Shown: positions 1 to 45,455, numbered from the stretch's first letter. The stretch: DNA of 45,455 bases from Bacteroidota bacterium (GCA_016195025.1 JACQAL010000058.1:1-45455); one strand, 5' to 3'. A program made the numbers and translations. The notes: generated by a model from the sequence alone, not told the origin.

Positions 1-14
1 CATAATTCAATTTT

Positions 15-106
15 TTGCCACAAAGGCACAAAGGCACGAAGAAATACACACAAAAAATACAGGGCTGTTCTTGGTGAATCTTGGTGACTTTGTGTTTTAG
101 TGGCAA
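15..106. repeat. Imperfect palindromic intergenic repeat
   Basis: The left arm (15-41, beginning TTGCCACAAAGGCACAAAGG) is an imperfect reverse complement of the right arm (83-106, ending TTTAGTGGCAA). A related palindrome sits about 100 bp downstream inside the element at 185-303. No coding potential is evident. Bacteroidota genomes often carry dispersed repeats of this style; whether this one is mobile is inference. Confidence 0.6.
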
Positions 107-184
107 GTTGTTTTTTCTTTTCTGAAATGAATTATGAAAGAAGTCTAATAGCCCCGATCTTAAGGTCGGGGAATAGAATGAAAC

Positions 185-303
185 AGGACTTACGCAAAAA
201 CAAAAAGCAATGCCACAAAAGCACAAAAGCACAAAAAAATACACACCAAAGTTTAGTGGGATTTGGTGCTTTAGTGTTTTAGTGGCGAAACTGCGTAAGT
301 CCT
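185..303. repeat. 119-bp element with 12-bp perfect terminal inverted repeats (TTACGCA type)
   Basis: The ends are AGGACTTACGCA (185-196) and TGCGTAAGTCCT (292-303), a perfect 12-bp inverted pair. The interior is itself palindromic and resembles the repeat at 15-106 (TGCCACAAAAGCAC on the left, a complementary stretch ending TTTAGTGGC on the right). A second element with the same ends but a different interior lies at 27585-27723. No transposase is present, so it is either a non-autonomous element or a structured repeat. A further GC-rich palindrome (AGCCCCGATC/GGTCGGGG) lies just outside at about 149-174. Confidence 0.65.
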
Positions 304-346
304 ATGAAAATAAAAAATGCCTGTCTTTTTTGTTCCCGAACTCACG

Positions 347-1489
347 TTAACTGAATAAATCGCCCGCAATTTTATCTGCAAAAAGTTTTCCTTTTTGCGT
401 AAGGAAAAGAAAATGGCTTTCTTTGGTAAGCATTTTTTCAGATACGTATTTCTTCGCTTCCTTATTTATATGCGCAATGAACTTCATTCCGAAATTTTGT
501 TCGATGTAATTCAAATCGGTTCCCCACCGGGTGCGCAGCGAAGTCATAACATACTCGTTGTATTTTTGCTCATGCGATAAAATTTCTATCTGATAGGGAA
601 TATTATTTCTTTTCAGTGAATTAATATAAACTGCGTTGCTGCTTTTATTCCATTGCCTCGAAGCGCCATTGTAGGAATGTGCCGAAGGCCCCAACCCAAG
701 ATAAGTTTCTCCCCGCCAGTAATTGCTGTTATGCTTCGAGTAAAATCCTTCTTTGCAGAAATTGGAAATTTCGTAATGGACGAATTTTTTTTTCTTCATT
801 TCATTCATGAGAATTTCAAATTGCTTTGCGCTTTGTTCCGGTTTAACCTTTTTAATTTTTCCTTTGCGGATATAAATATCCAGCGCGGTGCGCGGCTCTA
901 CGGTAAGTGAGTAGCAGGAAATATGCGGAACATCCAGTTCAAACGCCTGCGCAATATTTTTTTTCCATTGTTTATCCGTTAACGTTTGTGTTCCATATAT
1001 CAAATCAATTGAAATGTTGGTGAATCCTTCGTGCTGCGCATTTTTTACAGAAGCGGTTGCTTGCGCTGCAGTATGAATCCGGTTCATGAATTTTAAATCT
1101 TCATCGGAAAAACTTTGTATGCCAATGCTCAGCCGGTTGACAGGCGTTTGCGCGAGTTCTTTCAGTTTTTCTTTTGTCAAATCATCGGGGTTTGCTTCCA
1201 GCGTGATTTCAGAATTTTTATCTATTAAAAAATGCCTGGAGAATTCGGAGAATAGTTCAAGCAGTTCTTCTTTTGAAAGAAGGGAAGGAGTGCCTCCTCC
1301 GAAATAAATTGTTTCAAGTTGTGTTTTTTCTGTTTCGGAGGAATTGCCAAAATAATTTTTTTGCAGTTCAATTTCTTTTTTGAGTGCGTCAATAAACTCG
1401 CGCTTCTTTTTCAGCGAGGTGGAAAAATGAAAATCGCAATAGTTGCACGCCTGGCGGCAATAGGGAATATGAATGTAAATGCCGGACAT
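347..1489 (-). CDS. hemW: Radical SAM heme chaperone HemW
   Basis: The 380-residue protein matches the HemW (coproporphyrinogen oxidase-like) family. The radical SAM cluster cysteines are at C11, C15 and C18 (CxxxCxxC), a GGGTP glycine-rich motif is at 64-68, and HNSNYW at 253-258 matches the HemW-specific HNxxYW signature. The family binds heme and a 4Fe-4S cluster in the cytoplasm and is thought to deliver heme to respiratory enzymes; many members are mislabelled HemN. Its ATG shares one base with the stop of the upstream sensor kinase (TAATG), so translation is probably coupled in one operon. Confidence 0.92.
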   Translation of the reverse strand: MSGIYIHIPYCRQACNYCDFHFSTSLKKKREFIDALKKEIELQKNYFGNSSETEKTQLETIYFGGGTPSLLSKEELLELFSEFSRHFLIDKNSEITLEANPDDLTKEKLKELAQTPVNRLSIGIQSFSDEDLKFMNRIHTAAQATASVKNAQHEGFTNISIDLIYGTQTLTDKQWKKNIAQAFELDVPHISCYSLTVEPRTALDIYIRKGKIKKVKPEQSAKQFEILMNEMKKKKFVHYEISNFCKEGFYSKHNSNYWRGETYLGLGPSAHSYNGASRQWNKSSNAVYINSLKRNNIPYQIEILSHEQKYNEYVMTSLRTRWGTDLNYIEQNFGMKFIAHINKEAKKYVSEKMLTKESHFLFLTQKGKLFADKIAGDLFS

Positions 1490-2991
1490 TATTTATTCAG
1501 AACAATTCGTATGGTTGTTCCTTTGCCAATTTCCGAACGCTTCACAAAAATTTTTCCTCCGTGATAGTTCTCCACAATTCTTTTCACCAGGGAAAGCCCC
1601 AATCCCCATCCGCGCTGCTTGGTGGTAAAGCCCGGTTGAAAAATGGTTTTGAATTTGGTGCGCGAAATTCCTTTTCCCGTATCGGAAACGTCTATGTAAA
1701 TATATTGGAGTTGGTCGGTAACTTCAATGGTAATGGAGCCGTTTCCGTTCATGGCATCCACAGAATTGCGGCAAAGATTTTCAATCACCCATTCGAACAG
1801 CGGAACATTCAGTTTGACATAAATGGAATGAGCCGCCATTGCCTGAACAGAAAAGTCAACGCTTTTTGACGTGCGCGTTTTCATATACTCAACTGATTTT
1901 TTCACTACTTCAAGAATGTCTGTCTTTTCCAAAACGGGAATAGAACCGATTTTTGAAAACCGTTCAGTAATTGTTTCGAGGCGCTTCACATCCTGCCTTG
2001 CTTCTTCGAGCATTTTTTCATCCACTCCTTTCATTTTTAAATATTCCAGCCATGCAATAATGGACGAAAGCGGAGTACCCAACTGATGTGCAGTTTCTTT
2101 TGCCATGCCGAGCCACACCTGGTCCTGCTCCGCCCTTCGCGCAGTGCTGAAAAGAATGTAGGAGATGAGAAGAAAAATTCCGATGATGCCGAACTGGAAG
2201 TACGGATAATAGCGTAGTTGCGTGAGTAAAAAAGATTCTTTGTAGAAGATAAAATTTTTCTGCCCGTCACCCAAATCCACTTCAATGGGAGGATTTTCCT
2301 TCGCCATTTCTGAAATTGTTTTTTCCGTAAACGCAGAGTCGCGCATTTTAAGGGAATCCATGTTTCCGAAAGCGAGGATAGTTGTCCGGGTTGAATCGGT
2401 ATAAATCACCGGCACCGATGCGGTGTTTACCGCCACTTCCGAAATAAATGATTTGATTAATCCGTCAAACACCGATTTGAGTTCAGTGAATAAATGCGAA
2501 TCGCGGTAGTAGAGATAATTTTTTTTGCCTGGTAAATATTCTATTTCAATGGGCGTGTGCTGAAAATTCATCGTGTCAATTTGCCCGCGCAGGTACATCG
2601 TGTCTTTGAGCAGCGTGGAGTCAAGGTTTTTTGAAAGAAGCACATTTTTTTTATTGTCGGAAATAATTACGGGAATGGTTTGGTTGTTCTTGATAACTTC
2701 CAGCACAAAAGTGTAATCGCTCAACTCCCGCCCGAGTTGGCGGTTGGCTTCCGCCCAGAGTTTAATTTTCTGCCGCTCTTCGTTTTCTATTTTATGAAAA
2801 AGCTCATTGGTGTATTTTACAAGATTGGCTTTTCGCTGAATGGCTTCCGCCCACAGGCGCACTTTGTTCCGCTCATCGTTCGCAATTTTTTTTACCAGCA
2901 GGTGGGTGTACCAGAGCGAAACCATGACAATGAGCATGGCGCCCAGGAGCAAAAAAAATTTCCATCGCTGTTTACGGGAGTAAATATTCAT
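1489..2991 (-). CDS. Membrane sensor histidine kinase with duplicated sensor half
   Basis: 500 residues. One transmembrane segment lies near 12-32 and a second near 264-284, bracketing a periplasmic region. The cytoplasmic part has an H-box with H302 (ETAHQLGTPLSS), an N-box near 405 (ENLCRNSVDAM), a G1 box (DTGKGIS) and a G2 box (GWGLGLS), so it should be an active kinase. The sensor region looks internally duplicated: about 92-172 and 180-262 align, each having a PVI(I/Y) strand, an MDS/LDS turn and a GxKN(Y/F) stretch. Linker motifs ending LWAEA are also repeated (near 46-50 and 78-82). No response regulator is adjacent. It overlaps hemW by one base. Confidence 0.88.
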   Translation of the reverse strand: MNIYSRKQRWKFFLLLGAMLIVMVSLWYTHLLVKKIANDERNKVRLWAEAIQRKANLVKYTNELFHKIENEERQKIKLWAEANRQLGRELSDYTFVLEVIKNNQTIPVIISDNKKNVLLSKNLDSTLLKDTMYLRGQIDTMNFQHTPIEIEYLPGKKNYLYYRDSHLFTELKSVFDGLIKSFISEVAVNTASVPVIYTDSTRTTILAFGNMDSLKMRDSAFTEKTISEMAKENPPIEVDLGDGQKNFIFYKESFLLTQLRYYPYFQFGIIGIFLLISYILFSTARRAEQDQVWLGMAKETAHQLGTPLSSIIAWLEYLKMKGVDEKMLEEARQDVKRLETITERFSKIGSIPVLEKTDILEVVKKSVEYMKTRTSKSVDFSVQAMAAHSIYVKLNVPLFEWVIENLCRNSVDAMNGNGSITIEVTDQLQYIYIDVSDTGKGISRTKFKTIFQPGFTTKQRGWGLGLSLVKRIVENYHGGKIFVKRSEIGKGTTIRIVLNK

Positions 2992-3063
2992 GGGTGCGGA
3001 TAATGAACCTGCTGCACGCAGGTTTCTACGAATATACGAAAGAAGAAAAAGAGAAGAAGAAAA

Positions 3064-3474
3064 TTATTCCTTAATGGAGAAGGAAACATCGGGCTGAGCA
3101 ACCTGCGTTACGCCTTTTCCGTTTGGCTCGAGCATGAGAATTTTTTCGAGCGTAAACACCGCGCCTTTGGTTGCGTATTTATTAATTTCTTCTTTTTGCT
3201 TTTCGCTCCATTTTCCCCCGGGTCCTGTTTCAGAAATTGCAGAGGTGGCATTATCGGCATTTGTTGCCGTGGTCGTGAGCGCAAAATTCCGGATTAAATA
3301 TTTTGAATAATCCTTTTTATCTATGGCGCCCAGCAGCGATTGAAGATTGGGAAACGCCAGCAATTCTGCTTTTGTGAATTGCGCATTGCCTTTGGAAGCA
3401 GCGGTTGCCTGTTGCGCAAATGTGCATCCGACAGATGCAACAGTGAAGAGCGAAAGGAAAAGTAATTTTTTCAT
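3064..3474 (-). CDS. Small secreted protein of unknown function
   Basis: 136 residues with a clear Sec signal peptide (MKKLLFLSLFTVASVGCTFA, cleavage near AQQ). The mature part is hydrophilic and has no motif I recognise. A TAnnTTTG promoter box on the minus strand (3492-3499) lies 17 nt upstream of the ATG, so it is probably transcribed by itself rather than with the hydrolase upstream. A weak hairpin at about 3003-3022 follows it but lacks a T-run. Confidence 0.7.
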   Translation of the reverse strand: MKKLLFLSLFTVASVGCTFAQQATAASKGNAQFTKAELLAFPNLQSLLGAIDKKDYSKYLIRNFALTTTATNADNATSAISETGPGGKWSEKQKEEINKYATKGAVFTLEKILMLEPNGKGVTQVAQPDVSFSIKE

Positions 3475-3521
3475 TGGTGTGAATTTATAAGCAAATGTAC
3501 TATAAAAAAATAAAAAAGCAA

Positions 3522-4520
3522 CTATCCGTGGCGCAGATATGTTTCCACTCTCAGTTTGGCATTCTCGCGGATGTTCATCCAGAAAAGATTATAGTCGAGA
3601 ATATGATAGCGCCTTTTTCCCGGATAACCTTTTTTATTTTTCTTATGCACCCACAACAATCCATCGGGAGAAACTTTTGCATCGGCAATTCCTTTATCAA
3701 TTCCGGTGAAGCCATAGGGCACGCTTCCGAGATTCAGCGATACATTCGCGCAGCATGTATCGTGTTTCCACGTTAACGGGTTTTCGCACTCAAGATTTTT
3801 TCCAAAATATTTATCGGCCGGCACATTCCAGCAGGTAGAATTCCAGCAAATGATGCAGCTCGTTTGCGAAGCGGAATCAGAGGCGGGAATAGTTGAGTAA
3901 GAATTCTTTTTTATTCCATAGCCAATCGCATACGCGGCAACTAATTTTTTCCGGAGTGCAGAGTCCTTTTCAAAATAATCGTGAAGCAAACGTTCTGCGT
4001 GGCCGCTTCCCTGGCTATGCGAAGCAAGGATGATGGGTCGTCCGTTATTATAATTTTTCAAATAATATTCAAATGCTTTCTTCACATCTTCATAGGCAAA
4101 ATCAAGCGCCTTGCCTCCGCTTCCTTCGCGCATGGCATACGCCCAAAGGACTGCCTGCCGGTAACGCGGTGCATATATTTTGCAACTTGCGTTGAACACA
4201 CTCGCCTGATGGCGAATGGTGCTCTTGTCTATTCTGCGATTTAGTTTTTTATTATTCACATCTGCGTTCCAGTGTTTTCCTGTCAGATAAATTGTCGGAT
4301 AAATAAAAAACACATCTGCTTTTGCATTTGCCTGTTCGTCTTTCAGATTTGTTCCGTAGGGAATTGCGTCAGCGCTGTCTTTTTTCGTGGGAAGTGCCGC
4401 CCAATATTTTTCTTGTGAATAATCTGGCGCAGAGGGAGCTTTGCTTTTTTCAAAACTGCGAAGCGGAGCGAGGCAGGAAGAAAGAAAAATAGAAAAACAA
4501 ATAAAAAAAAACTTCCTCAC
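3522..4520 (-). CDS. DUF3089 alpha/beta-hydrolase-like lipoprotein
   Basis: 332 residues with a lipoprotein signal (FLSSC near residue 16). The body fits the DUF3089 family: an ADVFFIYPT strand, the APRYRQAVLWA segment, and a nucleophile-elbow sequence SHSQG with Ser in the usual alpha/beta-hydrolase position. Substrate is unknown. It starts 4 bp after the stop of the lipoprotein gene 4525-5196 and is probably transcribed with it from the promoter at 5201-5208. Confidence 0.82.
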   Translation of the reverse strand: MRKFFFICFSIFLSSCLAPLRSFEKSKAPSAPDYSQEKYWAALPTKKDSADAIPYGTNLKDEQANAKADVFFIYPTIYLTGKHWNADVNNKKLNRRIDKSTIRHQASVFNASCKIYAPRYRQAVLWAYAMREGSGGKALDFAYEDVKKAFEYYLKNYNNGRPIILASHSQGSGHAERLLHDYFEKDSALRKKLVAAYAIGYGIKKNSYSTIPASDSASQTSCIICWNSTCWNVPADKYFGKNLECENPLTWKHDTCCANVSLNLGSVPYGFTGIDKGIADAKVSPDGLLWVHKKNKKGYPGKRRYHILDYNLFWMNIRENAKLRVETYLRHG

Positions 4521-4524
4521 AAAA

Positions 4525-5196
4525 TTATTTATTGATGTGATAACTTACCAAAGTGAATTTAGTAGTAATAACTGTGTCAAAGGGGGTATTTCTTTCTTCA
4601 CGTTTAATAAGTCCAATATCTTTCGTGTAATATTCTCGAGTCATCCAATATTGTTCTGCGTTATTCATCCCGATTCCAAAATAACCAGCATCGTATTGAA
4701 GTGTTATTAATGTATGGCTATATATCGTTGGATTAATTACAACAGAAGTATCGGTTTTCCAAATAGCAAGCGACCATTGATGTCCTGAAAAATAATCCCA
4801 GTGTCCCTCTCCGCAATCTCCATTAGGATCGCATAATATAGGTACAAAATAACTTCCACACGTTCCTCCGCAAGTTGAAAGAGAATAACCTTTCACATAT
4901 ACAGTATCATAGAAAATTGATTTGGCTAATAATCGCGGGAGAACATATTCTTCATATTCCGGAGTAGTTCTATAATCATTCTTATTATACCTCAGGTCAA
5001 CATATTTATCTGTTTTCATTGTAGCGCCATTGCTGTAAGTCCACCAGGAACCCGGATAAGTGGGGAAATAACTTTTAGGAAAAATAGTATCAATTTTAGT
5101 TGTATGAGATTGAGATACCGTTGCTATATCCTTTGAACAAGAATAAAAAGAAATATAAAAGATAGCAAGAAAACATATCGATAAGAACACTTTCAT
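4525..5196 (-). CDS. Lipoprotein of unknown function
   Basis: 223 residues. The N-terminus is a lipoprotein signal with the lipidation Cys in FYSCSKD. The mature part has paired cysteines (CGGTCG and CDPNGDCG) that could form disulfides. I do not recognise a family. The start codon lies 4 nt downstream of a -7 box TACATTTG (minus strand, 5201-5208), so the mRNA may be leaderless. It leads a two-gene unit with the DUF3089 gene. Confidence 0.72.
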   Translation of the reverse strand: MKVFLSICFLAIFYISFYSCSKDIATVSQSHTTKIDTIFPKSYFPTYPGSWWTYSNGATMKTDKYVDLRYNKNDYRTTPEYEEYVLPRLLAKSIFYDTVYVKGYSLSTCGGTCGSYFVPILCDPNGDCGEGHWDYFSGHQWSLAIWKTDTSVVINPTIYSHTLITLQYDAGYFGIGMNNAEQYWMTREYYTKDIGLIKREERNTPFDTVITTKFTLVSYHINK

Positions 5197-5200
5197 GTTT

Positions 5201-5208
5201 CAAATGTA
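5201..5208 (-). promoter_or_regulatory. Bacteroidota -7 box (TAnnTTTG) 4 nt before the ATG of the lipoprotein gene
   Basis: The minus strand reads TACATTTG, then 4 nt, then ATG at 5196. Together with 5228-5235 it forms a compact divergent promoter pair in a 43-bp gap. No clear -33 TTG was seen. Confidence 0.6.
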
Positions 5209-5227
5209 TGAAAAATAAATTTTAAAC

Positions 5228-5235
5228 TACATTTG
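5228..5235 (+). promoter_or_regulatory. Bacteroidota -7 box 4 nt before the ATG of the FAD oxidase
   Basis: TACATTTG, then TTAA, then ATG at 5240. The spacing suggests a leaderless transcript. Confidence 0.6.
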
Positions 5236-5239
5236 TTAA

Positions 5240-6646
5240 ATGAACTTCAATAAAATAACGCCAACTCACATTGATTTGTTCAAAAATATATGTGGAGGTG
5301 AATTTGTTTTATATGATAAAGATTCGCTCGATAAATATTCCTCCGATGAAACAGAAGATTTGAAATTTCTTCCTGAAGTTGTTCTGAAACCAAATTCCGC
5401 AGAACAGATTTCTGCGATATTAAAAATCTGCAATAAAGAATTAATTCCTGTTACTCCCCGTGGAGCGGGAACAGGATTGAGCGGAGGCGCGCTTCCGGTT
5501 TTTGGCGGAGTAATTCTTTCCACGGAGCGATTAAATACTATTATTGAGATTGACGAACGGAATCTGCAGGCAACTGTTGAGCCGGGAGTCATCACACAAA
5601 TTTTTCAGGAAGCAGTAATTGAAAAAGGTTTGTTCTATCCTCCCGACCCATCGAGCAGGGGAAGTTGTTTTCTAGGTGGGAACCTTGCCGAGTGCGCGGG
5701 TGGTCCGCGCGCGGTGAAGTATGGCGTAACGAAAGATTATGTTTTGAATCTTGAAATGGTTGTGCCCACCGGAGAAATTATCCGGACGGGCGCAAACGTT
5801 CTGAAAAATTCTACCGGATATAATCTTACTCAACTCGTGGTGGGCAGCGAAGGAACGCTTGGAATAATTACGAAAATTGTTTTCAAACTTCTTCCGTATC
5901 CGAAAAAAAATGTGGTGATGCTTGTTCCGTTTTTCTCAGCCGAGAAAGCATGTGAAGCAGTGTCGGCAGTTTTTCGCGCGGGAATTATTCCCTCCGCTAT
6001 GGAATTTATGGAGCGTGATGCGATTGATTGGGCAATGAAATATGTGAGCGGAATAACTATGAAAATTAAAAATGAAATTCAGGCACATTTATTAATTGAG
6101 GTGGACGGAAATGATTTGGAAGTAATAATGAAGGATGTTGAAAAAATTTCCGAAGTACTTTCACAATTTGAATGTGATGAAATTCTTTTTGCAGATACTG
6201 AAGAGCAAAAGCAAAATCTCTGGCGTATGCGCAGAAGCATTGGCGAAGCGGTGAAATCGCATTCTATATATAAGGAAGAAGATACGGTGGTGCCCCGCGC
6301 TGAACTCCCGAAACTTTTGAAAGGCGTGAAAGGAATAGGGGAGAAGTATGGATTCAAATCGGTTTGTTACGGACATGCGGGCGATGGAAACCTGCACGTG
6401 AATATTATTCGCGAAAATCTCAGCGATGAAAAATGGAACAATGAAATTCCCAACAGAGCCATTCCCGAAATTTTTCAACTCTGCGTTTCGCTCAAAGGAA
6501 CTTTATCGGGCGAGCATGGAATCGGCTGGGTGCAGAAAAATTATATGAACATTGCTTGTCATCCAAAAGCAATTTCACTTCAGAAGGAAATCAAAAAACT
6601 TTTTGACCCGAACGGAATAATGAACCCCGGGAAAATATTTGTGTGA
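5240..6646 (+). CDS. FAD-linked oxidase, GlcD/D-lactate dehydrogenase type
   Basis: 468 residues, typical for the GlcD-like family. The FAD_binding_4 (PCMH) domain spans about 40-220 with the motif TPRGAGTGLSGGALP. The C-terminal FAD-oxidase domain has CYGHAGDGNLHVN and ends with SGEHGIGWVQK followed by NPGKIF. Such flavoenzymes oxidise 2-hydroxyacids (glycolate, D-lactate, 2-hydroxyglutarate) and pass electrons to the respiratory chain; the substrate cannot be told from sequence. No Fe-S partner (GlcF) is adjacent, so it is probably a single-subunit enzyme. Confidence 0.88.
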   Translation: MNFNKITPTHIDLFKNICGGEFVLYDKDSLDKYSSDETEDLKFLPEVVLKPNSAEQISAILKICNKELIPVTPRGAGTGLSGGALPVFGGVILSTERLNTIIEIDERNLQATVEPGVITQIFQEAVIEKGLFYPPDPSSRGSCFLGGNLAECAGGPRAVKYGVTKDYVLNLEMVVPTGEIIRTGANVLKNSTGYNLTQLVVGSEGTLGIITKIVFKLLPYPKKNVVMLVPFFSAEKACEAVSAVFRAGIIPSAMEFMERDAIDWAMKYVSGITMKIKNEIQAHLLIEVDGNDLEVIMKDVEKISEVLSQFECDEILFADTEEQKQNLWRMRRSIGEAVKSHSIYKEEDTVVPRAELPKLLKGVKGIGEKYGFKSVCYGHAGDGNLHVNIIRENLSDEKWNNEIPNRAIPEIFQLCVSLKGTLSGEHGIGWVQKNYMNIACHPKAISLQKEIKKLFDPNGIMNPGKIFV

Positions 6647-6649
6647 AAT

Positions 6650-7324
6650 TTAACTAATGAATTTGCTGTCCCACTCAAACTCGCTGAAGTTTTGATTCAG
6701 CCGTATGTAGCCGATGTGAGCGAACGTAGAGGAGAAAAAAATATTTGAGAGAAGAAAAATAAACAGGCGGGAAGGATAATCAACCGGAATTAAAATTGTA
6801 ATAAAGATAGAGAGCGTAAGAAAAGTAAGAATGAAATTTTTTATTGTCCGAAGAGGGAATGCAACTATTTTCCTGAATGCATTCAAATCATTTCCCCATT
6901 TATAAATGAATAAAAATTTATTTTCTCCTACTTTGGCAAATAACAGCGGGTCTTTGTTCCTGTCTTCCAATTTGAAAAGAGAAGCGGGCGCAAGAATTTT
7001 AAACTCCGAAAACTTTACCTGATATTTTTTCTCAAGTTCTTTTACGTGAAGAATTGCTTCATAGGGAATTTCGCCCTTAAAAAGTTTTGAATCAAGAAAA
7101 CGAAGGCGGTAAGTGATGGCTACATTTTTTATTTGGTCAGAAGTAAAAATATTCTCAGAGGAGATAGAAATAGTTGATAGGGAAGATTCGGGATTAAAAA
7201 TCCTATCATAAATTTCTTTTTCTTTTTTAATCTCCGCGTTAAAAATAGAATACGCTTCATCTAGAGGAGAATATTTTTTCTTCTCTTTGATTAATTCATT
7301 CTCTATGTTAATGCGCGAAAACAT
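6650..7324 (-). CDS. Two-TM membrane protein of unknown function
   Basis: 224 residues from the ATG at 7324. A TTG 21 nt further upstream is possible but lies inside the -7 box TAACTTTG (minus strand, 7343-7350), which leaves an 18-nt leader for the ATG. The first about 150 residues are charged and cytoplasmic-looking. Two hydrophobic segments follow near 160-200 (FILTFLTLSIFITILI and LFIFLLSNIFFSSTFA). I recognise no family. It is convergent with the FAD oxidase, 3 bp apart. Confidence 0.65.
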   Translation of the reverse strand: MFSRINIENELIKEKKKYSPLDEAYSIFNAEIKKEKEIYDRIFNPESSLSTISISSENIFTSDQIKNVAITYRLRFLDSKLFKGEIPYEAILHVKELEKKYQVKFSEFKILAPASLFKLEDRNKDPLLFAKVGENKFLFIYKWGNDLNAFRKIVAFPLRTIKNFILTFLTLSIFITILIPVDYPSRLFIFLLSNIFFSSTFAHIGYIRLNQNFSEFEWDSKFIS

Positions 7325-7375
7325 TTTTAGAATTATCTTCAACAAAGTTAGGAATTTTTACTTTTACATCAAATT

Positions 7376-9445
7376 ATGCAACGGATATTTTATTCACTTA
7401 TTGCAATAGTGTTTTTTTGTTTAACTGCTTTTGCCGAAAATGGCGATTCGCTTAAAGCCGCTCTTTCAAATGCAAAAACTGATTCTTCGAGGTTTAATGT
7501 TTTGGATAAACTCGCGTGGGCTGCACTTTATTCAGACATTGACAAAGCCCAGTATTTTGCAAATGAAGGATTATTGTCAGCAGTAAAATCAAAAGAGAAA
7601 AAAATCATTGCTCGGGCGCACCATACGCTTGCCACAGTTTTCCTGCAGGAAAATAAAAATGACAGCGCACTGTTTCATTTTCGCAAAGCCATAAAACTTT
7701 TTTCAGAAGCAGGAATGGAAGAAAAATCTGCGGGCTCTTACAATGGAATGGGAAATGTTTGTCTTTATGAAGGCGCCTATGAAAAGGCGCTCGATAATTA
7801 TTTGCAGGCGCTCCGGCTTCTCGAAAAAAATCCTAAGTATAAAGACAAAACCGGTTTGGTGCTCGGCAACATCGGCATTGTGTATTACAATCTAGATAAT
7901 TTCGATAAGGCAATTGAATTTTATAATCGCGCATTGGAAATTCATACAATCACAGGAGATTCTGCGGGAATGGCAAATACATTATCCAATCTTGGAAATA
8001 TTTACAAAGACAAAAATGAATTTGATAAAGCGGAAAATTATTTTAGCAAGGCATCCCTGCTTTTTGAAACTCTTCATGAATTATATGGCGCTGCAACATG
8101 TTACGCAAGTATTGGATTGATTAATGCGTCCCGGGAAAATTATGTACAGGCACTTGGAAATATTTCCCGTGCGCTGGATATGTATAAAGACCTGAAGAAT
8201 GAAGATGGCATTACAAACATTTATTGCGACCTTGGACAAATATATTTTCAGATGAAGAAATATCAGAAGGCAATTGAGTATTTGAATCAGAGCATTGAAA
8301 TGGCAAAAAAAATAGGAGCAAAGAACAGAATCATGGAAGCATACGGATGGCTTCATAAAGTTTACGAATCAAAAAAAGATTTTGAGAACGGATATCGCTA
8401 TTTGAATTTATACCTGCATGCGAAAGATTCCATTCTAAACCAGGATAATTCTAAAAACATTGCGCGGATGCAAACCATTTATGAAACGGAAGAAAAGGAA
8501 CAGCAGTTGGAAGCAAAAGAAACAGAACTGAAAAAAGAGCAAGCAGAACTCCGTCAGAAAACCATTCAGCGGAATGCATTTTTATTCGGAGGAGGATTGA
8601 TTTTAATTCTGATGATAGTGATTTACATAGCGTATGCGCAGAAGAAAAAATCAAACAAGGCAATTACTTTTCAGAAGGAAATCATTGAGCAGAAAAATAA
8701 AGACATTACCGACAGCATTAATTACGCCAAGCGGATTCAGACGGCAATTCTTCCCGGAAAAGAATTTGTGCAGAAATTATTTCCTCAGTCATTTGTTTTT
8801 TATCATCCGCGCGATATTGTGAGCGGTGATTTTTATTTTTTCGCAGAGGCGGGAAAGAAAAAAATTGCCGCTGCCTGCGATTGCACCGGGCATGGTGTTC
8901 CGGGCGCATTCATGAGCATGATTGGAAATGATTTGCTTCATAAAATTGTGAATGAAAATAAAATTACTGATACTGCAAAAATTCTGAGTGAACTTCATAA
9001 AAATATTTTGCAGGCATTGAACCAGGATATTCAGAACAGAACATCGTTTGACGGAATGGATGTTTCCATTATTTGCTATGACGAAGAGAAAAAACAAATT
9101 CAGTTTTCCGGAGCAATTCGCCCGTTGTATTATTTTACTTCAGCAGGATTTCAGGAACTGAAAGGCGACAGGAATTCCGTTGGAGCGGAAGGCGCAGCAT
9201 TTTCTTCGCAGCAGATTTCTTTGAACGGCTCTTCCACTTTTTATCTTTTCTCCGATGGATATGTGGACCAGTTTGGCGGGAAGAATGGGAAAAAATTTAT
9301 GGCGAAAAAATTTAAAGACGTTCTGAATTCTGTTCAGAAGAAATCCATGCAGGAGCAGGAAGAAATTTTATCGAAAGAATTATTTGAATGGAAAAATGAC
9401 AGAGGGCAAGTAGATGATGTGCTTGTAATCGGAATCAGGATTTAA
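7376..9445 (+). CDS. TPR sensor with SpoIIE-type PP2C phosphatase output
   Basis: 689 residues. After a signal peptide (about 1-20), about seven tetratricopeptide repeats run to about residue 340 (for example NIGIVYYNLDNFDKAIEFYN). A coiled coil leads to one transmembrane helix near 400-420, then a cytoplasmic PP2C/SpoIIE domain carrying the metal-binding CDCTGHGVPGAFMSM and a late SDGYVDQ. The layout suggests that periplasmic TPR binding controls a serine phosphatase, probably acting on anti-sigma antagonists; the partner is not in this window. The 3' end overlaps rluD by 11 bp (convergent). Confidence 0.88.
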   Translation: MQRIFYSLIAIVFFCLTAFAENGDSLKAALSNAKTDSSRFNVLDKLAWAALYSDIDKAQYFANEGLLSAVKSKEKKIIARAHHTLATVFLQENKNDSALFHFRKAIKLFSEAGMEEKSAGSYNGMGNVCLYEGAYEKALDNYLQALRLLEKNPKYKDKTGLVLGNIGIVYYNLDNFDKAIEFYNRALEIHTITGDSAGMANTLSNLGNIYKDKNEFDKAENYFSKASLLFETLHELYGAATCYASIGLINASRENYVQALGNISRALDMYKDLKNEDGITNIYCDLGQIYFQMKKYQKAIEYLNQSIEMAKKIGAKNRIMEAYGWLHKVYESKKDFENGYRYLNLYLHAKDSILNQDNSKNIARMQTIYETEEKEQQLEAKETELKKEQAELRQKTIQRNAFLFGGGLILILMIVIYIAYAQKKKSNKAITFQKEIIEQKNKDITDSINYAKRIQTAILPGKEFVQKLFPQSFVFYHPRDIVSGDFYFFAEAGKKKIAAACDCTGHGVPGAFMSMIGNDLLHKIVNENKITDTAKILSELHKNILQALNQDIQNRTSFDGMDVSIICYDEEKKQIQFSGAIRPLYYFTSAGFQELKGDRNSVGAEGAAFSSQQISLNGSSTFYLFSDGYVDQFGGKNGKKFMAKKFKDVLNSVQKKSMQEQEEILSKELFEWKNDRGQVDDVLVIGIRI

Positions 9446-10511
9446 TGTAATCTCTCCACAACTTTATTATTGTTTTCATATCATCCGGCAAATCAGTTTC
9501 AAAATCCATTTTCTTTTTTGCAGTGGGATGTTCGAACGAAAGATATTTTGCGTGAAGCGACTGCCGCGGACAAATCCGAAAACATTTTTCAACCATCTCT
9601 TTATATTTTCCGTGAGTGGAACTTTTCAGAATTTTATTTCCTCCATAATCCGCATCTCCAAAAACTGTGTGCCCGATGTGTTTCATGTGAACTCTGATTT
9701 GATGCGTGCGCCCGGTTTCCAATTTACATTCAACCAGCGAAACATACTTGAAATTTTCCAGAACTTTATAAAGCGTAATTGCGGGCTTGCCGTGATTTCC
9801 CTCCGGGAATGCCGCCATTTTTTTCCGGTCGCTTAAACTTCTTCCTATGTGAACATTGATGGTTCCTTCTTTTTCTTTCGGCTCTCCCCAAACCAGCGCA
9901 ACATATCTTCTTGAAATTTTTCTGTCGAACATTTCCTTTGCAAGTTTTGCAAGTGATAATTCATTCTTCGCGACAATTATTAATCCGGAAGTTTCTTTGT
10001 CGAGGCGATGAACTAATCCGGGACGAACCGAAGCATCTTGCCCTTGCCCTGAAGGGAGTAGGGGAGATTGCACTTTTTTCTTTTCTCCTTTTAGCGTTGA
10101 GATTTGGTTGAGATAATACAACAACGCATTAATGAGAGTTCCTGAATAATTTCCGTGCGCGGGATGAACCACCATTCCGGCTTTTTTATTTATGACAAGC
10201 AAATCATCGTCTTCATAAATTATTTCAAGCGGAATATTTTCAGGAAGAATATTTATTTCCTTCGGAGGATGTGCGAGCACAATGCTGATTTCATCGGCAG
10301 GTTTTACTTTGTAACTCGATTTTATTTGCCTGCCGTTCACCAAAACATTTCCGGCTTCAATGGCAGATTGAACTCTCGTGCGCGTGGAATTGGCAATGTG
10401 AGTGAAAAGAAATTTATCTGCGCGAAGCGGTTCTTGTCCTTTGTCAACGACAAATTTTTTATGTTCGAACAATTCTTTTTCTTCGGTTATGCTTTCCAAA
10501 TCTTCAGACAT
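9435..10511 (-). CDS. rluD: RluD-family 23S rRNA pseudouridine synthase with an in-frame repeat insert
   Basis: 358 residues from the ATG at 10511; a longer reading frame runs back through tRNA-Gly and is not real. An N-terminal S4 RNA-binding domain (about 25-90) precedes the catalytic domain, whose motif HRLDKETSG holds catalytic Asp171. The family makes pseudouridines in helix 69 of 23S rRNA. Residues 148-160 (QSPLLPSGQGQDA) lie just before the catalytic motif, are unlike the family, and are encoded by a palindromic repeat (10036-10068). The -7 box TACTTTTG (10516-10523) ends 4 nt before the ATG and overlaps the T-run of the tRNA terminator. Confidence 0.9.
   Translation of the reverse strand: MSEDLESITEEKELFEHKKFVVDKGQEPLRADKFLFTHIANSTRTRVQSAIEAGNVLVNGRQIKSSYKVKPADEISIVLAHPPKEINILPENIPLEIIYEDDDLLVINKKAGMVVHPAHGNYSGTLINALLYYLNQISTLKGEKKKVQSPLLPSGQGQDASVRPGLVHRLDKETSGLIIVAKNELSLAKLAKEMFDRKISRRYVALVWGEPKEKEGTINVHIGRSLSDRKKMAAFPEGNHGKPAITLYKVLENFKYVSLVECKLETGRTHQIRVHMKHIGHTVFGDADYGGNKILKSSTHGKYKEMVEKCFRICPRQSLHAKYLSFEHPTAKKKMDFETDLPDDMKTIIKLWRDYIKS
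10036..10068. repeat. Palindromic element inserted in frame in rluD
   Basis: The core is CCCTTGCCCTGAAGGGAGTA on the plus strand, with a CCCT/AGGG stem. It supplies RluD residues 148-160. A close relative (CCCTGCCCTAAAGGGAGT) is intergenic at about 36361-36379. Confidence 0.6.
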
Positions 10512-10515
10512 AGTA

Positions 10516-10523
10516 CAAAAGTA
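10516..10523 (-). promoter_or_regulatory. -7 box of rluD embedded in the tRNA terminator T-run
   Basis: The minus strand reads TACTTTTG, then GTAC-like N4 spacing bases, then ATG at 10511. The box overlaps the T-tract that follows the terminator stem at 10526-10550. Confidence 0.55.
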
Positions 10524-10525
10524 AA

Positions 10526-10550
10526 AATCCCCCGATTGTGTCGGGGGATT
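10526..10550 (-). terminator. Rho-independent terminator after tRNA-Gly
   Basis: A perfect 10-bp stem (AATCCCCCGA with TCGGGGGATT) closes a 5-nt loop and is followed on the minus strand by TTTTT. It lies 6 nt after the tRNA 3' end and would separate tRNA transcription from rluD. Confidence 0.85.
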
Positions 10551-10556
10551 CTTCGA

Positions 10557-10628
10557 GCGGAAGACGGGACTTGAACCCGCGACATTTACCTTGGCAAGGT
10601 AATGCTCTACCAACTGAGCTACTTCCGC
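10557..10628 (-). tRNA. tRNA-Gly (anticodon GCC)
   Basis: 72 nt without an encoded CCA. The acceptor stem is GCGGAAG with CTTCCGC, the D-arm is GCTC/GAGC, the anticodon loop TTGCCAA is closed by a 5-bp stem, and the T-loop is TTCAAGT. A -7-like box TATTTTTG (minus strand, 10638-10645) sits 9 nt upstream, and a strong terminator follows. Confidence 0.96.
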
Positions 10629-10683
10629 ATTGGATTGCAAAAATAGAAAAATCTATATCTTGTAAAATAGGGAAGGAGATAAG

Positions 10684-10691
10684 TATTTTTG
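10684..10691 (+). promoter_or_regulatory. -7 box of purB
   Basis: TATTTTTG (TAnnTTTG), 11 nt before the purB ATG at 10703. Confidence 0.5.
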
Positions 10692-10702
10692 TAACTTCGG
10701 GT

Positions 10703-12055
10703 ATGAACGAAAACCATAATCCTCTTTTTGCTGTTTCACCGATTGACGGGCGCTATCATTCGCAAACAAAAGAGCTTTCAGATTATTTTTCAGAATACGC
10801 TTTAATCAAGTACCGTTTGTTTGTTGAGGTGGAATATTTTATTGCGCTTTGTGAATTGCCCCTGCCTCAACTGAAAAGTTTTGCAAAAAAGAATTTTGAG
10901 AAACTCAGAAAGATTTATATGGAATTTTCTCAGAAGGATGCGGAGAAAATAAAACAAACGGAAGCCATCACCAATCACGATGTGAAAGCAGTTGAATATT
11001 TTCTGAAAGAAAAATTTGACGCGCTGAAGTTTTCCGAATACAAAGAGTTCATTCACTTCGGGCTTACTTCCCAGGATATAAATAACACCGCCACTCCGCT
11101 TCTTTTTAAAGATGCGATGAATCACGTTTATCTTCCGTTGCTGGAGAAAATTATTTCCGATTTAAAATGGATGAGCCAGGAATGGAAAGATATTTCCATG
11201 CTTGCGCGCACGCACGGGCAGCCGGCTTCTCCCACGCGCTTGGGAAAAGAAATGCTTGTGTTTGTCGAGCGGCTTGCCATGCAAAGAAAATTGTTGCAGG
11301 AAATTCCTTTCTCTGCAAAGTTTGGCGGAGCAACAGGAAATTTCAACGCGCATCACGCAGCATACTCAACTATTAACTGGGTGGATTTTGCAAATCATTT
11401 TGTGAAAGATAAATTGAGTTTGCACCGCTCGCAGTACACTACGCAGATTGAACATTACGATAATCTTTCCGCGCAACTGGATGCAATGAAAAGAATAAAT
11501 ACCATTCTCATTGATTTATGCCGCGATGTGTGGATGTATGTTTCGATGAATTATTTCAAACAGAAAATTAATAAAGATGAAATTGGTTCTTCGGCAATGC
11601 CGCATAAAGTAAACCCGATTGATTTTGAAAATGCAGAAGGAAATCTTGGTGTTGCAAATTCTTTCTTCGAACATTTATCTGCAAAGCTTCCCGTTTCGCG
11701 CCTGCAAAGGGATTTGACGGACTCAACTGTGTTGAGAAATATTGGAGTGCCGTTCGCGCACACAGTCATTTCATTCAAATCAGTCCTGAAAGGTTTTGGA
11801 AAATTAATTGTGAATGAAAAAGCAATTGAAAAAGATTTGGAAGACAACTGGGCTGTGATTGCAGAAGCCGTGCAGACAATTTTAAGAAGAGAAGCTTACC
11901 CGAATCCTTATGAAGCGCTGAAAGAACTCACGCGCAAAAATTCTTCCATTACTAAAAAAGATTTTGAAAAATTTATTTCCGCACTGAAAGTGGAAAAGAA
12001 AGTAAAAGATGAATTAAAAAAACTTTCTCCTGCAAATTATACCGGAGTTCATTAA
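10703..12055 (+). CDS. purB: Adenylosuccinate lyase
   Basis: 450 residues from the ATG at 10703. The same frame stays open upstream, but that part overlaps tRNA-Gly antisense. The fumarase/aspartase signature GSSAMPHKVNP is present, preceded by TSQDINNTA, and the N-terminus NPLFAVSPIDGRYHSQ is typical of the E. coli-like PurB class. It makes AMP from adenylosuccinate and AICAR from SAICAR, releasing fumarate. The stop overlaps aroE by 4 bp (convergent). Confidence 0.95.
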   Translation: MNENHNPLFAVSPIDGRYHSQTKELSDYFSEYALIKYRLFVEVEYFIALCELPLPQLKSFAKKNFEKLRKIYMEFSQKDAEKIKQTEAITNHDVKAVEYFLKEKFDALKFSEYKEFIHFGLTSQDINNTATPLLFKDAMNHVYLPLLEKIISDLKWMSQEWKDISMLARTHGQPASPTRLGKEMLVFVERLAMQRKLLQEIPFSAKFGGATGNFNAHHAAYSTINWVDFANHFVKDKLSLHRSQYTTQIEHYDNLSAQLDAMKRINTILIDLCRDVWMYVSMNYFKQKINKDEIGSSAMPHKVNPIDFENAEGNLGVANSFFEHLSAKLPVSRLQRDLTDSTVLRNIGVPFAHTVISFKSVLKGFGKLIVNEKAIEKDLEDNWAVIAEAVQTILRREAYPNPYEALKELTRKNSSITKKDFEKFISALKVEKKVKDELKKLSPANYTGVH

Positions 12056-12807
12056 TTGTTCCAGATTCTCCATGCTTCTTCCGCCTGCAAATGCAGCATC
12101 TCTAATCCGTTTTTGATTTGCGAGCCCTTCTCTTTTCCTTTTTTCAGAAATAATGTTTCCTCCGGATTATAAATTAAATCGTAAAGGAGATGCTTGCGGG
12201 TAAGAAACTCAAAGGGAATATCCGGGCAATTATTACTATTTGGAAACATTCCAAGGGGAGTTGTATTGATTATTAATGAACATTCCTGAATAATACTTCG
12301 GTTTATATCCGAATAGGAAAAATGATTTTTACTTCTTGACACTGACCTAAAACTAATTTTAAGCATGTCTAAAATATACTTTACTGCTTTTGCTGCACCG
12401 CCTGTTCCAAGTACCAATGCTTTTTTAGGATGCAGTTTTAGCAGCGGCTGAAGAGATTTTTCAAACCCAACAATATCTGTATTGTATCCCTTCAATTTAT
12501 GATTTGAAATTTTTATACAGTTAACCGCTCCAACTTTTTTTGCCGCTTCATCTATCTCATGAAGAAACTTCAGTATGCCTTGCTTGTGCGGAATGGTTAC
12601 ACTCAGCCCTGCGAGGGAAGGGTTTTGTTTGAGCAATTCGGGAAATTCATTTATGTTTTCAATCGGGAGGTTTCTGAACTCGCAATCAGAAATATTTTCA
12701 CGCTTGAATTTTTCTGTAAAATATTTCTGCGAGAAAGAGTGGGCGAGAGGATAACCAATCAATCCAAACAGCCGTTTGATGTTTGATGTTTGATGTTTGA
12801 TGTTCAT
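12052..12807 (-). CDS. aroE: Shikimate 5-dehydrogenase
   Basis: 251 residues. The substrate-binding N-terminal domain starts at GLIGYPLAHSFSQKYF; SVTIPHKQG, NTDIVGF and the Rossmann motif GTGGAAKAV follow. It reduces 3-dehydroshikimate with NADPH. The first about 12 residues (NIKHQTSNIKR) are encoded by four copies of a 7-bp repeat starting right at the ATG, so the natural N-terminus may have been displaced. It is the last gene of a minus-strand run with DedA, rhodanese and the phosphosulfolactate synthase-like gene, 39 bp after DedA. Confidence 0.92.
   Translation of the reverse strand: MNIKHQTSNIKRLFGLIGYPLAHSFSQKYFTEKFKRENISDCEFRNLPIENINEFPELLKQNPSLAGLSVTIPHKQGILKFLHEIDEAAKKVGAVNCIKISNHKLKGYNTDIVGFEKSLQPLLKLHPKKALVLGTGGAAKAVKYILDMLKISFRSVSRSKNHFSYSDINRSIIQECSLIINTTPLGMFPNSNNCPDIPFEFLTRKHLLYDLIYNPEETLFLKKGKEKGSQIKNGLEMLHLQAEEAWRIWNN
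12775..12802. repeat. Four perfect 7-bp repeats (TTTGATG) at the aroE start
   Basis: Copies at 12775, 12782, 12789 and 12796, ending 2 bp before the start codon (12805-12807). The 7-bp unit is not a multiple of three, so copy-number change would shift the aroE frame. No ATG occurs inside the array on the coding strand. Confidence 0.9.
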
Positions 12808-12846
12808 GAAGTTCGCTGCGGGCTTTGCGTCTTTGCGAGAAATATT

Positions 12847-13473
12847 TTACTTCTTAGAATGCTTGATGAATTCAAAAACAATAGGAAGAATGGAAATAAA
12901 AATAATTCCGATAGCAACCAATTCAATATTCTTTCTTATCCATTCAATTTCTCCGAGAAAATATCCAGCGAATATCAAACTTGCAATCCAGATTCCTCCT
13001 CCGAGAATATCGAACGAAAAAAACTTTTTATAATTCATTTCGGCAACTCCGGCAACAAACGGTGCGAACGTTCTCACAATGGGAACAAAACGTGCGAGGA
13101 TAATTGTTTTCACTCCGTATTTTTCATAGAAGGAATGTGTTTTATCCAAATGTTTTTGCTTGACTAAATTTCTATTTCCAAATTTCAAACGGGTTACTTT
13201 CAATCCGAGTATTCGCCCAATCCAGTAATTGGAATTATCTCCCAGAATGGCGGCAGCAAACAGAAGCAAAACCAACACACTCACATCCATAAACCCGGAA
13301 CGCGCAAACAATCCGGCAGTGAACAGCAGCGAATCTCCCGGGAGAAAAGGAAAAATCACTACACCTGTTTCAATAAAAATTACAAGAAACAAAATTACAT
13401 ACACCGCTGTTCCGTATTGTTGAAACAGCCATTGGAAATCAAGATGAAGAATATGTTTGAAAAGTTCGAACAA
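12847..13473 (-). CDS. DedA-family membrane protein
   Basis: 208 residues with several hydrophobic helices and the family motifs FLPGDSLLFTAGLFARSG and RFVPIVRTFAPFVAG. DedA proteins sit in the inner membrane; members flip undecaprenyl phosphate or phospholipids and support pH and envelope homeostasis. It lies 6 bp after the rhodanese gene and 39 bp before aroE, so it is probably co-transcribed. Confidence 0.9.
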   Translation of the reverse strand: MFELFKHILHLDFQWLFQQYGTAVYVILFLVIFIETGVVIFPFLPGDSLLFTAGLFARSGFMDVSVLVLLLFAAAILGDNSNYWIGRILGLKVTRLKFGNRNLVKQKHLDKTHSFYEKYGVKTIILARFVPIVRTFAPFVAGVAEMNYKKFFSFDILGGGIWIASLIFAGYFLGEIEWIRKNIELVAIGIIFISILPIVFEFIKHSKK

Positions 13474-13479
13474 GCGGAA

Positions 13480-13794
13480 TTAATATTTTGTAATGGCGGC
13501 ATCAATTTCATCCGCCCACCGATGAATTCCGCCTTTAAGATTGAAAACATTGGTAAAGCCCTGCGCTTCGAGCGCCTGTGTGATTACACCCGAACGGTTT
13601 CCGGTTCTGCAATAGAAGACAACTTTTTTGTCGCGAGAAATTTTATCGAGATTAGTCATTACTTCTCCCATGGGAATTAATTCTCCGCCAATGCTCGCAA
13701 TATCTCTTTCATAGTCCTCGCGCACATCAATTAACTGGAAGTCCTCTTTAGCGTCTTTCATTTTTTTTAATTCGGTACAGGTGATTTCTTTCAT
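13480..13794 (-). CDS. Single-domain rhodanese
   Basis: 104 residues, one rhodanese domain with the LIDVRE strand and the active-site loop YCRTGNRSG (Cys62). The short length fits a cytoplasmic sulfurtransferase or sulfur carrier. It is 6 bp from both neighbours, the phosphosulfolactate synthase-like gene upstream and DedA downstream, so it is operonic. A direct role with the sulfonate enzyme is only suggestive. Confidence 0.9.
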   Translation of the reverse strand: MKEITCTELKKMKDAKEDFQLIDVREDYERDIASIGGELIPMGEVMTNLDKISRDKKVVFYCRTGNRSGVITQALEAQGFTNVFNLKGGIHRWADEIDAAITKY

Positions 13795-13800
13795 AAAAAA

Positions 13801-14589
13801 TTATTTGATTGCTTTAGAAAATTCTTTCGGAAGAAAAGTGAAAAAAGTATCTCCGCGCAAACCAAGGCGCAATGTTTCAAGCGGCAATGCTTCTTCCGGA
13901 GCAATGTTTCCAAGATTCACATTTGCTCCTAATTGTTTTATCCACCAGACCTGCTGTGATTTTTTGGGCGCTTCCCAGATAATATTTTCTTGTTTCACTT
14001 TCGCTTTTATTTTCTGAACAAGCGTTTCGTGCGCGTGTCCGCTTGCGCGGTAAATTCCCACCGTTCCGCTTTCACGCGATTCGGCAATCACTTTCCATGA
14101 ACCGGCTTCCAGTTCTTTGTTCATCATACTAATCCACAGGTTCGGGTGAATGATGATTCCTTCTTCTTTCGAACCCACTTCAGAAAGCACTGTATAATTT
14201 TTTGCGAGTTTGGAAATGTATTCACATTTTTTATTGTGGCTGAGTTCAATGGAACCGTCAGATACCTCGGCTGTATCGAGTTTGAATTTATCGAGGAACG
14301 CGCAGTATTCGTCAAACAATCCGCGAATGATGAATGATTCGAAGAGGGTTCCGCCAAAATAAACTTTGAGTCCGGCATCTTTGTATAATTTTATTTTCTC
14401 AGAAAGATTTTTTGTGATGACGGATGTTCCGAAGCCGAGTTTTACAAAGTCAATAAATTCTTCGGAAGAATGAATCATGTCTTCCGCCTGGCGCAAACTC
14501 AATCCTTTGTCCATCACCATGGAGATGCCGTCTTTTCTCGGCTTCTTCGTTCGTTTGGGAATATGAGGCAAGGAAACGTTCATGGGCAA
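13801..14589 (-). CDS. Phosphosulfolactate synthase (ComA) family protein
   Basis: 262 residues from the ATG at 14589 (a second ATG at 14583 is equally possible). The sequence has the TIM-barrel features of the family: FVKLGFGTS, VYFGGTLFE, the AEVSDGSIEL strand and SEVGSKEEG. The founding enzyme adds sulfite to phosphoenolpyruvate, as the first step to coenzyme M in methanogens; relatives are widespread in Bacteroidota, where the product is probably a sulfonate such as sulfolactate or a sulfonolipid precursor. Substrate here is inferred from family only. It heads the rhodanese-DedA-aroE run. Confidence 0.82.
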   Translation of the reverse strand: MPMNVSLPHIPKRTKKPRKDGISMVMDKGLSLRQAEDMIHSSEEFIDFVKLGFGTSVITKNLSEKIKLYKDAGLKVYFGGTLFESFIIRGLFDEYCAFLDKFKLDTAEVSDGSIELSHNKKCEYISKLAKNYTVLSEVGSKEEGIIIHPNLWISMMNKELEAGSWKVIAESRESGTVGIYRASGHAHETLVQKIKAKVKQENIIWEAPKKSQQVWWIKQLGANVNLGNIAPEEALPLETLRLGLRGDTFFTFLPKEFSKAIK

Positions 14590-14662
14590 TTTTAAAAGTT
14601 GAACGGCAAGTATAGGGAAATTTCAATTTCGCGAACCTGATTCTTCTCAACGTTTTATTTTG

Positions 14663-16654
14663 TTATTCGAAAACTTCTTTCACTTCCTTCTCAATCTTAT
14701 TAGCAAACTCTTCGACATTCATCGTTCCAACATCGCCTTTGCCGTGTTCGCGCAGAGCAATGGAGTTTGCAGCAATTTCTTTTTCGCCAAGGATTGCCAT
14801 ATAGGGAACTTTCATTGTTTCCGCATCGCGGATTTTCTTTCCAATCTTTTCCGAGCGGTCATCTACCGATGCGCGTATGTTATGCTTTCGGAAAAGTTCG
14901 AGAATGTTTTTTGCATTCTCGTTGAAGCGGTCGCTGATGGGAAGAATAGTAACTTGTTCAGGCGCGAGCCACACAGGGAAATTGCCCGCGTAATGTTCTA
15001 TGAGAAAACCGATGAAGCGCTCGTGCGTTCCCAGCGGTGCGCGGTGAATGCAGATGGGAGTTTCCGCGTGATTATTTTTGTTAATGTATGTCAAGCCGAA
15101 TCTTCTCGGCTGCGCAAAGTCAACTTGATTTGTTGCCAAAGTAAATTCTCTTCCAATGGTGCTCCAGATCTGCACATCAATCTTTGGTCCGTAGAAAGCG
15201 CCTTCATCGGGAACTTCCTTGTAAGGAATTTTTGAATCAATCAAAACATTGCGCACCATGTCTTCTGTTTCAATCCAGAGTTCGGGTTCGTTCACATATT
15301 TCTTTCCGAGTTTTTCTTTTGAATGCGTGGAGAAGCGCATTACATATTTATCTATTCCGAAGATTTTAAAATACTTCAGGTACATTTCATTCACCGCTAT
15401 GAATTCCTGCTCGAACTGTTCCTTGGTGCAATAAATATGCGCATCGTTCATTTGCATGGAACGCACGCGCATCAATCCGAATAATTCACCGCTTTGTTCG
15501 TAGCGGTAAACAGTTCCGTATTCCGCAAGGCGGAGCGGCAACTCTTTATAACTCGGATTCAGCGAAGCAAATATTTTATGATGGTGCGGACAGTTCATCG
15601 CCTTGAGATAATATTTTTCATTGTCCATTTCCATGGGAGGAAACATGCTGTCGGCATAGTAGGGGAGATGCCCGCTGGTTTTGTACATAGATTCTTTTGC
15701 GAGGTGCGGAGTGCGCACGCGCTTGTAACCCGCGCGCTCTTCGGTAACTTTCGCAAGCGTTTCCAATTGCTCAATCATCACGCCTCCGTTCGGAAGCCAT
15801 AGCGGAAGACCGGGGCCCACATCATCATCGAAGGTGAAAATCTTTAACTCCTTTCCAATTTTTCTATGGTCGCGCTTCTTTGCTTCTTCAAGCATTTTCA
15901 AATACTCGTCCAGTTCTTTCTGCGCAGGGAAAGTGATTCCGTAAATGCGCGTGAGTTGCTTGTTCTTCTCGTCACCGCGCCAGTATGCGCCAGCAATGTT
16001 GAGCAACTTCACTGCTTTTATGAATCCTGTATTAGGAATATGCGGACCTCTGCATAAGTCAACAAAATTTCCCTGCTGGTAAAAAGTAATTTGTCCGTCC
16101 TGCAAATCGTTAATCAGTTCGAGTTTATATTCATCTCCTTTCTTCTGAAAATATTCGAGTGCATCTTTCTTCGAAACTTCTTTTCGCACGTAGGAATTTT
16201 TCTGCCGCGCGAGTTCGAGCATTTTATCTTCTATCTTTTTAAAATCTTCCGAAGAAATTGTTTTGCCTCCAAGATCAACATCGTAATAATATCCTGCATC
16301 AACAGGAGGACCGATTCCGAATTTAATTCCCGGATAAAAAGTTTCAAGCGCTTCCGCCATCAAATGTGCGGATGAATGCCACATCGCGCTTTTTCCTTCG
16401 GCATCGTTCCATGTGAGAAAAAGAATTTTAGAATCTTCTTTTATCGGACGGGTTGCATCAATGACATCCCCCGCCTCCGCTGCGCGGAGTCGAACTTCGT
16501 TCCCAACCTTCCGGTTGCCTTCATTAAGGGGGACAACTTTTGCTGCAAGAACATTGCGCGCAAGCCCTTCGCTTATGCTTTTGGCAATATCAAGCGCGGT
16601 GGTTCCTGCTGCGTATTCTTTAATCTTTCCGTCAGGAAAAGTTATTTTAATCAT
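14663..16654 (-). CDS. thrS: Threonyl-tRNA synthetase with an insert in the TGS domain
   Basis: 663 residues. Domains in order: TGS (1-80), the editing domain with HSSAHLMAEAL (HxxxH), the class II catalytic core (MNCPHHHKIF, RVRSMQMNDAHI), and the anticodon-binding domain at the C-terminus. It charges tRNA-Thr. Residues about 41-65 of the TGS domain (PLNEGNRKVG and following) interrupt what should be a short VNGE-type turn and are encoded by a palindromic element (16466-16535), yet the frame stays open. A -7 box TATCTTTG (16663-16670) is 8 nt before the ATG. Confidence 0.95.
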   Translation of the reverse strand: MIKITFPDGKIKEYAAGTTALDIAKSISEGLARNVLAAKVVPLNEGNRKVGNEVRLRAAEAGDVIDATRPIKEDSKILFLTWNDAEGKSAMWHSSAHLMAEALETFYPGIKFGIGPPVDAGYYYDVDLGGKTISSEDFKKIEDKMLELARQKNSYVRKEVSKKDALEYFQKKGDEYKLELINDLQDGQITFYQQGNFVDLCRGPHIPNTGFIKAVKLLNIAGAYWRGDEKNKQLTRIYGITFPAQKELDEYLKMLEEAKKRDHRKIGKELKIFTFDDDVGPGLPLWLPNGGVMIEQLETLAKVTEERAGYKRVRTPHLAKESMYKTSGHLPYYADSMFPPMEMDNEKYYLKAMNCPHHHKIFASLNPSYKELPLRLAEYGTVYRYEQSGELFGLMRVRSMQMNDAHIYCTKEQFEQEFIAVNEMYLKYFKIFGIDKYVMRFSTHSKEKLGKKYVNEPELWIETEDMVRNVLIDSKIPYKEVPDEGAFYGPKIDVQIWSTIGREFTLATNQVDFAQPRRFGLTYINKNNHAETPICIHRAPLGTHERFIGFLIEHYAGNFPVWLAPEQVTILPISDRFNENAKNILELFRKHNIRASVDDRSEKIGKKIRDAETMKVPYMAILGEKEIAANSIALREHGKGDVGTMNVEEFANKIEKEVKEVFE
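16466..16535. repeat. Composite palindromic element inserted in frame in thrS
   Basis: An outer CCCCC/GGGGG pair encloses smaller hairpins (CTCCGCTGCGCGGAG and AACCTTCCGGTT). The element adds about 23 codons to the TGS domain. Its outer ends match the inserts in the CocE-like gene. Confidence 0.7.
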
Positions 16655-16753
16655 AAGGACGGCAAAGATAGAAAAAGAAGAAGAAGGAATAATTCAACTA
16701 AGATTAATTGCCGAACCGGAGGTGAATTTCTTGTACAGAAATATCAAATGATT

Positions 16754-17593
16754 CTAAACTAACGCATACATGAGGACGGAAGACCTGACGGCAGTTAAAA
16801 ATAAGAAAAGGAAATTTATTCCTTTATTCCGCTGCTCGTATTTTTCAATTTCCCGTTTCATATATTTTATATACTGGCTGCACATAAAGTTTCTGAAAAT
16901 GTCTATATTGTTTTTTTCTCTTGAATCATTTAATGCTTTTATGTAAGCGGATTTGTCTTCAAGAAATACAATGGAGAGCGGTTTCTTATGTGCTGCCTGA
17001 ATATAATTCATCAACAGGCGGGCAGTGCGCCCGTTGCCGTCAAACCAGGGATGAATGCTCACTAAATAATAGTGCGCGTTAAACGAGAGTTCATATACTT
17101 CTTCATTCGTTTTTATTGAATTGATTTTGCTTTGCAGTTTTTGACAAAGTTCATTTACCATAGAAGGAACTTTATCGTAGTTCACAAAATAAGTTGTTCC
17201 TGCCGTAACATTGCCGAGCCGGAAGTCGCCTTTTGTATCATCGCACATTCCAAGCGGAGTGCTGCGCTGCTGCCCTGTGTTTTTATTCACGAGTGCGTTT
17301 ATCTGTTTCAGAAATTCAGGGGTAATCCCGATTCTGTTTTTTGCTTTGTCAAGGCAAAACAGCAATGCTCTGTAATGGTCTTTCACCATTTCATGTTCAC
17401 TCATTGATTTTCCCTTTGCAGTAATGCCTTCGGTTATGAGCAAAGTGGTTTCTTCGAGTGTGAGCGTGCTGCCTTCAATGGCGCTGCTGTGGTGCACAAT
17501 GGCAATGCGGTTGAACTGCTCAAAGTCAACAACTATATTTAGTTTGAGCGATTCAAACTTTTGAACCCATTTATTTAGTTCATCCCATTGCAT
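16754..17593 (-). CDS. Fic-family protein with N-terminal inhibitory motif
   Basis: 279 residues. The Fic motif HPWFDGNGRTAR has catalytic His and the complete anion-binding loop. An inhibitory helix motif SAIEG ((S/T)xxxE(G/N)) near residue 37 makes it a class II Fic: AMPylation would be restrained until the Glu is displaced. The target is unknown and no antitoxin gene is adjacent. The tail after NKGINFLF looks like read-on into downstream repeat-like DNA. The -7 box TAACTTTG (17598-17605) ends 4 nt before the ATG. Confidence 0.88.
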   Translation of the reverse strand: MQWDELNKWVQKFESLKLNIVVDFEQFNRIAIVHHSSAIEGSTLTLEETTLLITEGITAKGKSMSEHEMVKDHYRALLFCLDKAKNRIGITPEFLKQINALVNKNTGQQRSTPLGMCDDTKGDFRLGNVTAGTTYFVNYDKVPSMVNELCQKLQSKINSIKTNEEVYELSFNAHYYLVSIHPWFDGNGRTARLLMNYIQAAHKKPLSIVFLEDKSAYIKALNDSREKNNIDIFRNFMCSQYIKYMKREIEKYEQRNKGINFLFLFLTAVRSSVLMYALV

Positions 17594-17597
17594 GATG

Positions 17598-17605
17598 CAA
17601 AGTTA
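17598..17605 (-). promoter_or_regulatory. -7 box 4 nt before the fic ATG
   Basis: The minus strand reads TAACTTTG, then CATC, then ATG at 17593. Suggests a leaderless mRNA. Confidence 0.6.
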
Positions 17606-17741
17606 ATTTGTTTAGAGATTGGAGAAGTCACAGACGCGCGCCACATTATGGGTTGAACACTATTCACAATAAAATTCATTTATAGCCATTTCAATTCTTA
17701 TTTCTTTTTTCCGTTCAGCAACCTTCCGATTACTTTATCTT

Positions 17742-17774
17742 CTAATTGTCACGATTGAAAGTAACTGTCTGTCC
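17742..17774 (-). pseudogene. Relic of a T9SS sorting domain (GQTVTFNRDN)
   Basis: The minus strand encodes GQTVTFNRDN then TAG. The intact sorting domain of the SBBP protein (23289-24980) has GQTITFNRDN at the matching place. The fragment lies just after the stop of the membrane protein at 17786-18190. Confidence 0.55.
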
Positions 17775-17785
17775 GCTGTGTTTCT

Positions 17786-18190
17786 TTATTTGTCAGTCTT
17801 AGAAATAAACCCCGCCCACGATTCGAGAGTAAGAAACACGCAGTGAAAAATAAGTCCTCCGGTGCGCATAAAAAGTCCACCCTCAATAGTCGGGAAAAAA
17901 TTCCAGTGGATAACATATACGATAAGAATCAGCGCATGAGCGGCAGCGCCAACGCGGTTCCATTTTCTCACATTTTCCTGGCGCGAACCCATCAGCAAAA
18001 CAACTCCGATGAGCGCAAACAGCGTGTATGCCTGAAACAAACCAACATGCCCCAATTTATCTGCCTGAAGAAATTTGAAAACACCAATGCCATTCATCAT
18101 TCCTATTGTTGAAGCGATGGCAAAACCTGTTCCGGCTGCCACGGCAATTGTACCATGAACTTTTAAGATTTTTTTTCGGATCAGTTCCAT
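17786..18190 (-). CDS. Four-TM membrane protein; start region duplicated
   Basis: 134 residues from the ATG at 18190, about four transmembrane helices, family not recognised. The first 58 bp of the gene are tandemly duplicated (18134-18249). The upstream copy keeps the original leader and ATG (18248) but, as 58 is not a multiple of three, it leads out of frame. Translation of the body must start at the downstream copy: ATG 18190, or ATG 18214 giving an 8-residue extension. Expression may thus be impaired. It ends KTDK, resembling sorting-domain ends nearby. Confidence 0.6.
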   Translation of the reverse strand: MELIRKKILKVHGTIAVAAGTGFAIASTIGMMNGIGVFKFLQADKLGHVGLFQAYTLFALIGVVLLMGSRQENVRKWNRVGAAAHALILIVYVIHWNFFPTIEGGLFMRTGGLIFHCVFLTLESWAGFISKTDK

Positions 18191-18249
18191 GGGCTGCCAC
18201 GGCAATTGTACCATGAACTTTTAAGATTTTTTTTCGGATCAGTTCCATG
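18134..18249. repeat. Perfect 58-bp tandem duplication
   Basis: Copies at 18134-18191 and 18192-18249, each from GGCTGCCACGGCAATTG to GTTCCATG, with no mismatch. It covers the start codon and first codons of the gene on the minus strand. Identity implies a recent event, or an assembly artefact. Confidence 0.95.
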
Positions 18250-18337
18250 AGTTTTATTTGATTAGTTACTTTTTGTTGTTTTCAAAGTTAAGAATAGTTT
18301 GTCTGGTCTGCCGAGCGCAACTGTCAAGCCGAGAAAA

Positions 18338-18424
18338 TTATTTGTCGGTGATTACTAATTTCTCCGTAACAACCTCACCCCCGCCCTCTCCTTGCAAAGG
18401 AGAGGGAGTTGTCAGCCGAGCGAA
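18338..18424 (-). pseudogene. T9SS sorting-domain relic interrupted by a palindromic insert
   Basis: The minus strand reads FARLT, then a stretch encoded by the palindrome at 18384-18406 (PSPLQGEGGGE), then EKLVITDK and TAA. The intact domain at 23289-24980 has FVRLT and DKLVITE in the same places. It follows the 150-residue gene. Confidence 0.6.
18384..18406. repeat. Perfect palindrome inside the sorting-domain relic
   Basis: CCCTCTCCTT, GCA, AAGGAGAGGG: a 10-bp stem with a 3-nt loop, in frame within the relic at 18338-18424. Confidence 0.85.
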
Positions 18425-18437
18425 ATTGTCGAAATCT

Positions 18438-18890
18438 TTATTTGCTATATTGCTCTGGTGTGACCTTTATATCAAATAAATATTTCCCGTCTTTGTCTTT
18501 ATAGTAATAAATTAAAGTGACTTTATTGTCTCGCATTATTTTATAGCTTGGATTTGATGTTGCTTGATTGATAATAGAAGGTTCATAGATTTTTTTAATT
18601 GCGTCTATATTTGAAATTCCTTTTTGAACATTAACTAAAGTATAATTCCACTGCATTTCATTATTTGGATAAGCAATGCAATCGTCCAAGCGAATATCTT
18701 TATTAACAGTGATTGGACAATCTTTGTTTAGCTTATTTGCTGATTCTAATAATTCCTCGTGAATTGCTGAAGTAGATTTTCCGCGAAAAAGCTGGACGAT
18801 GAGTATTATTCCTATTACTGCAAGTATTACAAAGAATTCTCTTTTTAGAAAATTTTTGATTGTCCATGGTTTTTTTTCAAGTGGATTCAT
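18438..18890 (-). CDS. Single-TM protein of unknown function
   Basis: 150 residues with one N-terminal transmembrane helix (about 17-36, FFVILAVIGIILIVQLF) and a polar outer domain with two cysteines (DCPIT, DDCIAY). I recognise no family. It sits between a start-module relic (18911-19024) and a sorting-domain relic (18338-18424), though it has neither module itself. Confidence 0.6.
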   Translation of the reverse strand: MNPLEKKPWTIKNFLKREFFVILAVIGIILIVQLFRGKSTSAIHEELLESANKLNKDCPITVNKDIRLDDCIAYPNNEMQWNYTLVNVQKGISNIDAIKKIYEPSIINQATSNPSYKIMRDNKVTLIYYYKDKDGKYLFDIKVTPEQYSK

Positions 18891-18910
18891 TTTAAATTTT
18901 ATTTATAAAG

Positions 18911-19024
18911 TTATTGTCGACCATGCGCAACTGTCAGCGAAAAATTGCCTGGGTGAAAACTGCCGTCATGGTTTTTGATTTTGGAGATGAGAATTGCTAT
19001 CGAGATGAGAAAAAGGTTTTTCAT
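18911..19024 (-). pseudogene. Orphan signal-peptide start module
   Basis: A 37-codon frame starts MKNLFLISIAILIS and ends LTVAHGRQ then TAA. The DNA from about 25 bp before the ATG to codon 9 is nearly identical to the start of the Kelch protein gene at 22307 (both have AAAAAATATTAAATGAAAAA and CTTTTTCTCATCTCGA). The ending also matches the signal-peptide ends LTVVHKQ and LTVAHSQ of nearby genes. It is a duplicated start without a body, or a tiny peptide gene. Confidence 0.6.
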
Positions 19025-19049
19025 TTAATATTTTTTAGTTAACGAAAAA

Positions 19050-22000
19050 TTACTGTATCATTATTTTTTTCGTTGCAGTTCCTTTTTCGGAATTTACTTT
19101 GATGAAATAAATGCCTTGGGGTTTGTTTGATAAATCAATAGTGAGATTCATCGCTCCGATCGGAATGACACGCAGTATCATTTTTTCTCCTATGAGATTT
19201 GAGATTTCAATGTTTGAAAGTTTCTCTGAACATTGAAGTGAAATTACTCCGCTTGTTGGGTTGGGAGAAATAGTAAAAAGCAATCCATCAGCATAATTTG
19301 TTTGACCGTTTGGATTTGAAAATGTAATATGAATGGTATCGCTGCCCCAGCATCCTACGCTATCGTAAACTTCTACAATATATGTTCCCGTATCCGTTAC
19401 AAAAATCGTCTGTGTATTGTCGCCTGTTGACCAGTAATATGTATTCCAAGGTCCGGGGTTTCCAGCATCAAGTATTATAGTATCACCCGGTGTTATTACC
19501 GTATCGTTACCGAGATTAACAAATGGACCAATTGTTAGAGTTTTTATTATTGTATCCACCCCGTCAACTATTAGCGTTACTGTATAATAGCCGGCAGAGT
19601 TAAAAATATGACATGCGTATAGTGAGCTGTCAATATTTGCAAAGCCAGAAGCGGTATCACCAAAATTCCAAACCCAATTTTGTCCGGGACAGGTAATTGG
19701 ATCAGGATAAAAGCAAACCGAACTCCATGTACAAGAATCACTATAAGTAAAATTAGTAATAGTTTGTCCGGAAATTATCAAGGTTTTTATTATTGTATCT
19801 GTTCCGTTCACTATGAAAGTAACTGTATAGTTGCCGGGTGTATTATAAAAATGGCTAGGGTAAAGTGTCGTGTCAATATTTGCCGGACCGGAAGCAGTGT
19901 CTCCAAAATTCCAAAGCCAACTTTCACCTGCACAAGCAGAGAAAACGGGATTAAACCAAACCTGACTTCCCACACAAGAGTCACTATAAGTAAAATCAGT
20001 AATGGTCTGACCTGAATTAATTGTGACAGTATTTATTATTGTATCTCCACCATTCATGATTAACATGACTGTATATGTTCCGGCAGAAGAAAAAGTATGC
20101 AAAGGTGTCCATGAAGTATCAGTATTTGCAGGACCGGAAGCAGGATCGCCAAAATTCCAAAGCGTATTTAGCGCAGGACAAGTAGGCCAAGTAAGAAGAT
20201 ATGGATAAAACTGAATTGGATTTCCTGTACAATAACCACTATAATAAAGACCATAATAATTAAAATTAGAGGCAGGAGGAATACCACTTGTTGTTACATA
20301 AGCCGAAGTTGAAGGAGAAACGCAGCCATTGGTTAGGTTAACTGCCACATTGAAGGAGCCATAAGTATTAACGGTTATACTTTGTGTTGTTGCCCCATTC
20401 GACCAAAGATAATTGCTTCCGGCAGTTGCAGTTAATATTACACTGTCACCAGGACAAATAATAGTTGTTCCGCTTGCAGAAATTCCTGCCTGACAGGTAT
20501 CTGTCCATTCCCAAAAATCTTTCAAATAACCTGCATAATTACCTGTTCCTATATATCCTTTATTTCCTATGGAAAACCCGACTGCTTGCCAACGTGCTAG
20601 TCCACAGAAGTTGGATATTTGTTTCCAAGTATCTGTTGCTTGGTTCCATTGCCACACATCCTGTTTTTCTCCGATTGAATCAACGCCTGTTCCTATATAT
20701 CCTTTTGTGCCGATAGAAAAACCTACAGCAAATCTTCTTTTCGTTCCTCCAAAGTTTGCCTTTTGCACCCAAACATTTGTTGCTTGTTCCCATTCCCAGA
20801 AATCATTGAAGAAAGTAGTACCGTTAAGTCCAGTTCCAATATATCCCTTGGTGCCGATTGAAAAGCCAACAGGATTTTGTCTTACTACGCCAAGAAAGTT
20901 TGCTTTTTGTGTCCAGGTATTGTAGGATGGGGAAGCCATGTCGCCATCCCACTCCCAAAAGTCACTTCTTAAAGAATCATCATCTAAGCCCGTTCCTATA
21001 TATCCTTTTTTACCTATGGAAAATCCAACAGCAAAATATCTTCCAGTTCCTCCAAAGTTGGCTTTCTGTGTCCACATATTTGATGCTTGATCCCATTCCC
21101 AAAAGTCATTCAAATTATTTGGAAATTTATATCCAGTACCTATATACCCTTTTTTTCCAATAGAAAATCCCACAGCATAACCTCTTCCTATTCCTGGAAA
21201 ATCTGCCTTTTGAGTCCATGTATCTGTTACTTGATCGTATTCCCAGAAATCATCTGGATTGCTGCCCGATGCAGTACCAATGTATCCTTTCAAACCAATA
21301 GAAAATCCAACAGCGCCATCTCTTGCATTTCCGCCAAAGTTTGTTTTTTTAATCCAGTCGCATGGAGGAGGAGGAGCCGGTGGATTCAATTCCCAGAAAT
21401 CCTGAAGAGAAAAACCTGATGAGTTATCATGTCCTGTGCCTATGAATCCTTTTGTGCCTATAGAAAAACCAACAGCATGGTCTCTTTTTGCAACAGATGC
21501 TATTTGCGTCCAGTTATCATATCCTGGATTGTATCGCCAACAATCGAACAATGAGGCGCCATTACTATTTGCTTCGCCAGTACATATTAATCCTGAATTT
21601 CCGATTGCAAAACCAACTGCATTTTTTCTTGATGTTCCGCCAAAGTTTGCTCTTTGTATCCATGTATCTGTAGTTTGATTCCATTCCCAAAACTGATTGC
21701 CATTATTTCCGGTTCCTATATACCCTTTTGTTCCGATAGAAAATCCAACTGCACCATAGGCAGCAACGCCACCGAAATTCGATTTTTGAATCCATATATC
21801 GCTTGCCTGATCCCATTCCCAAAAATCATTATATGTATTTGACAAATCTTCTCCAGTTCCGATGTATCCTTTTGTTCCGATAGAAAAACCTACGGCATAT
21901 TCGCGTGGCGCTCCTCCAAAATTAGATTTTTGCGTCCAAATATTTGTTGCCTGATTCCATTCCCAGAAATTATTTGTATATCCTGTTCCGTCATATCCTG

Positions 22001-22307
22001 TTCCAACATATCCTTTTGTACCTATGGAAAAGCCAACCGCCCCATAACTTCCGGTAACACTTAAACTGGCTTTTTGTGTCCATGAACCTGCAACTGTATC
22101 ATATTGCCACAAGTCGTTCATGAAATTTCCAAGGTCATCATTACCCATTCCAATATAACCTTTAGTTCCAATGGAAAAACCAACCGCACCCTGTCTCAAT
22201 CCTGCTCCATAAACCGCTTTCGGTGTCCATGTGCCTTGTGCTGTTGTCTGTTTGTGGACGACTGTTAAGAGGAGGGAAACTGTCGAGATGAGAAAAAGTT
22301 TTTTCAT
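19050..22307 (-). CDS. Large T9SS-secreted Kelch/PKD surface protein
   Basis: 1085 residues. The signal peptide (1-23, ending TTAQ) is followed by about thirteen Kelch-type repeats to about residue 620, each with a core like AVGFSIGTKGYIGTG and a FWEWDQAT strand. Several PKD-like repeats (WNFGDTASGPANID) follow to about 940, then a type A sorting domain from about 1010 (SPNPTSGVISLQC to KKIMIQ). It should be exported by Sec, then T9SS, and attached to the surface, perhaps for adhesion. Within the sorting domain residues near 1044-1053 (RVIPIGAM) are encoded by a dispersed repeat. Last of three genes in a row. Confidence 0.85.
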   Translation of the reverse strand: MKKLFLISTVSLLLTVVHKQTTAQGTWTPKAVYGAGLRQGAVGFSIGTKGYIGMGNDDLGNFMNDLWQYDTVAGSWTQKASLSVTGSYGAVGFSIGTKGYVGTGYDGTGYTNNFWEWNQATNIWTQKSNFGGAPREYAVGFSIGTKGYIGTGEDLSNTYNDFWEWDQASDIWIQKSNFGGVAAYGAVGFSIGTKGYIGTGNNGNQFWEWNQTTDTWIQRANFGGTSRKNAVGFAIGNSGLICTGEANSNGASLFDCWRYNPGYDNWTQIASVAKRDHAVGFSIGTKGFIGTGHDNSSGFSLQDFWELNPPAPPPPCDWIKKTNFGGNARDGAVGFSIGLKGYIGTASGSNPDDFWEYDQVTDTWTQKADFPGIGRGYAVGFSIGKKGYIGTGYKFPNNLNDFWEWDQASNMWTQKANFGGTGRYFAVGFSIGKKGYIGTGLDDDSLRSDFWEWDGDMASPSYNTWTQKANFLGVVRQNPVGFSIGTKGYIGTGLNGTTFFNDFWEWEQATNVWVQKANFGGTKRRFAVGFSIGTKGYIGTGVDSIGEKQDVWQWNQATDTWKQISNFCGLARWQAVGFSIGNKGYIGTGNYAGYLKDFWEWTDTCQAGISASGTTIICPGDSVILTATAGSNYLWSNGATTQSITVNTYGSFNVAVNLTNGCVSPSTSAYVTTSGIPPASNFNYYGLYYSGYCTGNPIQFYPYLLTWPTCPALNTLWNFGDPASGPANTDTSWTPLHTFSSAGTYTVMLIMNGGDTIINTVTINSGQTITDFTYSDSCVGSQVWFNPVFSACAGESWLWNFGDTASGPANIDTTLYPSHFYNTPGNYTVTFIVNGTDTIIKTLIISGQTITNFTYSDSCTWSSVCFYPDPITCPGQNWVWNFGDTASGFANIDSSLYACHIFNSAGYYTVTLIVDGVDTIIKTLTIGPFVNLGNDTVITPGDTIILDAGNPGPWNTYYWSTGDNTQTIFVTDTGTYIVEVYDSVGCWGSDTIHITFSNPNGQTNYADGLLFTISPNPTSGVISLQCSEKLSNIEISNLIGEKMILRVIPIGAMNLTIDLSNKPQGIYFIKVNSEKGTATKKIMIQ
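19147..19178. repeat. Dispersed repeat inserted in frame in the Kelch protein sorting domain
   Basis: The minus strand carries GTGTCATTCCGATCGGAGCG, which resembles the GTCATTCCGA repeat family also seen at 28881-28952. It adds roughly RVIPIGAM between GEK and LTIDLSNK. Confidence 0.5.
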
Positions 22308-22331
22308 TTAATATTTTTTAGTTTTCTTTTT

Positions 22332-23276
22332 TTACTGCGGTTTATATTCATACCAATCTTTTGATTTTCCTGCGCCTGCTCTTTGTCCCAATCCTCCGAA
22401 AATACGATTGCCAATTGTAATTGCTATTGCTCCTTTATTGCCGCTGAAAATTCTTCCGAATTCTGTTACCTCATTTATAGCGGGATCGTACTCAAATAAA
22501 TCTCGCGGAACTGTATTATCTCCGCATTCTCCGCCACCGAAATATGCTTTTCCTTTATATGTAAAGCAAAACTCTCCCCCGCATGTTTTGCCTTTATATT
22601 TTGTCTTTTCGCTCCATTGTCCAGAAACAATATCATAAGCATTAATAATTTTTTTTTCTGAATTTATAAAGTAAGCAATATTATCCGCTACAAAAATCTG
22701 CGAGCCGATTCCTTTTACATCAATTCCTGATTTCTTTGACCATGAATCAGCAGCTGGATCATATTCCCACACACCATAGTTTTCACGCTTGGTGAAAAAA
22801 TGTCCGAAGTCAAGTACGTAACCTTTTCCTCCGGCTGTGAATCCGTTTGAAGGATAACCTCTGGGAAAATTAGATTTTTTTGTCCATTTATTTGTTGTGG
22901 GGTCGTATTGCCAGAAATCTGTTAACTCATCTTCTTTTTTAGAATCGGAAGATTTACCCGTCCAACCTGCTATTACATATCCTTTTCCTTCCAGAGAAAA
23001 ACCAATACCGTTTCTATGCGCTAACGGCATATTTGCCTTCTGCGTCCATTTATCTTTTGCCGGGTCATATTCCCAAAAATCATTAGAAAGTTTCGAGCCG
23101 GAAAAAGAAGTTTGAGAAAGGTCGCCTGCACCTACGTAACCTTTATCTCCAATTGAAAAATAAATACATCCGCTTCTGCCTGAACCTGCAAAGTCCGCTT
23201 TAGGAATCCATGATTCATCATCCTTGGAAAAGAAACAACTGAAAATAAGAATGAGAAGAGAGTAATTTTTCTTCAT
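22332..23276 (-). CDS. Kelch-repeat lipoprotein-like protein
   Basis: 314 residues. The signal has a possible lipidation Cys (LIFSC near 14). About six Kelch blades follow (FWEYDPAKDKWTQKA, FWQYDPTTNKWTKKS, and so on), a complete single propeller. No sorting domain. It is 24 bp before the large Kelch gene and 12 bp after the SBBP gene, so all three are probably one operon. Confidence 0.8.
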   Translation of the reverse strand: MKKNYSLLILIFSCFFSKDDESWIPKADFAGSGRSGCIYFSIGDKGYVGAGDLSQTSFSGSKLSNDFWEYDPAKDKWTQKANMPLAHRNGIGFSLEGKGYVIAGWTGKSSDSKKEDELTDFWQYDPTTNKWTKKSNFPRGYPSNGFTAGGKGYVLDFGHFFTKRENYGVWEYDPAADSWSKKSGIDVKGIGSQIFVADNIAYFINSEKKIINAYDIVSGQWSEKTKYKGKTCGGEFCFTYKGKAYFGGGECGDNTVPRDLFEYDPAINEVTEFGRIFSGNKGAIAITIGNRIFGGLGQRAGAGKSKDWYEYKPQ

Positions 23277-23288
23277 GATATATTGATT

Positions 23289-24980
23289 TTATTCGGTTAT
23301 TACTAATTTGTCTACTGATATGGTTTTGTTTTCTTCTGTCAGCCGAACGAAATACAGTCCGCTTGCGAGATTGTCGCGGTTGAAAGTGATTGTCTGTCCA
23401 CGGAGATTTTTTATTTGCGCAACTGTCTGACCGAAACAGTTGTCCACCGTGAGAGTTGCGTTGTGTAAAAGATTGTCTGTCTGCAAAGTTGTCTGCGTGG
23501 AAAAAGGATTGGGAAAAATATTTATTGAATTATAAAAATAATTCTCCTCTATGCCTACGACTCCATTGAATTTGACAATAAAGATGTCATAAGTATTTCC
23601 AGTATTGTCTGCATTGGTTAAAGTAGTTGAGCCGAAAGTAATTGATGGGGCACTGAAAATACCTGTGGCGACAACATTTCCATTAGCATCGGCAGAACAA
23701 TTTAATCCTTCGTCCGTACCGTTTCCTCCTGTTCTTACAGCCCAAATAGCATTACCAAAGGAATCGTATTTTGCAAAATAAATATCCATACTACCTGCAC
23801 TAGTTATAGTATCTGTTCCAAAAGTAATAGTGCCAAGAAATTCTCCAGTTAAATAAATATTTCCGTTTTGGTCAGTGCAAATTCCATAACCCATACCTCC
23901 GCCACTGGTTTGCCATGCTTGTCCGCTTACTTTTGCCCAAAGAACATTTCCTGAAGAATTATATTTTGCAACGAAGGTTACGCCATTGTCAGTAATGAGT
24001 GAAATAGTATCTAATAATATAGTAGAACCTTGAAATTCTCCTGTTACATATATATTACCATTAATATCGCTTGTAATGCTATTGCCAAACTGAGAATATG
24101 ATGTATTGCCCGCTCTTTTTGCCCATAATGAATTACCTGCATTATCATATCCGGCAATAAAAAAATCAGTGTTGGTTGTAGAAGAAGCATTTAATGTTGT
24201 TGAGCCAAATGAAAGTGTAGTGCTACGGAATTCTCCGGTTATGTATACATTTCCATTATTGTCAGCAGTAACGCTATGGGCAAAATCATCACCATTTCCT
24301 CCATTACCTTTTGCCCATAGTGCATTTATTTGAGAATCAAATTTGGCAACGAAAACATCTTGCGTATTAGAATTTGCGCTGTTGATTGTATATGAACCAA
24401 AGGTAACTGAATTGCTCTCAAAATTTCCTGTTATATAAATATTACCATTGCCAGATACATAGATGCCATGAGCAGTCTCCCACCATGAACCGAAACTTTT
24501 TGCTATAAGAATATTGCCTTGAGAATCATATTTGACAATAAAAAGATTTGAAATACCATTTTTTGTTAGTGTGGTTGAACCAAAAGTAATTGAAGTGCTA
24601 TTGAAATTCCCCGTCACATATACATTACCGTTATTGTCAGTTGAAACACCTGCGCCTAAATCTCGTCCATTTCCGCTTGCGGATTTCGCCCAAAGTACAT
24701 TTCCATTCGCGTCATATTTTACAAGATAAAAATCACCATATCCCGAACTTGTATTTGTTAAAGTAATACTTCCAAAAGTTATTGAGGGGCTCGAAAATTC
24801 TCCTGTCACATATATATTTCCGCTATTATCTATCGCAGTTCCATAACCAGCATCCCAACCTTGTGTTTGTATTCCTCCTGCGCTTTTTGCCCAAAGACAA
24901 TTTAGTGATTGTGCATCTGTCTGCTTGTGCGCAGTTGTCAGCGCGAGAACTGCTGTCGAGATGAGTAAAACTTTTTTCAT
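23289..24980 (-). CDS. SBBP-repeat T9SS-secreted protein
   Basis: 563 residues. The signal peptide (about 1-23, ending TDAQ) precedes about eight beta-propeller repeats of the SBBP type (DNNGNVYVTGNF, LWAKSASGNG). The type A sorting domain starts near 485 (IFPNPFSTQTTLQTD) and ends DKLVITE. This domain is the best intact match for the relics at 17742, 18338 and 25031. First gene of the three-gene unit. Confidence 0.87.
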   Translation of the reverse strand: MKKVLLISTAVLALTTAHKQTDAQSLNCLWAKSAGGIQTQGWDAGYGTAIDNSGNIYVTGEFSSPSITFGSITLTNTSSGYGDFYLVKYDANGNVLWAKSASGNGRDLGAGVSTDNNGNVYVTGNFNSTSITFGSTTLTKNGISNLFIVKYDSQGNILIAKSFGSWWETAHGIYVSGNGNIYITGNFESNSVTFGSYTINSANSNTQDVFVAKFDSQINALWAKGNGGNGDDFAHSVTADNNGNVYITGEFRSTTLSFGSTTLNASSTTNTDFFIAGYDNAGNSLWAKRAGNTSYSQFGNSITSDINGNIYVTGEFQGSTILLDTISLITDNGVTFVAKYNSSGNVLWAKVSGQAWQTSGGGMGYGICTDQNGNIYLTGEFLGTITFGTDTITSAGSMDIYFAKYDSFGNAIWAVRTGGNGTDEGLNCSADANGNVVATGIFSAPSITFGSTTLTNADNTGNTYDIFIVKFNGVVGIEENYFYNSINIFPNPFSTQTTLQTDNLLHNATLTVDNCFGQTVAQIKNLRGQTITFNRDNLASGLYFVRLTEENKTISVDKLVITE

Positions 24981-25030
24981 TGTCTTTGAATACTGTAAAG
25001 ATAGAAAGTTGCTGTCAAACGTTGCATTGT

Positions 25031-25228
25031 TTATTTGTCCGCGATTACAAATTTGTCTACTGCGATTATTTTGCTGTCTTGTGTCAGCCGAACGAAGTAC
25101 AGTCCGCTTGCGAGATTGTCACGGGAGAAAACAACCGTCTGCCCGCTAATATTTTTTATTTGTTTTACTGTCTGCCCGAAACAGTTGTCCACAGTGAAAG
25201 TTGCGTTATAGAAAAGACTGTCTGTCTG
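25031..25228 (-). pseudogene. Headless T9SS sorting domain (65 codons), in frame behind the DoxX-like gene
   Basis: Reading on past the TAG of the gene at 25229-26404 in the same frame gives 65 codons from QTDSLFYNATFTVDN through LASGLYFVRLTQ to AVDKFVIADK and TAA. This is clearly homologous to the last 65 residues of the SBBP protein and keeps an open frame. It starts exactly at the QTD of that domain and lacks the NPF strand before it. Confidence 0.85.
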
Positions 25229-26404
25229 CTACCACCACCAACTATAATCTTTTATAGGAAGTTTTTTATAAATACTTTCTATTGAATCTTCTCCTTGCAG
25301 ACCTTTTAATAAAAGCGAACTATCTTTATCATTGTAAAAATAAGTACCCGTGAAATTATTAATGTGATTAGTTTTTGCAGAGTCCTGATAAATCGGATTA
25401 ATTTTAACAGAGTCATTTGCGGCATTTTCTCTATACAGCAATCCTGTTGCATTTGCTTCAACATTATTTTTATCTTTTAATGTATTCCAGTCATCCGATT
25501 CAATATATAGTTTTTTCCAATAATTATAATTTGTAACATCTAAATTCTGTAATACTGAATTTGTTTTTAATTCAGTAATTTGAAAAATTCCGCAAGAGAG
25601 TTTTTTATCTTTATTCATATTTATTTTTGTTTTGTGATAAATGCGGGTCGCCAAAGGATAAATTACACAAATCCAAAACAATATTTTTCCTGCTTTAAAT
25701 AATTTGTTTGTGAATTGATTTGAATCTATTGCACTTGTTTTCTCAGATAAAATGTTCCAGATAATTTTTAATTTGTCAGGATAAGAAATAATAATATATA
25801 TTGTCATTATAAAAATAAGTACAGATGTCAGCAATGTTGCGTACTGAAAATCATTAAAAGCATTTATCATTACTACATTTCCTGCGACAGGTATCATCAA
25901 AATTGCACCTAACAACATCGTTTTTCGAAACATTAATAAACAAGATGGTATTAATTCCATAAGAGATATTATCAATATCTGCCAATTTGATCTGCCATAG
26001 AAATAGCTCATGAGAGCCCACGGATTCGCCTCACGCATTGGCGCATCTAAATAATAATAGGATACATCCATTTGTTTGTGCGTAAGTTTTACAACTGCGT
26101 AAAAAAACATGATGTAAGCAGAAGTAAACCTGATTATATTAATAATAATATTTTTAAATATTTCTGCTTTTGGTGGATTTGTATGTTCCAGACTTTTCCA
26201 TTTGAATGAAATAATGAATGAAATAATTAAATATGAAATAGGAAATAGTATGCTTCCGATTCTGTCTTTATAAGCCCAATCTAAAGGCCAATCCATGAAA
26301 CCTATGAAGTTTCCCAGGAAATAACTTATTCCCAAAGGAAAAATGCAAGCCAATGCCAGAAAAATTCCTAAACATTTATAGAGGTAACTGGTTTGAGTTT
26401 TCAT
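25229..26404 (-). CDS. DoxX-like polytopic membrane protein
   Basis: 391 residues with about eight hydrophobic helices in the first 270 residues and a polar tail ending KDYSWWW. The segment around FFYAVVKLTHKQMD and the general layout resemble DoxX-like membrane proteins of Bacteroidota; this is a weak match and function is unknown. It has no signal peptide, yet is bracketed by a sorting-domain fragment directly downstream and a possible start-module relic upstream (26430-26460, CGACAGTACTCGCAAACAGA). Confidence 0.6.
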   Translation of the reverse strand: MKTQTSYLYKCLGIFLALACIFPLGISYFLGNFIGFMDWPLDWAYKDRIGSILFPISYLIISFIISFKWKSLEHTNPPKAEIFKNIIINIIRFTSAYIMFFYAVVKLTHKQMDVSYYYLDAPMREANPWALMSYFYGRSNWQILIISLMELIPSCLLMFRKTMLLGAILMIPVAGNVVMINAFNDFQYATLLTSVLIFIMTIYIIISYPDKLKIIWNILSEKTSAIDSNQFTNKLFKAGKILFWICVIYPLATRIYHKTKINMNKDKKLSCGIFQITELKTNSVLQNLDVTNYNYWKKLYIESDDWNTLKDKNNVEANATGLLYRENAANDSVKINPIYQDSAKTNHINNFTGTYFYNDKDSSLLLKGLQGEDSIESIYKKLPIKDYSWWW

Positions 26405-26483
26405 TCAAAATAATTTTGTTTTTATGGCAGTCAGTTTGTCTGTTTGCGAGTACTGTCGAGTGTTGTATTGTCTTTTTGTATTT

Positions 26484-26630
26484 GGGCATTATTGCCAACG
26501 TTCCGCGGGCATGCGAAGTGCGGGATTAAAAAGCACTTCACTGTCCGCGAGAACAAATATAATTAAATACTGAAAACATTTTTTCAAAATGTAAACCCGC
26601 ATTGCGCACGCCCGCTGTTAGGCACTGGGC
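26484..26630 (-). other. attC-like integron recombination site (candidate)
   Basis: A 147-bp imperfect palindrome. On the minus strand it starts with GCCTAAC (26617-26623, fits RYYYAAC) plus AGCGGGC and ends with GCCCGCGGAACGTTGGC, so both ends look like attC core sites; the arms pair through GCGGGC and TGCGGG. It lies 117 bp after the stop of the gene at 26747-27427, on the same strand, as in a gene cassette. The 3' core GTTGGCA departs from GTTRRRY and no integrase is present. Confidence 0.5.
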
Positions 26631-26746
26631 ATTTTGTCTACCGATGGCGGAACTGTCTACGGAGAAATAATTGTATTTAATTGCTTTTGTGTCTGCCGAG
26701 ATTTTTTGTATGCTGTCCATCGAGTGCGAAACTGTCGAGCGAAAAA

Positions 26747-27427
26747 CTACTTGCATAGAATTTTATAATTAAGTCCAAGTGCAAAGCCGTAATTTACAAT
26801 GTTTGGAAAAGTACTGTGATTAGGAAAGAGATGATGTGCAGCATCTACTTTTGTACTTAATATATTTTGAAGCAGTCTTGCCTCAACAAAAAAAGAAAAT
26901 TGTTTTGTAAATTGTTTTTCTAAACCTATTGCAGAAATTGTCCCGAAATTTATTTTTCTGTCTGCACTTGCATCTCGTATGAAGCCATTGCCTTGTTTGC
27001 TGTATCCGTCCAAAACACTTGTAGAGAATAAATAGTCGGTATAAAAACCTATTGAAAAATAAAAAAGTCTCGTGTCATACCGTAAACAAATTGGTAAACT
27101 AAGATTGTGATAACTGATAGGTAAAGTATAATATCTGCCGAAAGGAAATGCAGTGTCTGGAATGAAGTAAGAATTTTCATATACATTATTATAGTAATAT
27201 AGTCCGCTTTCTAAACTGAAGTTTGATTTTTTAATTCTGTCAATGATTTGAATGCCTCCGCTGTAAGCCGGATACATTTCAGGTGATATTGCTCTATCAC
27301 CACTTTTTTCAGAAATAAATTTTCCTCCTATTTTAAATTTATAATTGTCGGTAACGATGATTGTGTCCTGGGAGTGCGCAACTGTCAACCCGAAAACGAC
27401 TGTCGAGACGAGGAGAAGTTTTTTCAT
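26747..27427 (-). CDS. Outer-membrane beta-barrel-like protein, possible cassette gene
   Basis: 226 residues. The signal peptide (MKKLLLVSTVVFGLTVAHSQ) is almost the same, in DNA as well, as those of the genes at 22307 and 24980. The mature part alternates beta strands (FSLESGLYYYNN, FYFSIGFYTDYLF) and ends in LGLNYKILCK, like a small outer-membrane barrel. No function is evident. It is flanked by an attC-like palindrome downstream and a GTTAGGC core upstream (27500-27506). Confidence 0.65.
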   Translation of the reverse strand: MKKLLLVSTVVFGLTVAHSQDTIIVTDNYKFKIGGKFISEKSGDRAISPEMYPAYSGGIQIIDRIKKSNFSLESGLYYYNNVYENSYFIPDTAFPFGRYYTLPISYHNLSLPICLRYDTRLFYFSIGFYTDYLFSTSVLDGYSKQGNGFIRDASADRKINFGTISAIGLEKQFTKQFSFFVEARLLQNILSTKVDAAHHLFPNHSTFPNIVNYGFALGLNYKILCK

Positions 27428-27499
27428 TGTCTTTGTGAACGGTCAACCGAGGGAAAAATTGTCTGCCGATGCACTGCGTTGTCTGGTTTTTTGCCTTGT

Positions 27500-27506
27500 G
27501 CCTAAC
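27500..27506 (-). other. Single attC-type core (GTTAGGC)
   Basis: The minus strand reads GGAAGTTAGGCAC just upstream of the gene at 26747-27427. The other half of an attC is missing, possibly because of the element at 27585-27723. Taken with 26484-26630 it would delimit a cassette of about 1 kb. Confidence 0.35.
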
Positions 27507-27584
27507 TTCCGGCTTGCCACACCTCCAACCGATTGTAAATGTTTGTTTTCGTTTGCAAGTGTTTGTAAATGCAAATATATCAAT

Positions 27585-27723
27585 AGAACTTACGCAGTTT
27601 ATGGTTTTTAGTTTATTAGTTTTAGTTTTTCAGTTAGTGGTTATAGTTTTCATCTCGAACTAAAACCAGAAACTAATAAACCGTAACCAAAAACCAACAA
27701 ACTATAAACTATGCGTAAGTCCT
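27585..27723. repeat. Second TTACGCA-ended element (139 bp)
   Basis: The ends AGAACTTACGCA (27585-27596) and TGCGTAAGTCCT (27712-27723) match those of the element at 185-303 with one mismatch. The interior (GTTTATGGTTTTTAGTTTAT with its imperfect complement) is also a palindrome but unrelated to the interior of the first element. A lone end AGGACGTACGCA is at 28862-28873. Confidence 0.65.
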
Positions 27724-27783
27724 AATCAATTATCTTTTTTTTGCAAAGGGCAGGGGAGAGCAGAATTTTTTCTTCCAAGCATC

Positions 27784-27858
27784 AAGTCCCAAGTCGCAAG
27801 TCCCAAGAAACAGCAAACAGCAATGGCTGTTCCCTTGGAATTTGGAACTTGGGACTTA
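27784..27858. repeat. Palindromic repeat after the 118-residue gene
   Basis: AAGTCCCAAGTCGCAAGTCC on the left faces TTGGAACTTGGGACTT on the right, with a CAGCAAACAGCAATGGCTGT centre. It lies 9 bp after the stop codon at 27868 and could act as a weak terminator. No other gene is seen between 27507 and 27867. Confidence 0.6.
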
Positions 27859-27867
27859 ACTATTTCT

Positions 27868-28224
27868 TTATTTCTTTTCTCCTTCCAGTTTCTTTATTTC
27901 TTCCTCCGTTTCCAGCGCGCATAGGGCAAATTCTTTTCTGCAGTGAAGCAAATATTCCATGTATTGTTCGCGTGTAATTATTTTTTTATCGTACCCCCAT
28001 TTGGCAACCTGGTGCTGCGGTGTGTTAAAGCGCATGAAACTACACGCCACAATGCTCTTGGTAGGGCGCTTGTATTTTTGAATAGCGGTTTTTACGCGGT
28101 TGGTAATGTAGTTTTTTTTCTTCTTCAGAATATCTGTCGCTTCCTGGTCGCACTTTGACCATATAAGGGCAAGATAAACTTCCTCTTCAGTGGAATCTAA
28201 TAAATTTTCTTTTACTTTCAGCAT
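27868..28224 (-). CDS. Hypothetical protein
   Basis: 118 residues, charged and mostly helical, no signal peptide and no family that I recognise. The composition (many Lys/Glu, even codon use) and the lack of stops support a real gene, but no homology evidence is available. The 180 bp upstream hold nothing I can identify. Confidence 0.5.
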   Translation of the reverse strand: MLKVKENLLDSTEEEVYLALIWSKCDQEATDILKKKKNYITNRVKTAIQKYKRPTKSIVACSFMRFNTPQHQVAKWGYDKKIITREQYMEYLLHCRKEFALCALETEEEIKKLEGEKK

Positions 28225-28457
28225 ATAAAATTGTTTGTAGGTTTCTGAAAAAATACAATTTCACGTGCTGAAATTTTTTACGATTAATCGTAAGCCGATT
28301 TTCTGTTCCTGATTATTTAATCGTTTACTATTGCCGCGTTTTAGAAACGATACCAGACAAAACAGAGTTTCAGAATGAAAACGAATAGGGGAGGCAGGCA
28401 ACAATGGGTTTTTCTCCCTTCGTATGCAGCAATAGAATGAGAGAGATAAAAGATAGA

Positions 28458-28835
28458 ATGAATACATTGAGAAACACATTCAGTACATTAAAAGACATAA
28501 TGAATGCATTGAGAGATACATTCAGTACATTAAAAGACACCATGAATGCATTGAGAAACACATTCAGTACATTAAAAGATAGAATGAATACATTGAGAGA
28601 TACATTTAGTACACAAAAAGACATAATGAATACATTGAGAGATACATTTAGTACACAAAAAGACATAATGAATACATTGAGAGATACATTTAGTACACAA
28701 AAAGTCATAATGAATGCATTGGGAAACACATTTAGTATACCAAAAGACACAATGAATGCATTGGGAAACACATTCAGTACACCAAAAGACACCATGAATG
28801 CATTGGGAGGCACATTCAGTAAACAAAATGCTGCA
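28458..28835 (+). repeat. Nine 42-bp tandem repeats encoding paired heptads
   Basis: An ATG begins each unit exactly every 42 bp (28458, 28500, 28542, 28584, 28626, 28668, 28710, 28752, 28794), with a partial tenth at 28836. Each unit encodes two heptads such as MNALRDT FSTLKDI, with hydrophobic residues at a and d, a coiled-coil pattern. The frame is open from ATG 28404 (one candidate start) and runs into the lipoprotein gene at 28956. The opposite strand is open as well, so the coding strand is not certain. Confidence 0.85.
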
Positions 28836-28880
28836 ATGAGCGCACCGAAAGTCATTTTTATAGGACGTACGCAAAACGGT

Positions 28881-28952
28881 GTCATTCCGAGCACATTCAC
28901 TTCGTTCAGTGTAAACTCCGCGAGGAGATTTCTCCCTATGGTCGAAATGACA
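28881..28952. repeat. Copy of the GTCATTCCGA/TCGAAATGAC palindromic repeat
   Basis: GTCATTCCGAGC at the left and GGAGATTTCTCCCTATGGTC with GAAATGAC at the right. The right half matches the 140-bp repeat at 36502 and 43536. It sits between the heptad array and the lipoprotein and keeps the frame open. Confidence 0.7.
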
Positions 28953-28955
28953 CAA

Positions 28956-29636
28956 ATGAAATTTATATTGTTGCCCGCTTCTCTTCTGTTCGCGGTTTTT
29001 ATTTTTACCGGCTGCGAAAAGCAGCCCATTGCTGATTTCACTTCTTCCAGTTATTATTACCATGCGGGAGAAACCATTCACTTGAAAAACACTTCGCTTG
29101 ATGCAGAGAGTTATAAATGGACAGCACCCGATGGAAACACCTACACCACGCAGGATTTGGATTACAACTCCGATGTGAACGATACCAGCAGCACCTTAAA
29201 ATTCACACTCGAAGTTTTTTCAAAGAAAGGAAAGAAGAGCAACTCCGTTACAAAGTCAGTTCAACTGAAGCAAGCCATTCTGCCGACAGATTTTTATTCG
29301 GTGGGCGGCACCGTATACAAGCCGAATGATAAGAGTTTGAATAAAAATTCCTTCTACTGGTGGATTGAGGCATCAATATCCACCTCCAATTCAGTATTCA
29401 TTGAGTTTAATGGAACCAATCCACCGGCAGCAGGAACTTATTCTGTGACTGATTACAGCCCAAGTCCTGGTCAGGCAGAAATACAAATAAAAGATGCAAC
29501 AGGTTATCATTATTCCAACACTGGAACTCTTACAGTAACGGTTCCGAGTGCCGGAATAGTGCGAGCAGTGTTTACTAATCTTCCTGATTATTATAATTCC
29601 AGCATTCTGCTTTCAGGAGATATAACCGTTCGCTAA
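28956..29636 (+). CDS. PKD-like lipoprotein of unknown function
   Basis: 226 residues from ATG 28956. The lipoprotein signal has Cys in FIFTGCEKQ, followed by an Ig/PKD-like domain (PIADFTSSSYYYHAGETIHL, then SYKWTAPDG). A longer frame from 28404 would place the heptad array in front of the lipoprotein signal, which seems unlikely as one secreted protein. The end overlaps the peroxidase gene by 4 bp (convergent). Confidence 0.72.
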   Translation: MKFILLPASLLFAVFIFTGCEKQPIADFTSSSYYYHAGETIHLKNTSLDAESYKWTAPDGNTYTTQDLDYNSDVNDTSSTLKFTLEVFSKKGKKSNSVTKSVQLKQAILPTDFYSVGGTVYKPNDKSLNKNSFYWWIEASISTSNSVFIEFNGTNPPAAGTYSVTDYSPSPGQAEIQIKDATGYHYSNTGTLTVTVPSAGIVRAVFTNLPDYYNSSILLSGDITVR

Positions 29637-30733
29637 AACGGATTTGAAAACTTAGGGTCGGTAGCAAAACTCACATCGGTGAGTGTTTTCAGAAATGCTT
29701 CGAGGGCTTTCTTTTCATCTTCGGTTAAATTTAATTTCACCACCGGAAATGAACTGAAATTGGGAGGAACAACTGAGGCTGTATCGACACTGGGAAAATC
29801 CCTGAACACCCAACTTAAGTTTTTACTGTCCTGAATGGCGTTGTCGTAATGGTCAATTACTTCGCGCAGCGTGTTGTATCTTCCATCGTGCATGTAAGGC
29901 GCAGTGAGTTCAATGTTGCGCAAAGTGGGCACGGCAAATTTTCCATCGTCAGTTGAATTGCCGGTGATTCTCGCTCTTCCTTTATCGGCATAAATCACTT
30001 CCAGCCCTATGTTTTCATAATCGGAAACATAGCCGTTGAAATCACCTCCGTTATGACAACTATAACATCTTCCTTTGCCTTCAAAAACAGTTAAGCCCTG
30101 TTGTTCCAGCGGTGAAAGTGGAATCCCCTGCCATTGAAGATCCCATTTGCTGTTGTTCGAATAAAGATTTGCTGCAAAGGCAGCCAGCGCATGGCGTATG
30201 CGGTATACATTGATTTCAGAAGTGCCGTATGCTTTGGTAAACAAATCGGGATAATAGGAAACCATGGAAAGTTTTGGCGGCAAAATAGTCAAATCGAAAA
30301 CATGCATTTCGAGTTTGTTCATTACGGGCATAAACACAGCGGTATCGAAATTAGCCGCTCTTCCGTCCCAGAATTTATTATGCTCTGGCGAACTTAAAAC
30401 AGTGGAAGCGTTTCTTCCGGTCAGTCCGTTATCCAGCCCTTTGCTGAACTGGTGGTTGTCGGCAAAAGCGAATGCCTGTTTATGGCACGAGCCGCAGGAA
30501 ATGGAATTGTTGAGCGAAAGGTTGCGGTCATAAAATAAAACTCTTCCCAGAGTGGCAAGGTCATTATCTCCGTTAAAGTATTGATATGGCTGCGCGGGAA
30601 GTTTGGGCTGAGCAGGAGAACCGTTCACTTTTAATTCTTTTTCCTTGAAACAGGAAGTGAAAAAGATAAACAGGCAAAGGATGCAAGCAAGGATGGCGGG
30701 GATGATTTTGGGAAATGAAAAAAATGTTTTCAT
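29633..30733 (-). CDS. Dihaem cytochrome c peroxidase / MauG-family lipoprotein
   Basis: 366 residues. The N-terminal lipoprotein signal has Cys28 (FFTSC). Two c-type haem sites are present: CGSCH (80-84) and CYSCH (223-227). Family motifs include LGRVLFYDRNLS, RNASTV, FWDGR and APYMHDGRY. It is likely to be a periplasmic peroxidase using cytochrome c electrons. The outer-membrane gene upstream (30746-31546) is 12 bp away on the same strand, so the two are probably co-transcribed. Confidence 0.9.
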   Translation of the reverse strand: MKTFFSFPKIIPAILACILCLFIFFTSCFKEKELKVNGSPAQPKLPAQPYQYFNGDNDLATLGRVLFYDRNLSLNNSISCGSCHKQAFAFADNHQFSKGLDNGLTGRNASTVLSSPEHNKFWDGRAANFDTAVFMPVMNKLEMHVFDLTILPPKLSMVSYYPDLFTKAYGTSEINVYRIRHALAAFAANLYSNNSKWDLQWQGIPLSPLEQQGLTVFEGKGRCYSCHNGGDFNGYVSDYENIGLEVIYADKGRARITGNSTDDGKFAVPTLRNIELTAPYMHDGRYNTLREVIDHYDNAIQDSKNLSWVFRDFPSVDTASVVPPNFSSFPVVKLNLTEDEKKALEAFLKTLTDVSFATDPKFSNPF

Positions 30734-30745
30734 CTTTATATGTAT

Positions 30746-31546
30746 TTAAAACTTTAATGCCAGATAAAGAGTAACAGGAGCGATAACCGATAGTTTCATG
30801 GTTTTGTTGGTGGTGATTTGTTTGCTGTCTTCCGAAACATAGTTGCCTGAAAAATCTAACAGGTTCTGATATGAATCGGTGTTTTCCGTTTGTGTTGTGT
30901 ATTGAAAGTACAACGGCATTTCGGTGAACAAACTTAATTTCTTTGCAATAAAAACCTGGAATCCGAAAACAGGACCGCCTCCGTATGCCATTGTTTTTAT
31001 CTCATCGGTTGTTTTCAAATACTCGTATTGCGTTGGCAGATTGTTAAACACCTGTGAACTCTGCGAGTTTGAACTTCCGACCTGCCCGGCAAAATCCAAA
31101 CCGGCATAGCCCATAATTCTCTTATCAAAAGAATGCCTGCATTCCCATCCGATGCGGTAAAAAACATTTCTTGAATTGTTAATGGTAGGCACCACCGGGT
31201 CGGGACCGGGAATCACAGCAGGATTTGTACCGCTGGTGGTAACAGTGGTAGAAGATTCAGACGAAGAATTATTAATGGTAATGCCCGCGCCTGCCCGAAT
31301 CGCCCATTTATCTTTGTGAATTAATTTATACGTTAAATCATACGGAAGCGTTGTAAACGTACTGCTTGATAAATTAAAAACCTGCTTCATGAAAAGAGTC
31401 ATGTTAGCGCCCACCTCGTGGCTGAATGCGCACGAATGGCGGCACTGTTTTTTTGCAGTGTCTTTCACCGCAGATACTTTGCTCGTATCCTGCGAAAAAG
31501 ATTTTACTGCAAGCAAAATAAAAACGAAGAGAATTATTTTTTTCAT
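30746..31546 (-). CDS. Outer-membrane beta-barrel-like protein
   Basis: 266 residues from ATG 31546, where a normal signal peptide begins (MKKIILFVFILLAVKSFSQD). A frame continuing upstream is rejected. A -7 box TACATTTG (minus strand, 31570-31577) gives a 23-nt leader. The mature protein alternates aromatic strands and ends in VTLYLALKF, typical of outer-membrane barrels. Function unknown; it leads the peroxidase gene. Confidence 0.72.
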   Translation of the reverse strand: MKKIILFVFILLAVKSFSQDTSKVSAVKDTAKKQCRHSCAFSHEVGANMTLFMKQVFNLSSSTFTTLPYDLTYKLIHKDKWAIRAGAGITINNSSSESSTTVTTSGTNPAVIPGPDPVVPTINNSRNVFYRIGWECRHSFDKRIMGYAGLDFAGQVGSSNSQSSQVFNNLPTQYEYLKTTDEIKTMAYGGGPVFGFQVFIAKKLSLFTEMPLYFQYTTQTENTDSYQNLLDFSGNYVSEDSKQITTNKTMKLSVIAPVTLYLALKF

Positions 31547-31697
31547 AATGAAGAGGTAGGAATCTGAAACAAATGTAGGCAAAGAATTTGTAATGAACAA
31601 ATTCAATGGTTTTAATTTTTCAACTCTCTCTTCTTATTTCTTTTATAGTGTGTACGATAAATTTTCTTTTGATTCTCGTCTCTTCAGTTACTTCTGC

Positions 31698-31705
31698 TAC
31701 TTTTG
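31698..31705 (+). promoter_or_regulatory. -7 box 4 nt before the CocE-like ATG
   Basis: TACTTTTG, then CGCC, then ATG at 31710. Supports that start. Confidence 0.6.
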
Positions 31706-31709
31706 CGCC

Positions 31710-33749
31710 ATGCAAAACAAGAAAATCAGATGTTTGATGTTAGAGGTTAGAGGTTCAACTTCAAACTTCAAACTTCAAACCTCTGACTCCAAACGGCTGT
31801 TTTGTATTTCCCTTATTTCCTTATTCCCTTACTTCCTTATCCCTTCCTCTGCGCAGGACTCTGCATGGACAGTAAATAATTATTACAAGATGGAACGAAT
31901 GCTCCCCATGCGCGATGGAGTAAAACTTTTCACTTCCATTTATATTCCAAAAGATTCCTCCACCAAGCATCCCATCATGCTCACGCGCACGCCTTATTCC
32001 TGCGCGCCTTACGGCTCAGCCAAATTCAGAGACCTCTGGACAAGAAACACCCGGGTTTATCTCAAAGAAAAATATATTATAGTAATTCAGGATGTGCGCG
32101 GAAGGTATATGAGCGAAGGCGAGTTTGAAGATATAAGACCCTATAATCCAAAAGCCCATTCCTCCCCTAACGGGGGAGGTCAGGAGGGGGCAGTGGATGA
32201 AGCCAGCGATACGTATGATGCCATTGACTGGCTCATAAAAAATATTCCCACCAGCAACGGCAATGTGGGCGTGAGCGGAATTTCTTATCCCGGATTTTAT
32301 TCCACCATGGCAGCGCTCAGCGGTCATCCCGCGCTGAAAGCCGTCAGCCCCCAGGCACCCGTCACCGATTGGTTCATTGGTGATGATGTGCATCACAAAG
32401 GCGCATTCTTCGTGATGGATGATTTTGACTTTGATTATTTCTTCGGGCAGCCGCGCCCCAAACCCACTTCGCAAGATGCAAAGGGCTTTGAGTATCCCAC
32501 CGAAGACAACTATGATTTTTTTCTCCGCGAAGGCACACTGAAAAATTTAACGAAGCATTACATGGGCGATACCATGAAGTTCTGGCAGCAGGAAATGAAT
32601 CATTCCAACTACGATGAGTTCTGGAAAAAGCACACGGTAACGTATTCCTTATATAGTGTAAAGCCCGCCATGCTCCTTACAGGCGGATTGTTTGATGCGG
32701 AAGATTTATGGGGCACGTGGAATGTGTATAAAACCATTGAGAAGCAAAGCCCGTCCACCGTAAATAAAATCTGCATGGGTCCCTGGTCTCATGGCGGATG
32801 GGCGAAAGGCGATGGAAGCAAACTCGGAAATGTTCAGTTCGGAAGCAAAACATCGGAATGGTATTTTCAGAATGTGGAACTTCCATTCTTCAATTATTAT
32901 TTGAAGGGAGAAAATGTCCCCCTTAACAAAGGGGGAAAGTCCGAAGGACAGGGGGATATTCCGGCTGAAGCCACCATTTTCATTACCGGAGAAAACAAAT
33001 GGAAAACATTTTCCGAATGGCCTCCGAAGAATTCGGAAGAGAAAAAAATTTATCTCGGTGAGAAAGACGAATTATCTTTTACCAAGCCCTCTGCCGAAAA
33101 AGGTTTTTCGGAATACGTGAGCGACCCCGCGCATCCTGTTCCCTATACCGAAGATGTTCACCTGCACCGCACCACTGCCTACATGAGCGATGACCAGCGC
33201 TTTGCCTCGCGAAGAAGCGATGTAATAACTTTCAAAACCGAACCGCTGAAAGAAGAGATAACATTAACAGGACCTGTGATTGCCGATTTGTTTGTAAGCA
33301 TTTCCACCACCGATGCCGATTTTGTGGTGAAGTTGATTGATGTTTTCCCAGATGATTTCAAATACGATACTTTGAAAACAAAAGTTACCCATGATAACAA
33401 ACGGAATCCGAAAAAAGAATACCCGATGGGCGGCTATCAAATGCTGGTGCGCGCAGAAATCATGCGCGGAAAATTCAGAAACAGTTTCGAGAAAGCCGAA
33501 GCGTTTGTTCCCAATCAGATTTCCGAAGTAAAATATGAATTGCCCGATGTGGCGCACACGTTTCAGAAAGGGCATCGCATCATGGTGCAGATTCAAAGCA
33601 GTTGGTTTCCGCTCGCTGACAGAAACCCCCAGCAGTTCTGCGATATTTACCATTGTGATGAAAAAGATTTTGTGAAATCAACCATCCGCATTTATCACGA
33701 TGCGAAGAATGCTTCTTCATTATTACTTCCTGTTTTGAAAAAGCAGTAA
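31710..33749 (+). CDS. CocE/NonD-family secreted hydrolase (X-Pro dipeptidyl-peptidase-like) with two repeat inserts
   Basis: 679 residues. The signal peptide is preceded by repeat-encoded residues (8-30, including STSNFKLQTSDSK) and ends PSSAQ. The alpha/beta-hydrolase domain has MRDGVKLFTSIYIP, DVRGRYMSEGEF and the nucleophile elbow GVSGISYPGFYS; the C-terminal jelly-roll domain includes HRIMVQIQSSWFP. Members cleave X-Pro dipeptides or acyl side chains (glutaryl-7-ACA, cocaine esters). Residues about 149-161 and 403-416 are in-frame palindromic inserts in surface loops. Confidence 0.87.
   Translation: MQNKKIRCLMLEVRGSTSNFKLQTSDSKRLFCISLISLFPYFLIPSSAQDSAWTVNNYYKMERMLPMRDGVKLFTSIYIPKDSSTKHPIMLTRTPYSCAPYGSAKFRDLWTRNTRVYLKEKYIIVIQDVRGRYMSEGEFEDIRPYNPKAHSSPNGGGQEGAVDEASDTYDAIDWLIKNIPTSNGNVGVSGISYPGFYSTMAALSGHPALKAVSPQAPVTDWFIGDDVHHKGAFFVMDDFDFDYFFGQPRPKPTSQDAKGFEYPTEDNYDFFLREGTLKNLTKHYMGDTMKFWQQEMNHSNYDEFWKKHTVTYSLYSVKPAMLLTGGLFDAEDLWGTWNVYKTIEKQSPSTVNKICMGPWSHGGWAKGDGSKLGNVQFGSKTSEWYFQNVELPFFNYYLKGENVPLNKGGKSEGQGDIPAEATIFITGENKWKTFSEWPPKNSEEKKIYLGEKDELSFTKPSAEKGFSEYVSDPAHPVPYTEDVHLHRTTAYMSDDQRFASRRSDVITFKTEPLKEEITLTGPVIADLFVSISTTDADFVVKLIDVFPDDFKYDTLKTKVTHDNKRNPKKEYPMGGYQMLVRAEIMRGKFRNSFEKAEAFVPNQISEVKYELPDVAHTFQKGHRIMVQIQSSWFPLADRNPQQFCDIYHCDEKDFVKSTIRIYHDAKNASSLLLPVLKKQ
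32155..32192. repeat. Palindromic element inserted in frame in the CocE-like gene (first)
   Basis: The stem CCTCCCC, TAA, CGGGGGAGG is followed by TCAGGAGGGGG. It encodes HSSPNGGGQEGA between RPYNPK and VDEASDTYDA, where relatives have only a short linker. Confidence 0.7.
32916..32957. repeat. Palindromic element inserted in frame in the CocE-like gene (second)
   Basis: CCCCCTTAACAAAGGGGG, then GTCCGAAGGAC, then AGGGGGA. It encodes VPLNKGGKSEGQGD between YYLKGEN and IPAEATIF. Confidence 0.75.
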
Positions 33750-33804
33750 TCATTTTTCGTTTTGTCATGAGCGAAGTCGAAGTGTCCCTTTTCGAAGATT
33801 TATC

Positions 33805-33812
33805 TACCTTTG
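33805..33812 (+). promoter_or_regulatory. -7 box 4 nt before the GDCCVxC lipoprotein ATG
   Basis: TACCTTTG, then CTTC, then ATG at 33817. A fragment resembling the TTTGTCATTTCGA repeat lies just upstream (about 33760). Confidence 0.6.
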
Positions 33813-33816
33813 CTTC

Positions 33817-34707
33817 ATGAAAAAAATTCTTCTGCTTCTTTTTATTGCTTCTTTCATTCGCTGCGGCTCTTCCAAAGAAAATTCAATTTCGTTTTACAAA
33901 GTTCCGCTGGTATGCGGAGCCGATGATGAAATTGCCTGCGGCAGCCGCGTGAAGCCCTTGTTCATTGAAACCGGGCAACTGAAAGAAATCAAAGAATCGT
34001 GGGTGAACCGCAGGGGAACCGTAGTTGCAATTGTATGGAACGACCCTCTTTCGCAGGATGAAAAAGAAAAAATCATGCAGCCGCTTTTTCTCAAATATGA
34101 AATTGCCGCCACGCTGATTTCGGAGGAAGAAAAACTAAAACAACTTTCAGAAAGTTTTGCTGCCAGTGCAGCGCCTTCGCAGAAAGGGATGGATAAATGG
34201 TATAAGGGAATGGATGTGGACCAACTGAGCATGGAAGAAGCGCATGCCATGGGCGATTCGGCAACTTTGTTTGCAGTAAAAGCAGGATTAATGAACGAGG
34301 CGGAAGCATCGTCCATTAAAAAAGAAATTGAGGACTATATGAAAACAGAATTGGTGAAAGTGCGAACGCTCAAAGAACTCATGAGCCCCGAAACCGATTT
34401 GAAATGGAAACAGCACGGCTACGAAATTTTTGTGAAGTACCTCGGCATTGATCGTGCCGAAAAAGCAAGAGATTATTATATGGACTATCAGAAAAAAATT
34501 ATGCGCAACAATCACACAACCGAACAAAGTTCGCAATCGGAAATAACTTGTCCGTATTGCGGGCACAAGAAAACCGAAACCATGCCCACCGATGTATGCC
34601 TGCTGAAATACACCTGTGAGAATTGCAAAAAGGAAATCACCAAGAAAGAAGGCGACTGCTGCGTGTTTTGCAGTTACGGCTCAAAGAAATGCCCTTCGAT
34701 GCAGTGA
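33817..34707 (+). CDS. Lipoprotein with C-terminal GDCCVxC metal-binding domain
   Basis: 296 residues. The signal has a weak lipobox (SFIRC, Cys17). About 25-235 is a charged, helical part with no family I know. The last about 55 residues match the GDCCVxC family: CPYCGHKKTETMPTDVC, CENCKK, then GDCCVFCSYG and CPSMQ. That domain usually occurs alone as a short cytoplasmic protein (sometimes a selenoprotein) linked to thiol or heavy-metal handling. Here it is fused to a predicted exported lipoprotein, which is unusual. Confidence 0.78.
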   Translation: MKKILLLLFIASFIRCGSSKENSISFYKVPLVCGADDEIACGSRVKPLFIETGQLKEIKESWVNRRGTVVAIVWNDPLSQDEKEKIMQPLFLKYEIAATLISEEEKLKQLSESFAASAAPSQKGMDKWYKGMDVDQLSMEEAHAMGDSATLFAVKAGLMNEAEASSIKKEIEDYMKTELVKVRTLKELMSPETDLKWKQHGYEIFVKYLGIDRAEKARDYYMDYQKKIMRNNHTTEQSSQSEITCPYCGHKKTETMPTDVCLLKYTCENCKKEITKKEGDCCVFCSYGSKKCPSMQ

Positions 34708-34772
34708 TAGGATTCTGCCTCCCGCATAATTTAGTTTTCAATCAGGTTTGATTTTTGATTCAAAGCAAATAT

Positions 34773-34780
34773 TAAATTTG
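34773..34780 (+). promoter_or_regulatory. -7 box upstream of the uORF and TlpA-like gene
   Basis: TAAATTTG, 8 nt before the small ORF at 34789. Confidence 0.5.
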
Positions 34781-34788
34781 CATTCCTT

Positions 34789-34860
34789 ATGAAAAACAGC
34801 GTAAGCGAAATGGTACGAACAATGGTACGGATAACTAATCTTCTTCGAATCTGCGAATGA
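34789..34860 (+). CDS. 23-residue upstream ORF overlapping the TlpA-like start
   Basis: It begins MKNSVSEMVRTMVR and ends RICE. Its TGA overlaps the next ATG as ATGA (34857-34860), a layout for translational coupling. It lies directly after the -7 box. Its second half and the start of the next gene form an imperfect palindrome (TTCGAATCTGCGAAT with ATTCGAAGATTCGCAG), so it may be the original start split off by a repeat insertion. Confidence 0.45.
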   Translation: MKNSVSEMVRTMVRITNLLRICE

Positions 34861-36353
34861 ATACAAAATACAAAGAAAAATTACTTGGCTGTTATTCGAA
34901 GATTCGCAGCCAATTCGCTATCCGCACTCTCTGCCTTTTTCTTATTTCCTTATTTCCTTATTCCCTTATTCCTTCTCACGCGCAAGGTTATGTAATCAAA
35001 GGAAGAATTAAAGGATTGCACGACACGGTTTGCTATTTCGGAAATCATTACGGAGCCAAGCAATATGTGAGAGACACCGCCAGGGTAGATAAGAACGGCA
35101 ACTTTGTTTTCAAAGGAAATAAAAAATTAGAAGGAGGAATTTATCTCATTGTTCCTCCCAGTAAAAAATATTTTGAAATGCTCATTGACAAAGAACAGGA
35201 TTTTTCTTTTGAAACCGATACCTCCACAAAATTTGTGGAGCACATGAAAATAAAAAACTCGGAAGACAATAGTTTGTTTTATAAATATCTCACCTATATA
35301 AATGAAGAAGGAAGAAAAACAGAGCCGTTCCGGAAAAGAATTACCGAAATAAAAAAGGACTCGCTTGCTGCCATCTCCAAAAAAGATTCGTTGAAAATTC
35401 TTCAGGATAAAATTTCAGCCATTGACAAAGAAGTGCTCAAGTACCAGGATGATTTCATGAAAACACATCCCGCTTCTTTCCTCTCGGTAATTTTTAAAGC
35501 CCAGCGCGATGTGGAAATTCCCGAAGCGCCCATGCTTCCGAATGGAAGAAAAGATTCTACCTTTCAATATAAATATTACAAAGCGCATTACTGGGATAAC
35601 CTTCCATTGTCGGACGGGCGGCTGCTGCGCACACCTATTTTTCACAACAAACTGAAATATTATCTCGATAAAATTATTTTGCAGCATCCCGATTCGCTGA
35701 ACAAAGAATTGGACTGGCTGGTGGAGCAGACAAAAGGCGACAAGGAAATGTTCAAGTACATTGTCTGGTACGCCACCACCACCTATGAAACTTCCAACAT
35801 CATGGGAATGGATGCCGTGTTTGTTCACATGGTGGATTTATATTACGCAACATGGAAAGCATACTGGGTGGATTCCACGCAAAACCAAAAAATAATTCAC
35901 CGCGGAATGACGCTGAAACCGCTGCTCATAGGCAAACCGGCTCCGGTTATCATCATGCAGGATTCGCTCGATAAAAATATTTCTCTCTATGAAGTGAAAT
36001 CAAAATACACGGTTTTAATTTTCTGGGACCCCGATTGCGGACACTGCCAGAAAATTGTTCCCAAACTGAAAGAACTCTACGATTCAAAACTCAAGGCGAA
36101 AGGAGTTGCGGTGTATTCTGTGGACATTGAACATGTGGATGAAAAATGGAAAAAGTTCATCAACGACCATAAACTCAACTTCATTAATGTGCACGATAAA
36201 TACTCGCAGTATTTTCTCCGCGAGTTATTTGATATTTACAGCACGCCCGTTATTTACCTTCTCGATGAAAAAAAACGCATCAAAGCCAAGCGCCTCGATG
36301 TTGAACAACTCGATGGCTTCATTGACCATCTGGAAAAGATAAAGGAGAAGTAA
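34857..36353 (+). CDS. TlpA-like thioredoxin-fold protein (DUF4369/DUF5106 type)
   Basis: 498 residues. The signal peptide (LCLFLISLFPYSLIPSHAQ) is preceded by about 23 repeat-encoded residues. A DUF4369-like beta domain (VIKGRIKGL to EQDFSFETDT) and a helical DUF5106-like part follow. The C-terminal thioredoxin domain has active site CGHC (394-397, in WDPDCGHCQK) and the cis-Pro motif STPVIYLLD. It should act as a periplasmic thiol-disulfide reductase. The signal peptide is very like that of the CocE-like protein at DNA level (TTATTTCCTTATTCCC runs). Confidence 0.85.
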   Translation: MNTKYKEKLLGCYSKIRSQFAIRTLCLFLISLFPYSLIPSHAQGYVIKGRIKGLHDTVCYFGNHYGAKQYVRDTARVDKNGNFVFKGNKKLEGGIYLIVPPSKKYFEMLIDKEQDFSFETDTSTKFVEHMKIKNSEDNSLFYKYLTYINEEGRKTEPFRKRITEIKKDSLAAISKKDSLKILQDKISAIDKEVLKYQDDFMKTHPASFLSVIFKAQRDVEIPEAPMLPNGRKDSTFQYKYYKAHYWDNLPLSDGRLLRTPIFHNKLKYYLDKIILQHPDSLNKELDWLVEQTKGDKEMFKYIVWYATTTYETSNIMGMDAVFVHMVDLYYATWKAYWVDSTQNQKIIHRGMTLKPLLIGKPAPVIIMQDSLDKNISLYEVKSKYTVLIFWDPDCGHCQKIVPKLKELYDSKLKAKGVAVYSVDIEHVDEKWKKFINDHKLNFINVHDKYSQYFLRELFDIYSTPVIYLLDEKKRIKAKRLDVEQLDGFIDHLEKIKEK

Positions 36354-36533
36354 AAGGCAAACCCTGCCCTAAAGGGAGTAAATGCAGAATGCAAAAAACG
36401 CCAGCAGCATTTAGAATATTTAGGAATAACTTTTATTCGCTTTACAAACCAACAAGTATTAACACAAATGGAATCTGTATTAGAAATGATAAAAGAAAAA
36501 ATATTAGACATTATTCAGATTAGATATTTATAG
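36354..36533 (+). pseudogene. Headless DUF559 endonuclease-domain fragment
   Basis: The frame after the TlpA stop reads KKRQQHLEYLGITFIRFTNQ, then VLTQMESVL and so on to IIQIRYL and TAG. This matches the C-terminal half of DUF559 (Vsr-like nuclease) domains, in which a LG-F-RF strand precedes the last helix. The catalytic N-terminal part is missing. The fragment begins with the palindromic element CCCTGCCCTAAAGGGAGT. Its last 32 bp are part of the 140-bp repeat. Confidence 0.65.
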
Positions 36534-36641
36534 AGGTTTGTCATTTCGAACCCTGCTTTGAGGGTGAGAAATCTCCCCCTGAATGAGGAGATTTCTCCCT
36601 TCGGTCGAAATGACAACATACACATAGTTTCTTATTTTGAA
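36502..36641. repeat. 140-bp exact direct repeat, copy 1
   Basis: Identical over 140 bp to 43536-43675. It contains the tail of the DUF559 fragment plus a palindromic core TTTGTCATTTCGA with TCGAAATGACAA and GAAATCTCC with GGAGATTTC. Confidence 0.95.
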
Positions 36642-36672
36642 AATCCGGCTGCTCCTCCCTTTAGGGCCGGGG

Positions 36673-36882
36673 TCATTGCTTTTCCTCCGCCTTATACAGC
36701 ACCGAAAAAATAAACAGCACGATTGCCGAGGCAACAAAAATTACGAGCAAGGTGGTTAATGACTTCTGAAGGATTTGCTCAATCTTGATGATGTCCCAGA
36801 TGGCAAGAATGGAAATGATGGTGAAGAACAAAACAAGCGCAACCAGCGCCATGGCGGAAATTTTTCTGACGAGTGAAATCAT
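36673..36882 (-). CDS. Small two-TM membrane protein
   Basis: 69 residues with two hydrophobic helices (about 11-30, VALVLFFTIISILAI; and 43-62, LLVIFVASAIVLFIF) and a charged tail YKAEEKQ. Function unknown. The stop is next to a GC-rich palindromic repeat (about 36650-36672). Confidence 0.6.
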   Translation of the reverse strand: MISLVRKISAMALVALVLFFTIISILAIWDIIKIEQILQKSLTTLLVIFVASAIVLFIFSVLYKAEEKQ

Positions 36883-36949
36883 TGTTTGAAAATTTAAAAT
36901 TAAAAGTTAAGAATTAAGAATTATCTTTGTTCTTACAAAAATAAATAAT

Positions 36950-37501
36950 ATGCAATCAAAAATTTTCACTTCACGGTTTCTGTTCATAAGTATTGCAATT
37001 CTTGCTGCTGCGCTGTTTCGCCTTCTCCCCCACCCTTTCAACTTCACACCCGTTGGGGCGATGGCATTATTCGGAGGAGCGTATTTTACAAATCGCATTC
37101 TTGCTTTTGTTGTCGTGACAGCATCATTGTACCTCAGCGATTTAGTTCTCAACATTCACTACTTCGGCAAGTTTATTTTTTTGTACGATGGATTTTATTG
37201 GACTTACGCGGGATTTTTTCTCATCATCTTCATCGGGTTCTGGCTTTCTTCACGAATCAAATTGCAAAATATACTTGGCGCAAGTTTAATCGCATCCATT
37301 ATTTTTTTTCTTGTCACAAATTTCGGATGCTGGCCAGGAAGCACAATTTATCCGCAAACATTCGGTGGACTTCTCGCCTGTTACGCAGCAGGCATTCCAT
37401 TTTTCTCGAACACCATAGCAGGTGATTTATTTTATACTGCGGTTTTATTCGGCTCCTTTGAATTAGCAAAACGAAGATTTCCCATCCTTCAAGCAAAGTA
37501 A
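36950..37501 (+). CDS. DUF6580 family putative transport protein
   Basis: 183 residues, about five transmembrane helices. The N-terminal RLLPHPFNFTPVGAMALFGGAYF and the motif TNFGCWPGSTIYP are typical of DUF6580. The family resembles ECF transporter S components and is often near B12 genes. The BtuF-like gene begins 5 nt after its stop, which supports a role in cobamide uptake. A -7 box TATCTTTG (36922-36929) gives a 20-nt leader. I see no cobalamin riboswitch. Confidence 0.83.
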   Translation: MQSKIFTSRFLFISIAILAAALFRLLPHPFNFTPVGAMALFGGAYFTNRILAFVVVTASLYLSDLVLNIHYFGKFIFLYDGFYWTYAGFFLIIFIGFWLSSRIKLQNILGASLIASIIFFLVTNFGCWPGSTIYPQTFGGLLACYAAGIPFFSNTIAGDLFYTAVLFGSFELAKRRFPILQAK

Positions 37502-37506
37502 AAGTT

Positions 37507-38430
37507 GTGAAAGCTTGTTCCTTTCTTCCCGCTGCCACTAAGATGATTTATCAAATGGGACTGGAAGAATATTTATGTGGAGTAACTTTTGAATGTCCAT
37601 CCGATAAACCAAAAGTAGTTCGTTCCTGTCTCGAAAATAATTCTTACAGCAGTGAAGAAATTGACCGAATTGTTTCGCAATCAAAAGCGCAGGGAAAAAG
37701 TTTGTATTACATTGATGAAAAATTATTAGAAGAAATTTCTCCCGATATTATTTTCACGCAGGATGTATGTGATGTGTGCCAGATTGATACGAGTTTTGTG
37801 CAGCGCGCCATAGCGAAATTGAATAAGCAGCCGCAGATTATCCCGCTGATTCCCCGCAACCTGAATGATGTATACGAGAATGCAATTACCATTGCAAAAA
37901 CTCTTGGCAAAGAAGAAAATGCTTACCATCTTCTTGCTTCTATAAAAAAACGAACTGATAAAATTATTGATACGCTTCGTGCGAACAATGCACCGCTCAG
38001 AAGAGTGATGGTGATGGAATGGCTCAACCCGATTTATAATTGCGGGCACTGGATTCCTTACCAGATTGCGCAGGCGGGCGGAGTGGATATGCTTTCCAAT
38101 CCTTCGGGATATTCGGTAATCACGGAGTGGGAAAAAATTTTACAATATAATCCTGAAGTATTTGTAATCGCTCCCTGCGGATTTCACATTGAGCGTTCCA
38201 TGAAAGAAATAAATTCATTGACTTCAAAACCAAACTGGAATGAATTGAACGCAGTAAAAAATTCTTCTGTGTTTATTGCTGATGCAGATTTATTCACTTG
38301 CCCCAGTACCGCGCTGGTAGATGGAATAGAATTATTAGCCGCGCTTTTTCATCCCGATTTATTTTCTGTTCCCCAGCACCTAACACAAAAAGTAATTTTG
38401 CTGGAAAAAATTTCAGTTAATCGGTTCTAA
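37507..38430 (+). CDS. BtuF-like cobalamin-binding protein
   Basis: 307 residues from GTG 37507. Sequence features fit the periplasmic-binding-protein class III fold of BtuF: SFLPAATKMIYQMGLEEYLCGVT at the start, DIIFTQDVCDVC in the middle, EWLNPIYNCGHWIPYQIAQAGG, and a late CPSTALVDGIELLA. It has no signal peptide from this start, as in several cytoplasmic BtuF-like proteins. Pairing with DUF6580 suggests cobamide uptake or salvage. Confidence 0.83.
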   Translation: MKACSFLPAATKMIYQMGLEEYLCGVTFECPSDKPKVVRSCLENNSYSSEEIDRIVSQSKAQGKSLYYIDEKLLEEISPDIIFTQDVCDVCQIDTSFVQRAIAKLNKQPQIIPLIPRNLNDVYENAITIAKTLGKEENAYHLLASIKKRTDKIIDTLRANNAPLRRVMVMEWLNPIYNCGHWIPYQIAQAGGVDMLSNPSGYSVITEWEKILQYNPEVFVIAPCGFHIERSMKEINSLTSKPNWNELNAVKNSSVFIADADLFTCPSTALVDGIELLAALFHPDLFSVPQHLTQKVILLEKISVNRF

Positions 38431-38452
38431 TATTCCTCTGTAAAAAATAATT

Positions 38453-39466
38453 TTATTTCAACAGCACTTTCACCGAATAACTTCCCGTGTTGCTGGCGTT
38501 GTAAACCGTTTCGTAAACGGAAAGAAACAACATCCCCGAACTTTGAACAGTGCCGTTGAATTTCGCTCCCGCTTTTAATACCGTTCCGGTTTCCCCTATT
38601 TTATAAACCACATTTCCATAGGTGGGATACGCAGAGCCGCCATAATCTCCCTCTCCGTAATCGTAATCGGTGGTGGTGGAAGTTGTGCTGCCGGCAACTT
38701 TTCCATCGGGCTTGTATTTATTGTTACTCAAACTGGCAAACGAAATTTCTCCGCTTGCAGTAATAGTTATTTTCTGCCCTTGCTTGAGCATGATTCCTGT
38801 TTTCAGCCAGCCGCCATTGCTGTTCGCGCTGATATGTTTTGAGCCGAGTAGAATGAAGTTTTTATCCGAGCCATCGCCAGTGGGAGTGTAAAGCACATCC
38901 ACGTGTTTTATTTTTTCTTTGGGAATGGAAAGCATTCCGAATTCTGTTTTCAAATCAATTTTTTTCAAATCGTACCGCCCGCCCATCGTGTATTGCCCGT
39001 CAATGGTAATCACATCTTTATCGGAAACGCTTTCATCAATTCCGTAAATGGATTTTAATTCGCTCAGCGCGCTTTCGGGAGTGTAATCGGTAAATTCTGC
39101 CGGCTGGTATTTTTCGGAATAAATAAAATCACTAATCACTTGTATCGCGCCAACAGTCATCTTCGTCAATTCTTCGTAAGCGCTCTTGCGCATGTTTTCA
39201 TCCGAGTTTCCCATCTGCTTGATGAGGTTGATTATTTTACTTTCGTTTGATTTATCGGAAGGAATTCCCAAATCAAGCGAAGTAACATTCTGCAAAGGGA
39301 TTTCGAGTTTCCCGTAATCGGTAATGAGCGTAACATTTCCCATAGTGGTTTTACCGCTGAACGAACTTCCATCGCGAAGCGAAAGGCGGACTTCGGTTTG
39401 ATTTTGAGAATATGTGATTACACCGATGAATAAAAGGCAAATGATTACACCGATAATTTTTTTCAT
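38453..39466 (-). CDS. Secreted protein with LecA (PA-IL)-like C-terminal domain
   Basis: 337 residues. The signal peptide ends TYSQ. About 27-70 and 145-190 are two similar beta segments (LSLRDGSSFSGKTTMGNV and ITIDGQYTMGGRYDLKKI). The C-terminal part (from GWLKTGIMLKQGQKITITA to the end) resembles the PA-IL galactophilic lectin fold, including NGTVQSSGMLFLSVYE. Carbohydrate binding is possible, but ligand residues cannot be assigned. It lies 44 bp after the 12-repeat gene and may be co-transcribed. Confidence 0.7.
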   Translation of the reverse strand: MKKIIGVIICLLFIGVITYSQNQTEVRLSLRDGSSFSGKTTMGNVTLITDYGKLEIPLQNVTSLDLGIPSDKSNESKIINLIKQMGNSDENMRKSAYEELTKMTVGAIQVISDFIYSEKYQPAEFTDYTPESALSELKSIYGIDESVSDKDVITIDGQYTMGGRYDLKKIDLKTEFGMLSIPKEKIKHVDVLYTPTGDGSDKNFILLGSKHISANSNGGWLKTGIMLKQGQKITITASGEISFASLSNNKYKPDGKVAGSTTSTTTDYDYGEGDYGGSAYPTYGNVVYKIGETGTVLKAGAKFNGTVQSSGMLFLSVYETVYNASNTGSYSVKVLLK

Positions 39467-39510
39467 TTTCTTGTTTTCGTATTTTTCGTACTATTTCGTT
39501 TTTCGAGGAT

Positions 39511-42500
39511 TTATTTCGATTCGTTTTCAAACGCCACTTCCGAAATAGGTTCATTGTCTTTGTAGCAGTAAACTCCGCCCCAGTTATGAGTTACTTTTGT
39601 ATAGACAGCGGCATCTTCTTCGCTGATGACCACTCTGCGCAAAACAGTTTTTCCGTTATCATTGAATTCCTCCTCGGTAACTCCTATCGGATATTTTGCG
39701 CGCAGTTCAGACACATATTGCTTTTTCTTTTCCTCGACATTCACAGGCGGAGGCGCTTGCTTCGTTTCTTTTTTTGTGTTCTGCGCCAACTGCGATGCCT
39801 TGATAATATCTTCTATCTGCTTTAATTTTTCCTTCGGATATTTTTCTTCGGGCTTAATGTCGGATGCCTGCTGGTAATTTGTTCTCGCTGCCGGATAATT
39901 TTTCATCTTGAAGAAATCATCTGCCTTGCCGATGGCAATCGCATAATTATTTTCCCGCTCTTTCTGCGCGGCAGCATCGGCTAAACCTTTTTCTAACTTT
40001 TCTATCTCGGCAAGTTTTTGTTTCGGATAGGGCTCATTGGGTTTATACGTGAGCGCTTCGTTGAAAGCGGCTTTGGCATTGGCATACGTTTTCGAATTGA
40101 ATGCCAAATCACCGCGCGTGATTGCCGACTGGTAATTATCATTCAGCGTTTTGTCGGAAGCATTTTTAGCAGCAAGGTCGGCAAGAATTTTTTCAATCTC
40201 CGCAAGCCGGGTTTTCGGATACTGCTCCGCAGGTTTTATTCCGCTGGCATCGGTGTAAGAAGTTTTTGCAGCGGCATACTCTTTCGAAGTGAAGGCGGCA
40301 TCGGCTTTCGCAATGGCGGCTTTGTATTTTGCATCGAGTTCTTTTTGCTTGTCGGCTGCTGATTTTGCAGCATCAAGGTCGGCAAGAATTTTATCTATCT
40401 CTGCGATTTTTTGCTTCGGGTAGGGTTCAGTTGGTTTGACCGCAAGCGCATCGTTGTAAGAAGTTTTTGAGTTGGAATAATCTTTTGCGGCAAAAAGTTT
40501 ATCGGCTTTTGCAATTGCATCTTTGTACTTCTGCTCTTTTTCAGCAGCCGATTTCTGCGAGTCAAGGTCGGCAAGGATTTTATCTATCTCGGCAATCTTT
40601 TGTTTCGGATACGCTTCTGCCGGTTTCAAAGAAGAAGCATCGGAGTAAGAACTTTTAGCGGAAGGATAATTTTTCTGGGAGAAAAGATTATCCGCCTTCG
40701 CAATTAAATCTTTATACTTCTTGTCAAGTTCTCCTGCTTTTGCCATTTCAGCAAGGAGTTTGTCTATCTCGGCAAGTTTTGTTTTCGGATATTGCTCGGC
40801 AGGTTTTATTCCCGAAGCCAGCGTGTAAGATGTCTTCGCGCCCGCATAATCTTTGGATGCAAACGCGGCATCGGCTTTGGCAACGGCATCTTTGTACTGC
40901 TGTTCTTTTTGTTTGTCGGCTTCAAGCGCGCCAAGAAGTTTATCTATCTCCGCAATTTTCTGTTTAGGATATGCTTCATTCGGTTTTATTCCCGATGCTT
41001 CCGAATAAGCGCTGCGCGCATTGGAATAATCTTTTGTACCGAAGGCATTATCGCCTTTCGCGACAGCGGCTTTATATTTTTCATCGAGTTCTTTTTGCTT
41101 GGCGGCAGCAGCGGCACCGGCAAGAAGTTTTTCTATCTCGGCAAGTTTTTGCTTGGGATATGCTTCCGCAGGTTTTAATCCGCTCGCTTCCGTATAAGAA
41201 GTTTTTGCAGAAGGATAATCCTTTGAACCAAATGCGCCATCACCTTTCGCAACAGCCGCTTTATATTTGTCCTCAATATCTTTTTGTTTTGCCAAATCAC
41301 CCAGCAGTTTATCAATCTCGGCAAGTTTTTGCTTGGGATATGCTTCCGCAGGTTTTAATCCGCTCGCTTCCGTATAAGAAGTTTTTGCAGAAGGATAATC
41401 CTTTGAACCGAATGCGCCATCACCTTTCGCGATAGCCGCTTTATATTTTTCATCAATTTCTTTTTGCTTGGATAAATCTCCCAGTAGTTTATCAATCTCC
41501 GCGAGTTTTTGCTTGGGATATGCTTCCGCAGGTTTTAATCCGGCTGCTTCCGTATAAGAAGTTTTTGCAGAAGGATAATCCTTTGAACCGAATGCTCCAT
41601 CACCTTTCGCAACAGCCGCTTTATATTTTTCATCAATCTCTTTTTGCTTCGCCAAATCACCGAGCAGTTTATCTATCTCCGCGAGTTTTTGCTTGGGATA
41701 TGCTTCGGCAGGTTTTAATCCGCTGGCTTCGGTGTAAGAAGTTTTTGCCAAAGCATAATCTTTCGCGTTAAACGCTCCGTCTGCTTTCGCAATGGCGGCT
41801 TTATATTTTACATCGAGTTCTTTTTGCGCGTTTGCATTGGAAAGTAACTTTTCGATTTCGGCAAGTTTTTGTTTCGGATAGGGCTCCGTTGGTTTCACAT
41901 TGCTGGCTTCGGTATAAGATAATTTTGCATTGGCATAATCCGCACTTCCGAATGCTTTATCGGCTTTTGCAATGGCGGCTTTGTATTTGGTGTCAATCTC
42001 CAGTTGCTTCTGGGCTTCGAGCGCGGCATTTTTTGCTTTTTCCTGTTGTTCTTTCTCCACTTGTTTCTGCAACTCGGCAAGTTCGGCTAACTTCTGCTGA
42101 ATGGACTCGGTGTATTTTTCATCGTAGTTAAAATTATTTTCCCCAGGAATATATTGGTAAATGGCAATGGGCGCGCTGAGAATTGCTTCCACGCGCTTGG
42201 CGACTTCGGGCGCGGTGGGCATTTCAAAAAGCGATACATCGGGCTCGAACGGATTGAAGTTGCCGGCTTCTGCGCGGTCGGCAGGAACATTGGCGGTAAC
42301 GATTTTAAATTTCTTGGTTACATAGCCCGGCTTTGTTACGGCAATTAAATATTCTGCGTTAGGCGTAAGTTCAAAAGAAAATTTTCCGTTCGAAGTGGTA
42401 ACAATCTGCTGAAGTTGCTGTCCGTTTTTGTAAAGCGTAACAATGGCTCCGGTTGCTTTTTGCTGCCCCGCCATTACTTTTCCATCTACGGGCATGGACC

Positions 42501-42609
42501 AGTTTTGGGAATAGGAAGAAGAAAAATTACAAAGAAGAGAAATAAAAAAAACAAGCAGCGCAGAGCGAAAAATAAAACCCTGTAAAATAGTATTCGTAGT
42601 TCTGTTCAT
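39511..42609 (-). CDS. Secreted protein with twelve 60-residue TPR-like repeats
   Basis: 1032 residues from ATG 42609 (a TTG 21 nt upstream is less likely). Signal peptide to about 35, then a carboxypeptidase-regulatory-like domain (GAIVTLYKNGQQLQQIVTTS). From about 200 to 940 there are twelve repeats of about 60 residues, each KYKAAIAKADGAF, then AKTSYTEASGLKPAE, then YPKQKLAEIDKLL. They look TPR-like and helical. Repeats 3-5 are nearly identical in DNA with an exact 180-bp period. A C-terminal domain follows (YPIGVTEEEFNDNGKTVLRR). Such proteins occur near gliding or T9SS genes in Bacteroidota; function not assigned. Confidence 0.8.
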   Translation of the reverse strand: MNRTTNTILQGFIFRSALLVFFISLLCNFSSSYSQNWSMPVDGKVMAGQQKATGAIVTLYKNGQQLQQIVTTSNGKFSFELTPNAEYLIAVTKPGYVTKKFKIVTANVPADRAEAGNFNPFEPDVSLFEMPTAPEVAKRVEAILSAPIAIYQYIPGENNFNYDEKYTESIQQKLAELAELQKQVEKEQQEKAKNAALEAQKQLEIDTKYKAAIAKADKAFGSADYANAKLSYTEASNVKPTEPYPKQKLAEIEKLLSNANAQKELDVKYKAAIAKADGAFNAKDYALAKTSYTEASGLKPAEAYPKQKLAEIDKLLGDLAKQKEIDEKYKAAVAKGDGAFGSKDYPSAKTSYTEAAGLKPAEAYPKQKLAEIDKLLGDLSKQKEIDEKYKAAIAKGDGAFGSKDYPSAKTSYTEASGLKPAEAYPKQKLAEIDKLLGDLAKQKDIEDKYKAAVAKGDGAFGSKDYPSAKTSYTEASGLKPAEAYPKQKLAEIEKLLAGAAAAAKQKELDEKYKAAVAKGDNAFGTKDYSNARSAYSEASGIKPNEAYPKQKIAEIDKLLGALEADKQKEQQYKDAVAKADAAFASKDYAGAKTSYTLASGIKPAEQYPKTKLAEIDKLLAEMAKAGELDKKYKDLIAKADNLFSQKNYPSAKSSYSDASSLKPAEAYPKQKIAEIDKILADLDSQKSAAEKEQKYKDAIAKADKLFAAKDYSNSKTSYNDALAVKPTEPYPKQKIAEIDKILADLDAAKSAADKQKELDAKYKAAIAKADAAFTSKEYAAAKTSYTDASGIKPAEQYPKTRLAEIEKILADLAAKNASDKTLNDNYQSAITRGDLAFNSKTYANAKAAFNEALTYKPNEPYPKQKLAEIEKLEKGLADAAAQKERENNYAIAIGKADDFFKMKNYPAARTNYQQASDIKPEEKYPKEKLKQIEDIIKASQLAQNTKKETKQAPPPVNVEEKKKQYVSELRAKYPIGVTEEEFNDNGKTVLRRVVISEEDAAVYTKVTHNWGGVYCYKDNEPISEVAFENESK

Positions 42610-42708
42610 TCGTAATTCGTAGGGCTGCAAATGTCGTCAAATTTATGAATTAATCTCATAGCGTTCCAACTTCCATGCCGAATAAAACGAACTTCATAGG
42701 GAAATGTT

Positions 42709-43422
42709 TCAATCCTTTTTCAACAAATCGCAAAACCAAAATCCTTTTGTTTGTGACTGAGGATGGTTAAAAGAGTGAGCGGTTTTTATTTCAAGCGGCT
42801 TGTAAATCTTTTCTCCTGCCTGAACAGAAACCGGAGAACTGAAAATGGGCCCATCAAAACAAAAAGTATGATACTCGCCATTTTCTCCGCAGGCATCCAC
42901 ATTGGAAGGAAGGGAAGAAAGAAAATGGATATCAATAATTTTTCCGGCAAATTCTTCTCCAAGATAGGCATCGTTGGTGCAGCAGATAATTGTTTTGAAA
43001 TTCAGTTCGAGAAATTCTTTCAGCAGTTCTTTCGTATCTTTTTTCCATAGCGGAAAAACCCCCGTCATGTTTACTTTCGATAAATTATTTTCTCTGTATT
43101 GCCTCAAATCTTCCAGGAAAATATCTCCGAAGATTACGTGTTCAATTCCTTCCGATTTGAATTGCAGAAGCGTTTCTCCCATCTTCTTTTCATACTCCGC
43201 GTTTGTTCCTTCGCTCACATACATCTTTACTAAAGGAATTCCGGTTTGCTTCGCCTGCTCATCCAGCAATTCTTCACGAACTCCGTGCATGGAAATCCGC
43301 TTGAACTGTTCGTTCACATTTGTAAGCAGATATTTTACCTCAAATTCTTTTTCCTGAAAAACTTTATAGAGACACAACGCGGAGTCCTTTCCTCCGCTCC
43401 AGCACATGACAGCTTTTTTCAT
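42709..43422 (-). CDS. DPH6-like diphthine-ammonia ligase family ATPase
   Basis: 237 residues. The ATP-PPase signature SGGKDSALCLY is at 9-19. Further family motifs are HGVREELL, EGIEHVIFGDIFLEDLR and DACGENGEYHTFCFDGP. In eukaryotes DPH6 amidates diphthine on EF2; bacteria lack diphthamide, so the bacterial substrate is unknown. The -7 box TATTTTTG (43427-43434) ends 4 nt before the ATG. Confidence 0.85.
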   Translation of the reverse strand: MKKAVMCWSGGKDSALCLYKVFQEKEFEVKYLLTNVNEQFKRISMHGVREELLDEQAKQTGIPLVKMYVSEGTNAEYEKKMGETLLQFKSEGIEHVIFGDIFLEDLRQYRENNLSKVNMTGVFPLWKKDTKELLKEFLELNFKTIICCTNDAYLGEEFAGKIIDIHFLSSLPSNVDACGENGEYHTFCFDGPIFSSPVSVQAGEKIYKPLEIKTAHSFNHPQSQTKGFWFCDLLKKD

Positions 43423-43426
43423 AATT

Positions 43427-43434
43427 CAAAAATA
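43427..43434 (-). promoter_or_regulatory. -7 box 4 nt before the DPH6-like ATG
   Basis: The minus strand reads TATTTTTG, then AATT, then ATG at 43422. Confidence 0.6.
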
Positions 43435-43535
43435 AAAGTATGTACAATACGTCATGTAATATACGGAGATAGTACAAACTGCCCGTTAAAATATGTTAAG
43501 AAGGAGTTGGACTCTGATTTGTTCTTACATTTACG

Positions 43536-43675
43536 TATTAGACATTATTCAGATTAGATATTTATAGAGGTTTGTCATTTCGAACCCTGCTTTGAGGGTG
43601 AGAAATCTCCCCCTGAATGAGGAGATTTCTCCCTTCGGTCGAAATGACAACATACACATAGTTTCTTATTTTGAA
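43536..43675. repeat. 140-bp exact direct repeat, copy 2
   Basis: Identical to 36502-36641, including the last 32 bp of the DUF559 coding end, which has no upstream part here. It abuts the metallopeptidase frame: the next codons are LRSGMSGKE of the peptidase. Confidence 0.95.
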
Positions 43676-43677
43676 CT

Positions 43678-44271
43678 TTGCGCTCGGGAATGAGCGGAAA
43701 AGAAGTGGCGGAAAAAATGCTCCGCGATAACGGAATCATGGATGTGAAAGTAACTTCCGTGGAAGGACAGCTGACCGACCATTATAATCCGCTGGAAAAA
43801 ACCGTGAACCTCAGCAAAGAGGTCTACGAAGGAAGAAGCATTGCTTCTGCCGCAGTTGCCGCGCATGAATGCGGGCACGCAGTGCAGCACGCGCATGCGT
43901 ATTCGTGGCTAACGCTTCGCTCCACGCTGGTGCCGGTGGTTAACTTCAGTTCAAAAGCGATGAACATAATTATTATTGCCGGATTTTTTCTGGGCGCATT
44001 GTATCATTGGTACAATCAAATGCTGCTCATGATTATTATTTTCCAGGGAGCAATCACCTTGTTTTCTTTAATCACCCTGCCCGTGGAAATGGATGCAAGC
44101 AAACGCGGGCTTATTTGGCTGAACTCCGCCAACATTGCGCGCGGTGATGAACACGCAAAAGCCGAAGACGCTCTCAACTGGGCGGGAAAAACTTATTTTG
44201 TTGCCGCGCTCGCTTCGCTCGCGCAGTTGCTTTACTTTATCATGCTGCTGATGGGAAGAAGGCGGAATTAA
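43678..44271 (+). pseudogene. YugP-family zinc metallopeptidase, N-terminus lost at the repeat
   Basis: The open frame from TTG 43678 (or ATG 43690) gives about 197 residues. It has GKEVAEKMLRDNGI, TDHYNPLEKTVNLS, the zinc site HECGH (63-67) and two C-terminal helices. Full-length relatives begin with an extra transmembrane helix and linker of about 35 residues that ends just before LRSGLSGKEVA. Here that part is missing and the 140-bp repeat stands in its place. The remaining domain is complete, so a shortened protein may still be made; no promoter box is visible directly before it. Confidence 0.75.
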
Positions 44272-44341
44272 ATTTAACGGTAATAATTTTTCTATTAACT
44301 TTGCGTCCTGTTTTCAACTTCAACCATTCATTTATTTCAAA

Positions 44342-44797
44342 ATGAAACCAAAAAAAGAATCACTTTTAAGTGTTACACATTCTTCCGTTGGAATATCTAT
44401 TCACAAACTTTTTATCTATTATTTCGATGCTGTCCCGTCTCAACTCGACATTTTTGGGTGTGACGGAGTGGCGCTGTACAAAACATTAAGAAAAAAACAT
44501 GCAGGCGAAATACTACTGGAGTTTGAAGCCGCCATGTACGACATTAAGAAAAAAGAAAACGAAGATGATTTTTTTTCTAACCGCTGCCTTTATTCCACAA
44601 AAGAAATGATTGTGTCTGTCAACGATGGCATTTCTTATTTATATGTGAAGGAAAAAATTTTTTCGAAAGAGAAACTGCTGAAACTTGCAAAAGCGCATCC
44701 GGCTAAAAAAGACAAAAAAAATTCTCAAATAGGTTTTGGATTGGGCAATGGAAATACGGTAAAAGAAGAAGAACTCCTTGGCAGCGAGGAAGTATAA
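44342..44797 (+). CDS. Hypothetical cytoplasmic protein
   Basis: 151 residues, no signal peptide or membrane helix. It ends with a basic KKDKKNSQIG stretch and an acidic tail (KEEELLGSEEV). I recognise no family. A -7 box TAACTTTG (44296-44303) lies 38 nt upstream, which supports expression. Confidence 0.6.
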   Translation: MKPKKESLLSVTHSSVGISIHKLFIYYFDAVPSQLDIFGCDGVALYKTLRKKHAGEILLEFEAAMYDIKKKENEDDFFSNRCLYSTKEMIVSVNDGISYLYVKEKIFSKEKLLKLAKAHPAKKDKKNSQIGFGLGNGNTVKEEELLGSEEV

Positions 44798-44878
44798 ACA
44801 TTGTTGGGTATAAGTCAGACCTGACGGTGCAGCAGGCAGGACTATTTTCAGCGTATTTTTCTCATTTCAGGTCGTAGT

Positions 44879-45151
44879 TGCTGCTTTGCAGATAAGAAAA
44901 ATTATTTTGCTTATCTGCATAGCAACTTTGCAGAGAGTAGTTGCTGCTTTGCAGATACACATAGCCACTTTGCAGACCTGCATCGCTGCTTTGTAGAACT
45001 GCAAAACCACTTTGATGAACTGCAACACTGCTTTGCAGATAAGAAAAGTTATTTTTCTTATAGTAGTTGCTGCTTTGCTTATAGTAGAAATGACTTTTCC
45101 AATAGTAAAGAGCACTTCTCCTTTAGTAAAGAGCATCTTTACTACTTGCAA
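44879..45151. repeat. About thirteen 21-bp tandem repeats, open in heptad register on both strands
   Basis: Core CTTTGCAGA recurs every 21 bp. The plus strand would encode heptads of the type CCFADLH with Phe at a fixed position, but has no ATG before the array. The minus strand (44867-45151, TTG start, or ATG 45136) encodes heptads such as KAATTIR, KAVLQFI, KVAMCIC and is open to the end. Which strand is translated, if any, is unknown. There is no other gene between 44798 and 45163. Confidence 0.75.
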
Positions 45152-45163
45152 AGTGGTTTTTTT

Positions 45164-45455
45164 CTACGAAATCACAACATAGATGAAGTCAGTCCACTGG
45201 TAGTGGTCATCAGTGGTGTGGTTGAACAAAGGATGCCCCGCTTTGCTCAGGGCTATTTTTGAGGTGGTTTTGCTGGTTTTTGTTTCCGTAACGGTGGTTT
45301 TTTTGGTGTGTTTCACACTCGTTATGCTCGCATGCTGAATGCCGATGATGGCTGCGCTTGGCAGGTTGGAAATCACCGCATGGGCTTCGAGGGTAAAGAG
45401 GATGGGACGGAGCACGGCAGGGGCAATGCCTTTTGCGGTGGTCATGCCGTATCTC
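45164..45455 (-). CDS. Partial hypothetical protein, runs off the right edge
   Basis: The last about 97 residues of a frame still open at the window end (RYG before the first ATG at 45445). It is rich in Thr and Lys in the middle (SVKHTKKTTVTETKTSK) and ends DHYQWTDFIYVVIS. No family is recognised. The minus-strand reading of the 21-bp array begins 12 bp after its stop. Confidence 0.5.
   Translation of the reverse strand, partial: RYGMTTAKGIAPAVLRPILFTLEAHAVISNLPSAAIIGIQHASITSVKHTKKTTVTETKTSKTTSKIALSKAGHPLFNHTTDDHYQWTDFIYVVIS

Follow-up and report, generated by a model that had tools for sequence, protein, structure and literature searches.

A probable eroded integron cassette array with shared secretion ends on unrelated payloads in a Bacteroidota genome

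Introduction

The way in which genes enter integron cassettes is little understood. The cassettes themselves can be recognized by their ends, since the first bases of a cassette are complementary to the R'' box of its own attC site (the G^TTRRRY rule). The integrase IntI is usually defined by the possession of an additional, IntI-specific domain (PMC9668308). A survey of 2008 counted the Bacteroidetes/Chlorobi group among the integrase carriers (PMC2426708), and IntegronFinder 2.0 found one complete integron in Bacteroidetes, that of Salinibacter ruber M1 (PMC9024848). According to reviews, 10–30% of cassette proteins carry signal peptides (PMC8618304). A joint occurrence of type IX secretion system (T9SS) cargo and integron cassettes was not reported in any of the open-access papers found.

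Here, we analyse a stretch of Bacteroidota DNA (the window), which spans contig C58 (45,455 nt) in full; the genome to which it belongs measures 3.5 Mb in 79 contigs and encodes at least 150 T9SS sorting domains. A first-pass annotation of the window had proposed that signal-peptide starts and sorting-domain ends recur around unrelated genes and serve as recombination handles by which the bodies of surface proteins are replaced. The locus is, in our judgement with good confidence, an eroded cassette array in which secretion ends shared in many copies are joined to unrelated payloads, the relics of such ends being leftovers of exchange.

Materials and methods

The data basis is one draft assembly, whose array contigs end at repeats. 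That the host belongs to Bacteroidota is concluded from its T9SS tails and from the relatives detected. Relics were scored with DNA profiles of signal peptides and sorting domains from which all window copies had been excluded, and reversed array DNA and 100 dinucleotide-shuffled sequences totalling 1.19 Mb were scored alongside as controls. The best control reached 7.3 bits with the sorting-domain profile and 15.9 bits with the signal-peptide profile. An iterated sorting-domain profile drifted to GACA-rich DNA, and its weak partial matches were left out.

Results

attC sites and cassette boundaries

The intergenic DNA at 26404–26760 of the window recurs in about 28 copies in the genome, mostly on contigs with sorting-domain copies and in a single orientation per contig. 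Alignment of 52 sites shows this repeat to be a ~130-nt hairpin with invariant AAC and GTT cores. In the main stem, 11 of 11 pairs show compensatory changes on both sides; stem covariation amounts to 0.517, as compared with 0.146 in shuffled and at most 0.094 in slid alignments, 96.3% of the alignment cells are paired, and two-sided changes number 185 versus 51.5 after shuffling. In 44 consecutive pairs of sites, the R'' box of the second site is complementary to the bases that follow the first over a mean of 8.7 nt; the corresponding values are 4.5 nt for ends belonging to one site and 4.47 nt for random pairs (maximum 5.5 in 5000). The same rule applies in other Bacteroidota (8.9 versus 4.05 nt, 53 pairs). 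By the boundary rule, which is what tells attC sites from other palindromes, the element is an attC site.

A palindromic repeat present in dozens of copies might also be a MITE or some other transposable repeat. This candidate was rejected on the boundary rule and must be regarded as extremely improbable, because the sites are in addition uniformly oriented, lie 0.5–2 kb apart with genes in between and are adjoined by an integrase gene in relatives; no transposon model predicts boundary rule, orientation, spacing and integrase jointly.

With a covariance model, 57 attC sites were detected in the genome; a single full site lies in the window. Of the 40 genomes of the class, host included, 30 gave matches. 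At least two co-oriented sites within ~4 kb are found on contigs C55, C35, C59, C10, C23, C19 and C66. Between the first cassette of the window and 17.7 kb the covariance search returned no further attC, and Rfam gave zero matches in window 17.5–27.6 kb. Throughout this region there are still cassette leaders and sorting domains as well as the strand-biased word GACA, all of which stop near 17.7 and 27.5 kb. We infer that window 17.7–27.5 kb is part of an eroded integron cassette array.

The GACA word has features of its own. In cassette flanks, the cassette-sense strand contains 28–33 copies of it per kb (TGTC, 1–2 per kb; background, ~2 per kb), with an excess at window 17700–27500 and in the arrays on C55, C59, C35, C10, C23 and C19, and its spacing peaks near 13–15, 17–19 and 35–37 nt. 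The bias is weaker in arrays of other families (6–8 versus ~1.3). As for the surroundings of the array, a gene for a Fic-domain protein (16754–17593) lies immediately past its edge, and an ORF at 28404–29636 contains a 42-nt tandem repeat (MNALRDTFSTQKD-like units), the opposite strand of which also reads as repeats.

Organization of the window

The features of the locus are listed in Table 1. The first cassette runs from the GTT at 27506 to the attC site at 26493–26625, with the 226-aa gene as its payload. At its upstream boundary, the bases behind the GTT of the remnant site correspond to the reverse-complemented R'' box of the following attC (GTTAGGCAC..), as the boundary rule demands.

Table 1. 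Features identified between 17.7 and 27.5 kb of the window
Feature	Position	Strand	Evidence or remark
attC-type right-end remnant (..GGCAAGCCGGAA then GTTAGGCACAAGGC)	27504..27525	-	upstream boundary of first cassette, array edge
Complete cassette, the sole one of the window, made up of leader, signal peptide, 226-aa protein and attC	26498..27505	-	boundary rule and attC
Start module: leader end and signal-peptide DNA (MKKLLLVSTVVFGLTVAHSQ)	27374..27446	-	67.8 bits, window-free profile
Gene for 226-aa protein, without sorting domain or Pfam match	26747..27427	-	
attC; GTT core 26497-26499, AAC core 26617-26619	26493..26625	-	covariance model, 137.5 bits
5' leader of next cassette (TTGGCAATAATGCCCAAATACAAAAAGACAAT..)	26405..26498	-	same leader behind attC on other contigs
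391-aa membrane-protein payload	25229..26404	-	no close relative in 60 genomes
End-module relic: sorting domain minus first ~20 residues, right behind stop codon of 391-aa gene	25032..25228	-	198 bits
Start module of 563-aa gene	24917..24999	-	67.1 bits
563-aa SBBP beta-propeller protein, array-type signal peptide, family sorting domain 23290-23519	23289..24980	-	
314-aa Kelch-repeat gene, without sorting domain	22332..23276	-	
Kelch/PKD protein of 1085 aa with generic sorting domain and array-type signal peptide (22245-22308, 41.4 bits); Kelch body 50-59% identical to genes with family sorting domain	19050..22307	-	
Orphan start module, two pieces: 18988-19025 (22.4 bits), 18919-18959 (16.1 bits)	18911..19025	-	
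150-aa one-TM payload, without Pfam match	18438..18890	-	
End-module relic: C-terminal 26 residues of a sorting domain, in frame (RLTTPSPLQGEGGGEVVTEKLVITDK), and 3' untranslated part	18310..18426	-	28.7 bits (18339-18426)
Small membrane-protein gene	17786..18248	-	exact 58-nt tandem duplication (18134-18249) shifts frame near start
End-module relic (SGQTVTFNRDN)	17745..17792	-	19.4 bits vs best control 7.3

The first-pass annotation had placed sorting-domain relics behind three genes, and these relics are real: with the window-free profile all three, the short ones included, score over every control, the longest match covering 25032–25229. Two lie where they had been located, while the third reaches ~18 nt farther. 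The longest relic also matches TIGR04183 (E=2.3e-6), and a search of the genome for copies, which the annotation had called for, yielded ~29 further matches to it. The three intact signal-peptide starts likewise exceed the best control; describing their DNA as near-identical was, however, an overstatement, identity ranging from 66 to 95% over 44 nt. As to the orphan start, the piece at 18988–19025 is clear, while that at 18919–18959 is marginal on its own. The start relic claimed ahead of the 391-aa gene did not survive scoring (best 8.1 bits, 26724–26750), the DNA in question being the 5' leader of a cassette just past attC. A further candidate start relic at 18310–18337 (20.3 bits) was rejected, as it corresponds to the 3' untranslated part that trails sorting domains elsewhere.

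The 563-aa and 1085-aa genes encode T9SS type A cargo: the sorting domains of both lie above the TIGR04183 cut-off (HMM), and the signal peptides were read off the sequence by eye rather than with a dedicated predictor. As had been asserted, the genes for the 391-aa, 150-aa and small membrane proteins are not such cargo; none of the three has an intact signal peptide fused to it, and the sorting-domain DNA sits beyond their stop codons. No match was obtained in a Pfam search of four payloads, the 226-aa, 391-aa and 150-aa proteins among them. In the case of the 391-aa protein this applies even at E 0.5, so that the label 'DoxX-like' is not confirmed; the protein has no relative in the contigs of its own genome, and its best match across 60 genomes shows 26% identity.

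Several sorting domains, namely those at window 18339–18426 and on C19, C3 and C60, carry close to their end an in-frame insertion of a dispersed palindromic repeat (CCCTCTCC..GGAGAGGGCGGGGGTGAGG), which is translated as PSPxxGEGGGEVFTGKLVITDK.

Shared ends on unrelated bodies

Eighteen sorting domains of the family represented in the window (family tails) show an amino acid identity of 0.75 and a synonymous-codon identity of 0.76, against 0.38 from codon usage, the corresponding values for other sorting domains at the same loci being 0.35 and 0.54. By their bodies, nineteen genes with family tails sort into 14 groups that show no BLAST similarity to one another; several kinds of signal peptide occur among these genes. 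Between related genes, synonymous identity is 0.81 in the tail, 0.74 in the signal peptide and 0.51 in the body (seven comparisons, covering two body families and six genes). It follows that the ends are of more recent origin than the bodies and undergo reassortment. For 34 of 41 tails the nearest neighbour resides in the same genome (p=0.0001). GACA word bias was considered as a cause of the homogenization and discarded: outside GACA-type words synonymous identity of the tails is unchanged at 0.75, and fourfold sites are homogenized as well.

An ordinary duplicated T9SS gene family, with ends held by selection, diverged bodies and pseudogenes for relics, might produce a similar picture. Sorting domains are indeed under selection, some of the bodies are related, and synonymous identity between genomes (0.65) is over background. 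However, the same genes are homogenized at synonymous sites in their tails and not in their bodies, fourfold and non-GACA sites included, and one tail DNA is common to the 14 unrelated body groups, which renders this explanation improbable. Kelch bodies that are 48–59% identical carry a family tail in a gene on C55 and in three genes of the sister genome G005, and a generic tail in the 1085-aa gene of the window and in one G005 gene; ends therefore pass from one body to another.

A pair of units within the genome illustrates the same point. Contig C19 terminates with an intact gene comprising signal peptide and sorting domain (402 aa). Over 235 nt, its last 26 codons, 3' part and next leader show 93% identity to window 18426–18192, and upstream of that flank the window has the 150-aa gene and the orphan signal peptide instead of the 402-aa gene. 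The two units thus have a common downstream flank and different payloads, which is the changed-payload pattern that had been proposed, in this case observed within a single genome, between two of its units; it should be borne in mind that C19 ends at this place and that the window carries a 58-nt tandem duplication at 18134–18249. Together with the single tail family on its 14 body groups, this pair bears out the earlier description of conserved ends, changing payloads and relics, payload change being known from paralogous units of one assembly and not as an event in progress.

The duplication may be genuine or an assembly error. More generally, an assembly or strain-mixture artefact could join cassettes of different strains and thereby create apparent relics, and the 79 contigs, the halt of C19 inside sequence common with the window, the 58-nt duplication and a 141-nt overlap of C23 and C37 would all fit. 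Such an artefact is nonetheless distinctly improbable, since the relics at 25031 and 17745 lie in continuous sequence clear of contig ends and the modular pattern is repeated on several contigs and in G005. Payload replacement within cassettes is supported, its enzyme and timing being what we infer.

Integrase genes in the host and its relatives

In the host assembly, XerC and XerD alone were found, and no integrase of the array-associated type. With 57 attC sites and no associated integrase the assembly corresponds to a CALIN, a gap being possible in a 79-contig draft. In relatives, an IntI-like tyrosine recombinase adjoins attC arrays. It is present in 21 of 40 genomes (tallied by hand from search output), and at least three attC sites occur in 18 of the 21 genomes with it versus 7 of the 19 without (Fisher p=0.003). 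Among 80 integrase loci of named genomes, 19 have attC matches, with the sites downstream and on the same strand in 17 of these 19 by hand count; none of the matches in the 80 loci falls in a locus labelled non-Bacteroidota.

The integrase of the relatives aligns to IntI4 (2A3V) on either side of residues 180–247 and nowhere within them; the IntI-specific domain is therefore absent from it. Against NCBIfam models it scores 184–216 bits, short of the integron cut-off of 265 (TIGR02249), and it fits NF040815 (XerA-like 'tyrosine recombinase/integron integrase') better than TIGR02249. None of the 40 genomes exceeds the TIGR02249 cut-off, and a complete integron with an adjacent IntI bearing the IntI-specific domain was not found. 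The enzyme is thus no IntI in the usual sense (PMC9668308), though it stands in IntI's position; its link to the arrays is one of association, and its function is putative. Loci L169 (G034 C6), L199 (Sphingobacteriales MAG), L160 (G025 C37) and L161 (G016 C18), in which the integrase is followed by a co-oriented attC array, are candidate complete integrons of a new type.

Discussion

The anatomy described above suggests how the locus may have arisen. Cassettes bounded by attC hairpins would be gained and moved by integrase recombination at these sites, their boundaries being visible in the DNA and the activity presumed. Many of the cassettes specify secreted proteins and are arranged as a leader with signal peptide, a payload, a type IX sorting domain, a 3' untranslated part and attC. 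Such ends, present in many copies in the one genome, would be kept similar by recombination and have been fused to unrelated payloads; exchange or deletion of a payload between two ends would leave fragments of signal peptide or sorting domain behind as relics, and most attC sites of the window stretch would have been lost afterwards. Homologous or microhomology recombination in the repeated ends is most likely behind the swap itself. An integrase is an unlikely agent, because the junctions fall within coding sequence and not at attC.

One may ask whether an integron is required at all, since the signal-peptide and sorting-domain DNA could themselves be the handles for body swapping. The ends are homogenized while bodies differ, and relics adjoin unrelated genes, as this would lead one to expect. 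Yet complete units are flanked by attC with exact cassette boundaries, many cassettes contain neither module, and the family tails are located at the ends of cassettes, immediately ahead of attC. We therefore hold it to be unlikely, although less so than to be dismissed lightly, that the ends act alone. The mobile unit is the attC cassette, of which the signal-peptide and sorting-domain DNA are parts. What the first-pass annotation had to say of handles is plausible inside cassettes, where the ends may recombine; the primary site, which that annotation had not recognized, would be the attC hairpin at cassette boundaries.

It is tempting to speculate, albeit tentatively, that a widespread Bacteroidota lineage of integrons with integrases devoid of the IntI domain exists, in which new payloads are dropped between a resident signal-peptide leader and a sorting-domain/attC end. 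If true, this would provide a direct route of cassette formation. In the array described here, the two ends of a cassette can be dated apart from its body, and since they turn out to be younger and shared, payload replacement can be put to the test by comparing strains. Both the attC family and its integrase are spread over Bacteroidota, as against the single complete integron of the RefSeq survey, and integron finders demanding the IntI-specific domain would miss the integrases of Bacteroidota arrays. Surface proteins in exchangeable cassettes would, finally, mean a changeable bacterial coat.

The locus resembles sedentary chromosomal integrons and CALINs in its attC cores, foldable hairpins, co-oriented cassettes of 0.5–2 kb and exact boundary rule, and CALINs also in that the host genome is without a detected integrase. 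It departs from sedentary chromosomal integrons in its Bacteroidota host and in the relatives' integrase, which lacks the IntI-specific domain; this integrase is codirectional with the array and located upstream of it. With IntI (TIGR02249; PDB 2A3V) the latter enzyme shares the catalytic core, the C-terminal ..IYTHV..SPLD end and the position next to attC arrays, whereas residues 180–247 remain unaligned and several of the relatives' integrases have an extra N-terminal region of ~100 residues. As with the T9SS type A sorting domain (TIGR04183/PF18962), the 563-aa and 1085-aa genes score above the cut-off and the 25031 relic matches TIGR04183; unlike that domain in general, the sub-family of the window is homogenized at the DNA level and is found on many unrelated payloads in integron cassettes.
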